Source of the DNA: Erythrobacter sp.
GTDB taxonomy: Bacteria; Pseudomonadota; Alphaproteobacteria; Sphingomonadales; Sphingomonadaceae
NCBI GenBank assembly: GCA_030148605.1
Contig: JASBTD010000053.1
Coordinates: forward strand, 62,001 to 126,000
Reading direction: 5' to 3'
DNA: 64,000 nucleotides
Of the stretch, positions 1 through 64,000 are shown piece after piece; within the stretch, counting starts at the first letter, position 1; each line of letters starts with the position of its first letter. A program made the translations under genes and the position numbers. Below the pieces are notes generated by a model. The model searched no databases, had not been told where the DNA came from, and saw only the letters and a program-made list of their open reading frames with translations.

Positions 1-622
1 GGCTGGCGAGAAAACCCCGCGCGGCTGGGCGTCTGGCAAAGCCACCCTGTTCGATGGTTATGATGCCAAGGCTGAGGCGATTGCATTGCTCGAAGCGGCA
101 GGCGCGCCGGTCGACAATCTTATGGTGATGCAGGAAGCGGGAGAGCAATTCCATCCCGGCCAATCGGCAACCTTGCGGCTCGGCCCCAAGAATGTGCTCG
201 CGCGATTCGGCATGCTGCACCCAAATACCTGCAAGGCCTTCGATATCGACGGGCCGGTCGCAGCGGTCGAAATATTCCTCGATGCGATCCCTGCGCGCAA
301 AGGTGGGGGCAGCTTTGCCCGCACGCCTTATGCGCCACCCGCTCTGCAAGCGGTGACGCGCGACTTTGCCTTCCTTGTGCCGGTAGATCTTGCGGCAAAC
401 GAGCTGGTTCGAGCGGTCAAGGGTGCGGACAAAGCGAATATCGTCGATGCGCGTGTGTTCGATGTGTTTGCGGGGCAGGGCGTGCCCGAAGGCAAGAAAT
501 CGGTCGCGGTCGAAGTGACGCTGCAACCGCAAGACAAGAGCTACAAGGACGCCGATCTGAAAGCGATTTCGGATGCGATTGTGGCCGCGGCGGCCAAGCA
601 GGGGGCGGAACTGAGGGGATAG
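1..622 (+). CDS. pheT: Phenylalanyl-tRNA synthetase beta subunit, C-terminal part (CDS starts before the window)
   Basis: Open frame to the TAG at 622; C-terminal FDX-ACB-like sequence (LQAVTRDFAFLVP...VFDVFAGQGVPEGKKSVAVEVTLQP). Confidence 0.93.
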   Translation, partial: AGEKTPRGWASGKATLFDGYDAKAEAIALLEAAGAPVDNLMVMQEAGEQFHPGQSATLRLGPKNVLARFGMLHPNTCKAFDIDGPVAAVEIFLDAIPARKGGGSFARTPYAPPALQAVTRDFAFLVPVDLAANELVRAVKGADKANIVDARVFDVFAGQGVPEGKKSVAVEVTLQPQDKSYKDADLKAISDAIVAAAAKQGAELRG

Positions 623-634
623 GTTCTAGACAGC

Positions 635-706
635 CCGTTCGCCCTGAGCTTGTCGAAGGGTCATCCGAACGGGCCGTTCATACTTCGACAGGCTCAGCAC
701 GAACGG
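635..706. repeat. REP-like inverted repeat between pheT and prfC
   Basis: CCGTTCGCCCTGAGCTTGTCGAAG (635-658) and CTTCGACAGGCTCAGCACGAACGG (683-706) are imperfect inverted copies. Confidence 0.8.
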
Positions 707-711
707 CTTTC

Positions 712-2247
712 ATGACATCGAACAGACGCACCTTCGCGATCATCTCGCACCCTGACGCTGGTAAGACCACGCTGACGGAAAAGCTGCTGCTGCAAGGCGG
801 CGCGATCCATCTCGCGGGCGAGGTAAAAGCACGCGGGCAGGCCCGCCGGGCGCGCTCGGACTGGATGAAGATCGAGCAGCAGCGCGGTATCTCGGTCACG
901 TCTTCGGTCATGACTTTCGAGAAGGAATATGACGGTGAAACGATCACCTTCAACCTGCTCGACACGCCGGGTCACGAGGATTTTTCCGAAGACACCTATC
1001 GCACGCTGACCGCGGTCGACAGCGCGATCATGGTGATTGACGCGGCGAAAGGCATCGAGCCGCAAACGCGCAAGCTGTTCGAAGTCTGCCGCTTGCGCAG
1101 CGTGCCGATCATCACTTTCGTCAACAAGGTCGATCGCGAAGGCAGGCCGGTATTCGAATTGCTCGACGAGATTGCGGATATGCTCGCGCTCGATGTGAGC
1201 CCACAGATGTATCCGGTGGGGATGGGCGGGCAATTTGAAGGCATTCTGGATTTTGCCAGCGGCGAAGTGGCGCGGCCTGAAGGCCCGTCAAAGGAATTCC
1301 ACGGCAAGCGCGATGCCGATGTGACGCTACCCGATGAGATCGCGGAGAATGTCGAGCTGGCGCAGATCGGCTATCCCGAGTTCGATCTGGAAGCCTATCG
1401 CAATGGCGACCTGACCCCGGTCTATTTCGGCTCTGCTCTCAAGAATTTCGGCGTTGAGGAACTGATCGATGCGATTGCGAAATACGCGCCTCCGCCGCGC
1501 CCGCAACCCGCAGGGGACGAGCAGATCCCGCCGACGCGCGATGAAGTGACCGGCTTCATCTTCAAGGTTCAGGCCAATATGGACCCCAACCACCGTGACC
1601 GGATTGCGTTCATGCGGCAGGTGTCGGGCACGTTCAAACGCGGGATGAAGCTGACGCCTTCAGGGCTGGGCAAGCCAATCGCAGTGCACTCGCCGATCCT
1701 GTTCTTCGCGCAGGACCGCGAGATTGCCGACACCGCCGAAGCGGGCGACATCATCGGCATTCCCAACCACGGCACTTTGCGTGTGGGCGATACGCTGAGC
1801 GAGAAGAACGCGATCCGCTTTACCGGCCTGCCGAACTTCGCGCCGGAAATCCTGCGCCGCGTCCAGCTGAGGGATCCGACCAAGACCAAGCAGCTGCGCA
1901 AGGCGCTGGATGACCTTTCCGAGGAAGGTGTGATCCAGGTCTTCTATCCCGAACTCGGCGCGCAGCATATTGTCGGCGTGGTGGGCCAGCTGCAGCTGGA
2001 AGTCCTGATTTCGCGGCTTGAAGCGGAATACAAGGTCGAAGCGGGGCTTGAAGCTTCGCCTTTTGCAACGGCACGCTGGGTCAAAGGCCCGGCAGATGCA
2101 GTGAAGCAATTCGAGGATTTCAATCGCGCGAATCTCGCCAAGGATCGCGATGGTGACCTGGTGTTCATGGCCAAGAGCCCGTGGGATGTGAACTATCAGG
2201 CGGAAAAGAACCCCGAGCTGACCTTTTCGGCGACGAAGGAACGGTAG
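712..2247 (+). CDS. prfC: Peptide chain release factor 3 (GTPase)
   Basis: SHPDAGKTTLTEKLLL G1 motif, DTPGHEDFSEDTYRTL, NKVDREGR; 511 aa full length. Confidence 0.95.
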   Translation: MTSNRRTFAIISHPDAGKTTLTEKLLLQGGAIHLAGEVKARGQARRARSDWMKIEQQRGISVTSSVMTFEKEYDGETITFNLLDTPGHEDFSEDTYRTLTAVDSAIMVIDAAKGIEPQTRKLFEVCRLRSVPIITFVNKVDREGRPVFELLDEIADMLALDVSPQMYPVGMGGQFEGILDFASGEVARPEGPSKEFHGKRDADVTLPDEIAENVELAQIGYPEFDLEAYRNGDLTPVYFGSALKNFGVEELIDAIAKYAPPPRPQPAGDEQIPPTRDEVTGFIFKVQANMDPNHRDRIAFMRQVSGTFKRGMKLTPSGLGKPIAVHSPILFFAQDREIADTAEAGDIIGIPNHGTLRVGDTLSEKNAIRFTGLPNFAPEILRRVQLRDPTKTKQLRKALDDLSEEGVIQVFYPELGAQHIVGVVGQLQLEVLISRLEAEYKVEAGLEASPFATARWVKGPADAVKQFEDFNRANLAKDRDGDLVFMAKSPWDVNYQAEKNPELTFSATKER

Positions 2248-2284
2248 GCTTGCAGCGCCTGCAGCTTCGCGGCATGGATGCGGC

Positions 2285-3154
2285 ATGAACGGCTCAGGAC
2301 CTACTTCACAAACCTTCATCTCGCAGCGGCTGCGGCTGAACTACGAAGATTGGGGCAATCAGGACAAGCCGCCGCTGGTGCTGGTCCATGGCGGGCGCGA
2401 TCATGCGCGCAGCTGGGATTGGACGGCGCAGGCGCTGCGCGAAGACTATCATGTCGTCGCGATGGATCACCGCGGCCATGGCGACAGCGACTGGGTTTCT
2501 GACGGCAACTACCGTGCGAACGACATGGTCTATGACCTGGCGCAGTTGATCCATCAGCTGGGACGCGGCCCCGTCACCATCGTCAGCCATTCGATGGGCG
2601 GCAATGTCGCGCTGCGCTATGCCGGCGTGTTCCCCGATATGGTGAAGAAGATCGTTGCGATCGAAGGGCTGGGCCCTTCGCCTGAGCGGCAAGCGGAAAT
2701 GCGCAGCACGCCCTATCCGGAACGATTTGCAGAGTGGATCGGCAAGAAGCGTGCCGCATCTGGCCGCCTGCCGCGCAAATATGAAAGCATCGAAGCCGCC
2801 TTTGCGCGGATGATCGAGGAAAACAGCTACCTTACCGAAGCGCAGGCACGCCACCTTACGATCCATGGGGTGAACCGCAATGAAGACGGCACCTTTAGCT
2901 GGAAATTCGACCCGCACCTCAATGTCTGGGGTGTCGAGGATATTGCAGATGAATTCCTGCAGCAGATCTGGGGAGCGATCACAGCGCCGACGCTGCTGCT
3001 TTATGGCGCTGACAGCTGGGCTTCAAACCCGGCGAAGGATGGGCGCATCAAGTATTTCAACAATGCCGAAGTGATCGAATTCGAGAAGGCGGGGCACTGG
3101 CTCCACCATGACCAGTTTGACCGCTTCATCGCGACCTTGCGCGATTTCCTCTGA
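2285..3154 (+). CDS. Alpha/beta hydrolase
   Basis: LVLVHGGRDHARSWDW, SHSMGGNVALRYA nucleophile elbow, C-terminal GHW. Confidence 0.88.
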   Translation: MNGSGPTSQTFISQRLRLNYEDWGNQDKPPLVLVHGGRDHARSWDWTAQALREDYHVVAMDHRGHGDSDWVSDGNYRANDMVYDLAQLIHQLGRGPVTIVSHSMGGNVALRYAGVFPDMVKKIVAIEGLGPSPERQAEMRSTPYPERFAEWIGKKRAASGRLPRKYESIEAAFARMIEENSYLTEAQARHLTIHGVNRNEDGTFSWKFDPHLNVWGVEDIADEFLQQIWGAITAPTLLLYGADSWASNPAKDGRIKYFNNAEVIEFEKAGHWLHHDQFDRFIATLRDFL

Positions 3155-3173
3155 TTGAACAGGACAGCTTACT

Positions 3174-3731
3174 ATGGCCGATTTTTCCGATGAGCTGAGC
3201 GAGAAGCATATCGAGATGATCGGCAAGCAGCCGGTCTTTTTTGTCGCGACCGCGGCCGAAGGCGCGCGGATCAATCTCAGTCCTAAAGGCTATGATGCCT
3301 TTCGGGTGCTCACGCCCAAGCGTGTCGCCTATTTGGACTTGGGCGGCTCAGGCAATGAGACGCATGCGCATCTCGCGGCTGATGGCCGGATCACCATCAT
3401 GTTCTGCAATTTCCAGCAGCCGGCAAACATCCTGCGCATTTACGGGCGGGGCCATGCTGTGCTGCCGCAAGATGCTGAGTGGGAAGCGTTCGCGCCGCAT
3501 TTCACATTGCTGCCCGGCACTAGGCAGATCTTCGTGATTGAAGTGGAAAGCGTGCAGACCAGTTGTGGCTGGGGCGTGCCCTTCATGGAGTATCAGGAAG
3601 AACGGCAGACGCTGAAGAAGTCGCACGCCCAGTCTAACCCAGACGAATGGGCGGCGAAACATGCGCTGCGCATCTCCAGCATCGACGGGCTGCCGACCCG
3701 CGCGACGGATCGTTACATCGCAGGCGAATAA
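3174..3731 (+). CDS. Pyridoxamine 5'-phosphate oxidase family (FMN-binding) protein
   Basis: FFVATAAEGARINLSPKGYDAFRVL...VAYLDLGGSGNETHAHL. Confidence 0.85.
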   Translation: MADFSDELSEKHIEMIGKQPVFFVATAAEGARINLSPKGYDAFRVLTPKRVAYLDLGGSGNETHAHLAADGRITIMFCNFQQPANILRIYGRGHAVLPQDAEWEAFAPHFTLLPGTRQIFVIEVESVQTSCGWGVPFMEYQEERQTLKKSHAQSNPDEWAAKHALRISSIDGLPTRATDRYIAGE

Positions 3732-3745
3732 GGCAACGCGCTCAA

Positions 3746-4444
3746 GTGCAGCTCAAGTTCGCCAGCTACAACATCCATAAAGCGGTCGGCTTTGATGGCC
3801 GCCGCGATCCCGATCGGATCATCACAGTCTTGCGCGAGGTCGATGCCGATATCATTGCGCTGCAGGAAGCGGATCGGCGTTTCGGACAGCGTGCGGGCGT
3901 GCTTCCGCGGGCGCTTCTGGATGACACGAAATGGCGCCCCTTGCCGGTCGCCAAGCGAAGACAAAGCCTGGGCTGGCACGGCAACGCCTTGCTCGTGCGC
4001 AGGGATATCGATTGCTTGCTCGCAGAGCCGCTTGACCTGCCTACGCTTGAGCCGCGCGGCGCAGTGATGGCGGAGTTGTCGCTCAATGGCCAATCCTTGC
4101 GCGTGCTTGGTGCGCATCTGGACATTTCCGGGCTGCGTCGTCGTGACCAGGTAAAGGCGATCATCTCGCACTGCGCACGTCGCCAGCGCATGCCGACGGT
4201 GATCATGGGGGATTTCAACCAATGGGGTCGGCTGACAGGTGCGATGCGGGCCTTCGGACTGGGCTGGCAACAGATCACACCGGGCCCAAGCTATCCGGCG
4301 CGGCGACCAGTCGCACCGCTCGATCGCATTATCGCCACCCCCGATTGGGATTATCTCGACAGTGCGGTTCACCACAGCGTGAAAGCGGCGAGTTCATCCG
4401 ATCACCTACCGATCTGGACAAGCCTGAAACTGCCTAAAAAATAG
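3746..4444 (+). CDS. Endonuclease/exonuclease/phosphatase family protein
   Basis: FASYNIHKAVGFDGRRDPDRI, IALQEADRRFG, MGDFNQW, SSDHLPIW. GTG start at 3746 preferred over the longer frame opening at 3647. Confidence 0.88.
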   Translation: MQLKFASYNIHKAVGFDGRRDPDRIITVLREVDADIIALQEADRRFGQRAGVLPRALLDDTKWRPLPVAKRRQSLGWHGNALLVRRDIDCLLAEPLDLPTLEPRGAVMAELSLNGQSLRVLGAHLDISGLRRRDQVKAIISHCARRQRMPTVIMGDFNQWGRLTGAMRAFGLGWQQITPGPSYPARRPVAPLDRIIATPDWDYLDSAVHHSVKAASSSDHLPIWTSLKLPKK

Positions 4445-4516
4445 ACTGCCGCACAAAATTTAATCAACCATTCACTTTTTAGGCACGCTCCATAGCGTCT
4501 AAATAGCCCGTAAACG

Positions 4517-4529
4517 GCACAATCCGTGC
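4517..4529 (+). promoter_or_regulatory. Candidate NtrC-type enhancer site (GCAC-N5-GTGC)
   Basis: GCACAATCCGTGC, dyad with the NtrC half-site pattern, just upstream of a -24/-12 promoter. Confidence 0.6.
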
Positions 4530-4540
4530 TCTTGCGGAAT

Positions 4541-4557
4541 CTGGCACGCCTCTTGCT
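4541..4557 (+). promoter_or_regulatory. Sigma-54 (-24/-12) promoter of glnK-amtB
   Basis: CTGGCACGCCTCTTGCT matches YTGGCACGrNNNTTGCW; GG/GC spacing correct; about 50 bp upstream of the P-II start. Confidence 0.88.
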
Positions 4558-4603
4558 GCACATGCGAAGCCGGGAAGAATCCGGTGAGCAGTAGGGGGCA
4601 AAG

Positions 4604-4942
4604 ATGAAGTTCATCATCGCCGTAATTAAACCGTTTAAGCTCGATGAAGTCCGCGAAGCGCTGGGCGGCATCGGGGTCGCAGGCATGACTGTGTCCGAAG
4701 TCAAGGGCTTCGGCAGGCAGAAGGGCCAAACCGAAATCTATCGTGGTGCAGAATATTCGACCAACATGCTTCCCAAGGTGAAGCTGGAGATTGCAGCGGC
4801 TGACGACATCGCCGCGCAAGTGGTCGAAACGATTCAGCAAACCGCCAGCACGGACGCCATCGGCGATGGCAAGATCTTCGTGCTCGATCTGGCTTCCGCC
4901 ACGCGCATTCGCACCGGTGAAACCGGCGATACGGCGCTCTAA
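4604..4942 (+). CDS. glnK: P-II family nitrogen regulatory protein
   Basis: MKFIIAVIKPFKLDEVREAL, T-loop GRQKGQTEIYRGAEY, C-terminal TRIRTGETGDTAL; next to amtB. Confidence 0.95.
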   Translation: MKFIIAVIKPFKLDEVREALGGIGVAGMTVSEVKGFGRQKGQTEIYRGAEYSTNMLPKVKLEIAAADDIAAQVVETIQQTASTDAIGDGKIFVLDLASATRIRTGETGDTAL

Positions 4943-4944
4943 TC

Positions 4945-6285
4945 ATGATGGGGAACTCAACAATGATCCGCAAAGCAATTAGCGGTGCAGCGGCGCTAGG
5001 CGCCACGCTATTCGTATCAACGGCGGCTCTCGCGCAAGAGGCGGCCGAAGCTGCGCCTGCCGTGCCGACGGCCGGGAACAACGCCTGGATGATGACATCG
5101 ACCTTGCTGGTCCTGCTCATGATCCTGCCGGGCCTCGCCCTTTTCTATGGCGGCCTGACCCGCTCCAAGAACATGCTTTCAACCATGACGCAGGTGGGTG
5201 CGACCGCTTGTCTCGCGATGCTGGTATGGGTGATGTGGGGTTACTCGACAGCCTTCGGCCCGGAAGGCAATGCCTTCTTCAGCTGGGGTAATCTGTTCCT
5301 TACCGCAAGCACATATGAAAGCACCGCTGCGACCTTCACTGACGAAGTGATCAGCGAATTTGTCTTTATCAGCTTCCAGATGACCTTCGCCGCGATCACG
5401 GCGGCGCTGATCCTGGGTGCGACTGCAGAGCGCATGAAGTTCTCCGCAGTCATGCTGTTTGTGCCGATCTGGCTGACCTTGGTCTATTTCCCGATCGCGC
5501 ACATGGTGTGGGCAGGTGGCGGCTACTTGTTCGAGAAAGGCGCTCTGGACTTTGCTGGCGGCACGGTTGTGCACATCAACGCCGGTGTCTCTGGCCTGGT
5601 CCTCGCATATCTGCTCGGCAAGCGCCGCGGCTATCCGGCAGAACCGATGCCGCCGCACTCGATGACTCTCACGCTGGTGGGCGCAGGCCTGCTGTGGGTT
5701 GGCTGGTTCGGCTTTAACGCAGGCTCTGCGCTTGAAGCTGATGCCTTTGCCGGCCTGGCCATGCTCAACACCTTCGTGGCAACCGCTGCTGGCGCGCTGA
5801 CCTGGATGGTTGTCGAGCGGCTTGCTGGCCACAAGGGTTCAGCCCTGGGCTTTGCGTCGGGCATTATCGCTGGCTTGGTTGCAGTAACGCCTGCTGCCGG
5901 TAACAGCGGCCCATTCGGCGCAATCCTGCTCGGCATCGCCTCGTCGCTGGTGTGCTACTTCTTCGTCGCCAAGGTCAAAGCCAAGTTCGGCTATGACGAC
6001 AGCCTCGACGCATTCGGCATCCACGGCATCGGCGGCATCGTTGGCGCAATCGGTACCGCGGTGGTCTACCAGCCGTTCCTTGGCGGCCCGGGCGATGGCT
6101 CGACCGGCCTGGGTGCGCAGCTCTGGATCCAGACGCATGGCGTGCTGACCACGATCGTTTGGGCGACCGTTGGCACTCTTATCGCGGCTTACGTCGTCAA
6201 GCTCATCATCGGCCTGCGTGTCGACGAAGAGACCGAAGTCGACGGGCTCGACATCTCCGAACACGGAGAGCGCGCCTACAACTAA
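4945..6285 (+). CDS. amtB: Ammonium transporter
   Basis: Signal peptide then MPGLALFYGGLTRSKN..., GGTVVHINAGVSGLVLA, DAFGIHGIGGIVGAIGT. Confidence 0.95.
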   Translation: MMGNSTMIRKAISGAAALGATLFVSTAALAQEAAEAAPAVPTAGNNAWMMTSTLLVLLMILPGLALFYGGLTRSKNMLSTMTQVGATACLAMLVWVMWGYSTAFGPEGNAFFSWGNLFLTASTYESTAATFTDEVISEFVFISFQMTFAAITAALILGATAERMKFSAVMLFVPIWLTLVYFPIAHMVWAGGGYLFEKGALDFAGGTVVHINAGVSGLVLAYLLGKRRGYPAEPMPPHSMTLTLVGAGLLWVGWFGFNAGSALEADAFAGLAMLNTFVATAAGALTWMVVERLAGHKGSALGFASGIIAGLVAVTPAAGNSGPFGAILLGIASSLVCYFFVAKVKAKFGYDDSLDAFGIHGIGGIVGAIGTAVVYQPFLGGPGDGSTGLGAQLWIQTHGVLTTIVWATVGTLIAAYVVKLIIGLRVDEETEVDGLDISEHGERAYN

Positions 6286-6372
6286 CACCCGGTTTGGCGG
6301 GGCGAGGAAACTCTCTCCTCTCCCTCCTCCCCCGCCTCACCTCGTTCCTCCTGCGAACGAACAAACTTCTGA

Positions 6373-6404
6373 GGGCCGGAGCCAGCCGCTCCGGCCCCTT
6401 TTTT
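6373..6404 (+). terminator. Rho-independent terminator after amtB
   Basis: GGGCCGGAGC-cagcc-GCTCCGGCCC followed by a T tract. Confidence 0.93.
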
Positions 6405-6407
6405 ATG

Positions 6408-6425
6408 TGTGACATCTGAGTCACA
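6408..6425. promoter_or_regulatory. Perfect 18-bp dyad TGTGAC-N6-GTCACA upstream of the TonB-dependent receptor
   Basis: TGTGACATCTGAGTCACA; arms are exact reverse complements. Confidence 0.5.
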
Positions 6426-6525
6426 GTAAAATGTCGTCGAACGCGAGCATATGACAATAAACTTGCGCGAGGCCTGCCTGTTGCAACATCTCCCATGTCA
6501 GTTCTCAAAAATGGGAGAAAATGTA

Positions 6526-9258
6526 ATGACAGCCCAAAATTCCATTCGGTTCGCTTATCGTTCTGCGCTGCTATGCGGAGCCGCGGCAATGACGGCAGCA
6601 ACACCCGCATTCGCACAGGACGCCGGCTCTCCCGAGGTAGATGCCCCCGCGATCATCGTGACCGGCACCCGCCAGTCTGATCGCTCTGCGGCAGACACTG
6701 TTGCACCGGTCGACATCGTTTCGGGTGCAGAGCTTACCAACCAGGCGGACAATGACATCGGCAACTTGCTGCGTGTTTCCGTCCCCTCATTCAACGTGAA
6801 CACCCAGCCGATCTCGGACGCGGCTACATTGGTTCGCCCGGCTAACCTGCGCGGCCTTTCTCCTGACAACACGCTGGTCCTCGTCAACGGCAAGCGTATG
6901 CACCGCGCGTCTGTGATTGCCTTCCTTGGCGGCGGTATTTCAGACGGTTCGCAAGGTCCGGACGTTTCAACCATTCCGTCGATCGCCATCAAGCAACTTG
7001 AAGTGCTGCGCGATGGCGCGTCTTCGCAATATGGTTCTGACGCGATCGCAGGCGTTCTGAACTTCATCATAAAGGATGATGCCGAAGGCGGCTCGATCTC
7101 CGGCAAATGGGGCTCGACCTATGAAGGTGATGGCGACAATTACCAGATCGCTGCCAACATTGGCTTGCCGATGGGCGATATGGGTTTCCTCAACCTGAGC
7201 GCTGAATATCAGGAATCGGATGCAACCAGCCGTTCGGTGCAGCGTGATGACGCGGCGGCCCTGATCGCTGCAGGCAACACTGCCGTAGCAGATCCAGCGC
7301 AGATCTGGGGCCAGCCCAACGTCAATGACGATATCAAGCTGTTTGCCAACTTCGGCCTGGATCTGTCCGACAATATCTCGTTCTACGCTTTCGGTAACTA
7401 TGCCGAGCGCAATGTGGATGGCGGTTTCTTCTTCCGCAACCCGACCAACCGCGGCGGCGTGTATGCTGGGCCGTTTGTTGATCCGACAACCGGTCAGCCA
7501 TTGGCAGAAGCAGATGGCGGCGTGGCTTCAGTTCTGGTTGGCGATCTCTCGATTGATACCGCTGGCGACTGCCCGGCAGGCATTCCGCTCACCGGCACCG
7601 ATGGCCTGATCCCTGATCCAACCGTGCTTGCATCGGTCACCGCTGATGCAAACTGCTTCAGCTTTGTCGAGTTGTTCCCCGGCGGTTTCACCCCGCGTTT
7701 CGGCGGCGATCTTCAGGATTATTCATTCGCTGCGGGCCTTCGCGGCCAGCTGCTTGACGCGATCGATTTCGACCTGAGCTATCGCTACGGCAAGAACGAA
7801 GTCGACTTCTTCATCCGCAACACGATCAACGCTTCGCTTGGGCCCAATACGCCAACCGAATTCAATCCGGGCGGCTACGCGCAAGAAGAGAATGTGTTCA
7901 ATCTCGATCTGGGCTACGAGCTGCAACTCGGCGAAGCGACGGTCTATATCGCGGCTGGCGGTGAATATCGTGACGAGAAATTCACTATCACAGCCGGTGA
8001 TCCCGCAAGCTTCGCGCTCGGCCCGCTTGCCACGCCATCTGCTGTATTCCCGACCGGCCAAGGCTTCTCTTCAAGTTCGAACGGCTTCGGCGGTTTCGGC
8101 AACAATGCGGCAGGTTCGAGCAAGGAAGACAACAAGGCTGCCTATCTCGATATCGAAGCTGACTTGACGCAAGCCCTGACCGTGCAAGCGGCGGTTCGCC
8201 ACGAAGACACCAAGTCTTTTGGCAGCACCACGACGTGGAAACTGGGGGCGCTCTACAAGGTGTCCGATGCATTCCGCGTTCGCGGTACCTACTCGACCGG
8301 TTTCCACGCACCGACCGCTGGCCAGGCCAATGTGATCAACGTGACCACGCAGTTCTCGAACGGGCAGCTGCAGGATGAAGGTACCTTCCCGCTGTTCAGC
8401 CCGGCTGGCCTGATCGTGTCTGACTTTATCGAAGATACGACCAACCTTGGCCGCCCGACTCTCGGGCCTGAAGAGTCTGACAGCTTTACCTTGGGCATCG
8501 CTGGCGATTTCGGTGACATCACCTTCACGCTGGACTATTTCAACATCAAGCTGGAAGATCGTATCTCGCGTTCTTCGACGATCGATTTCACAGCTGCACT
8601 ATGTTACTTCGGTAACCGCGAGGGTGCTTTCACCTGTGATTTCAACAAACCGTTCGGAACAACGTCGGAATTGCTGGCTCTTCTGGGCACAGCCGGAACG
8701 ATCGACCGGAATGACTTCACCGGCTTTGAAGACCTGACCTCATTCGCCTTCTTCAACAATGCGTTTGACACCCGTACTCAAGGTCTCGACTTTGTGGCCA
8801 ACGGGCGTTTCTTCCTGACGGAAGGCGGCACGACACGCGCAACCTTGGCGATCAACTACACCAAGACTGACGTGAAGAATGCCGATCAGACCATCTCCGA
8901 TACGCGTATCCGCCAGCTTGAAGAGAACCTTCCGAACTGGAAGGGCTTCCTCAACCTGACGCATGAGCAGGGCCGTTTCCGTGGCCTGCTGCGTGCCAAC
9001 TACTATGGCAGCTTCTGGGAAGCACACCTGGACGATGGTACTCTGCCGATCAATGCCAAGTCACGTGTCACCTTCGATGCCGAACTTGGCTATGAAGTGA
9101 TAGACGGTCTGGAGATCGCTGCTGGCGCTCAGAACCTGTTCGACACCTATCCGACCCGCAACCCCTGGGCCGGCGTTGCTGGCGCGGAATATGCCGTTAC
9201 TTCGCCGTTTGGCTTCAACGGCGGCAGCTACTACCTGCGGGCACGTTTCCAGTTCTAA
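6526..9258 (+). CDS. TonB-dependent receptor
   Basis: Signal peptide (…AAAMTAATPAFAQ), IIVTGTRQSDRSAADTVAPVDIVSG TonB box/plug, VLRDGASSQYGSDAIAGVLNFI, C-terminal YYLRARFQF. Confidence 0.93.
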   Translation: MTAQNSIRFAYRSALLCGAAAMTAATPAFAQDAGSPEVDAPAIIVTGTRQSDRSAADTVAPVDIVSGAELTNQADNDIGNLLRVSVPSFNVNTQPISDAATLVRPANLRGLSPDNTLVLVNGKRMHRASVIAFLGGGISDGSQGPDVSTIPSIAIKQLEVLRDGASSQYGSDAIAGVLNFIIKDDAEGGSISGKWGSTYEGDGDNYQIAANIGLPMGDMGFLNLSAEYQESDATSRSVQRDDAAALIAAGNTAVADPAQIWGQPNVNDDIKLFANFGLDLSDNISFYAFGNYAERNVDGGFFFRNPTNRGGVYAGPFVDPTTGQPLAEADGGVASVLVGDLSIDTAGDCPAGIPLTGTDGLIPDPTVLASVTADANCFSFVELFPGGFTPRFGGDLQDYSFAAGLRGQLLDAIDFDLSYRYGKNEVDFFIRNTINASLGPNTPTEFNPGGYAQEENVFNLDLGYELQLGEATVYIAAGGEYRDEKFTITAGDPASFALGPLATPSAVFPTGQGFSSSSNGFGGFGNNAAGSSKEDNKAAYLDIEADLTQALTVQAAVRHEDTKSFGSTTTWKLGALYKVSDAFRVRGTYSTGFHAPTAGQANVINVTTQFSNGQLQDEGTFPLFSPAGLIVSDFIEDTTNLGRPTLGPEESDSFTLGIAGDFGDITFTLDYFNIKLEDRISRSSTIDFTAALCYFGNREGAFTCDFNKPFGTTSELLALLGTAGTIDRNDFTGFEDLTSFAFFNNAFDTRTQGLDFVANGRFFLTEGGTTRATLAINYTKTDVKNADQTISDTRIRQLEENLPNWKGFLNLTHEQGRFRGLLRANYYGSFWEAHLDDGTLPINAKSRVTFDAELGYEVIDGLEIAAGAQNLFDTYPTRNPWAGVAGAEYAVTSPFGFNGGSYYLRARFQF

Positions 9259-9283
9259 TAGCTGGCAACACAGTCTAATCAGC

Positions 9284-9317
9284 ACGGGGCGGCCGCAAGG
9301 TCGCCCCGTTCTTGTTT
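9284..9317 (+). terminator. Rho-independent terminator after the TonB-dependent receptor
   Basis: ACGGGGCG-N10-CGCCCCGT followed by TCTTGTTT. Confidence 0.8.
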
Positions 9318-9331
9318 GGGGAGTTGGCTTT

Positions 9332-9859
9332 ATGATCTCGATCCGTCTGGCAGTGCCTGACGATGCAGGTGCTATTGCGCAGCTGATGGAACTTGCGATT
9401 GCCGAACTTCAGAAGGGCTTCCTTACGCCGGAGCAGATCGAATCCTCGCGCGCCGGGATGGGTCTCGATCTTCAGTTGATCGATGACGGAACCTATTTCT
9501 GCGTCGAGGAAGATGGCGCATTGGTCGGCTGCGGCGGATGGTCACGTCGCGCCACGCTTTATGGCGGAAATCACTCGGCGGGGCGCGATCCCAGGCTGCT
9601 GGATCCGGCAAGTGAACGGGCGCGGATCAGAGCGATGTACACGCACCCCGGGCATACAAGGAAAGGAATCGGTCGGCTGATCCTCGACACCGCTGAAAAT
9701 GCTGCGCGAGCAGAAGGTTTCAAGGCGATCGAGATGGCAGCCACGATGTCCGGCAAGCCACTGTATACCGCCTGCGGCTACAGAATCGAAAGCGAATGGT
9801 TTGACGAGAACGGCGCTGTGCCGGTACCGCTTGCAACAATGTGGAAGCCCTTGGACTAG
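9332..9859 (+). CDS. GNAT family N-acetyltransferase
   Basis: IRAMYTHPGHTRKGIGRLILDTAENAARAEGF acetyl-CoA-binding motif; ATG at 9332 preferred over the ORF start at 9176, which lies inside the upstream gene. Confidence 0.9.
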   Translation: MISIRLAVPDDAGAIAQLMELAIAELQKGFLTPEQIESSRAGMGLDLQLIDDGTYFCVEEDGALVGCGGWSRRATLYGGNHSAGRDPRLLDPASERARIRAMYTHPGHTRKGIGRLILDTAENAARAEGFKAIEMAATMSGKPLYTACGYRIESEWFDENGAVPVPLATMWKPLD

Positions 9860-9910
9860 GCGGTCGCAGTCTTCACGAATTCTGCGCAGCGATCATCGAT
9901 CATGATGCCG
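9857..9910 (-). pseudogene. C-terminal relic of a GMC oxidoreductase
   Basis: Reverse strand reads GGIMIDDRCAEFVKTATA*, matching the SIMIGERCAEFVKAAT* end of the intact gene 9978-11561. Confidence 0.7.
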
Positions 9911-9977
9911 CCCACCCTTCAGCGAAAGTGGGCACCGGTTTCGCGCCCGGAAGGACGGAAAACAATCCGGAGCATCA

Positions 9978-11561
9978 TCAAGTTGCGGCTTTTACGAATT
10001 CCGCGCAGCGTTCGCCGATCATGATGCTCGGCGCATTGGTGTTCCCGCTGACAAGCCGGGGCATGATCGAGGCATCGGCCACCCAAAGCCCTTCGATCCC
10101 GCGGAAAGCAAGCGTCGGATCGACCACATCGTCTTCATTCGGGCCCATGCGGCAAGTGCCGACAGGGTGATAGATCGTGTCGGATACTTCGCGGATACGC
10201 GCTTCGAGCGCGGCATCATCATTGTAGTCAATCGGGTTGCGGTCCACTGCCCCGGTTTCCGATAGCGGCGGGGTCTCTGCAATCCGCACCATCAAGCGCG
10301 CGCCTGCCTTGAGCAATTCCATGTCGCGTTCGTCGGAAAGGAAATTGGGATTGATCGAAGGAGCGTCTGCGGGGTCTGCGCTGTTCAAGCGCACCCAGCC
10401 GCGGCTTTCCGGGCGCAGCACGCAGACGTGCAGTGAATAGCCATGCTCGCGCAGCTTCTCGCGTCCGTGATCCTGGATGATCGCGCGCATGAAGTGGTAT
10501 TGCACGTCGGGCGCGGGCGCATCGGGGCGTATTTTCACAAAACCGCCGCTTTCTGCGATGTTCGATGTGAGCAGGCCTGTGCGGCTGCGGCGATGTTCGA
10601 AAAAGGCGCGCGCGACCGCCATGATTCCGCGCAGCGAGCCGCCGAACAGGCTCATGTCATTAAGCTCGTAGCTGGTCAGGAAATCGCAGTGATCCTGCAG
10701 GTCTGCACCCACTGCCTGCTTGTCGAGCTTTACGTCGATGCCGTGCCGCTGGAGCTCCTGGCCCGGACCAATGCCTGACAGCATCAGGATTTGCGGCGAA
10801 CCAAAGGCACCGGCAGACAGGATCACGCCAGCATTTGCCCGGATCGTTTCACGCTTGCCGCCGCGACGGATGGATACCCCCGTTGCGCGGCCATTCTCGA
10901 TCTCAAGGCGTTCGACCAAGGCCCCAGTGCGAATGTCGAAATTGGGCTTTCCTTCCAGCGGCTCGACAAAGGCGCGAGCGGCTGACCAGCGCTCACCATT
11001 CGATTGCGTTACCTGATAGAGGCCGAAGCCTTCCTGCCGCGCGCCGTTGAAGTCAGTGTTTTGCGGCAGCTGCAATTGCGTTGCCGCCTGGACAAAGGCC
11101 TTTCCGATCGGGCTGGGGCTGATCAGATCGTTGACAGGGAGCGGGCCGTCACCGCCATGGAATTCGTTGGCGCCATTGGCATTGGCTTCCTGCCGCTTGA
11201 ACACGGGAAGCACATCGTCCCACGCCCAGCCGGTACAACCGAGTGCTGCCCAATTGTCATAGTCCCATGAGTTGCCGCGGATATAGACCATACCGTTGAT
11301 GGCGGAGGACCCGCCAAGGCCGCGCCCGCGCGGCTGGTAGCCGATGCGACCGTTAAGCGATTCCATCGGCTCGGTATCGAACTTGTAAGTGCTCTTTTCC
11401 GGCATGAAGCCAAGCAGGCCCGGAGTGCGGGTGAAGATGTGCTTGTTCTCGCCGCCAGCCTCCACCAGGCAGACCCGCTTGGAACTGTCAGCTGAAAGCT
11501 TCGCTGCTGCCGCGCTTCCTGCGCTGCCACCACCGATCACGATGTAGTCGAAGGTATCCAT
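9978..11561 (-). CDS. GMC family FAD-dependent oxidoreductase (choline/alcohol dehydrogenase type)
   Basis: DYIVIGGGSAGSAAAAKLS, GRGLGGSSAINGMVYIRG, HPVGTCRMG...VVDPTLAFRGIEGLWVADASIMP. Confidence 0.95.
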   Translation of the reverse strand: MDTFDYIVIGGGSAGSAAAAKLSADSSKRVCLVEAGGENKHIFTRTPGLLGFMPEKSTYKFDTEPMESLNGRIGYQPRGRGLGGSSAINGMVYIRGNSWDYDNWAALGCTGWAWDDVLPVFKRQEANANGANEFHGGDGPLPVNDLISPSPIGKAFVQAATQLQLPQNTDFNGARQEGFGLYQVTQSNGERWSAARAFVEPLEGKPNFDIRTGALVERLEIENGRATGVSIRRGGKRETIRANAGVILSAGAFGSPQILMLSGIGPGQELQRHGIDVKLDKQAVGADLQDHCDFLTSYELNDMSLFGGSLRGIMAVARAFFEHRRSRTGLLTSNIAESGGFVKIRPDAPAPDVQYHFMRAIIQDHGREKLREHGYSLHVCVLRPESRGWVRLNSADPADAPSINPNFLSDERDMELLKAGARLMVRIAETPPLSETGAVDRNPIDYNDDAALEARIREVSDTIYHPVGTCRMGPNEDDVVDPTLAFRGIEGLWVADASIMPRLVSGNTNAPSIMIGERCAEFVKAAT

Positions 11562-11584
11562 TATCTCTCCTCTTGGGGGAGACG

Positions 11585-12532
11585 TTAGGCAGGCTCTTCA
11601 CTCGCTGCAATCAGGTTTTCTGTTGCAACCGAATTTTCCTGCGATTGCCGTGCTTGCCAGCGTGCGCGAATCGTGTCCGATGTGTCGCGGCTGCCGTCAT
11701 GTGTCCAGCCCGGCTCGCGCAGCAGGTAGGATAGCTTGTGCTTCCACGGTGCGCGCCACATGTCCTGAAAGATTCCGATCCATTCGTGGAACACCGCCCA
11801 CAGCAGGTTGAAGCTGCCTAGCTGTTTGACGATGCCGTAGCGGATTTTCTCTTCATCGGTCTCAGGCTCGAAAGTGCCGAACATCTTGTCCCAGACGATG
11901 AAAACACCGGCATAATTGCGGTCAAGGTAACGCGGGTTGGTGGCGTGGTGGACGCGGTGATGGCTTGGTGTGTTCATCACCGCTTCGAACCAGCGGGGCA
12001 TCTTGTCGATCGCTTCAGTGTGAATCCAGAATTGGTAGATCAGATTGAACCCCGCGCAGATCGCGATCATCGCGGGGTGGAAGCCAAGCAGGATCAGCGG
12101 CAGCGCAAAGAGAAAGCCGAAGGTCGCAAAATTGGTCCAGGTCTGCCGGAGTGCGGTGGAGAGATTATAGTGCTGGCTGGAATGGTGGTTCACATGCGCT
12201 GCCCACATCCAGCGGATGCGGTGCCCGGCGCGGTGCACCCAGTAATATTTGAGATCGTCCAGCACGAAGCATAGCGGCCAGGCCCACCATACGGTCCACC
12301 ACTCAGCGCCGAAATCGAACAGGCGATAGTCCCATGCCTTCAGGAACAGCAGGAAAAAGAACCCGCCAAAAATCAGGCTGGAAACGGTGCTGCCAAGCCC
12401 GAATGCAAGACTGGTAAGCGTGTCGCGCGGCTCATAGGCCTCTGGCCGGTTGCGCCAGGCCCAGATCATCTCGATCAGGACAAGCGCGACAAAGCCGGGG
12501 ACAGCATAATCAACTGGCGAAAAATCAGGCAT
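11585..12532 (-). CDS. Sterol desaturase / fatty acid hydroxylase family protein
   Basis: His motifs HRAGH, HVNHHSSQHYN, HRVHHATN. Confidence 0.92.
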   Translation of the reverse strand: MPDFSPVDYAVPGFVALVLIEMIWAWRNRPEAYEPRDTLTSLAFGLGSTVSSLIFGGFFFLLFLKAWDYRLFDFGAEWWTVWWAWPLCFVLDDLKYYWVHRAGHRIRWMWAAHVNHHSSQHYNLSTALRQTWTNFATFGFLFALPLILLGFHPAMIAICAGFNLIYQFWIHTEAIDKMPRWFEAVMNTPSHHRVHHATNPRYLDRNYAGVFIVWDKMFGTFEPETDEEKIRYGIVKQLGSFNLLWAVFHEWIGIFQDMWRAPWKHKLSYLLREPGWTHDGSRDTSDTIRARWQARQSQENSVATENLIAASEEPA

Positions 12533-12536
12533 CGTT

Positions 12537-12941
12537 CTATTTCTCTAACCGATTGATGGCTTCGGCCCAAGTCTGGGGCGCATCGATCTCGAGCACAGCC
12601 GAGCCGTATCGCCGCTCGCCGCTATCGATAACAAGCGCCCCTTCGCTCGCTTGCGCAAACGAATTTGCAGTCAAGAGCCTGCCCGCAAACTTGTTGCCGT
12701 GCGGCTTCAGGATCAGAACCTGCCCAGCCGCATCGCGCAAGATGGCTCCGTTCCCGCTCTTGTCGATTGCAAGGGTGACGGCAGCGAACCCGTCAACGGC
12801 TTCGTTGGCGGCAGCACGCGCATCATCCTCGTCTGCCAGCCGCGGTGCGCCGCCGAGCTTTAAAGCATAGGCGAGTCCTGCCAGTGCGAGAATTGCGACC
12901 AGCGATCCAACGAACTGCAGAAGTTCCGGTGTTAGAATCAT
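12537..12941 (-). CDS. Hypothetical membrane-anchored protein
   Basis: MILTPELLQFVGSLVAILALAGLAYALKLGGAP...; N-terminal TM segment; ATG at 12941 preferred. Confidence 0.65.
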   Translation of the reverse strand: MILTPELLQFVGSLVAILALAGLAYALKLGGAPRLADEDDARAAANEAVDGFAAVTLAIDKSGNGAILRDAAGQVLILKPHGNKFAGRLLTANSFAQASEGALVIDSGERRYGSAVLEIDAPQTWAEAINRLEK

Positions 12942-13002
12942 CGTTTTGCCGATTGGCATGGGCCGCGCTTTGCGGCAAGCAGGGATGAAGAGAGGAATTG
13001 CA

Positions 13003-14424
13003 ATGAAATCCATCGTCAGCATGCTTGCAACCGCTGCGTTTTTGGCATCACCCCTGGCCGCGCAGTCGGCTGATCCGGTCGCCAAGGTCGAAGCCCAACA
13101 GGCGCGCACCGAGCGCGTTGCGCAACAATTGTGGGAGTGGGCCGAGCTGGGCTATCTTGAAGAGCGCTCGAGCGGCCTGATGATGGAAGAACTGGCTGCT
13201 GAGGGCTTTGAGATCACAGCAGGGATCGCTGAAATCCCTACGGCTTTTGTTGCCGAATGGGGTGAAAGTGGCCCGGTGATTGCGATCCTGGCAGAGATGG
13301 ATGCATTGCCGGGAATCAATCAGTCTGCATCGTCCACACGCGATCCGATTGATGGCAAACACGCCGGGCAGGCATGCGGGCATAATCTCTTCGGAGCCGG
13401 TTCGTTGACGGCGGCAATCGCAGTCAAGCAATGGCTGGAAGCGACAGGAACGCCGGGGCGTATCCGGCTCTATGGCACTCCTGCCGAAGAGGGCGGCTCG
13501 GGAAAGGTCTATATGACCCGCGCGGGGTTGTTCGACGATGTAGACATCGCGATCCACTGGCATGCGGATGATGAGAACAGCGCAGCAGCGCGCACTAGCC
13601 TGGCCAACCGATCAGCCAAGTTCCGTTTCACTGGCATTTCCGCCCATGCCGCGGGTGCGCCGGAACGCGGTCGCTCCGCACTCGATGGCGTGGAAGCCAT
13701 GAACATGATGGCGAACATGATGCACGAGCATATCCCGCAGCAAGCGCGCATGCATTACGTCATCACCTCTGGCGGCAATGCGCCGAATGTGGTGCCCGAT
13801 TTTGCCGAAGTGTTCTACTACGTCCGGCATCCCAAACCCGAAGGCGTTGAAGCGATCTGGACCCGGCTGGAAGATGCGGCGCGCGGCGCAGCGCTGGGCA
13901 CAGGCACTCAAGTCGAGTGGGAAGTGATCCATGGCAACAACCCGCTGCTGGTTAATGAAACGCTGGCCAAAGTGATGGACGCCAAGCTGCGCCAGATCGG
14001 CGGCGTTGAGTATACGGAAGAAGAACGCGCCTGGGCCGAAGAGATCCAGAAATCGTTGGGAAATGCGGCAAAACCGCTGGAAAGCGCGGCTGAGGTTCAG
14101 CCTTACAACAAGAGCCTGGGCTATGGTTCGACTGACGTAGGAGACGTCTCTTGGGCTACACCGACAGTGGGCGTGCGAACGGCTACATGGGTGCCCGGAA
14201 CCAGCGCGCATAGCTGGCAAGCTGTGGCTGCCAGCGGGCATTCGATTGGTCACAAAGGCACTCAGGTCGCCGCGAAAGCCATGGCCTTGATGGCTGTAGA
14301 GCTGTTCACGAATGAAGGACTTCGCCAGGCCGCGCGGGCTGAATTCGATCAATCTCGCGGCCCTGACTATGAATATCGCTCATTGCTTGGCGATCGCGCT
14401 CCACCGCTTGATTATCGCAAGTAA
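13003..14424 (+). CDS. M20-family amidohydrolase (AbgB/aminobenzoyl-glutamate utilisation-like), secreted
   Basis: Signal peptide MKSIVSMLATAAFLASPLAAQ; DALPGINQ, GHNLFGAGS, GTPAEEGGSGKVYM, GTDVGDVSW-like STDVGDVSWATP. Confidence 0.88.
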   Translation: MKSIVSMLATAAFLASPLAAQSADPVAKVEAQQARTERVAQQLWEWAELGYLEERSSGLMMEELAAEGFEITAGIAEIPTAFVAEWGESGPVIAILAEMDALPGINQSASSTRDPIDGKHAGQACGHNLFGAGSLTAAIAVKQWLEATGTPGRIRLYGTPAEEGGSGKVYMTRAGLFDDVDIAIHWHADDENSAAARTSLANRSAKFRFTGISAHAAGAPERGRSALDGVEAMNMMANMMHEHIPQQARMHYVITSGGNAPNVVPDFAEVFYYVRHPKPEGVEAIWTRLEDAARGAALGTGTQVEWEVIHGNNPLLVNETLAKVMDAKLRQIGGVEYTEEERAWAEEIQKSLGNAAKPLESAAEVQPYNKSLGYGSTDVGDVSWATPTVGVRTATWVPGTSAHSWQAVAASGHSIGHKGTQVAAKAMALMAVELFTNEGLRQAARAEFDQSRGPDYEYRSLLGDRAPPLDYRK

Positions 14425-14431
14425 GTGAGGG

Positions 14432-14872
14432 CTACTCGCTGGATTGCGCAGCGAGCATATCCATCGAGGCACGGACCGGGGAGACATCGTAGCCAGCATT
14501 GCGCGCCGCTGCGGCAATCTCTTCGGGATCGCCACCGGCGCGCGCTTGCGCCAGCGACCACAGCAGCGTTGAACGGGTTCCGCTCCGGCAATAGCCCAGC
14601 ACTTTGCCATCCGTGGCAGCAAGCGCGTTCTGCATTGCTTCGACCTGTGGTTCGCTAAAGCCGGAATGGCCGATCGGGATGGCCAGATAATCCATTCCAG
14701 CCGCACGCACAGCCGCTTCTATCTCCGCGCCCTGAGGTTCGTCGGGCGCTTCCCCGTCAGGCCGGTTATTGATCACCAGAGTGACGCCAGCCGCCACTGC
14801 TTGCGGAATGTCGGCAAGCTGGATCTGCGGGCTTGCAAGCATGCTGTCTGAAAGCTGACGAAAGTCTGACAC
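14432..14872 (-). CDS. TIGR01244-type sulfurtransferase/phosphatase-fold protein
   Basis: LADIPQAVAAGVTLVINNRPDGEAPDEPQ...VLGYCRSGTRSTLLW active-site loop. Confidence 0.85.
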   Translation of the reverse strand: MSDFRQLSDSMLASPQIQLADIPQAVAAGVTLVINNRPDGEAPDEPQGAEIEAAVRAAGMDYLAIPIGHSGFSEPQVEAMQNALAATDGKVLGYCRSGTRSTLLWSLAQARAGGDPEEIAAAARNAGYDVSPVRASMDMLAAQSSE

Positions 14873-15132
14873 GGATAATCTCCTCGAATCCTGTTCTCCG
14901 CCTGACTAGCCATGAAAGGCACTCACTGTCGAATGCGAAAATGTCACAATCGTGTGCCTATAGCAGCTCCAATGTTAAATTGTTCGCCACGCACGACATT
15001 GTGCGCTATATTGACAGCAAAGAGGTGGGGTTTCGGCATTTTGCCGGCGTTCCTGCTGTGTATCGCGCAGGCGTCCGTCAGCCTCGTGTACGCAATTGAA
15101 ATAGGGCGGATTGACAAGGTACGTACTAGGTT

Positions 15133-15888
15133 ATGGGTTACGATAGAGGGCGCCGCCGGGGCCGGGACAAACGGGACGGTTTTGGCGAGGACGGCTTCGA
15201 TCCATTTGGCGGTGGCGGTGATTTTCCCCCACGCGACAATTTCGGGCAGCAGGATCGGTTTGGCGGCGGTGGCCGCGGTTTTGGTGATGATCGCGGCTCT
15301 GGTGGTGGCGATCGCTTCGGCGGCGGTGGCCGTGGACCAGGTGGCGGCGGCGGTCGTGGGCCTGGCGGCGGTGGTGGCGGTGGTTTCAACCGTATGCCAG
15401 CGCAAGTTATTGGCACCGGCAAGGGTGTTGTGAAGTTCTTCAATAGCCAGAAGGGCTTTGGCTTCATCCAGCAAGAAACTGGCGGAGAAGACATCTTCGT
15501 TCATATCAGCGCGGTTGAACGGGCAGGCCTTGAAGGTCTGGCGGAAGGCCAAGAGCTAGAATTCAACCTGGTTGATCGCGGCGGCAAAGTTTCCGCGCAG
15601 GATTTGCAGGTTGTTGGCGAAGTGATCGCTGTTGAACAACGCAGCGCGCCACCTCAGCGCGAACTGACCGGCGAGCGAGCAACCGGTACAGTCAAGTTCT
15701 TCAATTCGATGAAGGGCTTCGGCTTCCTTGTTCGTGACGATGGCCAGCCTGACGCTTTCGTCCACATCAGCGCGGTCGAGCGTTCTGGCTTGCAAAGTCT
15801 GAACGAAGGCGAACGTTACGAGTTTGACCTGGAAGTTGATCGACGAGGGAAGCACTCTGCGGTCAACCTCGTTCCCGTCCAGGGCTGA
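15133..15888 (+). CDS. Tandem cold-shock-domain protein with Gly/Arg-rich N-terminal region
   Basis: Two CSDs ([15 protein letters not shown]...[10 protein letters not shown] and [15 protein letters not shown]...[10 protein letters not shown]) after an ~85-aa GR/GGGG region. Confidence 0.93.
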
Positions 15889-15945
15889 CCTGCATCCGGC
15901 GTTGCCTGGTTTGACCGGGCTGGCGCCAGCTTCTAAATGACGCGG

Positions 15946-15978
15946 AATGGCGGTCCATATGGGCCGCCATTTCTCTTT
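15946..15978 (+). terminator. Rho-independent terminator after the cold-shock gene
   Basis: AATGGCGGTCC-atat-GGGCCGCCATT then TTCTCTTT. Confidence 0.85.
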
Positions 15979-16009
15979 GAACAGACCATTTGAAAACCGA
16001 GGTTTCGCA

Positions 16010-17194
16010 ATGTCGATTTCACCCTTGATGCCCGTCTATCCGCGTTGCGGTGTTCGCCCGGTTCGCGGCGAGCATTGCCACCTGATTGACGAGGATGGCA
16101 CCCGCTATCTCGATCTTGCCAGCGGTATCGCAGTCAATTTGCTGGGGCATTCGCATGAGGGGCTGATCAAGGCGATCCAGCAGCAGGCCGAAACCTTGAT
16201 GCATGTCTCGAACCTTTATGGCAGCCCGCAGGGTGAGAAACTGGCTCAGACGCTGGTCGACAACACGTTTGCGGATACTGTTTTCTTCACGAATTCAGGT
16301 GCGGAAGCGGTCGAAACAGCGATCAAGACAGCGCGCGCCTATCACCAGCATGAAGGTGATACGACTCGCTTCGAATTGATCACCTTCAAGAATGCGTTCC
16401 ACGGCCGGACGATGGCAACGATCAGTGCATCCAATCAGGAGAAAATGCACCATGGCTTTTCGCCGCTGCTTGCCGGTTTCAAATATGCCGAATTTGACGA
16501 TCTGGAATCTGCCAGGGCGCTGATGGGCCCGCATACCGCGGGTTTTCTGGTGGAGCCGGTCCAGGGCGAAGGCGGCATCCGCCCTGCTTCTGACAGTTTC
16601 ATGAAGGGGCTGCGCGAGCTTGCCGATCAACACGATTTGATGCTTGTGCTTGATGAAGTCCAATGCGGCGTAGCGCGCACAGGCACGCTGTATGCTTATG
16701 AGCAATATGGCATTGAACCTGACATTCTGGCGACGGCCAAGGGCATCGGTGGCGGCTTCCCGCTGGGCGCCTGCCTTGCCACTGAAAAGGCCGCACGCGG
16801 GATGGTGTTTGGCACGCACGGGTCCACCTATGGCGGCAATCCGCTGGCAATGGCTGCAGGTTCTGCTGTGATGGAAGCCGTTGCCAATGACGAATTTCTC
16901 GCCAGCGTTCGTGAAAAGGGAGAGCGGCTCCGTTCTCGCCTGGAGCAGTTTATCGGCAATTACCCCGAACTGTTCGAACTGGTGCGCGGAAAGGGCTTGA
17001 TGCTGGGTATCAAGATGAAGGTCGAAAGCCGGCCGTTCTTCGTCCATCTGCGCGATAATCACCAATTGCTGACCGTGGCGGCAGGAGACAACACGCTGCG
17101 TGTCTTGCCGCCATTGGTGATTGGCGATGCCGAAATTGACGAATTCTTCGAAAAACTGTCAGCCGGGGCGGCGAGCTACTCGCCTGAAGGTTGA
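16010..17194 (+). CDS. argD: Acetylornithine aminotransferase (PLP)
   Basis: [53 protein letters not shown]; followed by argF. Confidence 0.93.
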
Positions 17195-18126
17195 TGGCGG
17201 AGCTGCGCCACTTTCTCGACCTGTCAGATGCGGGCGGCGATGCGATTGCGGCGATGTTGGCTGATGCGATTGACCGTAAGGCGGCACGGGCCACTTGGCC
17301 CAAGGGTCAGACCGATGCGGACCAGCCGCTTGCAGGGCATGTACTGGGGATGGTGTTTGAAAAGAACTCGACCCGCACGCGCGTGAGTTTCGACATCGCC
17401 ATGCGCCAGTTGGGCGGCTCTACCCTGACTCTTGATTCAAGTTCGAGCCAGCTTGGCCGCGGCGAAACAATCGCTGACACCGCACGGGTTCTCAGCCGGA
17501 TGGTCGATGTGATCATGCTGCGCACAGATGATCACGCAAAGATCGAAGAAATGGCGCGGCACGCGACAGTGCCTGTGATCAATGGCCTGACTGATCGCTC
17601 GCACCCGTGCCAGATTGTCGCGGATCTTCTCACTGTGGTCGAACGAGGCAAAACCTTGCCCGGACTTGAGGTGGCCTGGTTCGGTGATGGCAACAATGTG
17701 CTTCATTCGATCCTCGAAGCGGCCGCGCTGATGAAGTTCAACGTGCGGGTTGCAACGCCTGCCGGCTATGAGCCGGAGATGGAATTTGTGGAGTTGGCAC
17801 GCGCGGCAGGTTCGTCTGTCACATTGACGCAAGATGCGGCTGAAGCAGCTGATGGCGCAGACGTTGTTGTCACTGACACCTGGGTCTCAATGGGGCAAGA
17901 GCACACGCATAACAAGCTTGCGGCGATGGCGCCCTATCAGGTCAATGATGCCTTGATGGCTCGTGCCAAAGAAGGCTCGGTGTTCCTGCACTGCCTGCCT
18001 GCGCATGTTGGCGAGGAAGTTACAGAGAGTGTATTTGAAAGCGACCAATCGGTTGTTTTCGAGGAAGCGGAAAACCGCATCCACGCGCAGAAGTCAGTCC
18101 TGCTGTGGTGTTTCGGCAAGCTTTGA
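17194..18126 (+). CDS. argF: Ornithine carbamoyltransferase
   Basis: [37 protein letters not shown]; overlaps the argD stop. Confidence 0.95.
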
Positions 18127-18174
18127 TCTTCACAAGGGGCTGACTTTCCGCAGTCCCGACACCATATCGCGCGC

Positions 18175-19065
18175 ATGCCGAACACTGAAGAAACATTCGT
18201 TGACCAGCTGCTGAACTTCAGCTTGCCGCACCGCGCCGCCCGCGGGCGCGCAGTGCGGCTGGACGGCGTGATCGATGATATTCTGAGCGCTCATGACTAT
18301 CCGGCACCGATCAAACACCTGTTGAGCGAAGCTTTGGTATTGACCGCCTTGATGGGCGGATTGCTGAAGGAAGAGAATGCGCAGCTAACTATGCAGGCAC
18401 AAACCAGGGACGGGCCGATCCGTTTGCTGGTGTGTGACTATCGCAACGGTGAAATGCGCGGCTATGTTGACCATGACACTGCGAGCGAGGCCGACCTGGG
18501 GGCAAACCCAGGCCTAAGAGCCTTGTTCGGCCAGGGGCATCTCGCAATCACGTTCGAAACCGGTCAGGGCAAGAGATACCAAGGCATTGTACCGCTGGAA
18601 GGCGATTCGTTGTCGCAAGCCTGCGAAAACTACTTCTTCCAGTCAGAGCAGATTCCAACACTGATCCGTGTTGGCGTGCGCGCTCGCGTAGAGGGGTGCG
18701 AGGCAGGCGGCCTGTTGGTTCAGCACCTTGCCGATGGGGAAGTTGGGCGAGAAAGGCTCCACGTGCGTCTCGACCATCCTGACTGGGAGCACGTCGAAGT
18801 CCTGGCAGGCACACTCAGTCACCAGGAGCTGGTGAATCGAAATCTGTCGATGGAAGCCTTGATCTGGCGACTGTTTCACGAAGAGAGTGAAGTTCGCATC
18901 GATTTCGGTGCCAAGCTTTCAAAGGGTTGCAGGTGCAGTATTGACCATTACAATTCGGTTTTGTCCAAATTTCCCGACGGCGAGCTTGACGAGATGCGCA
19001 ACGAGCTTGGGCAAATCGTGGTCGATTGTGCCTTTTGCTCATGCGAATTCATAATCGAACATTGA
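18175..19065 (+). CDS. hslO: Hsp33 redox-regulated chaperonin
   Basis: C-terminal CRC...CAFC zinc switch, LSEALVLTALMGGLLKEENAQLTMQAQ. Confidence 0.93.
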   Translation: MPNTEETFVDQLLNFSLPHRAARGRAVRLDGVIDDILSAHDYPAPIKHLLSEALVLTALMGGLLKEENAQLTMQAQTRDGPIRLLVCDYRNGEMRGYVDHDTASEADLGANPGLRALFGQGHLAITFETGQGKRYQGIVPLEGDSLSQACENYFFQSEQIPTLIRVGVRARVEGCEAGGLLVQHLADGEVGRERLHVRLDHPDWEHVEVLAGTLSHQELVNRNLSMEALIWRLFHEESEVRIDFGAKLSKGCRCSIDHYNSVLSKFPDGELDEMRNELGQIVVDCAFCSCEFIIEH

Positions 19066-19156
19066 GTCGGCTCACCGCTGTTCAGCAACGGTTTATCGAT
19101 GAACTGCCAAATGAAACAATGATCGGGCACATTATGTCCAGGAATAAGAATTGCTT

Positions 19157-19567
19157 GTGAAACGATTGTTTGCACCCCTTTTGGCCACAGCTGGCCTGTT
19201 GCTCGCCGGACTGGCCATTGCTTCGCCTGGACAAGCCCAGACCAAAACGCTGGCGATGCTTGATGATCTCTCAAAGGGAGAATGGACCCTGCGCTATCGC
19301 GACGGTTCCTCCATTCGCAAAGTTTGCTTGCGCAAAGGCGACGAACTGATCCAGCTCCAGCACAGCGATGCGAATTGCAGCCGGTTTGTTGTGGATGACA
19401 AGGCGAACTCAGTGACGGTCCAGTATACATGCCGTGGGAATGGCTATGGACGCACAAGCATCCGGCGCGAAACCAATTCTTTGATACAGATCGAAAGCCA
19501 AGGCATCGAGGGTGGCCTGCCGTTCGAGTTCCAAGCCGAAGCACGCCGGACTGGCGCTTGTAGCTAA
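19157..19567 (+). CDS. Hypothetical secreted protein
   Basis: Signal peptide LLATAGLLLAGLAIASPGQA; conserved Cys spacing; GTG start probable. Confidence 0.6.
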   Translation: MKRLFAPLLATAGLLLAGLAIASPGQAQTKTLAMLDDLSKGEWTLRYRDGSSIRKVCLRKGDELIQLQHSDANCSRFVVDDKANSVTVQYTCRGNGYGRTSIRRETNSLIQIESQGIEGGLPFEFQAEARRTGACS

Positions 19568-19615
19568 GCGCAACAGTTGCATTGCATCGTCGTCGGAACT
19601 GGCTAAGTCCGCAGG

Positions 19616-20311
19616 ATGATGTCTCTCAGAAAGAATGCGGAAAAGTCAGCGATTGTCTTGCTCTCTGGCGGGTTGGACTCGATGGTGACGGCGGCGATCG
19701 CGAAGGAGCAGGGATTCGCGGTCCATGCGATCAGCATCGACTATGGCCAGAGGCACCGGCGGGAGTTAGAGGCGGCTGAGCTCATTGCGGAAAAGCTCGA
19801 TGTCGTTAGCCATCATAAGCTTGCACTCGATCTCAGGTCATTCGGTGGTTCTGCGCTGACCGATGACATTGATGTCCCCAAAGCAGGAGTAGGTGACACC
19901 ATTCCTGTCACCTATGTTCCTGCGCGCAACCTCGTGTTTCTGGCGCTGACCGTTGCTGCCGCTGAGGCCACCGGTGCAAATGACGTATTCATCGGTGTGA
20001 ATGCGCTCGACTATTCCGGCTATCCCGACTGTCGGCCAGAGTTCATTGCAAGCTTTGCCGAGACCGCGCGCTTGGGCACCAAAGCCGGAGTGGAAGGCCA
20101 TCCGTTCGAGATTCACACGCCCTTGCAAAATATGACCAAGGCAGACATCGCAGGGGAATGCGATCGGCTCGGTTTGGACCCGGCATGGAGCTGGTCTTGC
20201 TATGATCCGAGCGACGATGGACGGGCCTGTGGCTTGTGCGATTCCTGTCGCCTGCGAAAAAAAGGCTTTGCGGAGGCGGGGCTTGAAGATAGCACGCTTT
20301 ACGCGGCTTAA
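19616..20311 (+). CDS. queC: 7-cyano-7-deazaguanine synthase
   Basis: [18 protein letters not shown]-loop, [27 protein letters not shown] zinc motif. Confidence 0.95.
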
Positions 20312-20337
20312 CTCTCCGACAAAAACAGGAAATTTGC

Positions 20338-21951
20338 ATGTCCGATCCGGCACAGACCGAAGCTCACCCTGGACAGGCTGATCAAGCTGTCCCGGCTTAT
20401 TCATGGTATGCGTTGAGCGTACTCGTGCTGGTCTATGTGTTGAATTTCATTGACCGGCAAATTCTCTCAATCCTGGCTAACGATATCAAGGCAGACCTGG
20501 GGGTTGACGATGCCTATCTCGGGTTTCTTTACGGCACAGCATTTGCAATCTTCTATGCGCTGTTCGGGATCCCGCTCGGCAAACTAGCAGATAGTTGGAA
20601 ACGCGTGCGGCTTATGACCGTAGGCCTCACGTTGTGGTCCGCGATGACAGCATTTTCCGGTTTCGCGCGCGACGCAGCCACTCTCACTGTCGCGCGGATT
20701 GGTGTGGGAGTTGGCGAGGCGACCGCCAGCCCCTCGGCCTATTCGCTCATTTCTGACTGGTTCCCCGCGCGGCTCAGAGCGACTGCCCTCGCGATATACA
20801 GCTCTGGATTATATATCGGTGGAGGCGTTTCGCTGGCCATTGGCGGCGTGATCGTCGATCGTTGGAACGTTGCCTTCCCGCAAGGCGACCCTTGGTTTGG
20901 GCTGGCCGGGTGGCAAGCGGCGTTCATCGCTGTTGGCGTACCCGGATTGCTTTTGGCGGCATGGGTGGTGACTTTGCGAGAGCCGGTGCGCGGCGCGATC
21001 GATGGTTTGCCGACTGCTGAAGATCCGCAACCATTTCGCGGTTTTGTGCGAGAACTCTATACTGTGATTCCGCCGTTTACCTTCCTTGGTGCGGCGGCGA
21101 GAGGCACAAAAACATTGGCAATCAATGTCGCCGTATTCATTGCCGCCTTGTTGATCGCCTTTCTGCTCACCAATGTGCTGGATTCCGGACCTGGACTGAT
21201 CATGCCGCAAATTACGGATCAGTGGCTGCTGCTAGCAATTGGCTACTACGCAGTGTTCTGTTGGGCGAGTGCCTTGCGCGAGCGAGACTATCCTACATTC
21301 GCGCTGACTTGGGGATCACCCGCGTTTCTTTGCACGATTCTGGGCTACGGAACGGTGTCCTTCATGGCCTATTCGGCATCCTATTGGGGTGCCCCCTATG
21401 CTGAGCGCGTTTTCGACATTTCGAAAGCTGAACTCGGATTCTGGCTCGGCGGCGGCGGTGCTGCGGGTGGGTTCCTTGGTGTGATCCTTGGCGGGCGCAT
21501 GGCTGACGCGCTTTTCGTGAAGACACCTGCCGGGCGGATTTGGGTCATCCTTTTTGGTCTGCTTTCCCCGATACCCTTCGCGATTGTGCAATACACGACG
21601 GAGAGCCTCACTCTGTTTCTGATCCTCAATGTCGTGGTGGGTGCATTGGCAGCCTCTGCATTAGGAGCGGCTGCAGCCAGCAGCCAAGCATTGGTTCTGC
21701 CCCGGATGCGCGGGACTGCCACTGCGACGTTCTTCCTCGCAACGACGCTGGTTGGATTGGCACTAGGGCCTTATCTTGCGGGATACGTGTCCGCACAGAA
21801 TGATGGAAACCTCAGCATCGGCGTGCTTTCTACGCTTTGGATAACCCCTGTCGGGCTGGTTTTGCTGGTTGCAGCACTCCGTCTGGTGCCGCAGGCAAAT
21901 GCGACGGTGCTTGACCGCGCCAGGGCTGCAGGGGAGCCTGCAGCCCTTTGA
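20338..21951 (+). CDS. MFS transporter (spinster-like)
   Basis: VYVLNFIDRQILSILANDIKADLGVDDAYLGFLYGTAFAIFYALFGIPLGKLAD; about 12 TM segments. Confidence 0.92.
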   Translation: MSDPAQTEAHPGQADQAVPAYSWYALSVLVLVYVLNFIDRQILSILANDIKADLGVDDAYLGFLYGTAFAIFYALFGIPLGKLADSWKRVRLMTVGLTLWSAMTAFSGFARDAATLTVARIGVGVGEATASPSAYSLISDWFPARLRATALAIYSSGLYIGGGVSLAIGGVIVDRWNVAFPQGDPWFGLAGWQAAFIAVGVPGLLLAAWVVTLREPVRGAIDGLPTAEDPQPFRGFVRELYTVIPPFTFLGAAARGTKTLAINVAVFIAALLIAFLLTNVLDSGPGLIMPQITDQWLLLAIGYYAVFCWASALRERDYPTFALTWGSPAFLCTILGYGTVSFMAYSASYWGAPYAERVFDISKAELGFWLGGGGAAGGFLGVILGGRMADALFVKTPAGRIWVILFGLLSPIPFAIVQYTTESLTLFLILNVVVGALAASALGAAAASSQALVLPRMRGTATATFFLATTLVGLALGPYLAGYVSAQNDGNLSIGVLSTLWITPVGLVLLVAALRLVPQANATVLDRARAAGEPAAL

Positions 21952-21959
21952 GGCAATAA

Positions 21960-22493
21960 CTAACTCCGTCTCTGGAGCACGCCGCAAGCGATTCTTGGGC
22001 CAGCCGCACCAGCAGGATCGCTGACGTAGTCGTCCGGTCCGGCGTGCAGCATTACCGCTGTGCCATCTTCATCGAACAGGATCGGCAGGAGCTCGTCGGC
22101 ATCGCCTTCCAGAACGATCTCAACCGTTACGGATCCCGACTCGGGTACCACTACATTGGGTAGGTCACCAAGGTGCTTGCCGTCTTCGCTCAGTTTGCCG
22201 TGGCTGCGATTGAACGGATTCAAGTGACCACCAGCGCTCGTGAAGTCGGGCGCGATGCAGGAGCCCGTTTGGTGCAGGTGGAATGCTCGCTCACCTTGTT
22301 CGAGAGCAGAGATAGTCAGGTTGATGCTTAACCGACTTCCGGTTTGGATGAGTTGTGCTGAGCCGATGCCGCTACCTTCTGCATTGGACAGGATGGCCTC
22401 TGCAACATATTCTGATGGCGCTTCCCTATCGAGGGACGAACAAGCACTGGCGATTGCGAGCGCGGGCAAGCAAATAATCGAAACATTCCGCAT
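21960..22493 (-). CDS. sodC: Cu/Zn superoxide dismutase family lipoprotein
   Basis: FHLHQTGSC, GGHLNPFNRSHG, HLGDLPN, HAGPDDYVSDPAGAAGPRIACGV; lipobox LAIASAC. Confidence 0.9.
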   Translation of the reverse strand: MRNVSIICLPALAIASACSSLDREAPSEYVAEAILSNAEGSGIGSAQLIQTGSRLSINLTISALEQGERAFHLHQTGSCIAPDFTSAGGHLNPFNRSHGKLSEDGKHLGDLPNVVVPESGSVTVEIVLEGDADELLPILFDEDGTAVMLHAGPDDYVSDPAGAAGPRIACGVLQRRS

Positions 22494-22528
22494 ATTGTAA
22501 CCTCTTCTCCTGGCACCTCTAAGGTAAG

Positions 22529-22555
22529 AAAAAGGGGCCGGATTTCTCCGGCCCC
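22529..22555 (-). terminator. Rho-independent terminator downstream of the OmpA gene
   Basis: Minus strand GGGGCCGGA-gaaa-TCCGGCCCC then TTTTTCTT. Confidence 0.85.
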
Positions 22556-22585
22556 CTCTTTCATTCGAATTGCCAGATGTATGGC

Positions 22586-23686
22586 TTACATGCCTGAACC
22601 GGGCCCGTAAGTCACTTCAACACGGCGGTTCTGCAGTTCGCGTACGCCGTCTTCAGTCGGCACGCGAGGCTGCGATTCACCGAACGCTTCGCTGGAGATG
22701 CGATCAGCAGGAATGCCGCGACCGGTCAGATATTCATTGACCGAGGCGTTACGACGCTCAGCAAGGCCCATGTTGTAGGTCACGGTACCCGAACGGTCAG
22801 TGTGACCAGCGAGCATGACGCTTGCTGTGCCGCAGTCTGCATATGCCGTCACTGCATTATCCAGAACCGTAGCAGCTTCCGGCGTAATGTCCGATTCGTC
22901 CCAGTTGAAGAAGACGATGTACGGGCCAGTGTTGCACACCGGCGCCGGCGGCGGAGGCGGCGGAGGTGGCGGAGGTGGCGGAGGCGGCGGAGGCGGCGGA
23001 GGCGGCGGAGGCGGCGGTGGCGGTGGTGGCGGTGGTGGGGCCTCTGCGCCAAAGTTGTAGATCAGGGAGCCAAGCAGTGAGTGCGTGGCGATATCTGTTT
23101 CCAGATCGCCACCTTCAAGATCAACGATGCCGACATTGGGCGCATTGAAATAGCGATACTTCAGGCCGACGTCCCAGTTGCCTGACAGCGGCGCACGAAT
23201 GCCTGCAAGCAACTGCCAAGCGAATCCGGTATCGGAATCGTCATAAACCCGATTAAAGCGTCCGTCGGCATTGCCGACATCAATTGCACCCGAGAGATCA
23301 GTCCGGGCAACGCCAACGCCGCCGCCGACAAACCCTTGTAAACCATCGTCAGGACCGAAATCAAGCAGGCCGTTGAGCATAAAGCTCAGGAAGTTGCCTT
23401 CTCCGGTGCCGTCGAACTGGGTGCCACCCACATACACTTCTTCGAGGTTCGCAGCACGGTAGCTCACTTCAGACTCGAGACGAAAACCTCCGAAATCATG
23501 TCCGACAACAGCACCGAAATCGTAGCCTGTGTCATGACCAACATTCACGTCGGCGTTATCAACATCGGCGTCTTCGACGAGCATGACACCGCCATCGACA
23601 CCAATATACCATTGGCCATCACGAGCCAGCGCCGGCGTGGCTAGCGCTGTCGATGCCATCGCCAATCCCATGACGAGTTTACGCAT
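22586..23686 (-). CDS. OmpA-family outer membrane protein with polyproline linker
   Basis: 8-stranded barrel-type N-terminus, ~33-residue Pro run, OmpA C-terminal domain (FFNWDESDITPEAATVL...LAGHTDRSGT...NRRVEVTY). Confidence 0.93.
   Translation of the reverse strand: MRKLVMGLAMASTALATPALARDGQWYIGVDGGVMLVEDADVDNADVNVGHDTGYDFGAVVGHDFGGFRLESEVSYRAANLEEVYVGGTQFDGTGEGNFLSFMLNGLLDFGPDDGLQGFVGGGVGVARTDLSGAIDVGNADGRFNRVYDDSDTGFAWQLLAGIRAPLSGNWDVGLKYRYFNAPNVGIVDLEGGDLETDIATHSLLGSLIYNFGAEAPPPPPPPPPPPPPPPPPPPPPPPPPPPPPPPAPVCNTGPYIVFFNWDESDITPEAATVLDNAVTAYADCGTASVMLAGHTDRSGTVTYNMGLAERRNASVNEYLTGRGIPADRISSEAFGESQPRVPTEDGVRELQNRRVEVTYGPGSGM
22943..23040. repeat. GGN/NCC triplet microsatellite encoding the polyproline linker
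   Basis: Run of ggcgga/ggtggc triplets about 98 nt long. Confidence 0.9.
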
Positions 23687-23867
23687 TTCTTATTCCCCTT
23701 CTCTCTTGCGAACTGCAGGATTTGAAAGGGGTTTCTATATCGTCGTGCTGTTGCTGGCAAGCAGACAATAGCCCGGAACTGTTGCAATTTCGCCGCTATT
23801 TACCGTTTAACTCATTTCATCTTCAATAACACACGGTTGGCCAGCCCAATGCCTGGCTTTCGACAGA

Positions 23868-24332
23868 CTATGGCGCTGTCGGCGGCAAAATTCCTGCTTG
23901 GCGAAGCGCAGTCACAATATCTGTGATGGCTTGCCTTGCTTCAGCGTCAATAGTTGTACCGCCTTGAGGGATCGCCGGCGTGTTCGCGGCATTCCATGAG
24001 CCTGAAAACACCCGCATTTGAAAGACCGACGAATCAAAGACCTGCAAGCCATCTTGTGGAACTGCAAATTTCCAGCTTCCCGCGATAAATATCGCTAGCT
24101 TGTCTGCATGGCCTGCCCATTCCCCGACTGGGTTCGTTGAAACAATCCAGCTCTCACCTTCAACAGAACTAAGGGGTGGAGCATCTGCTACGCCTTCGAC
24201 TGTGGGATTGACTAGAGCATCAAGCAGAGAAAGTGCTTCATTCACGAAGAACTCTTTCTGCGCCTGCCCTTGGAAAAGGAGCGGGAGCGAGTGGCGCGGC
24301 GTGGATGATGCGAAACTGATAGGGTCTGCCAT
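23868..24332 (-). CDS. DUF2793-type GTA/phage-associated protein
   Basis: RHSLPLLFQGQAQKEFFVNEALSLLDALVNPTVEG...GESWIVSTNPVGEWAGHADKLAIFIAGSWKF; directly follows the gp15 relic. Confidence 0.8.
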   Translation of the reverse strand: MADPISFASSTPRHSLPLLFQGQAQKEFFVNEALSLLDALVNPTVEGVADAPPLSSVEGESWIVSTNPVGEWAGHADKLAIFIAGSWKFAVPQDGLQVFDSSVFQMRVFSGSWNAANTPAIPQGGTTIDAEARQAITDIVTALRQAGILPPTAP

Positions 24333-24349
24333 TGTAATTCCTTGAAGGG

Positions 24350-24775
24350 TTAGCCGAGATTGCCAATGAGTGTTGGGGGCGAAGTTCCGAACGTGCCGAC
24401 CTGTCGAACCCACAGCGGCATTGAGCCATGTGAAGAGACGATGCCGGCGATGGTGGTTCCGTCCAGCAACATCGATGGCTGAGCTGTTTGCCAGGAGGCA
24501 ACCGGATCGCTGACAGGTCCCGCACCTACGACATAATTCTCAAGCTCTTCGACCAATGGGGTGTCTACAAAATCCATCCAGCGCCATTGACCGCGGGCGC
24601 GCCGGGTCCAGCACAAGTTCCAGCCGCCATCGCTGGCGATCTCGTAGCGTGCATGGACAGGTGACAGCGGCGCCAATGAAATGCCGGTTGATTGAAGATC
24701 GGCAAAGGATGGCTCATCATCACCAAGGCCGATGGCTGCGATGCGGGTGTTTCCTCCTTGTGCGACCACTGGATC
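24350..24775 (-). pseudogene. GTA host-specificity protein (gp15-like), C-terminal fragment only
   Basis: VVAQGGNTRIAAIGLGDDEPSFADLQSTGISLAPLSPVHARYEIASDGGWNLCWTRRARGQWRWMDFVDTPLVEELENYVV; N-terminal ~90% absent. Confidence 0.75.
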
Positions 24776-24915
24776 GCTTCGGCATAGTCAAGCCGTGGAA
24801 ATCCGCTGCGCCGGTCAAAGGCCAATGCCCATGGCGAGACAAATCCTTGGCGCAAAGGCACTCTGGTGCCGCCTCCGCCTTTGAAGGCAGAAGCGATCGT
24901 ATCAATAAATGACAT
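24769..24915 (-). pseudogene. HK97-type GTA portal protein, N-terminal fragment only
   Basis: MSFIDTIASAFKGGGGTRVPLRQGFVSPWA..., resembling portal N-termini, directly after terminase and truncated by ~codon 50. Confidence 0.65.
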
Positions 24916-24933
24916 GCGTTACCTTTCTGAAGC

Positions 24934-26256
24934 TCACACTTGCATGACGCGCGGGTTAGCGGCGCTGTTCAACATCAATTCGCTTAGCGCCCAGACCAGC
25001 GCATCGGCGCGATCCGGGCTGGCACCAGGGCCGACATATTCGCCCCCGGTCTTGAGCCCGCAGAGCTGATCTTCGAGCTGTGCGAACACGCCCGCGTGGC
25101 GCACCCGCCCGGCTTCGTAGAGCGCAGCGACAGGTTCTGCCCTTGCCACCTTGCCGCGGCTGGCGTGCACCAGCTTCACAGGCATGGCGCAATCGGCGGC
25201 ACGCAGCACGCTGGCGACCATGTCTCCGCCCTGGTTGGCTTCGGCGATCACGCGATCTGCTTCCCATTGAGTTGCCGCGTTGCTGACAGCGCGCGCCCAT
25301 TGCTCCGGGCTTGGTTTCTCGACCGAGCAATCGGCGAGCACCCGGCCGATCCCGTCATGGCCAAGCGCGGCCACGATAATGCCGCATGCATCGCCGGAAG
25401 ACGAAGCTGGTGGATCGACACCGACAACCACACGGCGCGGCGCGCTATCGTCGCTCCGCTCGCGCGCTCGTTCCATCAGCTCACGGCTCCACAGCGCGCC
25501 TTCGACGTCAGCAATCAGCTGGCCCTGGATTTCCTGCCGCGCGAGCTGCGTTCAGCCATATTCGGCTTCAATCGCTTCGATGAAGCTTGCTGGCAGATTG
25601 CCAGAATTGTCTTGCGTTTTACCGCGCGTCACCACGGTTGTCTCGCTATCGAGCAAGCGGCGAAGCAGCGGCACCGCACGCGGCGTGGTGGTAACGACCA
25701 CGCGCTGCTCTGCACCCAATCTCAAGCCCAGCATCAGATTGTCCCAGCACCGCGTTGCGCGGTCATGCGCCAGCGGCCACTTGCCAATCTCGTCGCACCA
25801 GGCGTGCGAGAATTGCGGGCCGCGCAAACGCTCTGGCTCTGCTGCCGAGAACAGAAACGCCTGCGCTCCGTTGGGAAAACGCAGGCGATGGAGCGAACTT
25901 TCGAACTGTGGCGCGGTTTCAGGGCGCGAACAGGCGATAATTCCGCTTTCGCCTTCAACCATCACCGCGCGTGCTTCGCCAAGCGAAGCGGAAACCAGCG
26001 CGATTCGTGCCTGGGGGTTGTCTTCCACAATCTGGCGCACCCATTCTGCCCCGGCTCGCGTCTTTCCGAAGCCACGCCCGGCCATGACCAGCCAGTGCCG
26101 CCAGTTACCGGGAGGTGCACGCTGGGCATCGCGGGCCCAGAAGTTCCAGTTGTAAGCGAATTCATTGCATTCGGTCTGTGTGAACCAGTCTGCCAGCTTG
26201 TTGCGTTGGTCAGGGCTTGCTTCAAAGAGCAGCCAGTCATGCCGCTCAGGCGCCAT
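24934..26256 (-). pseudogene. GTA/phage large terminase subunit interrupted by an in-frame TGA at 25552-25554
   Basis: Walker A (WLVMAGRGFGKTRAGAEWV), SHAWCDEIGKW and nuclease-domain VVVGVDPPAS...; the two ORF-track pieces (25552-26256, 24934-25476) are in one frame with coding sequence continuing across the TGA. Confidence 0.85.
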
Positions 26257-26824
26257 GCTCGGCCTTGGCGTTCTTCTCGCGCATTACCCGCTGGCGGATT
26301 TCCTCCACCTTGCGATCGATTGAGGCGCGCACTTCTGCCGTGCTGACATTGGTGCGCACTGCCTGTTCCTTGGCAACGGTTTCCTTATGCGCGGCAAGCA
26401 GGCGCAGCGCATTGGCTACATCCATTTTGCGCGCCGGTTCCGGATCGCGCAGATAGCCGAGCACTTCCATCTCCAGATTGACATAGCCTTCGTAAAGCGC
26501 GGCTTGCCATTGGCGGGCGAATTCCATGTCCTCTCGCCGAAGCTTGTAGACTTCGCGGCTGGAAATCCCTGCGCGCCCGGCAGAAGCGGTGACATTCGAG
26601 GTTTCCGCCAGTGCTTCAAGGAACATGCGTTTCCAATGCGAGGGAGCAGGTGCACGCTGTGACCCATCGCTCTGTTTGAGGATGCGTTGGAGCTCTGCTT
26701 CAAATTCCTCGCTGCGTTCGCGGCGGCCATAGACTGCGCCTGTAGTCACTCCGGCTTCCAGCGCTGCGCGCTTGATGATTTTCAATTTGCCGAGAGCGTC
26801 TAGAAACGCACTCTCCCACGGCAA
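26246..26824 (-). CDS. GTA gp1-like small terminase / HTH protein
   Basis: Two helix-turn-helix-like units (AALEAGVTTGAVYGRRERSEEF; ASAGRAGISSREVYKLRREDMEF), overlaps terL; start uncertain (TTG, or frameshifted ATG). Confidence 0.6.
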   Translation of the reverse strand: MPWESAFLDALGKLKIIKRAALEAGVTTGAVYGRRERSEEFEAELQRILKQSDGSQRAPAPSHWKRMFLEALAETSNVTASAGRAGISSREVYKLRREDMEFARQWQAALYEGYVNLEMEVLGYLRDPEPARKMDVANALRLLAAHKETVAKEQAVRTNVSTAEVRASIDRKVEEIRQRVMREKNAKAEHGA

Positions 26825-26884
26825 ATGGGGGTATATGTCGTGCTCATGGCGGGGGTTATCTCGCTCTCTGCGACGCTGAAACGC

Positions 26885-26920
26885 AAACGGGCGGCTCGCC
26901 CCAATGGCGCCCGCCCGTTT
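26885..26920 (-). terminator. Strong hairpin in the leader of the GTA relic (possible terminator)
   Basis: AAACGGGCGG...CCGCCCGTTT perfect 10-bp arms; minus strand continues TTTGCGTTTC. Confidence 0.5.
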
Positions 26921-27070
26921 CGAATCACACTATCGCGATGTTGAAGTTCTTTTACCAAATAGCGTGACAATGTCAATAGAAAAGTGCCAAATAGGATAAT
27001 TGGAAATTGGGTTGCGCGGATTTCACGCCTGTCCTAATCGCCGCACTTCGCCATACGGATCGCATTTCCC

Positions 27071-27733
27071 ATGATCATGAAACCGCTGCGCGGGCTCTAT
27101 AACTGGACAATGGACAAGGCCGCGCATCCGCATGCGCAGGGCTGGCTGGCGTTCTTCTGCTTTGTCGAAGCGAGCTTCTTTCCGATCCCGCCGCACCCCC
27201 TGCTTGGCCTGATGTGCCTGGCAGAGCCTCAAAAGGCGGTCCGCTTTGCTGTGATTGCCACTCTGTCATCGGTCGCAGGCGCGCTGTTCGGTTATGCGAT
27301 CGGCTGGGGCCTTTACGATACCGTGGGCAAGCAAGTGATTGACATGCTGGGGCTCACGGCAAGCTTCCCTGCCGCGCAATGCACTTTCGAAGAATATGGC
27401 GTAGCCGCAGTGATTTTCGCCGCCGCGACTCCTGTGCCGTTCAAATTGCTCACCATCACTGCCGGCTTTATGGAAATGGCGATCATCCCCTTCCTGCTGG
27501 CGAGCCTGGTGGGCCGTTCACTGATCTTCATGACTGTCGGGATTTTGTTCCGCCTCTTCGGCGCCCCGATCAAGCGTATCATCGATGAATATCTCGGCAC
27601 GGTGACGACACTGTTCGTAGTGCTGGTAATCGGCGGCTTTATCGCGATCACTCAGTTGGGAAGCGATGAAAGCGGCAGCAACGGCGGCACCTGCGCGGCG
27701 GCGACGCATTCTGCACAAGGCAGCGCAGCCTAG
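27071..27733 (+). CDS. YqaA/DedA-like (SNARE-associated) membrane protein
   Basis: LAFFCFVEASFFPIPPHPLLGLM..., PFKLLTITAGFMEMAIIPFLLASLVGRS. Confidence 0.8.
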   Translation: MIMKPLRGLYNWTMDKAAHPHAQGWLAFFCFVEASFFPIPPHPLLGLMCLAEPQKAVRFAVIATLSSVAGALFGYAIGWGLYDTVGKQVIDMLGLTASFPAAQCTFEEYGVAAVIFAAATPVPFKLLTITAGFMEMAIIPFLLASLVGRSLIFMTVGILFRLFGAPIKRIIDEYLGTVTTLFVVLVIGGFIAITQLGSDESGSNGGTCAAATHSAQGSAA

Positions 27734-28413
27734 TTCACCAGCGAAATATTCCGGAGTTCCTCAGGGTTGATAATCTCGATCTTGCGGTAGCGCCGCTGGA
27801 TCATTCCTTCGCGCTCCAGCTGTTTCAGCTCGGTGTTCACAGTCATCCGCGTCAGGCCCAGCAGGTCGCCCAGCTCCTCTTGCGTGATCGAAATCATGAC
27901 AGGTCCTGCGGATGCACCGGCAAGATTGGCCAGCACGCCCGCGATTCGCGGCCGCGCCGAACCCCTGCGAATACCGGCCAGCAGGTCGAGCATTTCCTGC
28001 AGCTGCGCTGACAGCGCGCCGAGCAGGCTCATGCTGGCATCGGGATGCTCGGACATCAGCTGCTTGAAAAGATCCGACCGGATATGGCGGATCCGGCACT
28101 CCTCACGGGCAATCACATCGACGACGCGTGGCTTGCCGGCGAACATCGCCAGCTCGCCCCATGAATCGCCCGGCCCCAGCAGTGCGGCAGCGCGAAACTC
28201 GCCATCGGGAAGGAATTGCCCGACCGATACCGAACCGCTTTCGAGAACGTAGAATCCGTCAGCCTTCGCGCCGCGCTGCTGCACGATCTGCCCGGTCGAA
28301 TAGCTTCGTTCGCTGGATGCATGGCGAAGTTTCTCACGCAGACCTTCCTCCAACGCTGAAAACAGCATCGGATTGGCGAGCGACCTCGCGCCGGAATGTA
28401 AAGATTCTGACAT
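27730..28413 (-). CDS. Crp/Fnr family transcriptional regulator
   Basis: cNMP-binding domain (GDSWGELAMFAGKPRVVDVIA) plus HTH (ITQEELGDLLGLTRMTVNTELKQLEREGMI). Confidence 0.92.
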   Translation of the reverse strand: MSESLHSGARSLANPMLFSALEEGLREKLRHASSERSYSTGQIVQQRGAKADGFYVLESGSVSVGQFLPDGEFRAAALLGPGDSWGELAMFAGKPRVVDVIAREECRIRHIRSDLFKQLMSEHPDASMSLLGALSAQLQEMLDLLAGIRRGSARPRIAGVLANLAGASAGPVMISITQEELGDLLGLTRMTVNTELKQLEREGMIQRRYRKIEIINPEELRNISLVN

Positions 28414-28462
28414 TTCGTCGCCGGACTAGCTGCTACATCGCCGCTCGTCAAAGGAGAGAATC

Positions 28463-29311
28463 ATGCCTGGCTATGTCTACGCGATATTGGGGATCTATTT
28501 CGGCTTTGCGATTCTGGAGCTTGTCTGGACGCGGCTGTTGTCCAAACCCGAGCAGACCCGCGATGACGGGATCGTGGAAACGGTCAGCACTGTCATGCTG
28601 CTGACCGTGACGCAGCCAGCGATCATTTTCACAGCTGCCCTGCTGATGAGCTTGTTTGCACCGCAACTGCAAGGCGCCTTGGCAGACATCAATATCTTCG
28701 CGGCGATCGGCTTGTTCCTGATTTTGGACGATATGACGCAATATTGGTGGCACCGCGCGAGCCACACCTTCCCGTGGCTCTACAACCTGCACCGGGCACA
28801 TCACAACGCGAAGTATATGAGCGTGCGCCTGGTGTACCGGAACAACATTATTTACTACGCGATGATGCCGGGGCTCTGGTTCGCAGGCTTCCTGATCTTT
28901 ATGGGTCTGGGCTGGGTCTATGCGGGATATGTCGTAGTGAAGATGGCGGTGATCATCGGCGCGCATTCGGACGTTGCCTGGGACAAGCCGCTCTACCGGA
29001 TCAAATGGCTCTCGCCTGTGATGTGGCTCGTCGAGCGGACGATCTCGACCCCTTCAACCCATCATGCACACCATGGTCGCCATGCTGACGATCCGGCAGT
29101 GAATTACAAAGGCAATTACGGAAACCTGCTGTTCTTTTGGGATGTGCTGTTCGGCACCGCGAAGATCACGCGCCAGTTCCCCGAAAGCTATGGTGTTGAA
29201 AACCTTGCGCCGGCGACATTGGGCCAACAGCTGCTGTGGCCGATCTTCCCGGAAAACAAGGACCCCCAAATTCATGAGGCAAAGGATCGGGCTGTCGTCG
29301 ACGCTGCCTGA
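28463..29311 (+). CDS. Sterol desaturase / fatty acid hydroxylase family protein
   Basis: HRASH, HRAHHNAKYM, HHAHHGRH motifs. Confidence 0.92.
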   Translation: MPGYVYAILGIYFGFAILELVWTRLLSKPEQTRDDGIVETVSTVMLLTVTQPAIIFTAALLMSLFAPQLQGALADINIFAAIGLFLILDDMTQYWWHRASHTFPWLYNLHRAHHNAKYMSVRLVYRNNIIYYAMMPGLWFAGFLIFMGLGWVYAGYVVVKMAVIIGAHSDVAWDKPLYRIKWLSPVMWLVERTISTPSTHHAHHGRHADDPAVNYKGNYGNLLFFWDVLFGTAKITRQFPESYGVENLAPATLGQQLLWPIFPENKDPQIHEAKDRAVVDAA

Positions 29312-29392
29312 TCCCGGGCGGCCGAGGGGGAGAGGACTTGGCCGCCCAAACACACCCTTCCACGGCAGGGACGCGACCTGCCGCAGCGGATA

Positions 29393-30604
29393 TCAGATAA
29401 TTCCGGTCGCTTTCCCCGCGCGTTCGAACATGCCGAGGATCGTTGTCACTTCCTCGTCGCTATGTTCAGCGCAAAGCGAACAGCGCAGCAGCGTCATGTT
29501 GGCAGGGGTCGCCGGTGGGCGCGCCAGATTGACATAAAGCCCTTCCTTCAACAGCGCTTCCCACATTGCTGCCCCGCGCGCGAGATCAGGCATGATCACT
29601 GCGATGATCGCGCTCTGCGGCTCGTCCGTGCCAAGCTGGAAGCCCAGCTCTTTCAAGCCGCGGTGCAGGTTCTTCGAGTTTTCCCACAGATGCGCGCGCT
29701 TGTTCGAGCCGTGCATCAGCTTGCGGATCGAAGTTGCTGCAGTCGCAACCACGCTCGGCGGGAGCGATGCAGTGAAAACATAGGGGCGACACACCAGCCG
29801 CATGATCTCGAACTTAGGGTGGTTCGACACGCAGAAGCCGCCAACCGTGCCGACGCTTTTCGAGAAGGTGCCGATGATGAAATCGACATCATCGATCACA
29901 CCCTGGCTTTCGACGACACCGCGCCCGTTTTCGCCGATAAAGCCCATCGAGTGCGCTTCATCGACCAGCACCATCGCGCCATATTTCTTGGCAACTGCGA
30001 CCATCTCCTTGAGCGGGGCGACATCGCCCAGCATCGAATAGACGCCTTCAAGCACTACCAGTTTTCCGGCACCCTCCGGAATACGGCGGAGGCGCTTTTC
30101 CATCGCTTCGATATCATTGTGCTTGAATGGCACGATCTCCGCATTGCCCATCGCGCAACCATCCCAGATCGAGGCATGGCTATCGATATCGAGCACGACA
30201 TAGTCGCCCTTGCCCGCGATGGTGGCGATGATGCCCAGGTTCGCCTGGTAACCGGTAGAAAACACCATGGCATGGTCCATGGCGTAAAATTCCTTCAGCG
30301 CGTCCTCGACTTCGCGGTGGCCCTGGTAAGTGCCATTGAGAACCCGGCTGCCCGTCGTGCCTGAGCCGAAATTGGTCAGCGCATCCTTGCCTGCTTCGAT
30401 AACGTCTTCATCGAAGGTCATGCCCATGTAATTATAGGTGCCGAGCAGGATCGTCTCACGACCATTGCAGATCGCACGGGTGGGCGAGAGCACTTTTTCC
30501 ATGACGAGGTTGAACGGATCTTCGACGCCGCTTGCGAGCAGCGTTTCACGCGTCTGGATCAGCTCGTCGAACTTCGAGAACAGGTCGGGTGCAGTGTCAC
30601 TCAT
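29393..30604 (-). CDS. spt: Serine palmitoyltransferase (alpha-oxoamine synthase family)
   Basis: NYMGMTFDEDVIEAGKDALTNFGSGTTGSRVLNGTYQGHREVE, DEAHSMGFIGENGRG, GTFSKSVGTVGGF; paired with a dedicated ACP. Confidence 0.9.
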   Translation of the reverse strand: MSDTAPDLFSKFDELIQTRETLLASGVEDPFNLVMEKVLSPTRAICNGRETILLGTYNYMGMTFDEDVIEAGKDALTNFGSGTTGSRVLNGTYQGHREVEDALKEFYAMDHAMVFSTGYQANLGIIATIAGKGDYVVLDIDSHASIWDGCAMGNAEIVPFKHNDIEAMEKRLRRIPEGAGKLVVLEGVYSMLGDVAPLKEMVAVAKKYGAMVLVDEAHSMGFIGENGRGVVESQGVIDDVDFIIGTFSKSVGTVGGFCVSNHPKFEIMRLVCRPYVFTASLPPSVVATAATSIRKLMHGSNKRAHLWENSKNLHRGLKELGFQLGTDEPQSAIIAVIMPDLARGAAMWEALLKEGLYVNLARPPATPANMTLLRCSLCAEHSDEEVTTILGMFERAGKATGII

Positions 30605-30616
30605 GGCAGGCGCCTC

Positions 30617-30859
30617 TTACTGATCCTGAAGCTTGGTGACAGCGTCAATCAACTGGCCGAAATTCTCGATCTCGGCCTGCTGGTTCATGCTGATGATGAT
30701 GTCGAACTCGTCTTCGATCTCTGCAACGAAATCCATCACAGTCAGGCTGTCGAATTCCAGATCATTGGCAAAGGTCGTCGCTTCAGTGATGTCGACGCCT
30801 TTCTTGTTGAAGGGCTCGATCAGCGAGCGGATGCGTGTATCGACTTCTGCGCGGTCCAT
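30617..30859 (-). CDS. Acyl carrier protein associated with spt
   Basis: ATTFANDLEFDSLTVMDFVAEIEDEFDI (DSL phosphopantetheine site); ATG at 30859. Confidence 0.9.
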   Translation of the reverse strand: MDRAEVDTRIRSLIEPFNKKGVDITEATTFANDLEFDSLTVMDFVAEIEDEFDIIISMNQQAEIENFGQLIDAVTKLQDQ

Positions 30860-30985
30860 CGGGTGTATTACCTTCCAATAAGTGTAACGGGCGGCTCCTG
30901 CCACGCGTTTGCGGCGGAAAAGCGGCTGATTGCCCCATTTGTCAAGCGTTCTGGGGCAACATGCCGTATGCCGAGAAGCGGTTTG

Positions 30986-31354
30986 TCAGTCAGCGATCAG
31001 TTCCTTGACTGCGTTCATGAAGGGCATGATCGACACTGGCTTTGACAGATATCCGGCGGCGCCAGCGGCGCGAATTCGTTCTTCATCGCCTTTCGCCGCA
31101 TAGGCAGTAACCGCCAGAACGGGGATCGACTGTAGGTGCAGATCGCGCTTGGTCTGTTCGATCAAGTCGACGCCTGAAACTTCTGGCAGCTGGATATCCA
31201 TGATGATCAGGTCAGGCATCATTTGCCGCGCGGTGTCGAGCGCAGTCAATCCGTCAGCCACGGGCTCGACTTCGAAGCCATTGGCTTTCAAAACATCGCA
31301 GAACAATTTCCTGTTCAGGTCGTTGTCCTCGACAACGAGGATTCTCTTTGCCAC
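30986..31354 (-). CDS. divK: Single-domain response regulator, DivK-like
   Basis: RILVVEDNDLNRKLFCDVLKANGFEV...DLIIMDIQLPEVSG...GYLSKPVSI; GTG start at 31354. Confidence 0.85.
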   Translation of the reverse strand: MAKRILVVEDNDLNRKLFCDVLKANGFEVEPVADGLTALDTARQMMPDLIIMDIQLPEVSGVDLIEQTKRDLHLQSIPVLAVTAYAAKGDEERIRAAGAAGYLSKPVSIMPFMNAVKELIAD

Positions 31355-31419
31355 TGCCCTCTGGCACTCCCTTGCGTGAATCCCCAGATAGTCGAGCGGA
31401 AAGGCTGCTGACAATTCGA

Positions 31420-31698
31420 ATGAGACCTTCATCCCCCGAACAGGCGCAAGTCGAGCCGCATACGCTGATATTGGCGGCGCTTGGCTGGATCCTTGAAGAC
31501 GAGGCGCGTGCGCAGCGGTTTCTTGATCTCACCGGGCTCGATCCCGATGGATTGCGAGCAAGGCTTGGTGATCCCGCGATGCTGGCTTCGGTAGTGGAAT
31601 TCCTGGGCAATCATGAGCCGGACTTGATCAAAGCATCGGAAGCGCTTGCGGTTGCCCCTGAAGAGATTCTCCGCGCCGGAAAGGAAGTGTCGCAATGA
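31420..31698 (+). CDS. DUF3572 family protein
   Basis: LILAALGWILEDEARAQRFLDLTGLDPDGLRARLGDPAMLASVVEFLGNHEPDLI. Confidence 0.85.
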   Translation: MRPSSPEQAQVEPHTLILAALGWILEDEARAQRFLDLTGLDPDGLRARLGDPAMLASVVEFLGNHEPDLIKASEALAVAPEEILRAGKEVSQ

Positions 31699-32324
31699 GC
31701 AAGCCATTGGTAATCAGCGATTGCGATGAAGTGCTGCTGCACATGGTGGCGCATTTCAAGGAATGGCTTGAAGAAAGCCAGGGCGTGCGCTTCGAGCTGA
31801 AAGGCAATAATTTTGCCACCGCGATGCGCTGGGAAAAGACCGGAGAGCCGCTTGAGCAACAGGATATCTGGCGCTTTCTGGGAGGGTTCTTCGACACCGA
31901 AATGCACCGGCAACTGCCGATCGAAGGCGCCGTCGCGGGTATCAACCGCGTGGCCGAGGATGCCGATGTCGTGATCCTCACGAACCTTAATGACGAGCGC
32001 CAGCAAAGGCGCGCCCAGCAGCTCGCCGATTACGGCATCCATGCCCGGGTGTTCACCAATCAGGGGCCAAAGGGACCGGCGCTGAAAGCCATTCTTGACG
32101 AATATGCGCCGTCCAAGGCCATCTTTATTGACGATTTGCCGCAGCATCACGAATCTGCCGCGGACACCGTGCCGAATATCAGCCGCCTGCACATGTGCGG
32201 GGAACCGATGATCGCGCCGCATATCGACTGCGCGCATGAGAAAGGTCATGCCCATGCGCGGATCGATCGTTGGTCGGACGCGCTGCCTTGGCTGCTTGAA
32301 GAAATTGAAAGGGATCCGCGATGA
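31695..32324 (+). CDS. HAD-like hydrolase
   Basis: VISDCDEVLLHM, VILTNLND, AIFIDDLPQH. Confidence 0.8.
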   Translation: MSKPLVISDCDEVLLHMVAHFKEWLEESQGVRFELKGNNFATAMRWEKTGEPLEQQDIWRFLGGFFDTEMHRQLPIEGAVAGINRVAEDADVVILTNLNDERQQRRAQQLADYGIHARVFTNQGPKGPALKAILDEYAPSKAIFIDDLPQHHESAADTVPNISRLHMCGEPMIAPHIDCAHEKGHAHARIDRWSDALPWLLEEIERDPR

Positions 32325-32779
32325 GTATCGAAGCGCGCTTGCAGGAATTGGGCATAGTGCTGCCGGAAGCGGCAGCTCCGGTGGCAAGCTATGTGCCGGT
32401 GGTGGTCCAAGGCGGATTTGCCCATGTCTCTGGCCAATTGCCGTTTGTTGATGGCCAGCTTGTGACCGGGCGTTTGGGTGAAGATGTCTCGCTGGAAGAT
32501 GGCACTGCGGCGGCGCGCGCTTGCGGGCTGATGATCCTCGCGCAGCTCAAGGCGGCCCTGGTGCCGCTCGATAAGGTCGAGCGCGTCGTCAAGCTTGGCG
32601 CATTTGTCAATTCCACTGCGGACTTCACCGATCAGCCCAAAGTTGCCAATGGCGCCTCCGAGCTGATGTTTGACGTGTTTGGCGAGAAAGGGCGGCACGC
32701 TCGCGCGGCGGTTGGTGTGCCTGCACTCCCCCTGGGCGCAGCGGTCGAAGTCGATGCGATCATTGCCCTTGCTGAATGA
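32321..32779 (+). CDS. RidA/YjgF family protein
   Basis: GGFAHVSGQLPFVDGQLVTGRLGEDVSLEDGTAAARACGLMILAQLKAAL...VGVPALPLGAAVEVDAI. Confidence 0.92.
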   Translation: MSIEARLQELGIVLPEAAAPVASYVPVVVQGGFAHVSGQLPFVDGQLVTGRLGEDVSLEDGTAAARACGLMILAQLKAALVPLDKVERVVKLGAFVNSTADFTDQPKVANGASELMFDVFGEKGRHARAAVGVPALPLGAAVEVDAIIALAE

Positions 32780-33504
32780 GCAGGCGCGCTGTTCCTGACT
32801 GGCTGACCGAGTGGGAATATGCCCATCGCGGGCTTCACGGGGATGGTGTGCCTGAAAACTCGCTGCAAGGCGCAAGGCTGGCGATCGAGCGTGGCATGGG
32901 GATCGAATGCGATATCCAGCGCAGCGCTGATGACTATCCGATGGTCCTGCATGACTGGGACTTGCAGCGGCTCACAGGCACTAAACGCGACACTGAGGCG
33001 CTGACGGCGGAGGAGCTGCAGCAATTGCGCCATCTTGGCAGCGAAGAGACAATCGCCGCGCTGCCCCAATTGCTGAAGCTCGTGTCAGGCCGCGTTCCGC
33101 TGCTGATCGAAATCAAGTCCAGGCGCGGATATGATGTCGCGCGAACATGCTTGGCGGTCTCTTCACAGCTTGCAGACTATTCTGGCCCGCATGCCGTGAT
33201 GAGCTTCGACCCGCGCGTTGCGCGGTGGTTCCGCAAGCATTCGCCCGGCACATGTGCGGGCCTGATAATGCGCGAGGATGAGCATGGCTATACGCAGCAG
33301 GCGTGGCAGCGGCGGCTGGCGTTGTGGCTCGCGAAACCTGATTTCCTTGCTTACCATATCGCGGCACTGCCTAGCCCCTGGGTTGCCGGTTTGCGCCTGA
33401 AGGGACTTCCCATCCTGACCTGGACGGTCAATTCGCGGGAAACCCGCATCCGCGCGCTCGATAGTGCAGATGCCTTGATCAGCGAAGGAGCCGGGCTGGC
33501 GTGA
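32776..33504 (+). CDS. Glycerophosphodiester phosphodiesterase family protein
   Basis: YAHRGLHGDGVPENSLQGARLAIERGMGIECDIQRSADDYPMVLHDWDLQRLTG. Confidence 0.92.
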   Translation: MSRRAVPDWLTEWEYAHRGLHGDGVPENSLQGARLAIERGMGIECDIQRSADDYPMVLHDWDLQRLTGTKRDTEALTAEELQQLRHLGSEETIAALPQLLKLVSGRVPLLIEIKSRRGYDVARTCLAVSSQLADYSGPHAVMSFDPRVARWFRKHSPGTCAGLIMREDEHGYTQQAWQRRLALWLAKPDFLAYHIAALPSPWVAGLRLKGLPILTWTVNSRETRIRALDSADALISEGAGLA

Positions 33505-34637
33505 GCGAGCGTGAACTGACTGTTCGGTTGGTGCCATCGGTCGGCTCGCTTGACGCCGCACAATGGAACGCGCTGGGCGGTAATCGCAACCCATTCGTCA
33601 GCCATGAATTCCTGACCGCTTTGGAGGTTTCAGGCAGCGTTGGTGAAGGCACGGGCTGGGACCCGGTGCCGATCGTGATCATGGACGCTGATGAGAACCT
33701 GCTCGGCGCATTGCCCAGCTATGCCAAGGGCCACAGCCAGGGCGAATATGTTTTCGACCATTCCTGGGCTGATGCGCTGCACCGTGCAGGCGGGCGATAT
33801 TACCCCAAGCTGCAGATCGCCGCGCCGTTCACGCCGGCCAATGGTCCACGGCTTTTGCTCAAGGATGAGAGCCTTGCCCTGCATCTGCTCAAAGGCGCAG
33901 AAGCGGTGTGCCTGCAAAGCAAGCTTTCCTCAGCCCATGCCACTTTCATCGAACCCGAACAACTTCACCTGTTCGAAGAGGCTGGCTGGCTTTTGCGCAG
34001 CGACATCCAGTTCCACTGGGAAAACCGCGGATACGCCAGCTTTGACGATTTCCTTGGCGCGCTCTCGGCGCGCAAACGCAAAGCGATCAGGAAAGAGCGA
34101 AAAGCGGCTCAGGAGGGTGTGACGATCATTCAGCTCAGCGGAGATGACATCCGCGAAGAGCACTGGGATGCGTTTTGGTTGTTCTACCAGGACACCGGCG
34201 CGCGCAAATGGGGCTCGCCTTATCTGACGCGCGAAGCCTTCAGCCTGTTTGGCGAGCGCATGGCAGACCGGATCGTGCTGATCCTGGCCTATATGGACGA
34301 CACGCCGATCGCCGGCGCGCTCAATTTCGTTGGATCTGATGCGCTGTATGGTCGCTATTGGGGGTGCAGCGTCGACAAGCGCTTCCTGCATTTCGAGCTG
34401 TGCTATTATCAGGCGATCGACATCGCTATCGGGCGCGGGCTGCAGCGGGTCGAGGCGGGCGCGCAAGGCGGGCACAAGCTTTCGCGAGGTTATGAACCGG
34501 TCAAGACATGGTCGGCGCATTGGCTGGCTGATCCCGGCTTTCGCGAAGCCGTTGCCGACTTCCTGGAGCGCGAGCGCGAAGGCGTTGCAGCAGACCAGAA
34601 CTACCTGGACCAGCGCACGCCGTTCAAGAAGGGATGA
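33501..34637 (+). CDS. GNAT/FemAB-like N-acyltransferase (DUF482-type)
   Basis: HEFLTALEVSGSVGEGTGWDP..., RKRKAIRKERKAAQEGVTI, YGRYWGCSVDKRFLHFELCYYQAIDIAIGRGLQRVEAGAQGGHKLSRGYEP. Confidence 0.88.
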   Translation: MSERELTVRLVPSVGSLDAAQWNALGGNRNPFVSHEFLTALEVSGSVGEGTGWDPVPIVIMDADENLLGALPSYAKGHSQGEYVFDHSWADALHRAGGRYYPKLQIAAPFTPANGPRLLLKDESLALHLLKGAEAVCLQSKLSSAHATFIEPEQLHLFEEAGWLLRSDIQFHWENRGYASFDDFLGALSARKRKAIRKERKAAQEGVTIIQLSGDDIREEHWDAFWLFYQDTGARKWGSPYLTREAFSLFGERMADRIVLILAYMDDTPIAGALNFVGSDALYGRYWGCSVDKRFLHFELCYYQAIDIAIGRGLQRVEAGAQGGHKLSRGYEPVKTWSAHWLADPGFREAVADFLEREREGVAADQNYLDQRTPFKKG

Positions 34638-34970
34638 TCAGGCAGCCTTGCGGCGTTCGTTGATCAGCCATTCGCGCGCCTGACGCTGGGCTTCGGCGAT
34701 TTCGCGCGCGGTCATCTCGTCCGATATGTCGGCCCGGCAATAGGCGGCCTCTTCATGGCCCTTGCTCGCGGCGAGATTGAACCATTTATGCGCTTCGACC
34801 AGATCGCATTCCACGCCATGGCTGCCAGTTGAGAAAGCAACCCCCAGATCGAAATAGGCGGTAATCTCGCCTGCAGCAGCAGCTGCGAGGCATTGCGCGA
34901 TCAGAAGCTCTGCTTGCTTGGTGCGGACTGGCTCTGCAGCACCTGTATCAATCGATTTCAGTTCCATCAT
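34638..34970 (-). CDS. Sel1-repeat-like small protein
   Basis: YFDLGVAFSTGSHGVECDLVEAHKWFNLAASKGHEEAAYCR. Confidence 0.8.
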   Translation of the reverse strand: MMELKSIDTGAAEPVRTKQAELLIAQCLAAAAAGEITAYFDLGVAFSTGSHGVECDLVEAHKWFNLAASKGHEEAAYCRADISDEMTAREIAEAQRQAREWLINERRKAA

Positions 34971-35276
34971 TCGGTCCCCCATTGTGCAGTCCGAACCCCC
35001 TTGCCGGACTGCGCACCACCGAATTCGCCAGAACATGGTCAACAAATAGTTAACGCGGGTGCAAACTTTTTGACCAAGCTTTCATCGCTCAAATCGCGAA
35101 AGGTCGTTCGCAGGAGATTAATCAACCGACTTTATACACGCGCCCATTGGATTCGGCTTGTGCGCCAAAGGGGTGCGCCCTATAGGCGCGCGCAGAGGGT
35201 CACCTCGCCACCGGAACATCGGGGCAGCAGGGCATGGAACGGTCACGCGAGGTTACACTTGGGTTGAGAGGATCAT

Positions 35277-35735
35277 ATGGCCACTGCGGCATTTGAAGAA
35301 ATCGACATACTTGAAAAGGCGAAACGCATGCTTGGACCGGATTACGTGCCCAGCGATGACGAGCCTTACATGAATGAGAAGCAGCAGAATTATTTTCGCA
35401 TGCTGCTCTTGGAATGGAAAAAGTCGATCCACGAAGCAGCAGGGCAAACGCTTCAGTCGCTTCAGGATGGCCCGATCCGCGAGCCCGATTTGAATGACCG
35501 TGCTTCCAGCGAAACCGATTGGGGCATCGAGCTTCGCACGCGTGACCGCCAACGCAAGCTGATTTCCAAGATCGATTCTGCGCTGCGCCGGATTGACCAT
35601 GGCGAGTATGGCTATTGCGAAGTGACCGGTGACCCGATCGGGCTGCGCCGTTTGATCGCTCGTCCGGTTGCGACCATGACGGTCGAAGCGCAGGAAGCGC
35701 ATGAGCGCCGCGAGAAAGTATCGCGCGACGATTAA
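35277..35735 (+). CDS. dksA: DksA-family RNA polymerase-binding protein
   Basis: SETDWGIELRTRDRQRKLISKIDSALRRIDHGEYGYCEVTGDPIGLRRLIARP. Confidence 0.92.
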   Translation: MATAAFEEIDILEKAKRMLGPDYVPSDDEPYMNEKQQNYFRMLLLEWKKSIHEAAGQTLQSLQDGPIREPDLNDRASSETDWGIELRTRDRQRKLISKIDSALRRIDHGEYGYCEVTGDPIGLRRLIARPVATMTVEAQEAHERREKVSRDD

Positions 35736-35868
35736 GCGCGGCCAAGCGCCGCCAAACCGCGGTCAGATAGGTTAATTCTTCATTAGCAAAACCGGGCTAA
35801 TTGTTCCCTGACGAGTGAGGTTCGCGTATTTTCGCAAGCTGCACCAGAAGAAGGGGCGAAACTTAGCC

Positions 35869-36141
35869 ATGGCTAGTGTCCAAAGACGTAGAGCACCTCG
35901 TGAGCCGGTATTCCACTTGGCCGATCTGCGCGTGGGCAATCAGTCTACCCCGCACAGGGTCAAGGTGCGCAATCTTTCCTCGCAGGGGCTGATGGGTGAA
36001 GGCCCGGTCCCCGTTTCAAGCGGAACACGCCTGACTGTGGATTTGCCCAAGCTTGGCGAAGTCGCTGGCACTGTGGTGTGGGTGCAGGAGCCGCGCTTTG
36101 GTGTGGCGTTTGACGAAGAAGTTGATCCGCGCCTCGCTTGA
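35869..36141 (+). CDS. PilZ domain protein
   Basis: RRRAPREPVFHLADLRVG...KVRNLSSQGLMGEGPVPVSSGTRLTVDLPKLGEVAGTVVWVQEPRFGVAFDEEVD. Confidence 0.85.
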   Translation: MASVQRRRAPREPVFHLADLRVGNQSTPHRVKVRNLSSQGLMGEGPVPVSSGTRLTVDLPKLGEVAGTVVWVQEPRFGVAFDEEVDPRLA

Positions 36142-36213
36142 TTCAGAGTAATTCGGGCAAGCTTCTCTAAATCCGCTGACCAGGCTGCATCTTGATGCTA
36201 CCGCTGCATCAGG

Positions 36214-37680
36214 ATGCGATTCTTGTGTGCGATACTTATTGCCCTTTCCCTGGCGGCATGTGGTCCAACAGGGCCTGATGGACCGGTTGAAGTTGCAATA
36301 ATCGGGGAAAGCGATTCCCTGGCTGATGAAGGCCTCAGGCTTTCCCCCGCCGCACAGCATTTGCGCGCCGCTACCACCGAAGGTCTGGTCGCGCTGGATG
36401 CCTCGGGGCAGGTCATCCCTGCGCTGGCGGAGCGCTGGATCGTGACCGATGACGGTCAAAGCTATATTTTCCGTTTGCGCAATTCCGACTGGACCGACGG
36501 TACGCCGATAACCGCTGATGACGTTAGGCAGTCACTCTTGCGGGTCCTGCGCCAGCTTCGCGGGACATCGCTTGGTCTCGATTTGACCAAGATCGATGAA
36601 ATTCGCGCGATGACTGGGCGGGTGATCGAAATCCGGCTGACCGGCCCGATGCCGGATTTCCTCCAGCTTCTCGCTCAACCCGAACTCGGCCTTGCCAATG
36701 ATGGAATTGGGGCAGGGCCGATGGCGATCGACGGTGAAATCGAAGATGGCTTGGCCAAACTGATCATCTTGCCACCTGAACAGCGCGGGCTGCCAATGCG
36801 CGAAGACTGGGATCCTGAGGCGCATCGCTTGCTGCTTCGCGCGCTCCCGGCTGGTGAAGCTGTCGATGCTTTTTCTTCGGGCGATGTCGATCTGGTCCTC
36901 AACGGACAGCTCGCCAGCCTGCCATTGGCAGACACCGGCCCGCTCACACGCGGAACTGTGCGGCTCGACGCCGCGCTGGGCGTGTTTGGCTTTTTGGCGC
37001 GCAATAATAATGGTGTTCTATCGACGCCTGAGCTGCGCGAGGCCATCGCCATGGCCATTGATCGGACCAATCTGATGCAGCCGTTCAATATTGGCGGTTG
37101 GCGCGCATCGACCTGGATCGTACCTGTCGAATTGGCCGGCGAAGAAGGCCCGCAAGAAGAGCGCTGGGCTGCTCTCACCATTGATGAACGGCGCGCCATC
37201 GCCAGCAGGCGAATTGCAGCGTGGGAAAGCGCGCAATCGCGAGAAGCATCGGTAAGGATCTCCTTGCCAGCCGGGCCGGGCAGTGATTTGCTGTTTGCCC
37301 AGCTTTCGCGCGATCTCGCGCAAGTGGGCATCAGCGCACGCCGCGTAGATGAAGGGCAGCCAAGCGATCTCGAATTCTTCGACCGTCTGGCACGCTATTA
37401 TGCGCCGCGCTGGTATCTCAACCAGTTCAACTGTCGGCTTGAACTCGGGCTTTGCTCCGAAGTGGCCGACGACCTGGTCGAGCAGTCGATTATGGAGACT
37501 GACGCGGCGGCGAAAGCCCGCTTGCTGCAAGCAGCCAATCGCGAACTGGCGCGCGAGAACATCTTTATTCCGCTCGGGGCACCAGTTCGCTGGTCGCTTG
37601 TTCGCGGAAACATCACAGGCTTTGCAGAGAATGCCTGGGGCATGCATCCCTTGTTTCAACTGGCTGATCCCACCATCTAA
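36214..37680 (+). CDS. ABC transporter substrate-binding protein, family 5 (lipoprotein)
   Basis: Lipobox LIALSLAAC; TTEGLVALDASGQVIPALAERWIVTDDGQSYIFRLRNSDWTDGTPITADDVRQS. Confidence 0.9.
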   Translation: MRFLCAILIALSLAACGPTGPDGPVEVAIIGESDSLADEGLRLSPAAQHLRAATTEGLVALDASGQVIPALAERWIVTDDGQSYIFRLRNSDWTDGTPITADDVRQSLLRVLRQLRGTSLGLDLTKIDEIRAMTGRVIEIRLTGPMPDFLQLLAQPELGLANDGIGAGPMAIDGEIEDGLAKLIILPPEQRGLPMREDWDPEAHRLLLRALPAGEAVDAFSSGDVDLVLNGQLASLPLADTGPLTRGTVRLDAALGVFGFLARNNNGVLSTPELREAIAMAIDRTNLMQPFNIGGWRASTWIVPVELAGEEGPQEERWAALTIDERRAIASRRIAAWESAQSREASVRISLPAGPGSDLLFAQLSRDLAQVGISARRVDEGQPSDLEFFDRLARYYAPRWYLNQFNCRLELGLCSEVADDLVEQSIMETDAAAKARLLQAANRELARENIFIPLGAPVRWSLVRGNITGFAENAWGMHPLFQLADPTI

Positions 37681-37697
37681 AGGGAAAGGAGCCGCAA

Positions 37698-38114
37698 ATG
37701 GTTAGACCAGAGCCGATCCACCCGGTCAGCATGTCGATACCCACGGGAAGCGACCCGCAATCGGTGCGTCAGCGCGTGGAAGCGCTTGAAATGCTGCTGG
37801 AACGCAGCTTTCGCATTCCGGGCATCAACTATCCGATCGGGCTTGATGCGATCATCGGTTTGGTCCCTGTGCTGGGCGATATCGTGACCACCGGGCTGAG
37901 TGCCTACATGGTATGGGAGGCGCGCAATCTGGGCCTGCCCAAATGGAAGCTGTGGCGCATGGCGGGCAATGTCGGGTTCGATGCCTTGCTGGGTGTGGTG
38001 CCGGTTGTAGGCGACGCAGCCGACGTGCTGTTCCGTTCGAACACCCGCAACCTGCGCATCATCAAGAAGCATCTGGACAAGCACCATCCCGAAACGCGCG
38101 TGATCGAAGGTTAG
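37698..38114 (+). CDS. DUF4112 family protein
   Basis: LLERSFRIPGINYPIGLDAIIGLVPVLGDIVTTGLSAYMVWEARNLGLPKWKLWRMAGNVGFDALLGVVPVVGDAADVLFRSN. Confidence 0.9.
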   Translation: MVRPEPIHPVSMSIPTGSDPQSVRQRVEALEMLLERSFRIPGINYPIGLDAIIGLVPVLGDIVTTGLSAYMVWEARNLGLPKWKLWRMAGNVGFDALLGVVPVVGDAADVLFRSNTRNLRIIKKHLDKHHPETRVIEG

Positions 38115-38163
38115 GCGCCGGGCCTGGTTTCAATTGTGACCATTGCGCGCTAGGGCTGCGCTC

Positions 38164-38958
38164 ATGTCGAAACAGGACGTTACCTACACCAGCTATCTCG
38201 ATCTGGAGCGCGTTCTTGGCGCGCAGCATCCCGCCTCGCCTGCGCATGACGAAATGCTGTTTATCATCGTGCATCAGGCGAGCGAATTGTGGCTCAAGCT
38301 GTGCCTGCATGAGCTGACGGCAGCGCGCGAACATATCGCCGCAGACAATCTGCGCCCTGCGTTCAAGATGCTGGCGCGTGTGGCGCGCGCCCAAGGCCAG
38401 CTGATCCAGAGCTGGGATGTGCTCAGCACCATGACGCCGCATGATTATTCGACGATCCGCCCGCATCTGGGTGCGTCGAGCGGTTTCCAGTCCTGGCAAT
38501 ACCGGATGATGGAATTCATGCTGGGCGGGCGCAATCCGGATATGATCAAGCTGCATGAGCGCTTGCCGAGCGCGGCAGGGAAGCTGAGCGTGGAAGCTGC
38601 CAGCCCGAGCATTTATGACGAGGCTGTGCGCTTGCTGGCCCGGCGCGGTTTCGCGATCGACCGCGAAGCGCTGGAGCGCGATATCGAAGCGCCCTACGCG
38701 CACAATACCAGTGTCGAAGCGGCCTGGGCGGAAATCTACCGTGACCCGCAAGAGCATTGGGATCTCTACGAGCTGGCCGAAAAGCTGGTTGATCTGGAAT
38801 ACCATTTCCAACGCTGGCGCTTTGGCCATTTGAAGACTGTCGAGCGGATCATCGGGTTCAAACGCGGCACAGGCGGAACGCCGGGCGTGCCCTATCTGGC
38901 TGGTGTGCTGAAACAGGCGTTCTTCCCCGAATTGCTCAGCGTGCGGACCGCAATATGA
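38164..38958 (+). CDS. kynA: Tryptophan 2,3-dioxygenase
   Basis: TYTSYLDLERVLGAQHP, DEMLFIIVHQASELWLKLCLHEL, GTGGTPGVPYL. Confidence 0.95.
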   Translation: MSKQDVTYTSYLDLERVLGAQHPASPAHDEMLFIIVHQASELWLKLCLHELTAAREHIAADNLRPAFKMLARVARAQGQLIQSWDVLSTMTPHDYSTIRPHLGASSGFQSWQYRMMEFMLGGRNPDMIKLHERLPSAAGKLSVEAASPSIYDEAVRLLARRGFAIDREALERDIEAPYAHNTSVEAAWAEIYRDPQEHWDLYELAEKLVDLEYHFQRWRFGHLKTVERIIGFKRGTGGTPGVPYLAGVLKQAFFPELLSVRTAI

Positions 38959-39602
38959 GCAGCTGGCGATCCTCGCGCCGGATCTGGGATATCTCGCAAC
39001 GCTTGCACGCGGGCGTGCCAGTGTGGCCGGGCGATACTGCGTTTCAGCAGGTCGGGACGTGGCAAATGGGCAAGGGGTCACCGGTCAATGTGTCTGCCCT
39101 CACACTGTCGACGCATACCGGCGCGCATGCCGATGCGCCGCTGCATTACGATCAAAGCGCGCCTGACATCGCTTCAGTGGAGCTCGATGCCTATATCGGC
39201 GAATGCCTGGTCGTCGACGCGCGCGGGAGCAATGGCGCGATCGAAGTTGGCGATTTGCCGCATCTGGGCAGCGCAGACCGCGTCCTTTTCCGCACCTATG
39301 CGCGTTTCCCGCATGATGAGTGGGATGAAGGCTTCACTGCGATCGCGCCGGAAACGATCGAACGGCTTGCGGTGCAGGGGGTGAAGCTGGTCGGGATCGA
39401 CAGCCCTTCGATTGACCCGCAAGACTCCAAAACCATGGATGCGCACAAGGCGGTCTTGAAGGCCGACATGCGTATTCTCGAAGGGTTGGTGCTCGATGAT
39501 GTGTCGGAAGGGCGCTACGAATTGATCGCGCTGCCACTACCGATTGTTGGCGGGGATGCGTCGCCGGTGCGTGCTATTTTGCGCGAGATTCCAGATGCTT
39601 GA
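38955..39602 (+). CDS. kynB: Arylformamidase (kynurenine formamidase)
   Basis: IWDISQRLHAGVPVWPGDT, LSTHTGAHADAPLHY; between kynA and kynU. Confidence 0.95.
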   Translation: MSSWRSSRRIWDISQRLHAGVPVWPGDTAFQQVGTWQMGKGSPVNVSALTLSTHTGAHADAPLHYDQSAPDIASVELDAYIGECLVVDARGSNGAIEVGDLPHLGSADRVLFRTYARFPHDEWDEGFTAIAPETIERLAVQGVKLVGIDSPSIDPQDSKTMDAHKAVLKADMRILEGLVLDDVSEGRYELIALPLPIVGGDASPVRAILREIPDA

Positions 39603-40812
39603 GCGTGCACGCGAACTTGACGCTGCCGATCCGCTGAGCACCTTTCGCACCCGCTTCGCGCTGCCTGAAGGCGTGATTTACCTCGACGGCAACTCACTGG
39701 GAGCATTGCCAAAAGCCGCGATTGAGCGGGTTCAGCAAGTGGTGACGGGCGAGTGGGGCAAAGGGCTGATCCGCAGCTGGAATGATGCCGACTGGATCGG
39801 TCTGCCGCAGCGGATCGGGGCAAAAATCGCACCGCTGATCGGCGCGCAACCGAACGAAGTGATCGTTGCTGACAGCGTTTCAGTGAACCTGTTCAAGCTG
39901 ATGAGCGCCGCGCTTCAGATGCGCCCGGGGCGCAAGATAATCCTTAGCGAACCGGGCAATTTCCCGACCGATGTCTATATGATTCAGGGGCTTGAGGCGC
40001 AGGGATTGGCCGAACAACGCTTGGTAAACCGCGATAACCTCGCTGTAGCGTTAGATAGCGACGTAGCACTGCTTCTGCTCACTCATGTACATTACAAGAG
40101 CGGTGCGATGCATGACATGGCGGCGCTAACCAAGGCTGCGCATGATGTGGGTGCTCTGGTGCTGTGGGATCTGTCGCATACCGGCGGCGCGATGCCGGTT
40201 GATCTGAATGGCGTGGATGCCGACTTCGCGGTCGGTTGCGGCTACAAATATCTCTGCGGCGGACCGGGTGCACCGGCCTATGCCTTTGTGGCAGAGCGGC
40301 ATCACGACAAGTTGCATCAACCGTTGTCCGGCTGGATGGGGCATGCGCGGCCGTTTGCGTTTCGTGATGACTACGAAGCGGCGCCGGGTGTTGACCGCTT
40401 GCTGTGCGGCACCCCGCAAATCCTCTCGATGTCAGCGCTTGAAGTGGGCGTTGACCTGATCGCGGAGATCGGGGTCGAGCGGCTCTATGCCAAGTCACAG
40501 GCACTGTCCGAATTCTTCCTCGAATGTCTGGCCGAGCATGGCCTTGCTCTCGAACTCGCCAGCCCCGCCAACAGCACCGAACGCGGCAGCCAGCTGAGCT
40601 TCCGGCATGAACACGCCTATGCGATCTGCCAAGCGTTGATCGCATGCGGCGTGATCGGCGATTTCCGCGATCCGGATATCCTGCGGTTGGGTTTTGCGCC
40701 GGCCTATCTGCGGTTCGAGGATATGGCAAAAGCCGCTGGCCATCTGGCCGAAGTGCTTTCAAGTGGCGAATGGAAGCGCCCTGAATTCAACCAACGCGCG
40801 GCGGTTACTTGA
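39595..40812 (+). CDS. kynU: Kynureninase
   Basis: YLDGNSLGALPKAA, VLWDLSHTGGAMPVDLNGVDADFAVGCGYKYLCGGPGAPAYAFV. Confidence 0.95.
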   Translation: MLERARELDAADPLSTFRTRFALPEGVIYLDGNSLGALPKAAIERVQQVVTGEWGKGLIRSWNDADWIGLPQRIGAKIAPLIGAQPNEVIVADSVSVNLFKLMSAALQMRPGRKIILSEPGNFPTDVYMIQGLEAQGLAEQRLVNRDNLAVALDSDVALLLLTHVHYKSGAMHDMAALTKAAHDVGALVLWDLSHTGGAMPVDLNGVDADFAVGCGYKYLCGGPGAPAYAFVAERHHDKLHQPLSGWMGHARPFAFRDDYEAAPGVDRLLCGTPQILSMSALEVGVDLIAEIGVERLYAKSQALSEFFLECLAEHGLALELASPANSTERGSQLSFRHEHAYAICQALIACGVIGDFRDPDILRLGFAPAYLRFEDMAKAAGHLAEVLSSGEWKRPEFNQRAAVT

Positions 40813-40919
40813 AGATTTTCTCCGTTTCGCGCTGTCATATCAAATATTTCAAGTAATTTTTCCGAGATTCACCTAAATATGTCTTGCGGCATGGCGCAAT
40901 GCCAAATCAAGCCGCAGTC

Positions 40920-41027
40920 AAGGAGGTGATTCCAATAGACATTACAACTGCAATTGCGATTGCAATGCTGTGCATTGCGTTCACGACTTTGGTGGTGAAA
41001 ATCATCGAAGTTTCCCGTTCTGATTAA
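40920..41027 (+). CDS. Putative tiny single-TM toxin-like ORF (VIPIDITTAIAIAMLCIAFTTLVVKIIEVSRSD), start codon uncertain (ATA 40935 or GTG 40926)
   Basis: AAGGAGGTGATTCC Shine-Dalgarno at 40920; 30-33 codons to TAA 41025-41027; hydrophobic core then charged tail, Fst/Hol_Tox-like size and topology. Confidence 0.45.
   Translation, partial: KEVIPIDITTAIAIAMLCIAFTTLVVKIIEVSRSD
40926..40952 (+). repeat. Direct repeat copy 1 (DR1) over the initiation region of the tiny ORF
   Basis: GTGATTCCA-(8)-TACAACTGCA; same two blocks recur at 41103-41128. Confidence 0.75.
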
Positions 41028-41034
41028 CGGGTGA

Positions 41035-41098
41035 GGGGCGAGTGCTGCAACATTCGCCCCAATTAGTGAGGGCCGCATCGCTGCAACGACACGGCCCT
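41035..41098. ncRNA. Tandem hairpins with identical CTGCAA loops (candidate regulatory RNA/terminator structure)
   Basis: GGGGCGAGTG-ctgcaa-CATTCGCCCC (41035-41060) and AGGGCCG-ca-TCG-ctgcaa-CGA-ca-CGGCCCT (41069-41098). Confidence 0.6.
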
Positions 41099-41102
41099 GA
41101 GA

Positions 41103-41128
41103 GTGATTCCATGATCACTACAACTGCA
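41103..41128 (+). repeat. Direct repeat copy 2 (DR2)
   Basis: GTGATTCCA-(7)-TACAACTGCA. Confidence 0.75.
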
Positions 41129-41161
41129 GGTATGTTATAGGGAAAGTTCCCCTACTTTTCA

Positions 41162-41190
41162 ATTAAAACTATTGAAGGAAAACTCCTCAA
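41162..41190 (-). promoter_or_regulatory. Candidate sigma-70-type promoter reading leftward across DR2 and the hairpins
   Basis: Minus strand TTGAGG-17 bp-TTTAAT. Confidence 0.45.
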
Positions 41191-41204
41191 TAGATTCAAT
41201 TACC

Positions 41205-41813
41205 TCACTCCTCCAGCTCGATGTCCCAATAGAGGTAATCGCGCCAGGTTTCATGCAGATAGTTTGGCGGGAATAGCCGCCCGCGCTGTTGCAATTGCCA
41301 GCTGGTCGGGCGGATCGGCTTTTCATGCAGGTGCATGTGAGCCTGCTGCGGCGTGCGCCCGCCTTTCTTCGCATTGCAAGGCGCGCAGGCTGTGACGATG
41401 TTCTCCCATGTGGTGCGCCCGCCCATCCGGCGCGGGATCACATGGTCGAACGTCAAATGCTCTGCATTGCCGCAATACTGGCAAGTAAACTGGTCACGCA
41501 AGAACAGATTGAAGCGCGTGAAGGCAGGAAACTCGCTCTGCTTCACATATTGCCTGAGCGCGATCACGCTGGGGATCTGCATGTCGAGCGAAGGCGAATG
41601 CACTTCGCGGTCATAGCTTGCGACAATGTCTACCCGGTCCAGGAACACCGCCTTGATCGCAGTCTGCCACGGCCACAGGCTTAACGGGTAATAGGACAGC
41701 GGCGTGTAATCGGCATTGAGCACCAGCGCAGGGCAGGAAGACAGGCTGCGTGTCGGATCCTGTTCAGCGCTGCGGAACTGTGCCGCCTTTTCGATCAGTT
41801 CGGCTTTGAACAC
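41205..41813 (-). CDS. HNH endonuclease family protein
   Basis: FLRDQFTCQYCGNAEHLTFDHVIPRRMGGRTTWENIVTACAPCNAKKGGRTP. Confidence 0.93.
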   Translation of the reverse strand: MFKAELIEKAAQFRSAEQDPTRSLSSCPALVLNADYTPLSYYPLSLWPWQTAIKAVFLDRVDIVASYDREVHSPSLDMQIPSVIALRQYVKQSEFPAFTRFNLFLRDQFTCQYCGNAEHLTFDHVIPRRMGGRTTWENIVTACAPCNAKKGGRTPQQAHMHLHEKPIRPTSWQLQQRGRLFPPNYLHETWRDYLYWDIELEE

Positions 41814-41941
41814 TCTTCGCGCTCCTCCCTGATTGATCTCAAAGAATCATTTGCCGATGAAAGCGTCAACCCCGTGACAAATCCTCTTTCCACAAGCATG
41901 ATTTGACGTAAGCGAGTGCCAAGGGGGATTTCGAGTCAAGC

Positions 41942-42772
41942 ATGGTTGTTACCAGATTCGCCCCAAGCCCCAATGGCCTGCTCCATCTGGGCCACGCCTT
42001 TTCCGCGATCATAGCACATGATCTGGCCAAGGAGCGGGGCGGGCGCTTCCTGCTGCGGATCGAAGATATTGACGGTGCGCGCAGCCGGCCCGAGCTGGCT
42101 GACAGCTTTCGCCGCGATCTGGAGTGGCTGGGGCTCGAATGGGAGGAGGTTCCCGCGCAATCAACCCGGCTGGAAAGCTATCACCGCGCCGCGGAGGACT
42201 TGCTCGAACGCGGATTGCTTTACCGATGCACGTGCACGCGCAAGGAAATCGCTGCGCTTGAACCCAATGTCGGGCCCGATGGGCTGGTCTATCCCGGCAC
42301 CTGCAAAGGCAAGGCCTTCGATCCGTCGCGCAAACCGGCGCTGCGGCTAGATGTCGACAAGGCGCTGCAGGAAGTTGGCGAGATCGTGTGGGAAGACGAG
42401 ATAGCGGGCGCGCTGGCCGCCGATCCGCGCCCGTTTGGCGATGTCGTGCTGGTGCGCAAGGATGAGCCCGCGAGCTATCATTTGGCAGCTACGCTTGATG
42501 ATGCGGCTGACGGGATCACGCTGGTCACCCGCGGGGCGGACCTGTTCGCAGCCAGCCATATCCACCGCGTGCTTCAGGCTTTGCTCGATCTGCCGGTGCC
42601 GACATGGCACCACCATCCGCTGCTGATTGATGAAAGCGGCGAGAAACTGGCCAAACGCAAGGATAGCCCGTCTTTGGCGGATCGCCGAGAGGCGGGCGAA
42701 GACGGTCTGTTGCTTGCCGAGCAACTGCGGTTGCACCGATTTCCGTCTGGTATCTCGCTCGCAAAGCCCTAG
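41942..42772 (+). CDS. gluQ: Glutamyl-Q tRNA(Asp) synthetase
   Basis: TRFAPSPNGLLHLGHAFSA, LLRIEDIDGARSRPEL, GEKLAKRKDSPSL; lacks the anticodon-binding domain. Confidence 0.93.
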   Translation: MVVTRFAPSPNGLLHLGHAFSAIIAHDLAKERGGRFLLRIEDIDGARSRPELADSFRRDLEWLGLEWEEVPAQSTRLESYHRAAEDLLERGLLYRCTCTRKEIAALEPNVGPDGLVYPGTCKGKAFDPSRKPALRLDVDKALQEVGEIVWEDEIAGALAADPRPFGDVVLVRKDEPASYHLAATLDDAADGITLVTRGADLFAASHIHRVLQALLDLPVPTWHHHPLLIDESGEKLAKRKDSPSLADRREAGEDGLLLAEQLRLHRFPSGISLAKP

Positions 42773-42781
42773 ATAGATCGC

Positions 42782-43012
42782 ATGAACTATATTCTTATCC
42801 CCATACTGATCATCCTGATGGCGCTGGTGGTGTTTTCGCTGGTGCGCGGGGTCGTGGCCTTTCTCAAGACGACCAAGATCGATCTTGAATCGGGCGAAGG
42901 CGAAACCGTGACGGAGATGCAGCTGATGCAGAACAAGGCGATGTTCGCGCGCATCAAGTATCAGGCGCTGGCGGTGGTCGTGATCGTGATCATCCTCGCA
43001 GTCAGCCAGTAA
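42782..43012 (+). CDS. HIG1-domain-like small membrane protein
   Basis: Two TM helices with LMQNKAMFARIKYQALAVVVIVIIL. Confidence 0.75.
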   Translation: MNYILIPILIILMALVVFSLVRGVVAFLKTTKIDLESGEGETVTEMQLMQNKAMFARIKYQALAVVVIVIILAVSQ

Positions 43013-43032
43013 TCTGTTGATCGACTGTCCCT

Positions 43033-43608
43033 GTGGTCAAGCTCAACAAGATTTACACCCGTACGGGCGATGATGGCACAACCGGCCTGGTCGACGGTTC
43101 GCGCGTTGCCAAGGCATCCTTGCGGATCGAAGCGATCGGCAAGGTTGACGAAGCCAATAGCGCGATCGGTGTGGCCGCAGCGGCGGTTGCGGGCGGCGAT
43201 CTGGCGGCGGCGCTCTACCGTATCCAGAATGATCTGTTCGATCTGGGCGCAGATCTGGCCACACCCGCGCCCGATGGCGATTTCACGCCTTCGGAAATGG
43301 TGCTGCGCATTGTCGACAGCCAGGCCCAATGGCTGGAACAGGCCATCGATGCGTTCAACGAGCATCTGGAGCCGCTGACCAGCTTTGTGCTTCCGGGCGG
43401 CAGCGAAGCCGCAGCTCGTGCGCATGTGGCGCGGGCATCCGTGCGGGCAGCGGAACGCGCGGTTACAGCGCTCGCCGCGGCAGAGCCCGTCAATCCGGCA
43501 GCACTGGCCTATATCAATCGCCTGTCAGATTATCTCTTCGTGCTGGCGCGTGTGCTCAATGACAATGGCGCATCTGACGTCAAATGGGTGCCGGGCGCCA
43601 ACCGCTAG
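43033..43608 (+). CDS. Cob(I)alamin adenosyltransferase, PduO type
   Basis: VKLNKIYTRTGDDGTTGLVDGSRVAK..., RASVRAAERAVTAL, LNRLSDYLFVLAR-like INRLSDYLFVLARV. Confidence 0.93.
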   Translation: MVKLNKIYTRTGDDGTTGLVDGSRVAKASLRIEAIGKVDEANSAIGVAAAAVAGGDLAAALYRIQNDLFDLGADLATPAPDGDFTPSEMVLRIVDSQAQWLEQAIDAFNEHLEPLTSFVLPGGSEAAARAHVARASVRAAERAVTALAAAEPVNPAALAYINRLSDYLFVLARVLNDNGASDVKWVPGANR

Positions 43609-43693
43609 GCGCAAGCCGCTAGCCAAGCTGGCTTTCACTCGCTAACAGCCGCGCAAAAGGCAGCTATGCTGCAGTTGCGAAGGGATCGAAGAC

Positions 43694-44563
43694 ATGCGGA
43701 CAGTGGCGGTGATTGGTGCCGGTCAAATGGGAACGGGCATCGCGCAAACAGTGGCGCAAAACGGCATGCAGGTCCTGCTCGCCGATGTCGATCTTGAGCG
43801 TGCGGAAGCGGGCAAAGCCAATATCGACAAGGCGCTGGGCAAGCTGGTTGGCCGCGGCAAGTTGGAAATTGCCGATGCCGAGGCTTTGCTGGGGCGCATT
43901 ACCGCGGTTGCTGATTACCAGCCCATGGCCGATGCAGAGCTGATTATCGAAGCGGCGACTGAGCGTGAAGAGATCAAGCGGTCGATCTTCGACGCAGCAG
44001 GCAAAGTGCTGGGCAATGACGCGATCATGGCCTCCAACACCAGTTCGATCCCGATCACGCGCATGGCGAATTACTCGCCTGATCCCAAGCGCTTCATCGG
44101 CCTGCATTTCTTCAATCCGGTTCCGGTAATGGGGCTGATCGAAGTGATCCCGGGCCTTGCAACCGCGCAAGAGACGACTGACCGGATCACAGCTTTTGCT
44201 GAGGGGCTGGGCAAGCAAGTCGTGCTGAGCCAGGACGAGCCGGGCTTTGTCGTCAATCGCATTCTGCTGCCGATGATCAACGAAGCGATCTTTGTGCTGG
44301 GCCAATCAACCGCGAATATCGAAGATATCGACAAGGGTTGCCGCCTGGGCCTCAACCACCCGATGGGGCCGCTGGAGCTGGCTGACTTTGTTGGCTTGGA
44401 CACCTGCTTTGAAATCATCAAGGTGCTCTATGACACCACCGGTGACAGCAAGTATCGCCCCGCGCCGCTGCTGGTAAAATATGTCGAAGCCGGCTGGCTC
44501 GGCCGCAAGACCGGCCGCGGTTTCTATGATTACAGCGGGGACGCGCCTGTTCCGACGCGCTAG
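43694..44563 (+). CDS. 3-hydroxybutyryl-CoA dehydrogenase
   Basis: [63 protein letters not shown]. Confidence 0.93.
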
Positions 44564-44577
44564 GTCGCGCGGCTTGT

Positions 44578-44970
44578 TCAGCCGTCGCGCAGGACCCATA
44601 GCGCAACTGACAGCAGCAATGCGCCCGCAGTCACACCCCATCCCATCCAGCTGAGGCTGGGGATCTCGGGGGGGTCCGCCTGGTGTGAGTTAAGCCGGCT
44701 CAGAGTCTTGCGCGCGCGCCGCTCGGCAGTGAATGCGACCACCGCGCCTAGCAGGATAAAGGCAGTTGCGATCGCGCGCGCGAGCCATGGCGGATCGAAT
44801 TCTCCAAATACCGCTCGGAAGGCCAGGCCGATACCGATTGCAGCAAATGCCGTCCGCATCCATCCTGCAAAGGTCCGCTCGGTCGCCATGACCGTGCGGT
44901 CTTCCGCCATGTCAGTGCGTTCTTCCGCTAGGTCGTTTGAATTCGCGTCTTCCGCGTTATCAGTAGTCAT
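44578..44970 (-). CDS. DUF202 (YidH) family membrane protein
   Basis: LAEERTDMAEDRTVMATERTFAGWMRTAFAAIGIGLAF plus TM helices. Confidence 0.85.
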   Translation of the reverse strand: MTTDNAEDANSNDLAEERTDMAEDRTVMATERTFAGWMRTAFAAIGIGLAFRAVFGEFDPPWLARAIATAFILLGAVVAFTAERRARKTLSRLNSHQADPPEIPSLSWMGWGVTAGALLLSVALWVLRDG

Positions 44971-45298
44971 CCTCGAGCACGTACATGTCGCCGTCGGATG
45001 GATCAAATTCCTCAGGCGTCGGGTCAAAGCCGGACGTATCATCAATCAGTTCATCGTCGTCAGCCCAGGTGACAGGTTCGGATTCCTGGATCAGATTGCG
45101 GGACCGGGGCTCCGGAAGCGTGTCGGCCCGGAACTCGTCGCCGGGATAGCTCGGATTCGTGCTGCTCTCTACGCTGGCTGCTGCCTGCACCAATGCACCT
45201 TCTTCATCTTCAGTGCCCACCAGCATGGCAACGCTGAACAGCGTCATGCCAACGAAAAGCAGCGCCTTTTTCGGACTTTGGAACAGACCCTTCGACAT
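44960..45298 (-). CDS. Hypothetical acidic protein with N-terminal TM/signal anchor
   Basis: MSKGLFQSPKKALLFVGMTLFSVAMLVG; 11-nt overlap with the next gene. Confidence 0.65.
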   Translation of the reverse strand: MSKGLFQSPKKALLFVGMTLFSVAMLVGTEDEEGALVQAAASVESSTNPSYPGDEFRADTLPEPRSRNLIQESEPVTWADDDELIDDTSGFDPTPEEFDPSDGDMYVLEDDY

Positions 45299-45324
45299 AA
45301 GGTGAATCCTTAGCCCCGCGGCTG

Positions 45325-47970
45325 TTAACTTTTCGTTGCCTTGGCTTGCGCAGACAATTCATACAGCAAATCAAGCGCTTCTCGCGGTGTGAGCGCGTCT
45401 ACATCAATTTCGCACAAGCGATCTGCCAGCGTATCTTGCGAATCCGCTTCTTCGCTGGCGCTGGCCGCAAACAGCGGAAGATCGCCCAGACCGGCTGCCA
45501 ACCCGCCGGTTTCCGAGCGCGTCTTCTCAAGCTGGGCCAGCACCCGCTTTGCGCGCGCAACCACTTCATCCGGCACCCCCGCCAGGCGCGCGACTGCCAG
45601 ACCATAGCTTCTGTCTGCGGGGCCGGTCGCAAGTTCGTGCAGCAGCACTAGCTCGCCCTTGTATTCGCGCGCGCGCACATGATGCAGCGACAATGCTTCG
45701 CAGCTTTCTGCCAGCCGCGCTAGCTCGTGATAATGGGTCGCGAACAGGCACCGGCACGCGATGCTTGAATGCACCGCTTCCACCACGGCCCAGGCCAGCG
45801 CCATCCCGTCATAGGTTGACGTGCCGCGCCCAACTTCGTCCAGGATGACAAAGCTGCGCTCGCTCGCCTGGCTCAGGATGGCCGCGGTTTCGACCATCTC
45901 CACCATGAAGGTGGACCGCCCGCGGGCAAGATTGTCTGACGCGCCAACGCGGCTGAACAACCGGTCAACCAGGCCGATCCGCGCACTCTCTGCGGGCACA
46001 TAGGCGCCTGCCTGCGCAAGCAGTACGATCAAGGCGTTTTGCCGCAGGAAAGTCGATTTGCCGCCCATATTAGGCCCGCCGATCAGCCAAAGCCGATCAT
46101 TGCTGGCGAGCGAACAATCATTGGCGACGAAACGCTCGCCGGTCCTGGCCAATGCCGCTTCGACAACGGGATGCCGACCGCCGCGAATCTCCAGCACGCT
46201 GCCATCTTCGATCTCGGGCCTGCACCAATTGCCCTCTGCCGCGCGTTCGGCATGGCCCGCGCTGACATCGATCCGCGCCAGCGCGGCAGCGGTCGCGGCA
46301 ATCTTTTCGCGCGCGGAGATGACTTCGCTGACCAGTTCTTCGAAATGCGCCTCTTCTGCGGCCAGCGCCCGTCCGCCTGCCTCCGCGATCCGGTTCGCTT
46401 CCTCGTGCAGCGATACCGAATTGAAGCGCACGGCGCCCGCCATGGTCTGGCGATGAGTGAAGCCGCTGTCGGGTGCCATGAGCGCGTCGGCATGCTTGGC
46501 GGGGACTTCGATGAAATAGCCAAGCACGCCATTGTGCTTGATCTTGAGCGAGTTGATGCCGGTTTCACTGCGATAGCGCGCTTCCATCGCTGCAATGGCG
46601 CGGCGCGCATTGCCCGATATTGCCCGCAATTCGTCAAGCGCGGCGTCATAACCTTCGGCGATAAAGCCGCCATTGCTCCGTTCAGTCGGCGGCGATGCCA
46701 CCAGAGCGCGCGACAAAAGATCAGTCAGCGCGCCATGGCCGCTTAGCGAAGGCAGCAAATCTTCCAGCAGCTGCGGCCTGTCCGGCAACCTGCCAAGGAA
46801 CATCTGGATGCTTTGCGCATCGCTTAGCCCCGAACGAATCTGGCCCAGGTCTCGCGGCGTACCACGGCCAGCGACAATGCGGCCCAATGCCCGGCCCAAA
46901 TCAGGCACATTTCGCATCCGCTCGCGCAAGTCAGAGCGCGACAACGGGTCATTGTGCAACCATTGCACCAGCGACAGACGCTGTTCGATCCGCTTCTGAT
47001 CAAGCAGCGGAGCGCTTAGGTCTTCTGCCAGCAATCGCGCGCCAGCCCCCGTTACACAGCGGTCAATCACTGCGATCAGGCTGCCTTCGCGATGCCCGCT
47101 TTGCGTGCTCAGGATTTCAAGGCTGGATCGCGTGGCTTCATCCATCGCCATCGTGCTCTTCGCAGCATGAATGCGCGGTGGCAGCAGCAGCGGCAGCGTG
47201 CCACGACCGGTGTGCTCGAGATAGGAGACGAGCCCGTTTGCCGCGCTCAGCATCGCGCGCGAAAAGTCGCCGAATGCATCAAGCGTCGCGACGCCATGCA
47301 CGCGCTGAAGCGCCTTTGCACCAGCCTCGCTGGAAAATTCGGACTTGGCGCGTTCGACAATATCCTCCGGGCCCAATTCCCAGCCTTCAGGGACAATGCA
47401 TTCTTTCGCGCTGAGCCGCGCCAGCGCCGCGTCGAGGCCTGTGGGTTCGCATTCCTCCAGCACCATTTCGCCGGTTGAAATATCCACGCTGGCAATGCCG
47501 ATGGTCCCGCGCACTTCGGCCAGCGCAACCAGCAGATTGGCGCGCCGCGGTTCAAGCAGCGCCTCTTCGGTCAACGTGCCGGCTGTCACGAAGCGCACAA
47601 TGTCACGCTTTACCAATGCCTTGCTGACCGGGCGGCCTTCCTGCTTGGCGCGCGCCTTGGCTTCTTCAGGTGTTTCGACCTGTTCCGCGATTGCCACCCG
47701 GCAACCCGCCTTGATAAGGCGTGCGAGGTAGCCCTCCGCCGAGTGCACTGGCACGCCGCACATCGGCACAGGCTCACCACCATGTTCGCCGCGACTGGTT
47801 AGCGCGATGTCGAGAATGCCCGCAGCTTCGCGAGCATCATCGAAAAACAGCTCGAAGAAATCGCCCATACGATAGAACAGCAGCGACCCGCCGGACTCGC
47901 GCTTGAGCGCAAGATATTGCTCCATCATCGGAGTGGGTTTGCTGGCGGTTTGGGTTGCGGCCATAGCCAT
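45325..47970 (-). CDS. mutS: DNA mismatch repair protein MutS
   Basis: LLFYRMGDFFELFFDDA, GPNMGGKSTFLRQ Walker A, FVILDEVGRGTSTYDGMALAWAVVE. Confidence 0.97.
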   Translation of the reverse strand: MAMAATQTASKPTPMMEQYLALKRESGGSLLFYRMGDFFELFFDDAREAAGILDIALTSRGEHGGEPVPMCGVPVHSAEGYLARLIKAGCRVAIAEQVETPEEAKARAKQEGRPVSKALVKRDIVRFVTAGTLTEEALLEPRRANLLVALAEVRGTIGIASVDISTGEMVLEECEPTGLDAALARLSAKECIVPEGWELGPEDIVERAKSEFSSEAGAKALQRVHGVATLDAFGDFSRAMLSAANGLVSYLEHTGRGTLPLLLPPRIHAAKSTMAMDEATRSSLEILSTQSGHREGSLIAVIDRCVTGAGARLLAEDLSAPLLDQKRIEQRLSLVQWLHNDPLSRSDLRERMRNVPDLGRALGRIVAGRGTPRDLGQIRSGLSDAQSIQMFLGRLPDRPQLLEDLLPSLSGHGALTDLLSRALVASPPTERSNGGFIAEGYDAALDELRAISGNARRAIAAMEARYRSETGINSLKIKHNGVLGYFIEVPAKHADALMAPDSGFTHRQTMAGAVRFNSVSLHEEANRIAEAGGRALAAEEAHFEELVSEVISAREKIAATAAALARIDVSAGHAERAAEGNWCRPEIEDGSVLEIRGGRHPVVEAALARTGERFVANDCSLASNDRLWLIGGPNMGGKSTFLRQNALIVLLAQAGAYVPAESARIGLVDRLFSRVGASDNLARGRSTFMVEMVETAAILSQASERSFVILDEVGRGTSTYDGMALAWAVVEAVHSSIACRCLFATHYHELARLAESCEALSLHHVRAREYKGELVLLHELATGPADRSYGLAVARLAGVPDEVVARAKRVLAQLEKTRSETGGLAAGLGDLPLFAASASEEADSQDTLADRLCEIDVDALTPREALDLLYELSAQAKATKS

Positions 47971-48069
47971 GGACTAACGCGCAAGCTTCCGATTCGATAC
48001 ATGCCATAGGCAGCTTTCCCCCTATCACTCGCGCGCGGGCTCGTTTAGAGGTCGCCTCAGATACGGAGG

Positions 48070-50337
48070 TTGGCTTTGGCCGATAAAGAAAAACGCAGTT
48101 TTACGACGCGCGAAGCGCTGTTCTACCACGAGACCATTCGCCCCGGTAAGATCGAGATCATCGCTTCGAAGCCGATGGCGACTCAGCGCGACTTGAGCCT
48201 GGCCTATTCACCCGGCGTTGCAGCGCCTGTGGAAGCGATTGCAGAAGATCCGCGGCTGGCGGCGAAATACACTGCGCGTTCCAACCTGGTGGCGGTGATT
48301 TCCAATGGCACGGCGATCCTTGGTCTGGGCAATCTGGGTGCGCTCGCTTCGAAGCCGGTGATGGAAGGCAAGGCGGTGCTGTTCAAGCGCTTTGCCGATG
48401 TCGACTCGATCGATATCGAGCTTGCCACGGAAGATCCGGAGAAGTTCATCGAAGCGGTCGCGCTGATGGAGCCAAGCTTTGGCGGCATCAATCTGGAAGA
48501 TATCGCGGCCCCTGAATGCTTCATCATCGAGCAGGCGCTGCGCGAACGGATGAACATTCCGATCATGCATGATGACCAGCACGGCACTGCGATCATTTCT
48601 GCGGCCGGGCTGATCAACGCCTGCCATCTGACCGGGCGCGATCTCAAAGATGTGAAGATGGTTGTGAACGGGGCCGGGGCGTCAGCGCTGGCCTGCACCT
48701 CGCTCGCCAAGTCGCTGGGCATCCGGCACGAAAATGTGATCGTGTGCGACCGGGCAGGGCCAATCTATCCGGGCCGCGACAATGTTGACCAATGGAAGAG
48801 CGCGCATGCGGTGGAAACCGAAGCGCGCAGCCTGGAAGAAGCGCTAAAAGGCGCGGATATTTTCCTCGGCCTCTCAGCCGCGGGAGCGCTCAAGCCTGAA
48901 TGGGTCGAGAAGATGGCGGACAGGCCGATCATCTTTGCCATGGCGAATCCCACGCCGGAGATCATGCCGGATGAGGCCAAGGCTGTGCGGCCCGATGCGA
49001 TTATCGCGACGGGGCGCTCTGACTTTCCCAATCAGGTCAACAATGTGCTCGGCTTTCCCTTCATTTTCCGCGGCGCGCTCGACGTGCAGGCGACCACAAT
49101 CAATGAAGAGATGAAGATTGCCGCGGCTCATGCGATTGCAGAGCTGGCGCGCGAGACAGTGCCTGAAGAAGTTGCTGCGGCCTATGGCGTGACGCACCAG
49201 TTCGGCGAAGATTACATCATCCCTGCACCTTTCGACCCGCGTTTGATGGAAGTCGTTTCATCGGCAGTGGCAAAGGCGGCAATGGATTCAGGCGTGGCCC
49301 TCGCGCCGATCGAGGATTTCGACGCTTACCGGCATTCGCTCAAGGCGCGCCTCAATCCCACAACTTCGGTGCTCACTCAGGTTTACGAGACCGCCAAGGC
49401 CAACCCCAAGCGGGTGGTGTTTGCAGAAGCAGAGGAAGACGTGGTGCTGCGGGCAGCGATCCAGTTCCGCGACTTTGGCTATGGCACGCCGGTGCTGGTT
49501 GGCCGGACGGAGAAAGTGCGCGAAAAGCTGGTCGAACTGGCGGTGGATGACCCGGACAGCTTTGAAATCCAGAACTCGAAAACGTCTGAATTCGTGCCGG
49601 CGATGAACGAGTATCTCTATGACCGGCTGAAGCGGCGCGGATATACCGAGCGCGATGTTGGCCGCATGGTCAATCAGGAACGCAATGTGTTTGCGGCGCT
49701 GCTGGTGGCGCTGGGCCACGGAGATGCCATGATCAGCGGCCTGACCCGGCCTTTTGCCCAGACCGCGCGCGAAGTGAATCTGGTGCTCGATCCCAAGCCG
49801 GGCGAGCTTCCTTTCGGCATCCATCTGATGATCGGCAAGAACTACACCGTGTTCCTGGCTGACACGACGATCAACGAGCGTCCGGATGCAGAAAGCCTTG
49901 CGCATATTGCCAAGGAGACGGCGGCGGTTGCCCGCCGGCTGGGGCATGAGCCGCGCGTCGCATTCCTGAGCTATTCGACCTTCGGCAACCCCTCGGGCAA
50001 ATGGCTGGACAGTATTCGCGGGGCGGTCTCGATCCTGGATGCCGATGATCCCGGCTTCGAATATGAAGGCGAGATGGCGCCCGATGCCGCGCTCAACCCC
50101 AAGGTGATGGAACTTTATCCGTTCAGCCGCTTGTCGGCACCGGCCAATGTGCTGATCATGCCGGGCCTGCAGTCGGCAAATCTCTCCGCCAAGCTGCTGC
50201 GCGAGCTGGCGGGTGCGTCCACCATCGGACCGATGCTGGTGGGGATGCAGAAGCCGGTGCAGATTGCGCCGATGACTGCGATCGCGCCCGATGTATTGAC
50301 GCTGGCAGTGCTCGCCGCTGCCGGGGTAGTGGACTGA
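48070..50337 (+). CDS. maeB: NADP-dependent malic enzyme with phosphotransacetylase-like C-terminal domain
   Basis: DLSLAYSPGVAAPVEAI, MHDDQHGTAIISAAG, C-terminal PTA-like domain; 755 aa; TTG start (48070 or 48076). Confidence 0.93.
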   Translation: MALADKEKRSFTTREALFYHETIRPGKIEIIASKPMATQRDLSLAYSPGVAAPVEAIAEDPRLAAKYTARSNLVAVISNGTAILGLGNLGALASKPVMEGKAVLFKRFADVDSIDIELATEDPEKFIEAVALMEPSFGGINLEDIAAPECFIIEQALRERMNIPIMHDDQHGTAIISAAGLINACHLTGRDLKDVKMVVNGAGASALACTSLAKSLGIRHENVIVCDRAGPIYPGRDNVDQWKSAHAVETEARSLEEALKGADIFLGLSAAGALKPEWVEKMADRPIIFAMANPTPEIMPDEAKAVRPDAIIATGRSDFPNQVNNVLGFPFIFRGALDVQATTINEEMKIAAAHAIAELARETVPEEVAAAYGVTHQFGEDYIIPAPFDPRLMEVVSSAVAKAAMDSGVALAPIEDFDAYRHSLKARLNPTTSVLTQVYETAKANPKRVVFAEAEEDVVLRAAIQFRDFGYGTPVLVGRTEKVREKLVELAVDDPDSFEIQNSKTSEFVPAMNEYLYDRLKRRGYTERDVGRMVNQERNVFAALLVALGHGDAMISGLTRPFAQTAREVNLVLDPKPGELPFGIHLMIGKNYTVFLADTTINERPDAESLAHIAKETAAVARRLGHEPRVAFLSYSTFGNPSGKWLDSIRGAVSILDADDPGFEYEGEMAPDAALNPKVMELYPFSRLSAPANVLIMPGLQSANLSAKLLRELAGASTIGPMLVGMQKPVQIAPMTAIAPDVLTLAVLAAAGVVD

Positions 50338-50341
50338 GCCG

Positions 50342-50869
50342 ATGAGCGACATCGAACGTGTGGTCCTATCCGTTACCGGCAGCGACCGCCCCGGCCTGAC
50401 CTCTGCGCTGTCAGAAGCCGTGCTGGCAGCTGGCGGAAACTGGAAGGAAGGTCATTTGAGCCGGTTGGGTGGGCTCTATGTCGGGTCTGTCCTCGTCGAG
50501 CTGGAGGCTGGAAACGTCGCCAAGCTGGTCAACCAGGTCCAGGCCATCGATGCGGCAGGATTGAATGTCGTGATCAATCCGGCGGGCAGTGCGCCTGAAG
50601 GCGAACGCCCGCACTTGCTGTTCGAGCTGATCGGGCAGGACCGGCCGGGCATCATCAGACAAGTCACGACCATCCTTGCTGACCTGGGTGCCAATATCGA
50701 ACGGCTTTCAAGCGGTGAAGAGACCGGAGCCTGGGGCGGGGAGCACCTGTTCCGCGCGCAGGTTCTCGTCACTCTGCCAGATTCAGTATCGCCAGAAGAT
50801 GCGCAGCAGGCGCTGGAAGAGATCTCCAGCGAAATCATGGTCGATTTTACGTTCGAAACGGGCAGCTAG
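50342..50869 (+). CDS. ACT-domain protein, GcvR-like
   Basis: VVLSVTGSDRPGLTSALSEAVLAAGGNWKEGHLSRLGG and a second ACT unit FELIGQDRPGIIRQVTTIL. Confidence 0.85.
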   Translation: MSDIERVVLSVTGSDRPGLTSALSEAVLAAGGNWKEGHLSRLGGLYVGSVLVELEAGNVAKLVNQVQAIDAAGLNVVINPAGSAPEGERPHLLFELIGQDRPGIIRQVTTILADLGANIERLSSGEETGAWGGEHLFRAQVLVTLPDSVSPEDAQQALEEISSEIMVDFTFETGS

Positions 50870-51576
50870 CCTTTGCCCTTGCGGCGATATCGGAAATACC
50901 ACACCTCGTGGCCATATACGGTGCGGGCCTTGTGTTCGTAACGTGTTTCGCACCAGCCCGACGGGCGGTTTTCCCAGCTTTCGCGGCCATTGACTTGCCA
51001 TTCGAAACTGTCCGTGTGGCGCTGCATCACCATCAAAGCATGGCGTAGATAGACCGGGTGATCGGTGCCAAAACGGAATTCACCGCCGGGCTTCAGCTTG
51101 TCTGCGAACAGTTTCACCGGCCCGTCATTCATCATCCGCCGCTTGGCGTGCTTGTTCTTGGGCCACGGATCGGGATGCAGCAGATAGAGCATGGTCAGCG
51201 CGCCATCCGGTATGCGCTGGAGCACATCCAGCGCGTCGCCCAGATGCAACCGCACATTGGCAAGCTTTTGCTCTTGAACATGCGCCAGCGCCTGCGCCAC
51301 CCCGTTCACGAAAGGCTCTGCGCCGATAAAGCCGTGGTCGGGCAGCAAGTCTGCACGATAGGCGAGATGCTCGCCGCCGCCGAAACCGATCTCGAAATGC
51401 AGCGGGCGATCATGGCCGAACAATATCTCGCTCGTCACCGGCCCTTCGGCAGGCACAGCGATCTGCGGCAGCAAATTGTCGACCAGTGCTTGCTGGCGTG
51501 CACGCAAGGGCTTACCCTGGCTCCTGCCATAAAGCCGGTTGAGGGTAGTCGGATCGCCTTCCTTGAATGCTGACAT
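50866..51576 (-). CDS. trmB: tRNA (guanine-N7-)-methyltransferase
   Basis: FEIGFGGGEHLAYRA, LLHPDPWPKNKHAKRRMM, FGTDHPVYLRHAL. Confidence 0.95.
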   Translation of the reverse strand: MSAFKEGDPTTLNRLYGRSQGKPLRARQQALVDNLLPQIAVPAEGPVTSEILFGHDRPLHFEIGFGGGEHLAYRADLLPDHGFIGAEPFVNGVAQALAHVQEQKLANVRLHLGDALDVLQRIPDGALTMLYLLHPDPWPKNKHAKRRMMNDGPVKLFADKLKPGGEFRFGTDHPVYLRHALMVMQRHTDSFEWQVNGRESWENRPSGWCETRYEHKARTVYGHEVWYFRYRRKGKG

Positions 51577-51673
51577 GGCGCAGCCGATTGGCGAAGCTTT
51601 CGCCAATTGTCCAGTCGTCACGCTCGGGCACAGGGGTTGAGGCACACAGGCAAGTGCCTATATCGCGCGCCAC

Positions 51674-52879
51674 ATGGAAGCTTTGACAACCTACTTCGCC
51701 GGGCTTGCGCCCTGGGCGCAATCCGCCGTCGGCCTTGTGGCGCTGGCCGCATTCGCGCTGGCAGTGAATTACATCCTGAAGAATGTGATTCTGCGCATTG
51801 CCGAGCCCTATCTCGATCGCCAGACGAAAACGATCGACAATGCGGCTGCCTGGCTGGCAACGGTTGCGCCACTGCTGATCGTGTCGCGCGGGATCAGGCT
51901 GGTCCCCAACCTGCTCGACGAAGTCTACACGCTCGTTACCAATGTCGCGCAGGCGCTGATCGTCATTTCAGTCGCAATGGCGATCGTGCGCGCGCTTGCC
52001 TACGCAAACGAGCTTTACGAGCGATTGCCGCGGTCGAAAAACCGCCCGATCAAGGGCTTTGTCCAGGTCGTGAAGATCCTTGTGCTGTGCGGCGCGGCGA
52101 TCATCACGATCTCTGTTTTGATAGACCAGTCGCCGCTGCTGCTGCTGTCAGGGCTCGGCGCGATCACCGCAGTCCTGTTGCTGGTCTTCAAGGACACGAT
52201 CCTGTCGCTGGTCGCTTCAGTCCAGCTCACCAGCAATGACATGCTGAGGGTAGGGGACTGGATCGAAATGCCCGCCATGAACGCCGATGGCGATGTGATC
52301 GATATCTCGCTGCACACTGTGAAGGTGCAGAATTTCGACAAGACGATTACCACTATTCCAACCCACCGGCTGGTGTCCGATGCCTATCGCAATTGGCGCG
52401 GGATGAGCGAGGCGGGCGGACGCCGGATCAAGCGCGCGCTCACCCTTGACCAGAATTCGATCCGCTTCCTGAGCGATGATGAGGTCGCCAGTCTCAAGCG
52501 GTTTCGCGTGCTGCGCGATTATCTTGCAGCCAAGAAGGAAGAAATCGCGGCCTGGAACGAAAGCGAGCTTGCCGGTGAAGACGCGGTCAATGCGCGGCGG
52601 ATTACCAATATCGGTACGCTGCGGGCTTACATTATCGGCTATTTGAAGAGCCACCAGGAAATCGACGACAATTTCACCTTGCTGGTGCGCCAGTTGCCGC
52701 CGGGGCCCGAAGGGCTGCCGATCGAAGTCTATTGCTTCACTGCAACAACCAATTGGGGCGAATACGAGCGGATCCAGGCAGATATCTTTGATCACCTGCT
52801 GGCGATATTGCCTGAGTTTGACTTGCAGATTTTCCAGGAACCGAGCGGCAGTGACTTCAAGCGCTCGCTCGCTGGCTAA
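51674..52879 (+). CDS. Mechanosensitive ion channel (MscS family)
   Basis: GAITAVLLLVFKDTILSLVASVQLTSNDMLRVGDWIEMPAMNADGDVIDISLHTVKVQNFDKTITTIPTHRL. Confidence 0.92.
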   Translation: MEALTTYFAGLAPWAQSAVGLVALAAFALAVNYILKNVILRIAEPYLDRQTKTIDNAAAWLATVAPLLIVSRGIRLVPNLLDEVYTLVTNVAQALIVISVAMAIVRALAYANELYERLPRSKNRPIKGFVQVVKILVLCGAAIITISVLIDQSPLLLLSGLGAITAVLLLVFKDTILSLVASVQLTSNDMLRVGDWIEMPAMNADGDVIDISLHTVKVQNFDKTITTIPTHRLVSDAYRNWRGMSEAGGRRIKRALTLDQNSIRFLSDDEVASLKRFRVLRDYLAAKKEEIAAWNESELAGEDAVNARRITNIGTLRAYIIGYLKSHQEIDDNFTLLVRQLPPGPEGLPIEVYCFTATTNWGEYERIQADIFDHLLAILPEFDLQIFQEPSGSDFKRSLAG

Positions 52880-52893
52880 GCCGCAGGACAGCA

Positions 52894-52927
52894 AACGGCC
52901 CGCCTCCCAGATGAGAAGCGGGCCGTT
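52894..52927. terminator. Bidirectional-type hairpin between convergent mscS and ctrA
   Basis: AACGGCCCGC-N14-GCGGGCCGTT. Confidence 0.7.
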
Positions 52928-52951
52928 GGATTTCCGTCCGTTTCGGAAGAC

Positions 52952-53647
52952 TTAGGCGGCTTCGGCCTGTTCGTCCGGATCGCGCAGCACATAGCCGCGG
53001 CCCCATACGGTCTCGATGTAATTGTCACCGCCGCATGCATGGCTGAGCTTCTTGCGCAGCTTGCAGATGAACACGTCAATGATCTTCAGTTCCGGTTCGT
53101 CCATCCCGCCATAGAGGTGGTTGAGGAACATTTCCTTGGTCAGCGTAGTGCCCTTGCGCAGCGAAAGCAGCTCGAGCATCGCATATTCCTTACCGGTCAG
53201 GTGGACACGCGCACCATCGACTTCAACAGTCTTGGCATCAAGGTTCACCGCCAGCTTGCCGGTACGGATGATCGATTGGCTGTGGCCCTTCGAACGGCGC
53301 ACCACGGCGTGGATGCGAGCGACCAGCTCTTCACGGTGAAATGGCTTGGTCACATAATCGTCAGCGCCAAAGCCGAAGCTGCGGATCTTGCTGTCCATCT
53401 CAGCGATGCCGGAAAGGATCAACACCGGTGTCTGCACCTTGGCGACGCGCAGTTTCTTCAGCACGTCATAGCCATGCATGTCAGGCAGGTTCAGGTCGAG
53501 CAGGATGATGTCGTAATCATACAGCTTGCCCAGATCCAGGCCTTCCTCGCCCAGGTCAGTCGAGTAAACATTGAACCCTTCAGTGGTCAGCATCAGCTCG
53601 ATAGCCTTTGCTGTTGTCGGTTCGTCCTCAATCAATAGCACGCGCAT
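52952..53647 (-). CDS. ctrA: Cell-cycle response regulator CtrA
   Basis: [67 protein letters not shown], OmpR-type DNA-binding domain. Confidence 0.96.
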
Positions 53648-53738
53648 GGGTGGTTCCCCCTTTGCCCCAAAGCTTGCGGTAACCAATCGGAAAGAGTGGT
53701 TGCCATGAATTAACCACACGAGGTCTCAACGAAAAAGG

Positions 53739-53753
53739 TTAATTTACCGTAAA
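53739..53753 (-). promoter_or_regulatory. CtrA box upstream of ctrA
   Basis: Minus strand TTTA-CGGTAAA-TTAAC vs consensus TTAA-N7-TTAAC (one mismatch). Confidence 0.65.
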
Positions 53754-53784
53754 GCGGGCTTCAGAGCGACTTCGGGCAAACACT

Positions 53785-53798
53785 GAGTCTTTTGAGTC
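53785..53798. promoter_or_regulatory. Two GANTC (CcrM) sites 9 bp apart in the ctrA upstream region
   Basis: GAGTCttttGAGTC. Confidence 0.7.
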
Positions 53799-53859
53799 AC
53801 AGGGGGTTAGCTGGCCAAAAATTCGCCTTGTGACTTTCTAACGACCGGAAAATGGCGCT

Positions 53860-55332
53860 TCAGAGCCCCGCCAATTTCTTCTGCCTGCGGCGCTGGACCG
53901 ACGAACCGATGCCCATCGCTTCGCGGTATTTCGCGACCGTTCTGCGGGCCAGATCGAAGCCTTCCGCCTTAAGCATTGTTACCAGAGTGTCATCAGACAG
54001 GATCTTCTTGGGGTCCTCTGCGTCGGTCAGCGCCTTGATGCGCGCCTTCACAGCTTCAGACGATGCGCCTTCGCCGTCGCTGGAGCCGACCCCGCTGGTG
54101 AAGAAGTACTTGAGTTCGAACGTGCCGCGGTCGCAATGCAGGAACTTGTTGCTGGTCACCCGGCTGACAGTGCTTTCATGCATGTCGATCGCGTCTGCCA
54201 CTTCGCGCAAGGTCAAAGGGCGCAGCTCGGAAACGCCGCGGCGGAAGAAACCGTCCTGCAGTTTCACGATTTCCGCCGCAGTCTTGAGAATGGTCTTCTG
54301 CCGCTGGTCCAATGCCTTGATCAGCCAATTGGCATCAGCGAGCTTTTCATTGAGCCATTTCTGCGTCGCCTTGTCCGCACGGCCGTTGTCCAGTTCGACC
54401 AGATAGCTGCGGTTGACGATCAATCGAGGCAGCGTGTCTTCGTTGAGCTTGATGTCCCAGCCACCTTCACCTGAAGTCGTGATCAGTATGTCTGGCACCA
54501 CTGCCTGCGCGTTCGAACTGCCATAGGCGAGGCCGGGCTTGGGATCATAGCTGCGCAGTTCTGCCAGCATGTCCGCGAAGTCTTCATCATCGACTCCGCA
54601 CATGCGCTTGATCCGCGCCAGCTCGCCGCGCGCGACCAGATCGAGATTGGCGATCAACCGTTCCATGCAGGGATCATAGCGATCCGCTTCGCGCGCCTGG
54701 ATGGCCAGGCATTCGCTTAGCGAACGTGCGCCAATGCCGCTTGGGTCCAGGCTCTGGACTGCCGAAAGCGCCGCTTCGACATCGGCGATAGTAACGCCCA
54801 GGTCACCGGCGATCTCGCGCGTTTCGAATGCAAGGTAGCCTGCATCGTCGAGCAAGCCGATGATGTGGCGCGCGATGAACTCTTCTTGCGGGCCGCTGCA
54901 GGCAGCGCCCACTTGCTCATTCAGATGATCGGTCAGGCTAAGCTCGGCTGAGCTGCGTTCTTCGATACTGGATAGCTCGCCATCTGCACCGCCAAGCGAA
55001 TGGGTGGCGCCCCAATCGCCGCCGCCATTGTCATAGTCGCGATCGAGCGCAGCCGGATCGAGGTCCAGCGGCGCTTCGGCTTCGCCTTGTCCCTGCGCCA
55101 TCAGCACGTCTGATGTGAAGTCTTCACGCGGTGTGTCATCTGTATCACCGGGCGAGTCCGCATCGCGCGATACCTCACCTGCCTTTAGCAGCGGGTTCGC
55201 TTCCAGCGCGTCGCCGATGAAAGCCTCGATCTCGAGATTGGATAGCGCCAGCAGCTTGATCGCCTGCTGCAGCTGCGGCGTCATCACCAATGACTGCGAT
55301 TGGCGGAGGTCCAGTCTTGGTCCGAGCGCCAT
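53860..55332 (-). CDS. rpoN: RNA polymerase sigma-54 factor
   Basis: LDLRQSQSLVMTPQLQQAIKLLALSNLEIEAFI, HESTVSRVTSNKFL, RRTVAKYREAMGIGSSVQRRRQKKL RpoN box. Confidence 0.97.
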   Translation of the reverse strand: MALGPRLDLRQSQSLVMTPQLQQAIKLLALSNLEIEAFIGDALEANPLLKAGEVSRDADSPGDTDDTPREDFTSDVLMAQGQGEAEAPLDLDPAALDRDYDNGGGDWGATHSLGGADGELSSIEERSSAELSLTDHLNEQVGAACSGPQEEFIARHIIGLLDDAGYLAFETREIAGDLGVTIADVEAALSAVQSLDPSGIGARSLSECLAIQAREADRYDPCMERLIANLDLVARGELARIKRMCGVDDEDFADMLAELRSYDPKPGLAYGSSNAQAVVPDILITTSGEGGWDIKLNEDTLPRLIVNRSYLVELDNGRADKATQKWLNEKLADANWLIKALDQRQKTILKTAAEIVKLQDGFFRRGVSELRPLTLREVADAIDMHESTVSRVTSNKFLHCDRGTFELKYFFTSGVGSSDGEGASSEAVKARIKALTDAEDPKKILSDDTLVTMLKAEGFDLARRTVAKYREAMGIGSSVQRRRQKKLAGL

Positions 55333-55343
55333 CTGAACGATCC

Positions 55344-56129
55344 CTAGAGCGTAAAGCCCTCACCCAGATAAAGCCTGCGCACATTCTCGTCCGCTACGAG
55401 GTCTTGCGGAGAACCGGCGAAGAGCACTTGCCCGCCATAGATGATGCAGGCGCGATCCACGATGTCGAGTGTTTCGCGCACATTGTGGTCAGTGATCAGC
55501 ACGCCGATGCCGCGTTCTTTCAAATCCTTCACCAGGTCGCGAATATCGCTGATCGAAAGCGGGTCGATCCCGGCAAAGGGTTCGTCGAGCAACATGATCG
55601 ACGGTTTGGCCGCGAGCGCGCGGGCAATCTCGCAGCGACGGCGTTCGCCGCCGGACAGCGCCATGGCCGGGCTTTCGCGCAAGCGGGTCAGGCCGAATTC
55701 ATCCAGCAGCCGTTCCAACTCGGCACTGCGTGTCTCTGCGTCAGGCTCGACCATTTCCAGCACGCAATTGATATTCTGCTCTACCGTCATGCCGCGAAAG
55801 ATGCTGGTTTCCTGCGGCAAATAGCCAAGGCCCAAGATCGCGCGGCGATACATCGGCAAGTTGGTAACATCTTCGCCATCCATCAGGATGCGCCCCGAAT
55901 CCGGCCGCACCAGACCCATGATCGAATAGAAGCAGGTCGTTTTACCTGCCCCGTTCGGGCCGAGCAGGCCAAGCACTTCACCTTTTTCGACGTGCAAGGA
56001 AATGTCAGTCAGAACAGCCCGCTTGTCATAGCTCTTGGCGATCGAAATCACTTCGAGCCCTCCGTTGGGGAGAGCTCCGGCAGGTTCGTCTGTGTGGCCA
56101 GCCTCGGTCAATGTTGCGGTTGTATCCAT
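55344..56129 (-). CDS. lptB: LPS export ABC transporter ATP-binding protein
   Basis: LLGPNGAGKTTCFYSIMGLVRPDSGRILMDGEDVTNLPMYRRAILGLGYLPQETSIFRGMTVEQNI, LSGGERRRCEIARAL. Confidence 0.96.
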   Translation of the reverse strand: MDTTATLTEAGHTDEPAGALPNGGLEVISIAKSYDKRAVLTDISLHVEKGEVLGLLGPNGAGKTTCFYSIMGLVRPDSGRILMDGEDVTNLPMYRRAILGLGYLPQETSIFRGMTVEQNINCVLEMVEPDAETRSAELERLLDEFGLTRLRESPAMALSGGERRRCEIARALAAKPSIMLLDEPFAGIDPLSISDIRDLVKDLKERGIGVLITDHNVRETLDIVDRACIIYGGQVLFAGSPQDLVADENVRRLYLGEGFTL

Positions 56130-56303
56130 CGCTGCTCTTCTAGCAGTCGAAATAGGCCAGAAAACCCCCATCGCAACCAATTTGGCAAGATTTATGCATG
56201 CGCATTGATTTTGCTGAGTTACGCACGTGGTTAGCGCCCTTGCACTAAAGCCCACAGTCTGTGATATTCGCGAGTCGGAAGAGGAACTTTGGGGAGAACC
56301 TCC

Positions 56304-56684
56304 ATGAACGACACGTACTCGCACGACGAGGCGGCTTCATCGGGCGCAAAGACATACGCACATGATTGGCGCAAGAAGATGAGCGACCATGTCGCTTACG
56401 CGCTCTTGGTTTACACTGGCTTGCAGATCTTCGCGACCATGGGTGCGATGAAGGAAACCGGCCTGAAGCTGATGGCGCTGTTTGCACTGGTTGTGCTGGT
56501 TGCCGCCATCATTCCCGCTTGTCGCTGGTTTGAAAAGCGCTGGCGCGACCTTAGTGACGAGCAAGCCGCCGATATGGCTTATGAAAGCGCGTTCAAGCGT
56601 GACCTTGCCGGGCTCTGGATCTTGGCTTTGGGCCTGCCATTCGTGCTGACGATGCTGTTCAAGGGCATTGCGCTGATCCTCTAG
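56304..56684 (+). CDS. Hypothetical two-TM membrane protein
   Basis: KKMSDHVAYALLVYTGLQIFATMGAM...LMALFALVVLVAAIIPACRWFEKRW. Confidence 0.75.
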   Translation: MNDTYSHDEAASSGAKTYAHDWRKKMSDHVAYALLVYTGLQIFATMGAMKETGLKLMALFALVVLVAAIIPACRWFEKRWRDLSDEQAADMAYESAFKRDLAGLWILALGLPFVLTMLFKGIALIL

Positions 56685-56745
56685 GCCTTGCAGCTTCCGG
56701 CTTGCGCAGTCATCCTCGGCCGTGATGAGCGCGGGGAAATGATGC

Positions 56746-58125
56746 ATGATGCGTAACGCCAAGATTTTACTCGCGCTATTCGCGGCAATCGCCGCGCTGG
56801 CCGGCGCGCCGGTTTCAGCGATCGTGCCCTCTCTGAGTTCGCCGACACCTTCTCCCGAAGTCACCGAACAGATTATCGAGGCAACCCGCGACGCTGGCGA
56901 GGACGACCGCATTGCCGAGCGTATCGAAGGAATCTTCGCAGAATTGCCAGCCTTCGCAGATGTGAACATTGCTGTGAGCGAAGGGGTTGTCACGCTTTCG
57001 GGAACGGTCCGCGATCCTGCGGCAATCGAGCGCGCCGCAAATATCGCCACGCGCGTTTCCGGAGTGGTCACAGTCGAGAACCGGCTCGAACGCGATCTTT
57101 CGGTAGAAGAAAACCTCTCGATCCTGGGCCAGACCGGCGACCTGTTCGAAAGCTTCCTGCAAGCGCTTCCGCTGACTCTGGTGGCTTTGCTCACTGCGCT
57201 GCTGGTCGGCGCACTGGGTTATGTGATTGCCAGCTTCACCTGGCTGTGGACCCGGATTGCGCCCAACCTTTTCCTGTCAGAATTGATCCGCAGCGCAATC
57301 CGCTTTGTCTTCGTGATCGGCGGGGTCGTGATCGGCTTGGACATGCTGGGCGCGGGCGCATTGATGGGCGCTGTGCTGGGCGGCGCCGGCGTGATCGGGA
57401 TCGCGCTGGGCTTTGCCATGCGCGACACGATCGAGAACTACGTCGCTTCTCTGATGCTCAGCATTCGCCAGCCGTTCCGGGCCAATGACTGGGTGCTGAT
57501 CGACCAGTACGAAGGGCGCGTTATCCGGCTGACCAGCCGCGCCACGATATTGATGACGCTTGATGGCAATCACCTGCGCATCCCCAATGCCCAGGTTTTC
57601 AAGGCTGTGATCCTCAATTACACGCGCAATCCGCAGCGCAGGTTCGACTTCGTGCTGGGCGTGGATGCAGATGATGATCCGCGCACCGCGATGCAGACCG
57701 GGATCGACGCTCTCTCGCACCTGCCATTCGTTCTGGCAGAGCCTGAGCCGCAGGCGCGGATCGAAGACGTGGGCGATTCAAATGTTGCGATCCGCTTCCT
57801 AGGTTGGATCAATCAGGACCAGGCCGATTGGTATAAATCGCGCAGCCTTGCGATCGCAGGGGTGAAGGAAGCCCTTGAAAGCGCTGGCTTTGCCTTGCCT
57901 GAGCCGATCTATCGCTTGCGTGTTGACGCACGCAGCGAAGCGCTGCCAATCGGGCGCACAGCCTCTGTTACGGAAGAGAAAACACCAGCCGCGGCGGCAC
58001 CCCCGGTGGATGTGGATCAGGATGTGCGGCCGGAAAGCGAAATCGCGCAAATGGTGGAGCAGGAAAGGCGCGCTGATAGTGGACAGGCAAAGGACCTGCT
58101 CGATCCCAAGCGGCCAGTCGAATAG
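56746..58125 (+). CDS. Mechanosensitive ion channel (MscS family) with periplasmic BON domain
   Basis: BON domain (DVNIAVSEGVVTLSGTVRDPAAIERAANIATRVSGVVTVENRL) then MscS pore (GGAGVIGIALGFAMRDTIENYVASLMLSIRQPFRANDWVLI). Confidence 0.93.
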   Translation: MMRNAKILLALFAAIAALAGAPVSAIVPSLSSPTPSPEVTEQIIEATRDAGEDDRIAERIEGIFAELPAFADVNIAVSEGVVTLSGTVRDPAAIERAANIATRVSGVVTVENRLERDLSVEENLSILGQTGDLFESFLQALPLTLVALLTALLVGALGYVIASFTWLWTRIAPNLFLSELIRSAIRFVFVIGGVVIGLDMLGAGALMGAVLGGAGVIGIALGFAMRDTIENYVASLMLSIRQPFRANDWVLIDQYEGRVIRLTSRATILMTLDGNHLRIPNAQVFKAVILNYTRNPQRRFDFVLGVDADDDPRTAMQTGIDALSHLPFVLAEPEPQARIEDVGDSNVAIRFLGWINQDQADWYKSRSLAIAGVKEALESAGFALPEPIYRLRVDARSEALPIGRTASVTEEKTPAAAAPPVDVDQDVRPESEIAQMVEQERRADSGQAKDLLDPKRPVE

Positions 58126-58656
58126 CTACTGCGCCTTGTAACGTTCGATCGCTTCAACCACGACCTGGCGTGCTTCCCTCGCATCGCCCCAATTGCCGAC
58201 GCGCACCCACTTCTCTGCTTCCAAATCCTTGTAATGGGTGAAGAAATGCTCGATCTGCTGGAAGATGATCGAAGGCAGGTCCTTCGTCTCGCCGACATCC
58301 GAATAATAGGGGAAAGTCGTGTCGACCGGCACGCAGATCAGCTTTTCATCTCCGCCATGCTCGTCTTCAAGGTTAAGCACGCCAATCGGGCGCGAGCGCA
58401 CGACACAGCCCGGGATGAAGGGGCTGCGCGCGATCACCAGCGCATCCAGCGGATCGCCATCGGGCGACAATGTATGCGGGATAAAGCCATAGTTCGCCGG
58501 ATAGCGCATCGGGGTATGCAATATACGGTCAACGAACAGCGCGCCTGACTCTTTATCGAATTCGTACTTCACCGGTTCGCCGCCGGTCGGAACTTCGATG
58601 ATGACGTTGAGGTCTTCAGGCGGATTGGCGCCAGCGGGGATTTTGTCGATGCGCAT
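58126..58656 (-). CDS. ppa: Inorganic pyrophosphatase
   Basis: YEFDKESGALFVDRILHTPMRYPANYGFIPHTLSPDGDPLDALVI. Confidence 0.96.
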   Translation of the reverse strand: MRIDKIPAGANPPEDLNVIIEVPTGGEPVKYEFDKESGALFVDRILHTPMRYPANYGFIPHTLSPDGDPLDALVIARSPFIPGCVVRSRPIGVLNLEDEHGGDEKLICVPVDTTFPYYSDVGETKDLPSIIFQQIEHFFTHYKDLEAEKWVRVGNWGDAREARQVVVEAIERYKAQ

Positions 58657-58714
58657 TGCGTTCTCTTTGCGTCTATTCGGTCTCGGCTGCCGCCGAGCCC
58701 TGCGCTCGGCTCCG

Positions 58715-58786
58715 GCCCGCTCCCCCTCCCAACCACCCGATACTGTGGCGGGGTAGCCTATCGAGTGGTTGGGAGGGGGAGCGGGC
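58715..58786. repeat. Large palindrome (22-bp perfect arms) between ppa and hisS
   Basis: GCCCGCTCCCCCTCCCAACCAC ... GTGGTTGGGAGGGGGAGCGGGC with nested CGATA/TATCG. Confidence 0.92.
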
Positions 58787-58885
58787 TGGCACCGCCCCAG
58801 CCGTGAGGCTGGAAAAACAATCCGCGCCCCTTAGCGGGACAAGCGGCATTGCGAAAGCCCCAGCTTGTCCCTAATCGCGAGCGTC

Positions 58886-60154
58886 ATGAGCAAGAACACT
58901 CCGCAGGCCATTCGCGGCACACAGGATATTTTCGGCGCTGAGGCCGAAGCATTCGCCTTTGTGGTCGAAACCTTCGAGCGCGTACGCAGGCTTTATCGCT
59001 TCCGCCGGGTCGAAATGCCTGTGTTCGAAAAGACCGAAGTGTTCAGCCGCGCCATTGGCGAAACCACCGACGTGGTCTCCAAGGAAATGTATTCGTTCGA
59101 GGATCGCGGCGGGGATTCGCTCACGCTGCGCCCGGAATTCACCGCCGGGATCGCGCGCGCATTTCTGACCAATGGCTGGCAACAGCACGCGCCGCTGAAG
59201 GTTGCGACGCATGGGCCGCTGTTCCGTTACGAGCGCCCGCAGAAGGGGCGCTATCGCCAGTTCCACCAGATCGACGCAGAGATCATCGGGGCGGCGGAAC
59301 CGCAGGCCGATGTCGAGCTGCTCGCCATGGCAGACCAGATCATCCGCGAGCTGGGGATCACTGGCGTGACGCTGCATTTGAACACGCTGGGCGATGCGGA
59401 TAGTCGCGATGCCTGGCGTGCGGCGCTGGTCGAGCATTTCCGCGCTGTGAAAGGCGAGCTTAGCGAGGATTCGCAGGAACGGCTGGAGAAGAACCCGCTG
59501 CGTATTCTCGATTCAAAGGATCGCCGCGATCAGGCTTTTGTCGCCGATGCGCCGAAGATCGACGCTTTCCTGTCCGACGATGCGAAGGCGTTCTTTGAAG
59601 CTGTGACGAGCGGCCTCGATGCGGCGGGGGTCAAGTGGACCCGCGCCGAAAGCCTGGTGCGCGGGCTCGACTATTACCGCCACACCGCTTTCGAATTCAT
59701 CCCTGACGAAGGCAGCGAAGCCGCCTCGCGCCTCGGTTCGCAAAGCACCATCCTCGGCGGCGGGCGCTATGACGGGTTGATGGAAAGCCTTGGCGGCGCG
59801 CCCACGCCTGCGGTGGGCTGGGCTGCCGGGATCGAGCGACTGGCGATGCTGGTGGGGGACTCCTTGCCTCCTGATCGACTGGAGATCGCAATTGCTGCTG
59901 AGAATGTCGAACGCGAGACAGATGCGGCGGAAATGGTGTCAGTCTTTCGCCAAGCTGGTTTTGTCGCTGAAGCTTTCATTACCGGAAGTCCCCGGAAGCG
60001 ATATGATAAAGCGAGAAAATCCGAACCGGCGATTTTGATTTCGTTCGACGTCAGAGAAGGTCAAAAAACGCAGTCTTGGCTTTCGACTGACCCGACAATT
60101 GTTCGGGAGGAGGAGGCTCTGCAGCTACTTGAAGATCGCTGGAAGCTCTCTTGA
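58886..60154 (+). CDS. hisS: Histidyl-tRNA synthetase
   Basis: [69 protein letters not shown]. Confidence 0.96.
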
Positions 60155-60204
60155 TCCATCTTAATGGTCATTCTGGCCTTGGCCGGAGGTCCAGTATCTT
60201 TTCA

Positions 60205-60315
60205 CGCCAAGGCGCTAAGCCGCGAAGAAGCTTGGATTGCAATGCATACTTCGCGCCTTTGCGCCTTTGCGTGATCAAATGGCAGAATGGATTCCCGCCT
60301 GCGCGGGAATGACGA
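60205..60315. repeat. Two REP-like intergenic repeats between hisS and prfA
   Basis: CTTCGCGCCTTTGCGCCTTTGCGTGA and the palindrome ATTCCCGCCTGCGCGGGAAT. Confidence 0.65.
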
Positions 60316-60330
60316 TAAGAGAACACCAAC

Positions 60331-61398
60331 ATGCAAATACCCGCCGAACGTCTTGACCAGATCGCGCATCGCTTCGCCGAGCTTGAAGCGCGCATGGCGA
60401 GCGGAACGCTCGAAGGCGAAGCTTTCGTGCAGGCGAGCCGCGACTATGCCGAGCTGGAACCCGTCGCCAAGACCGCTGCCGAAGTGAAGGCCATGCGCGA
60501 GGAGATTGCGGGGCTGGAGGACATGCTCGGCGATCCCGAAATGAAGGCCATGGCGGAAGAAGAACTGGCGGAAATCCGCGAGAAGCTGCCCGAGGCCGAA
60601 CGCAAGCTTGCTATCGCCATGCTGCCCAAGGACAGCGCTGACAGCAAGCCCGCCATGCTGGAAATCCGCGCCGGCACGGGCGGCGATGAAGCGGCGCTGT
60701 TCGCAGGCGATCTCTATCGCATGTATGAGCGCTTTGCAGCGGAACAGGGCTGGAAGGTCGAACCGGTCAGCATGAACGCCAGCGAAGTGGGCGGCTTCAA
60801 GGAGATCGTCGCCAATGTGACCGGCCAGGGCGTGTTCGCGAAGCTCAAATTCGAAAGCGGGGTGCACCGCGTGCAGCGCGTGCCCGAAACGGAAAGCGGC
60901 GGGCGCATCCACACTTCGGCCGCGACTGTGGCGGTGCTGCCAGAGCCCGATGAAGTTGACGTCCAGATCGATGCGAACGATCTGAAGATCGATACCTATC
61001 GCGCCAGCGGTGCGGGCGGCCAGCACGTCAACACCACGGACAGCGCGGTGCGGATCACGCACTTGCCCAGTGGGCTCGTCGTGACGTGCCAGGACGAGCG
61101 CAGCCAGCAGAAGAACCGCGTCAAGGCGATGCAGGTGCTGCGCGCGCGGCTTTACGAAACGATGCGCGATGAAGCGCAAGGCGAAGAGGCGGCAGCGCGC
61201 AAGGCGATGGTCGGTTCAGGCGACCGTTCCGAGCGCATCCGCACTTACAACTTCCCGCAAGGCCGCGTGACCGATCACCGGATCGGGCTGACGCTGCACA
61301 AGCTTGATGAAGTGCTCGCCGGGCCGGGCCTGGGCGAGCTGGTCGATGCGCTGATCGCAGAGGACGAGGCCAAGCGGCTGGCGGCGATGAGTGAGTGA
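60331..61398 (+). CDS. prfA: Peptide chain release factor 1
   Basis: [26 protein letters not shown] (GGQ region: [41 protein letters not shown]). Confidence 0.97.
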
Positions 61399-61406
61399 TG
61401 TCAGCT

Positions 61407-61490
61407 CAAGTGCGTTCCTGCGAAAGCAGGAACCCTATGCGGAGAAGCCTTCCGTTATCCTCTCTGGACTCCTGCTTTCGCAGGAGCGCA
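61407..61490. repeat. REP-like inverted repeat pair between prfA and prmC
   Basis: TTCCTGCGAAAGCAGGAA and CTCCTGCTTTCGCAGGAG, inverted copies flanking ~45 bp. Confidence 0.75.
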
Positions 61491-61506
61491 AGCCATTGGT
61501 GCATTG

Positions 61507-62328
61507 ATGACCGTCGCTGAAGCCATTCGCAGCGCAACCGGGCGCCTTTCCCAGACCAGCGATACCGCGCGGCTCGATGCCGAGCTGCTGATGGCGCATG
61601 CGTTGGGCGTGAGCCGGTCAGACATGCTGCTGAGGCATACCGGCGATCCGGTGCCTGCGGGCTTTGGTGCGCTGATAGATCGGCGTGCTGCTCGCGAGCC
61701 GGTTGCCTATATCCTTGGCGAGGCCGAGTTCTTCGGGCGCAGCTTCATCGTCACGCCCGATGTGCTGATCCCGCGTGGGGATAGCGAATGTGTGGTGGAG
61801 GTGGCGCTTGAGGTCGCCCCGTCGGTAGGCCGCGTGCTCGATTTGGGCACCGGTTCGGGGGCATTGCTGCTCACGTTACTGGCAGAGCGCGAGGGGCTGC
61901 AGGGCGTTGGCATCGATGCGTCATTGGGCGCGCTGGCAGTCGCGGCAGCCAACGCCGCACGGCTGGGATTGGCTGAACGTGCGCATATCCTCCATCGCGA
62001 CTGGCACGAAGCTGGTTGGGCGGGCGAACTGGGCCAGTTCGATCTGGTGATTGCCAACCCGCCCTATGTCGAAACCACGGCGCAGCTTGACCCCGATGTG
62101 CGCGATTTTGAACCCGCCAGCGCGCTATTTGCGGGTGAAGAGGGGCTTGACGACTATCGCGTGATCATCCCGCAACTGCGCCAGCTGTTGACAGATTCAG
62201 GGGCAGCGGTGCTGGAAATAGGCGCATCACAAGCCTCATCCGTCTCGCAAATTGCTGAAGCAGAGGGTTTTTCCGTTGCCGTGCGACAGGATCTGGCCGG
62301 GCGTGACCGCGCGCTGGTTCTGAGATAA
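61507..62328 (+). CDS. prmC: Peptide chain release factor N(5)-glutamine methyltransferase
   Basis: EPVAYILGEAEFFGRSFIVTPDVLIPRGDSE, VLDLGTGSGALLLTLL, DLVIANPPYVE. Confidence 0.95.
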   Translation: MTVAEAIRSATGRLSQTSDTARLDAELLMAHALGVSRSDMLLRHTGDPVPAGFGALIDRRAAREPVAYILGEAEFFGRSFIVTPDVLIPRGDSECVVEVALEVAPSVGRVLDLGTGSGALLLTLLAEREGLQGVGIDASLGALAVAAANAARLGLAERAHILHRDWHEAGWAGELGQFDLVIANPPYVETTAQLDPDVRDFEPASALFAGEEGLDDYRVIIPQLRQLLTDSGAAVLEIGASQASSVSQIAEAEGFSVAVRQDLAGRDRALVLR

Positions 62329-62559
62329 ACACTTGGCAAAGACGATCGGGCAGGCTACCTCCGAATCAGTTCCCGGTTCGCCAGCGCGCAAACCGGCGGG
62401 CTAAGCTCCACATTTTCAAAGGTTTGAGCAGCGCGAATACGCCTGCGGGATCATGTGGATAGGACTGCTCCGTCCCATGGACAGAGCGCAAGTAAAGGGG
62501 TGAGATGACCCGCCGCCAGCGTTTGAGCGCGTGGGGGCCTCCAAAGAGGATGGATTTCC

Positions 62560-63180
62560 TTGAACAACAATCGCAGTAATCGTCGCCGCGGTCGCGGCAA
62601 CAATCGCAGTCAGGGCGGTGGCAACAGCGCTAACCGGATTGACAGCAGGGCACGTGGCAATGCGCCGCAGCTGCTCGACAAGTACAAGAAGCTGGCACAG
62701 GACGCGCAGCACAATGGTGACCGCGTACAGATGGAATATTATCTGCAATTCGCAGACCACTATTTCCGTGTGATCGCAGACAACAAGGCCCGTCAGGACG
62801 AAGCCAAGGCAAAGCGTCAGGACGAGCGCGGCCAATCAGACGACGATGAGGATGACGATGATGACGGCGATGATCGCCGCCGCTCGCGCAAGCCGCGCGG
62901 TGGTCGCGACAATCGCCGCGATGATGGTCCGAAAGAAGGCAAGCGTGGCAGCGAAGGTGAATCTGCCGACCAGTCGGATAGCGACGATGAAGACCAGAAG
63001 CCGCGCCGTTCACGCCGCAAGCCGCGTGAAGATGCGAATGGCTCAGCCGGTGAAATCGATGCCGCGGTCCTGCCACCGTCAATCGCAGCTCAGGATGATG
63101 GTGATGAAGCTCCGAAGCCACGCCGCCGCCGTCGCACAGTGAGCGAAGACAGCGGCGAAAGCGCTGAAGCGGCTGAATAA
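62560..63180 (+). CDS. DUF4167 domain protein, TTG start
   Basis: NANPQLLDKY-type core (RARGNAPQLLDKYKKLAQDAQHNGDRVQMEYYLQFADHYFRVI) plus Asp/Arg-rich tail. Confidence 0.88.
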   Translation: MNNNRSNRRRGRGNNRSQGGGNSANRIDSRARGNAPQLLDKYKKLAQDAQHNGDRVQMEYYLQFADHYFRVIADNKARQDEAKAKRQDERGQSDDDEDDDDDGDDRRRSRKPRGGRDNRRDDGPKEGKRGSEGESADQSDSDDEDQKPRRSRRKPREDANGSAGEIDAAVLPPSIAAQDDGDEAPKPRRRRRTVSEDSGESAEAAE

Positions 63181-63223
63181 GTCGCGCTGATTTCAGACAA
63201 GCGAAAGGGGCGGCATCCGGACT

Positions 63224-64000
63224 ATGACTGAGCAGGTCATCCGGTTGTGGCATTACCTTCTGGCGCGTCCGCGCCTGTTCGCGCTGCTGCTTGGCGCAAT
63301 TTCATCTACGGGCTTAGCGCCGCTAGGAATTTGGCCAGTCGGGCTCGCTTGCATGGCTGGGCTGATCGCATTGCTGTGGCGCGCGCAAAGCTGGAAAAGC
63401 GCCACCGTCATCGGGTGGCTGTTCGGCTTTGCGCATCTGACAGTCGCCAATAACTGGATCGCGACTGCTTTCACTTACCAGTCTGAAATGCCGCAGTTCC
63501 TTGGCTGGCTGGCAGTGCCGCTGCTGTGCCTTTACCTGGCGGTTTATCCTGCGTTGGCTGCCTTGGCTGCGCACCTGATTGCGCGCAATGGCAGCTTGGC
63601 AAGCTTCGTTCTCGCCCTTGCAGGCGCATGGATCGTGACCGAATGGCTGCGCAGCTGGGTCTTCACCGGCTATCCCTGGCCGCCGCTTGGCCTGATGCTG
63701 CTGGGCGGGTTCGAAAACCCGGGAATTGCAGCGTTGCTGCCGTGGCTTGGCACATACGCGCTTTCAGGGCTGGTAATCGTGATTGCCGGATTGATCGCCT
63801 TGCTTGCCGGTCGCACGCAGTGGATCGGGTTGGCAGGGCTTGCCGCAATTCTTGCAGGCGCGATGCATGTTCCCATCACTGGCGAAGACGGCTCTGGTGA
63901 AGTTCCCTTTGCGCTGATCCAGCCGCTGATCCCGCAGGAAGAGCGCGAAGATGCAAGCAAGTTTGAAGCGCAATTCATTCGCACCGCGCAGCTGACTGCG
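63224..64000 (+). CDS. lnt: Apolipoprotein N-acyltransferase, 5' part (runs off window; not in the ORF track)
   Basis: Manual translation MTEQVIRLWHYLLARPRLFALLLGAISSTGLAPLGIWPVGLACMAGL...GFAHLTVANNWIATAFTYQSEMPQFLGWLAVPLLCLYLAVYPAL...WLRSWVFTGYPWPPLGL; open to position 64000. Confidence 0.92.
   Translation, partial: MTEQVIRLWHYLLARPRLFALLLGAISSTGLAPLGIWPVGLACMAGLIALLWRAQSWKSATVIGWLFGFAHLTVANNWIATAFTYQSEMPQFLGWLAVPLLCLYLAVYPALAALAAHLIARNGSLASFVLALAGAWIVTEWLRSWVFTGYPWPPLGLMLLGGFENPGIAALLPWLGTYALSGLVIVIAGLIALLAGRTQWIGLAGLAAILAGAMHVPITGEDGSGEVPFALIQPLIPQEEREDASKFEAQFIRTAQLTA

Follow-up and report, generated by a model that had tools for sequence, protein, structure and literature searches.

Probable internal deletion of an RcGTA-like head-tail cluster in an Erythrobacter genome, and loss of the cluster at the same site across the genus

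Gene transfer agents (GTAs) kill the cell that produces them, and the reason for their persistence is an open question. A 64,000-nucleotide stretch of an Erythrobacter sp. genome (contig JASBTD010000053.1 of assembly GCA_030148605.1, hereafter the window) raises the question of how such a cluster is lost. Its minus strand carries, from 26824 down to 23868, a small terminase gene, a large terminase gene (terL), portal codons 1–49, a gp15 gene reduced to its final ~140 codons, and a DUF2793 gene. We conclude, with a probability of about 93%, that this locus is what an internal deletion left of an RcGTA-like head-tail cluster that had been inherited vertically.

Gene pieces of the remnant

Open reading frames (ORFs) in 23868–26824 were scanned against Pfam and PHROGs. 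The ORF list, these scans, and homology to relatives recovered all five pieces named in the initial annotation, in the order and on the strand given there (Table 1). The gp1 gene has 47–57% identity to gp1 of six intact relatives and an uncertain TTG start, and DUF2793 has 42–50% identity to its counterparts in six relatives, where its position is the same. The terL gene is divided into an ATPase part (26256–25555), an in-frame TGA (25554–25552), and a nuclease part that runs to 24934. The TGA lies at codon ~237, where 17 of 22 intact relatives encode glycine. The frame is otherwise open, with 69% identity to intact terL on both sides of the stop. This second lesion was missed in the initial annotation.

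The two truncated genes differ in how they were recognized. The gp15 piece (24775–24356) aligns to residues 588–728 of the 729-residue gp15 of L095, has 45–53% identity to six relatives (E 3e-45 to 3e-36), and matches the PHROG tail protein at that protein's C-terminus. Portal residues 1–49 (24915–24769) have 33–62% identity to the N-terminal part of the portal in over 25 relatives (best E ~4e-15) and produced no match to a Pfam or PHROG profile. No Pfam match is expected, because the piece stops short of the Pfam portal domain, whose first residue in the L095 homolog is 57. The portal assignment is based on pairwise homology and gene order. A profile search had been proposed as a check on both fragments; it identified the gp15 piece, and the portal piece was matched pairwise only.

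Some further features were observed around the terminase genes. The N-terminus of gp1 (26650–26824) has an extra stretch that resembles a diverged second copy of its own helix-turn-helix-like region, and upstream of gp1 there is an ATG at ~26847 in a different frame, with a run of C in between. A 416-codon ORF lies antisense to terL on the plus strand (25096–26346), so that terL is broken and its complement is open; this ORF is probably an artifact of codon bias.

Table 1. Features of the window locus and its flanks, with private breakpoints found at the same site in other genomes of the genus
Feature	Position	Strand	Evidence
OmpA-like protein, proline-rich (flank; synteny anchor outside the GTA)	22586..23686	-	Same place in intact and collapsed relatives
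DUF2793 tail fiber gene, complete frame	23868..24332	-	Pfam DUF2793, E 1e-23
gp15 (Rcc01698-like host-specificity/tail protein), C-terminal ~140 codons only	24350..24775	-	PHROG 4271 tail protein
Deletion junction, portal codon ~49 to gp15 codon ~587	24760..24778		Portal and gp15 homologies both end, and overlap, at this point
gp3 portal, first 49 codons only	24769..24915	-	tblastn to >25 relatives; homology in frame stops at residue 49
gp2 large terminase (terL), pseudogene	24934..26256	-	Pfam Terminase_6N, E 6e-18; Terminase_6C, E 1e-23
gp1 small terminase subunit	26246..26824	-	PHROG 4044 terminase small subunit, E 5e-14
DedA-like membrane protein (flank; synteny anchor)	27071..27733	+	Adjoins gp1 in relatives
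Aminotransferase, serine palmitoyltransferase-like (flank; synteny anchor)	29393..30604	-	82–93% identity, same side in relatives
Private breakpoint, G019	portal 184 to DUF2793 40		
Private breakpoint, G045	terL 98 to DUF2793 36		
Private breakpoint, G038	gp1 113 to gp15 568		
Private breakpoint, G020	gp1 151 to gp15 356		
Private breakpoint, G022	gp1 89 to DUF2793 112		

Intact counterparts and the deletion in place

Full clusters at the window's site have the order gp1, terL, portal, protease, capsid, gp6–gp15, and DUF2793. Six genomes of the same genus (L091–L096) carry gp1, terL, and portal, followed 10,993–11,163 bp further on by the gp15 C-terminus and DUF2793; the alignment with intact clusters that the initial annotation had called for therefore places 11.0–11.2 kb at the window's junction. 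The genes between code for the protease, the capsid, gp6–gp11, a non-contractile tail-sheath/DUF2460 protein, the gp13 hub, gp14, and the rest of gp15, and Pfam identified Rcc01698_C and DUF2460 domains in an intact relative's cluster. The flanks are alike in the window and the intact relatives, with MFS, SodC, and proline-rich OmpA genes on one side and DedA and aminotransferase genes on the other. The distance from OmpA to the aminotransferase is 5.7 kb in the window versus ~14.7–15.1 kb in closely comparable full sites. The OmpA-like neighbor, which adjoins the GTA site genus-wide, has a long unbroken proline run at 22980–23040.

The rest of the window's genome assembly (2.60 Mb, 66 contigs, 97.8% complete) was searched for the missing genes. 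There was no match for Phage_portal in the assembly, the GTA capsid was not found in it, and the sole gp15 match was the window's C-terminal piece, with no full gp15. A search for gp12, which covered the window's genome alone, also found nothing. Run over 61 genomes, the same searches found targets in 23 with the capsid query and in 32 with the gp15 query, so the empty answers for these two genes are meaningful. The structural block described in the initial annotation as absent is thus missing from the locus, its four searched members (portal, capsid, gp12, and full gp15) were not found elsewhere in the assembly, and the suggested search for a second intact GTA returned none of them. Deletion in place follows from same-genus genomes that have the intact cluster between the same flanks and from a window genome that lacks the deleted genes.

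By descent the locus is RcGTA-like: its outer genes lie in order on the minus strand, the inner genes are present in orthologous relatives, homology was found gene by gene (for the portal piece by pairwise comparison only), and the cluster is inherited vertically at a fixed host site. Core genes of the full clusters track rpoB distances (r 0.74–0.80), so these clusters look vertical and not re-acquired. The locus does not qualify as a functional GTA, with portal, protease, major capsid, and tail genes missing and terL interrupted.

At the junction, homology in the portal frame extends to codon 49 (24769) and homology in the gp15 frame begins at residue 588 (24775). The out-of-frame switch from portal to gp15 described in the initial annotation is real and is placed at ~24760–24778, compared with 24770–24830 originally. 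Its position is known to about ±10 bp, the nearest intact relative having ~85% rpoB identity. Portal relatives have ATCC at this point and several gp15 relatives have GATCCG or GACCCA, in a register one codon off and from distant genomes, so that microhomology at the junction is possible only. At this distance, comparison with the relatives pins down neither the exact base nor the microhomology.

An internal deletion would have joined portal codon ~49 to gp15 codon ~587 with the loss of ~11 kb, removing most of portal, the protease, capsid, head-tail and tail genes, gp12–gp14, and most of gp15. A point mutation, earlier or later than the deletion, would have produced the TGA in terL. Particle production was presumably lost with these changes, no second copy having been found, and the remaining pieces may now be decaying under relaxed selection; the likely driver would be that non-producers are spared the cost of lysis. 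The pN/pS values of the window's terL, DUF2793, and gp15 C-terminus are close to those of an intact cluster, which indicates that decay is recent or weak; gp1 has a value of 0.47, versus 0.37 in an intact relative.

How many events were involved is less certain. The initial annotation proposed one deletion; deletion in place is supported, and a single event is the simplest history, inferred and not proven. The closest genomes to the window genome on the rpoB tree are G002 and G044, whose sites are empty, followed by G033, which is full. An alternative is that a smaller early loss within the core was later widened to the present junction. Intermediates of this kind are found in the genus, since G051 and G053 lack terL 152 to gp13 and keep gp14–gp15, and in G056 nothing remains to the left of gp15 residue 43; the sites of the nearest species have already been emptied as well. 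The window itself has a single visible junction and no inner core gene left, and we hold stepwise loss to be a possible but tentative account. A misjoined draft assembly, in which an intact cluster was assembled without its ~11 kb core, would also give this arrangement, and counting against the deletion is an assembly of 66 contigs at 97.8% completeness, which leaves a narrow opening for a misjoin at 24769. Misassembly would not yield the TGA in terL, however, the core is on no contig, and many genomes of the genus have collapsed sites, the single-contig genomes G003, G021, and G051 among them. We therefore consider an artifact very unlikely.

The genes are of phage kinds, as would be expected if the locus were an ordinary prophage remnant and not a GTA. 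That origin is extremely improbable given that intact orthologs occupy one fixed site genus-wide with genes that track rpoB, and that the order gp1–gp15 plus DUF2793 and the Rcc01698_C and DUF2460 domains are RcGTA-like. No integrase or repressor stands out on reading the ORFs of 20–31 kb. It is also quite unlikely that the remnant is retained for an independent function, for example through the small terminase and DUF2793. Their frames are open in the window, and in other collapsed genomes gp1 and terL 1–151 have pN/pS of 0.41 and 0.29, versus 0.42 and 0.32 in intact ones, but terL in the window is interrupted by a stop, gp1 is evolving faster there than its counterpart in an intact relative, and the sites of the two nearest species are empty. 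Internal deletion of a vertically inherited RcGTA-like cluster remains the preferred reading.

Loss across the genus and a shared junction

The capsid is present in 53 of 113 genomes of the genus, and the GTA site was mapped in the first 61. States at the site range from full, through many partial clusters with private breakpoints (Table 1), to sites with no GTA gene left (G002, G044, G012, and G028). Private breakpoints, this series of states, and the window genome's place on the rpoB tree together indicate frequent independent loss. The initial annotation had presented the window as a snapshot of a GTA being lost; the loss is real, but the cluster has been lost independently many times at this site in the genus, which makes the window less singular. 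Between the collapsed site of G045 (L127; an assembly of four contigs) and the full site of its near relative G006 (L093) there is a clean 12.9 kb deletion with flanks that are 95% identical. This deletion of the core, similar in kind to the window's, is recent, and the near-identical pair is suited to experiments.

The window's portal::gp15 scar is private, unlike a terL::DUF2793 junction that is common in the genus. In the shared junction, terL ending in GPQHSHA (codon 151, directly before the Walker B motif WCDE) is followed by four bases and then, out of frame, by DUF2793 from GQAQKEF (codon 21–22), with identical spacing. It occurs in 15 of the 61 mapped genomes, and a pattern search brought the count to 27 of the genus's 114 genomes and added ~26 among 390 genomes of 14 further genera in the family (loci L108, L110, L111, L114, L115, L117, L118, L121, L124, L125, L128, L129, L130, L133, L135, and L201–L222). 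A reversed control pattern gave zero matches in the same search, and when a gap of 0 to 30 was allowed a single spacing was found (10/10). Of 12 junction loci fetched from other genera, all have gp1 adjoining and 11 have the terL fragment. None of the 27 genus carriers has a capsid.

Carriers are dispersed over the rpoB tree, where 13 carriers require 12 changes, not better than shuffled labels, and an old vertical trait of one clade was rejected (AU p 4e-86 for rpoB and 8e-6 for gp1 plus terL). Their gp1–terL sequence broadly follows species. There is no excess mutual similarity among carriers in gp1, terL, or DUF2793 windows, so spread of the junction on tracts of hundreds of bp is unsupported. 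Of the synonymous sites close to the junction, the very last shows a clear association: codon 151 reads GCT in 22 of 53 carrier sequences and in 0 of 22 full clusters. Two further sites have p ~0.01–0.02, as expected by chance in 35 tests. In gp1 and terL 1–151 of carriers there are no stops and pN/pS is the same as in full clusters.

In two distant species, G051 (L101) and G053 (L098), terL 1–151 is fused in frame to the C-terminal half of gp13, and gp14, gp15, and DUF2793 come after the fusion. The shared junction may have arisen in two steps through this terL::gp13 fusion, with a common GCCGGGCAG; the letters are compatible with this route and do not prove it. These facts fit either repeated deletion at exactly the same points or a single old null allele swapping flanks with full alleles, and sampling of one genome per species cannot separate the two. 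We give even odds to the view that the exact null allele (terL 151::DUF2793 21) is a long-persisting or spreading non-producer, transmissible or balanced, or else the product of a site-specific deletion that recurs. We know of no mechanism for cutting at terL codon 151 and at the DUF2793 coding site.

Full, gutted, and empty alleles at one conserved site offer a natural experiment in how a seemingly altruistic trait is lost, to which the window contributes a mapped private loss. If the shared junction is one null allele crossing species, it would be direct evidence of long-lived non-producers; if it is recurrent, an unknown and precise deletion mechanism would be indicated.

Relation to known systems

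A conserved 'ancient prophage' of Sphingomonadales was reportedly described by Viswanathan et al. in 2017 beside superoxide dismutase and OmpA genes. This element has been classed as RcGTA-like (PMC6821227). The window has the same gene order and families as the intact RcGTA-like head-tail clusters of Sphingomonadales, at the same fixed site by proline-rich OmpA and superoxide dismutase. It differs from them in lacking the ~11 kb core and in its interrupted terL, and judging by its genes it would be unable to build particles.

Chromosomal curing, in which integrated elements are removed by importing deletion alleles through homologous recombination (PMC4774983, PMC12637031), would account for one GTA-null junction in many lineages. 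The cases described concern mobile elements in naturally transforming species, whereas here the flanks are without donor ancestry even near the junction. In the literature searched, whose coverage left out most subscription papers, no description of this exact junction turned up. Pseudogenization and complete loss of GTAs in multiple alphaproteobacterial lineages have been published, and cheater lineages have been proposed (PMC10883770), so the window is a further example of an established type of loss. The GTA here is likewise lost, and the difference lies in mapped breakpoints and in a series of full, partial, and empty states at one syntenic site in one genus.
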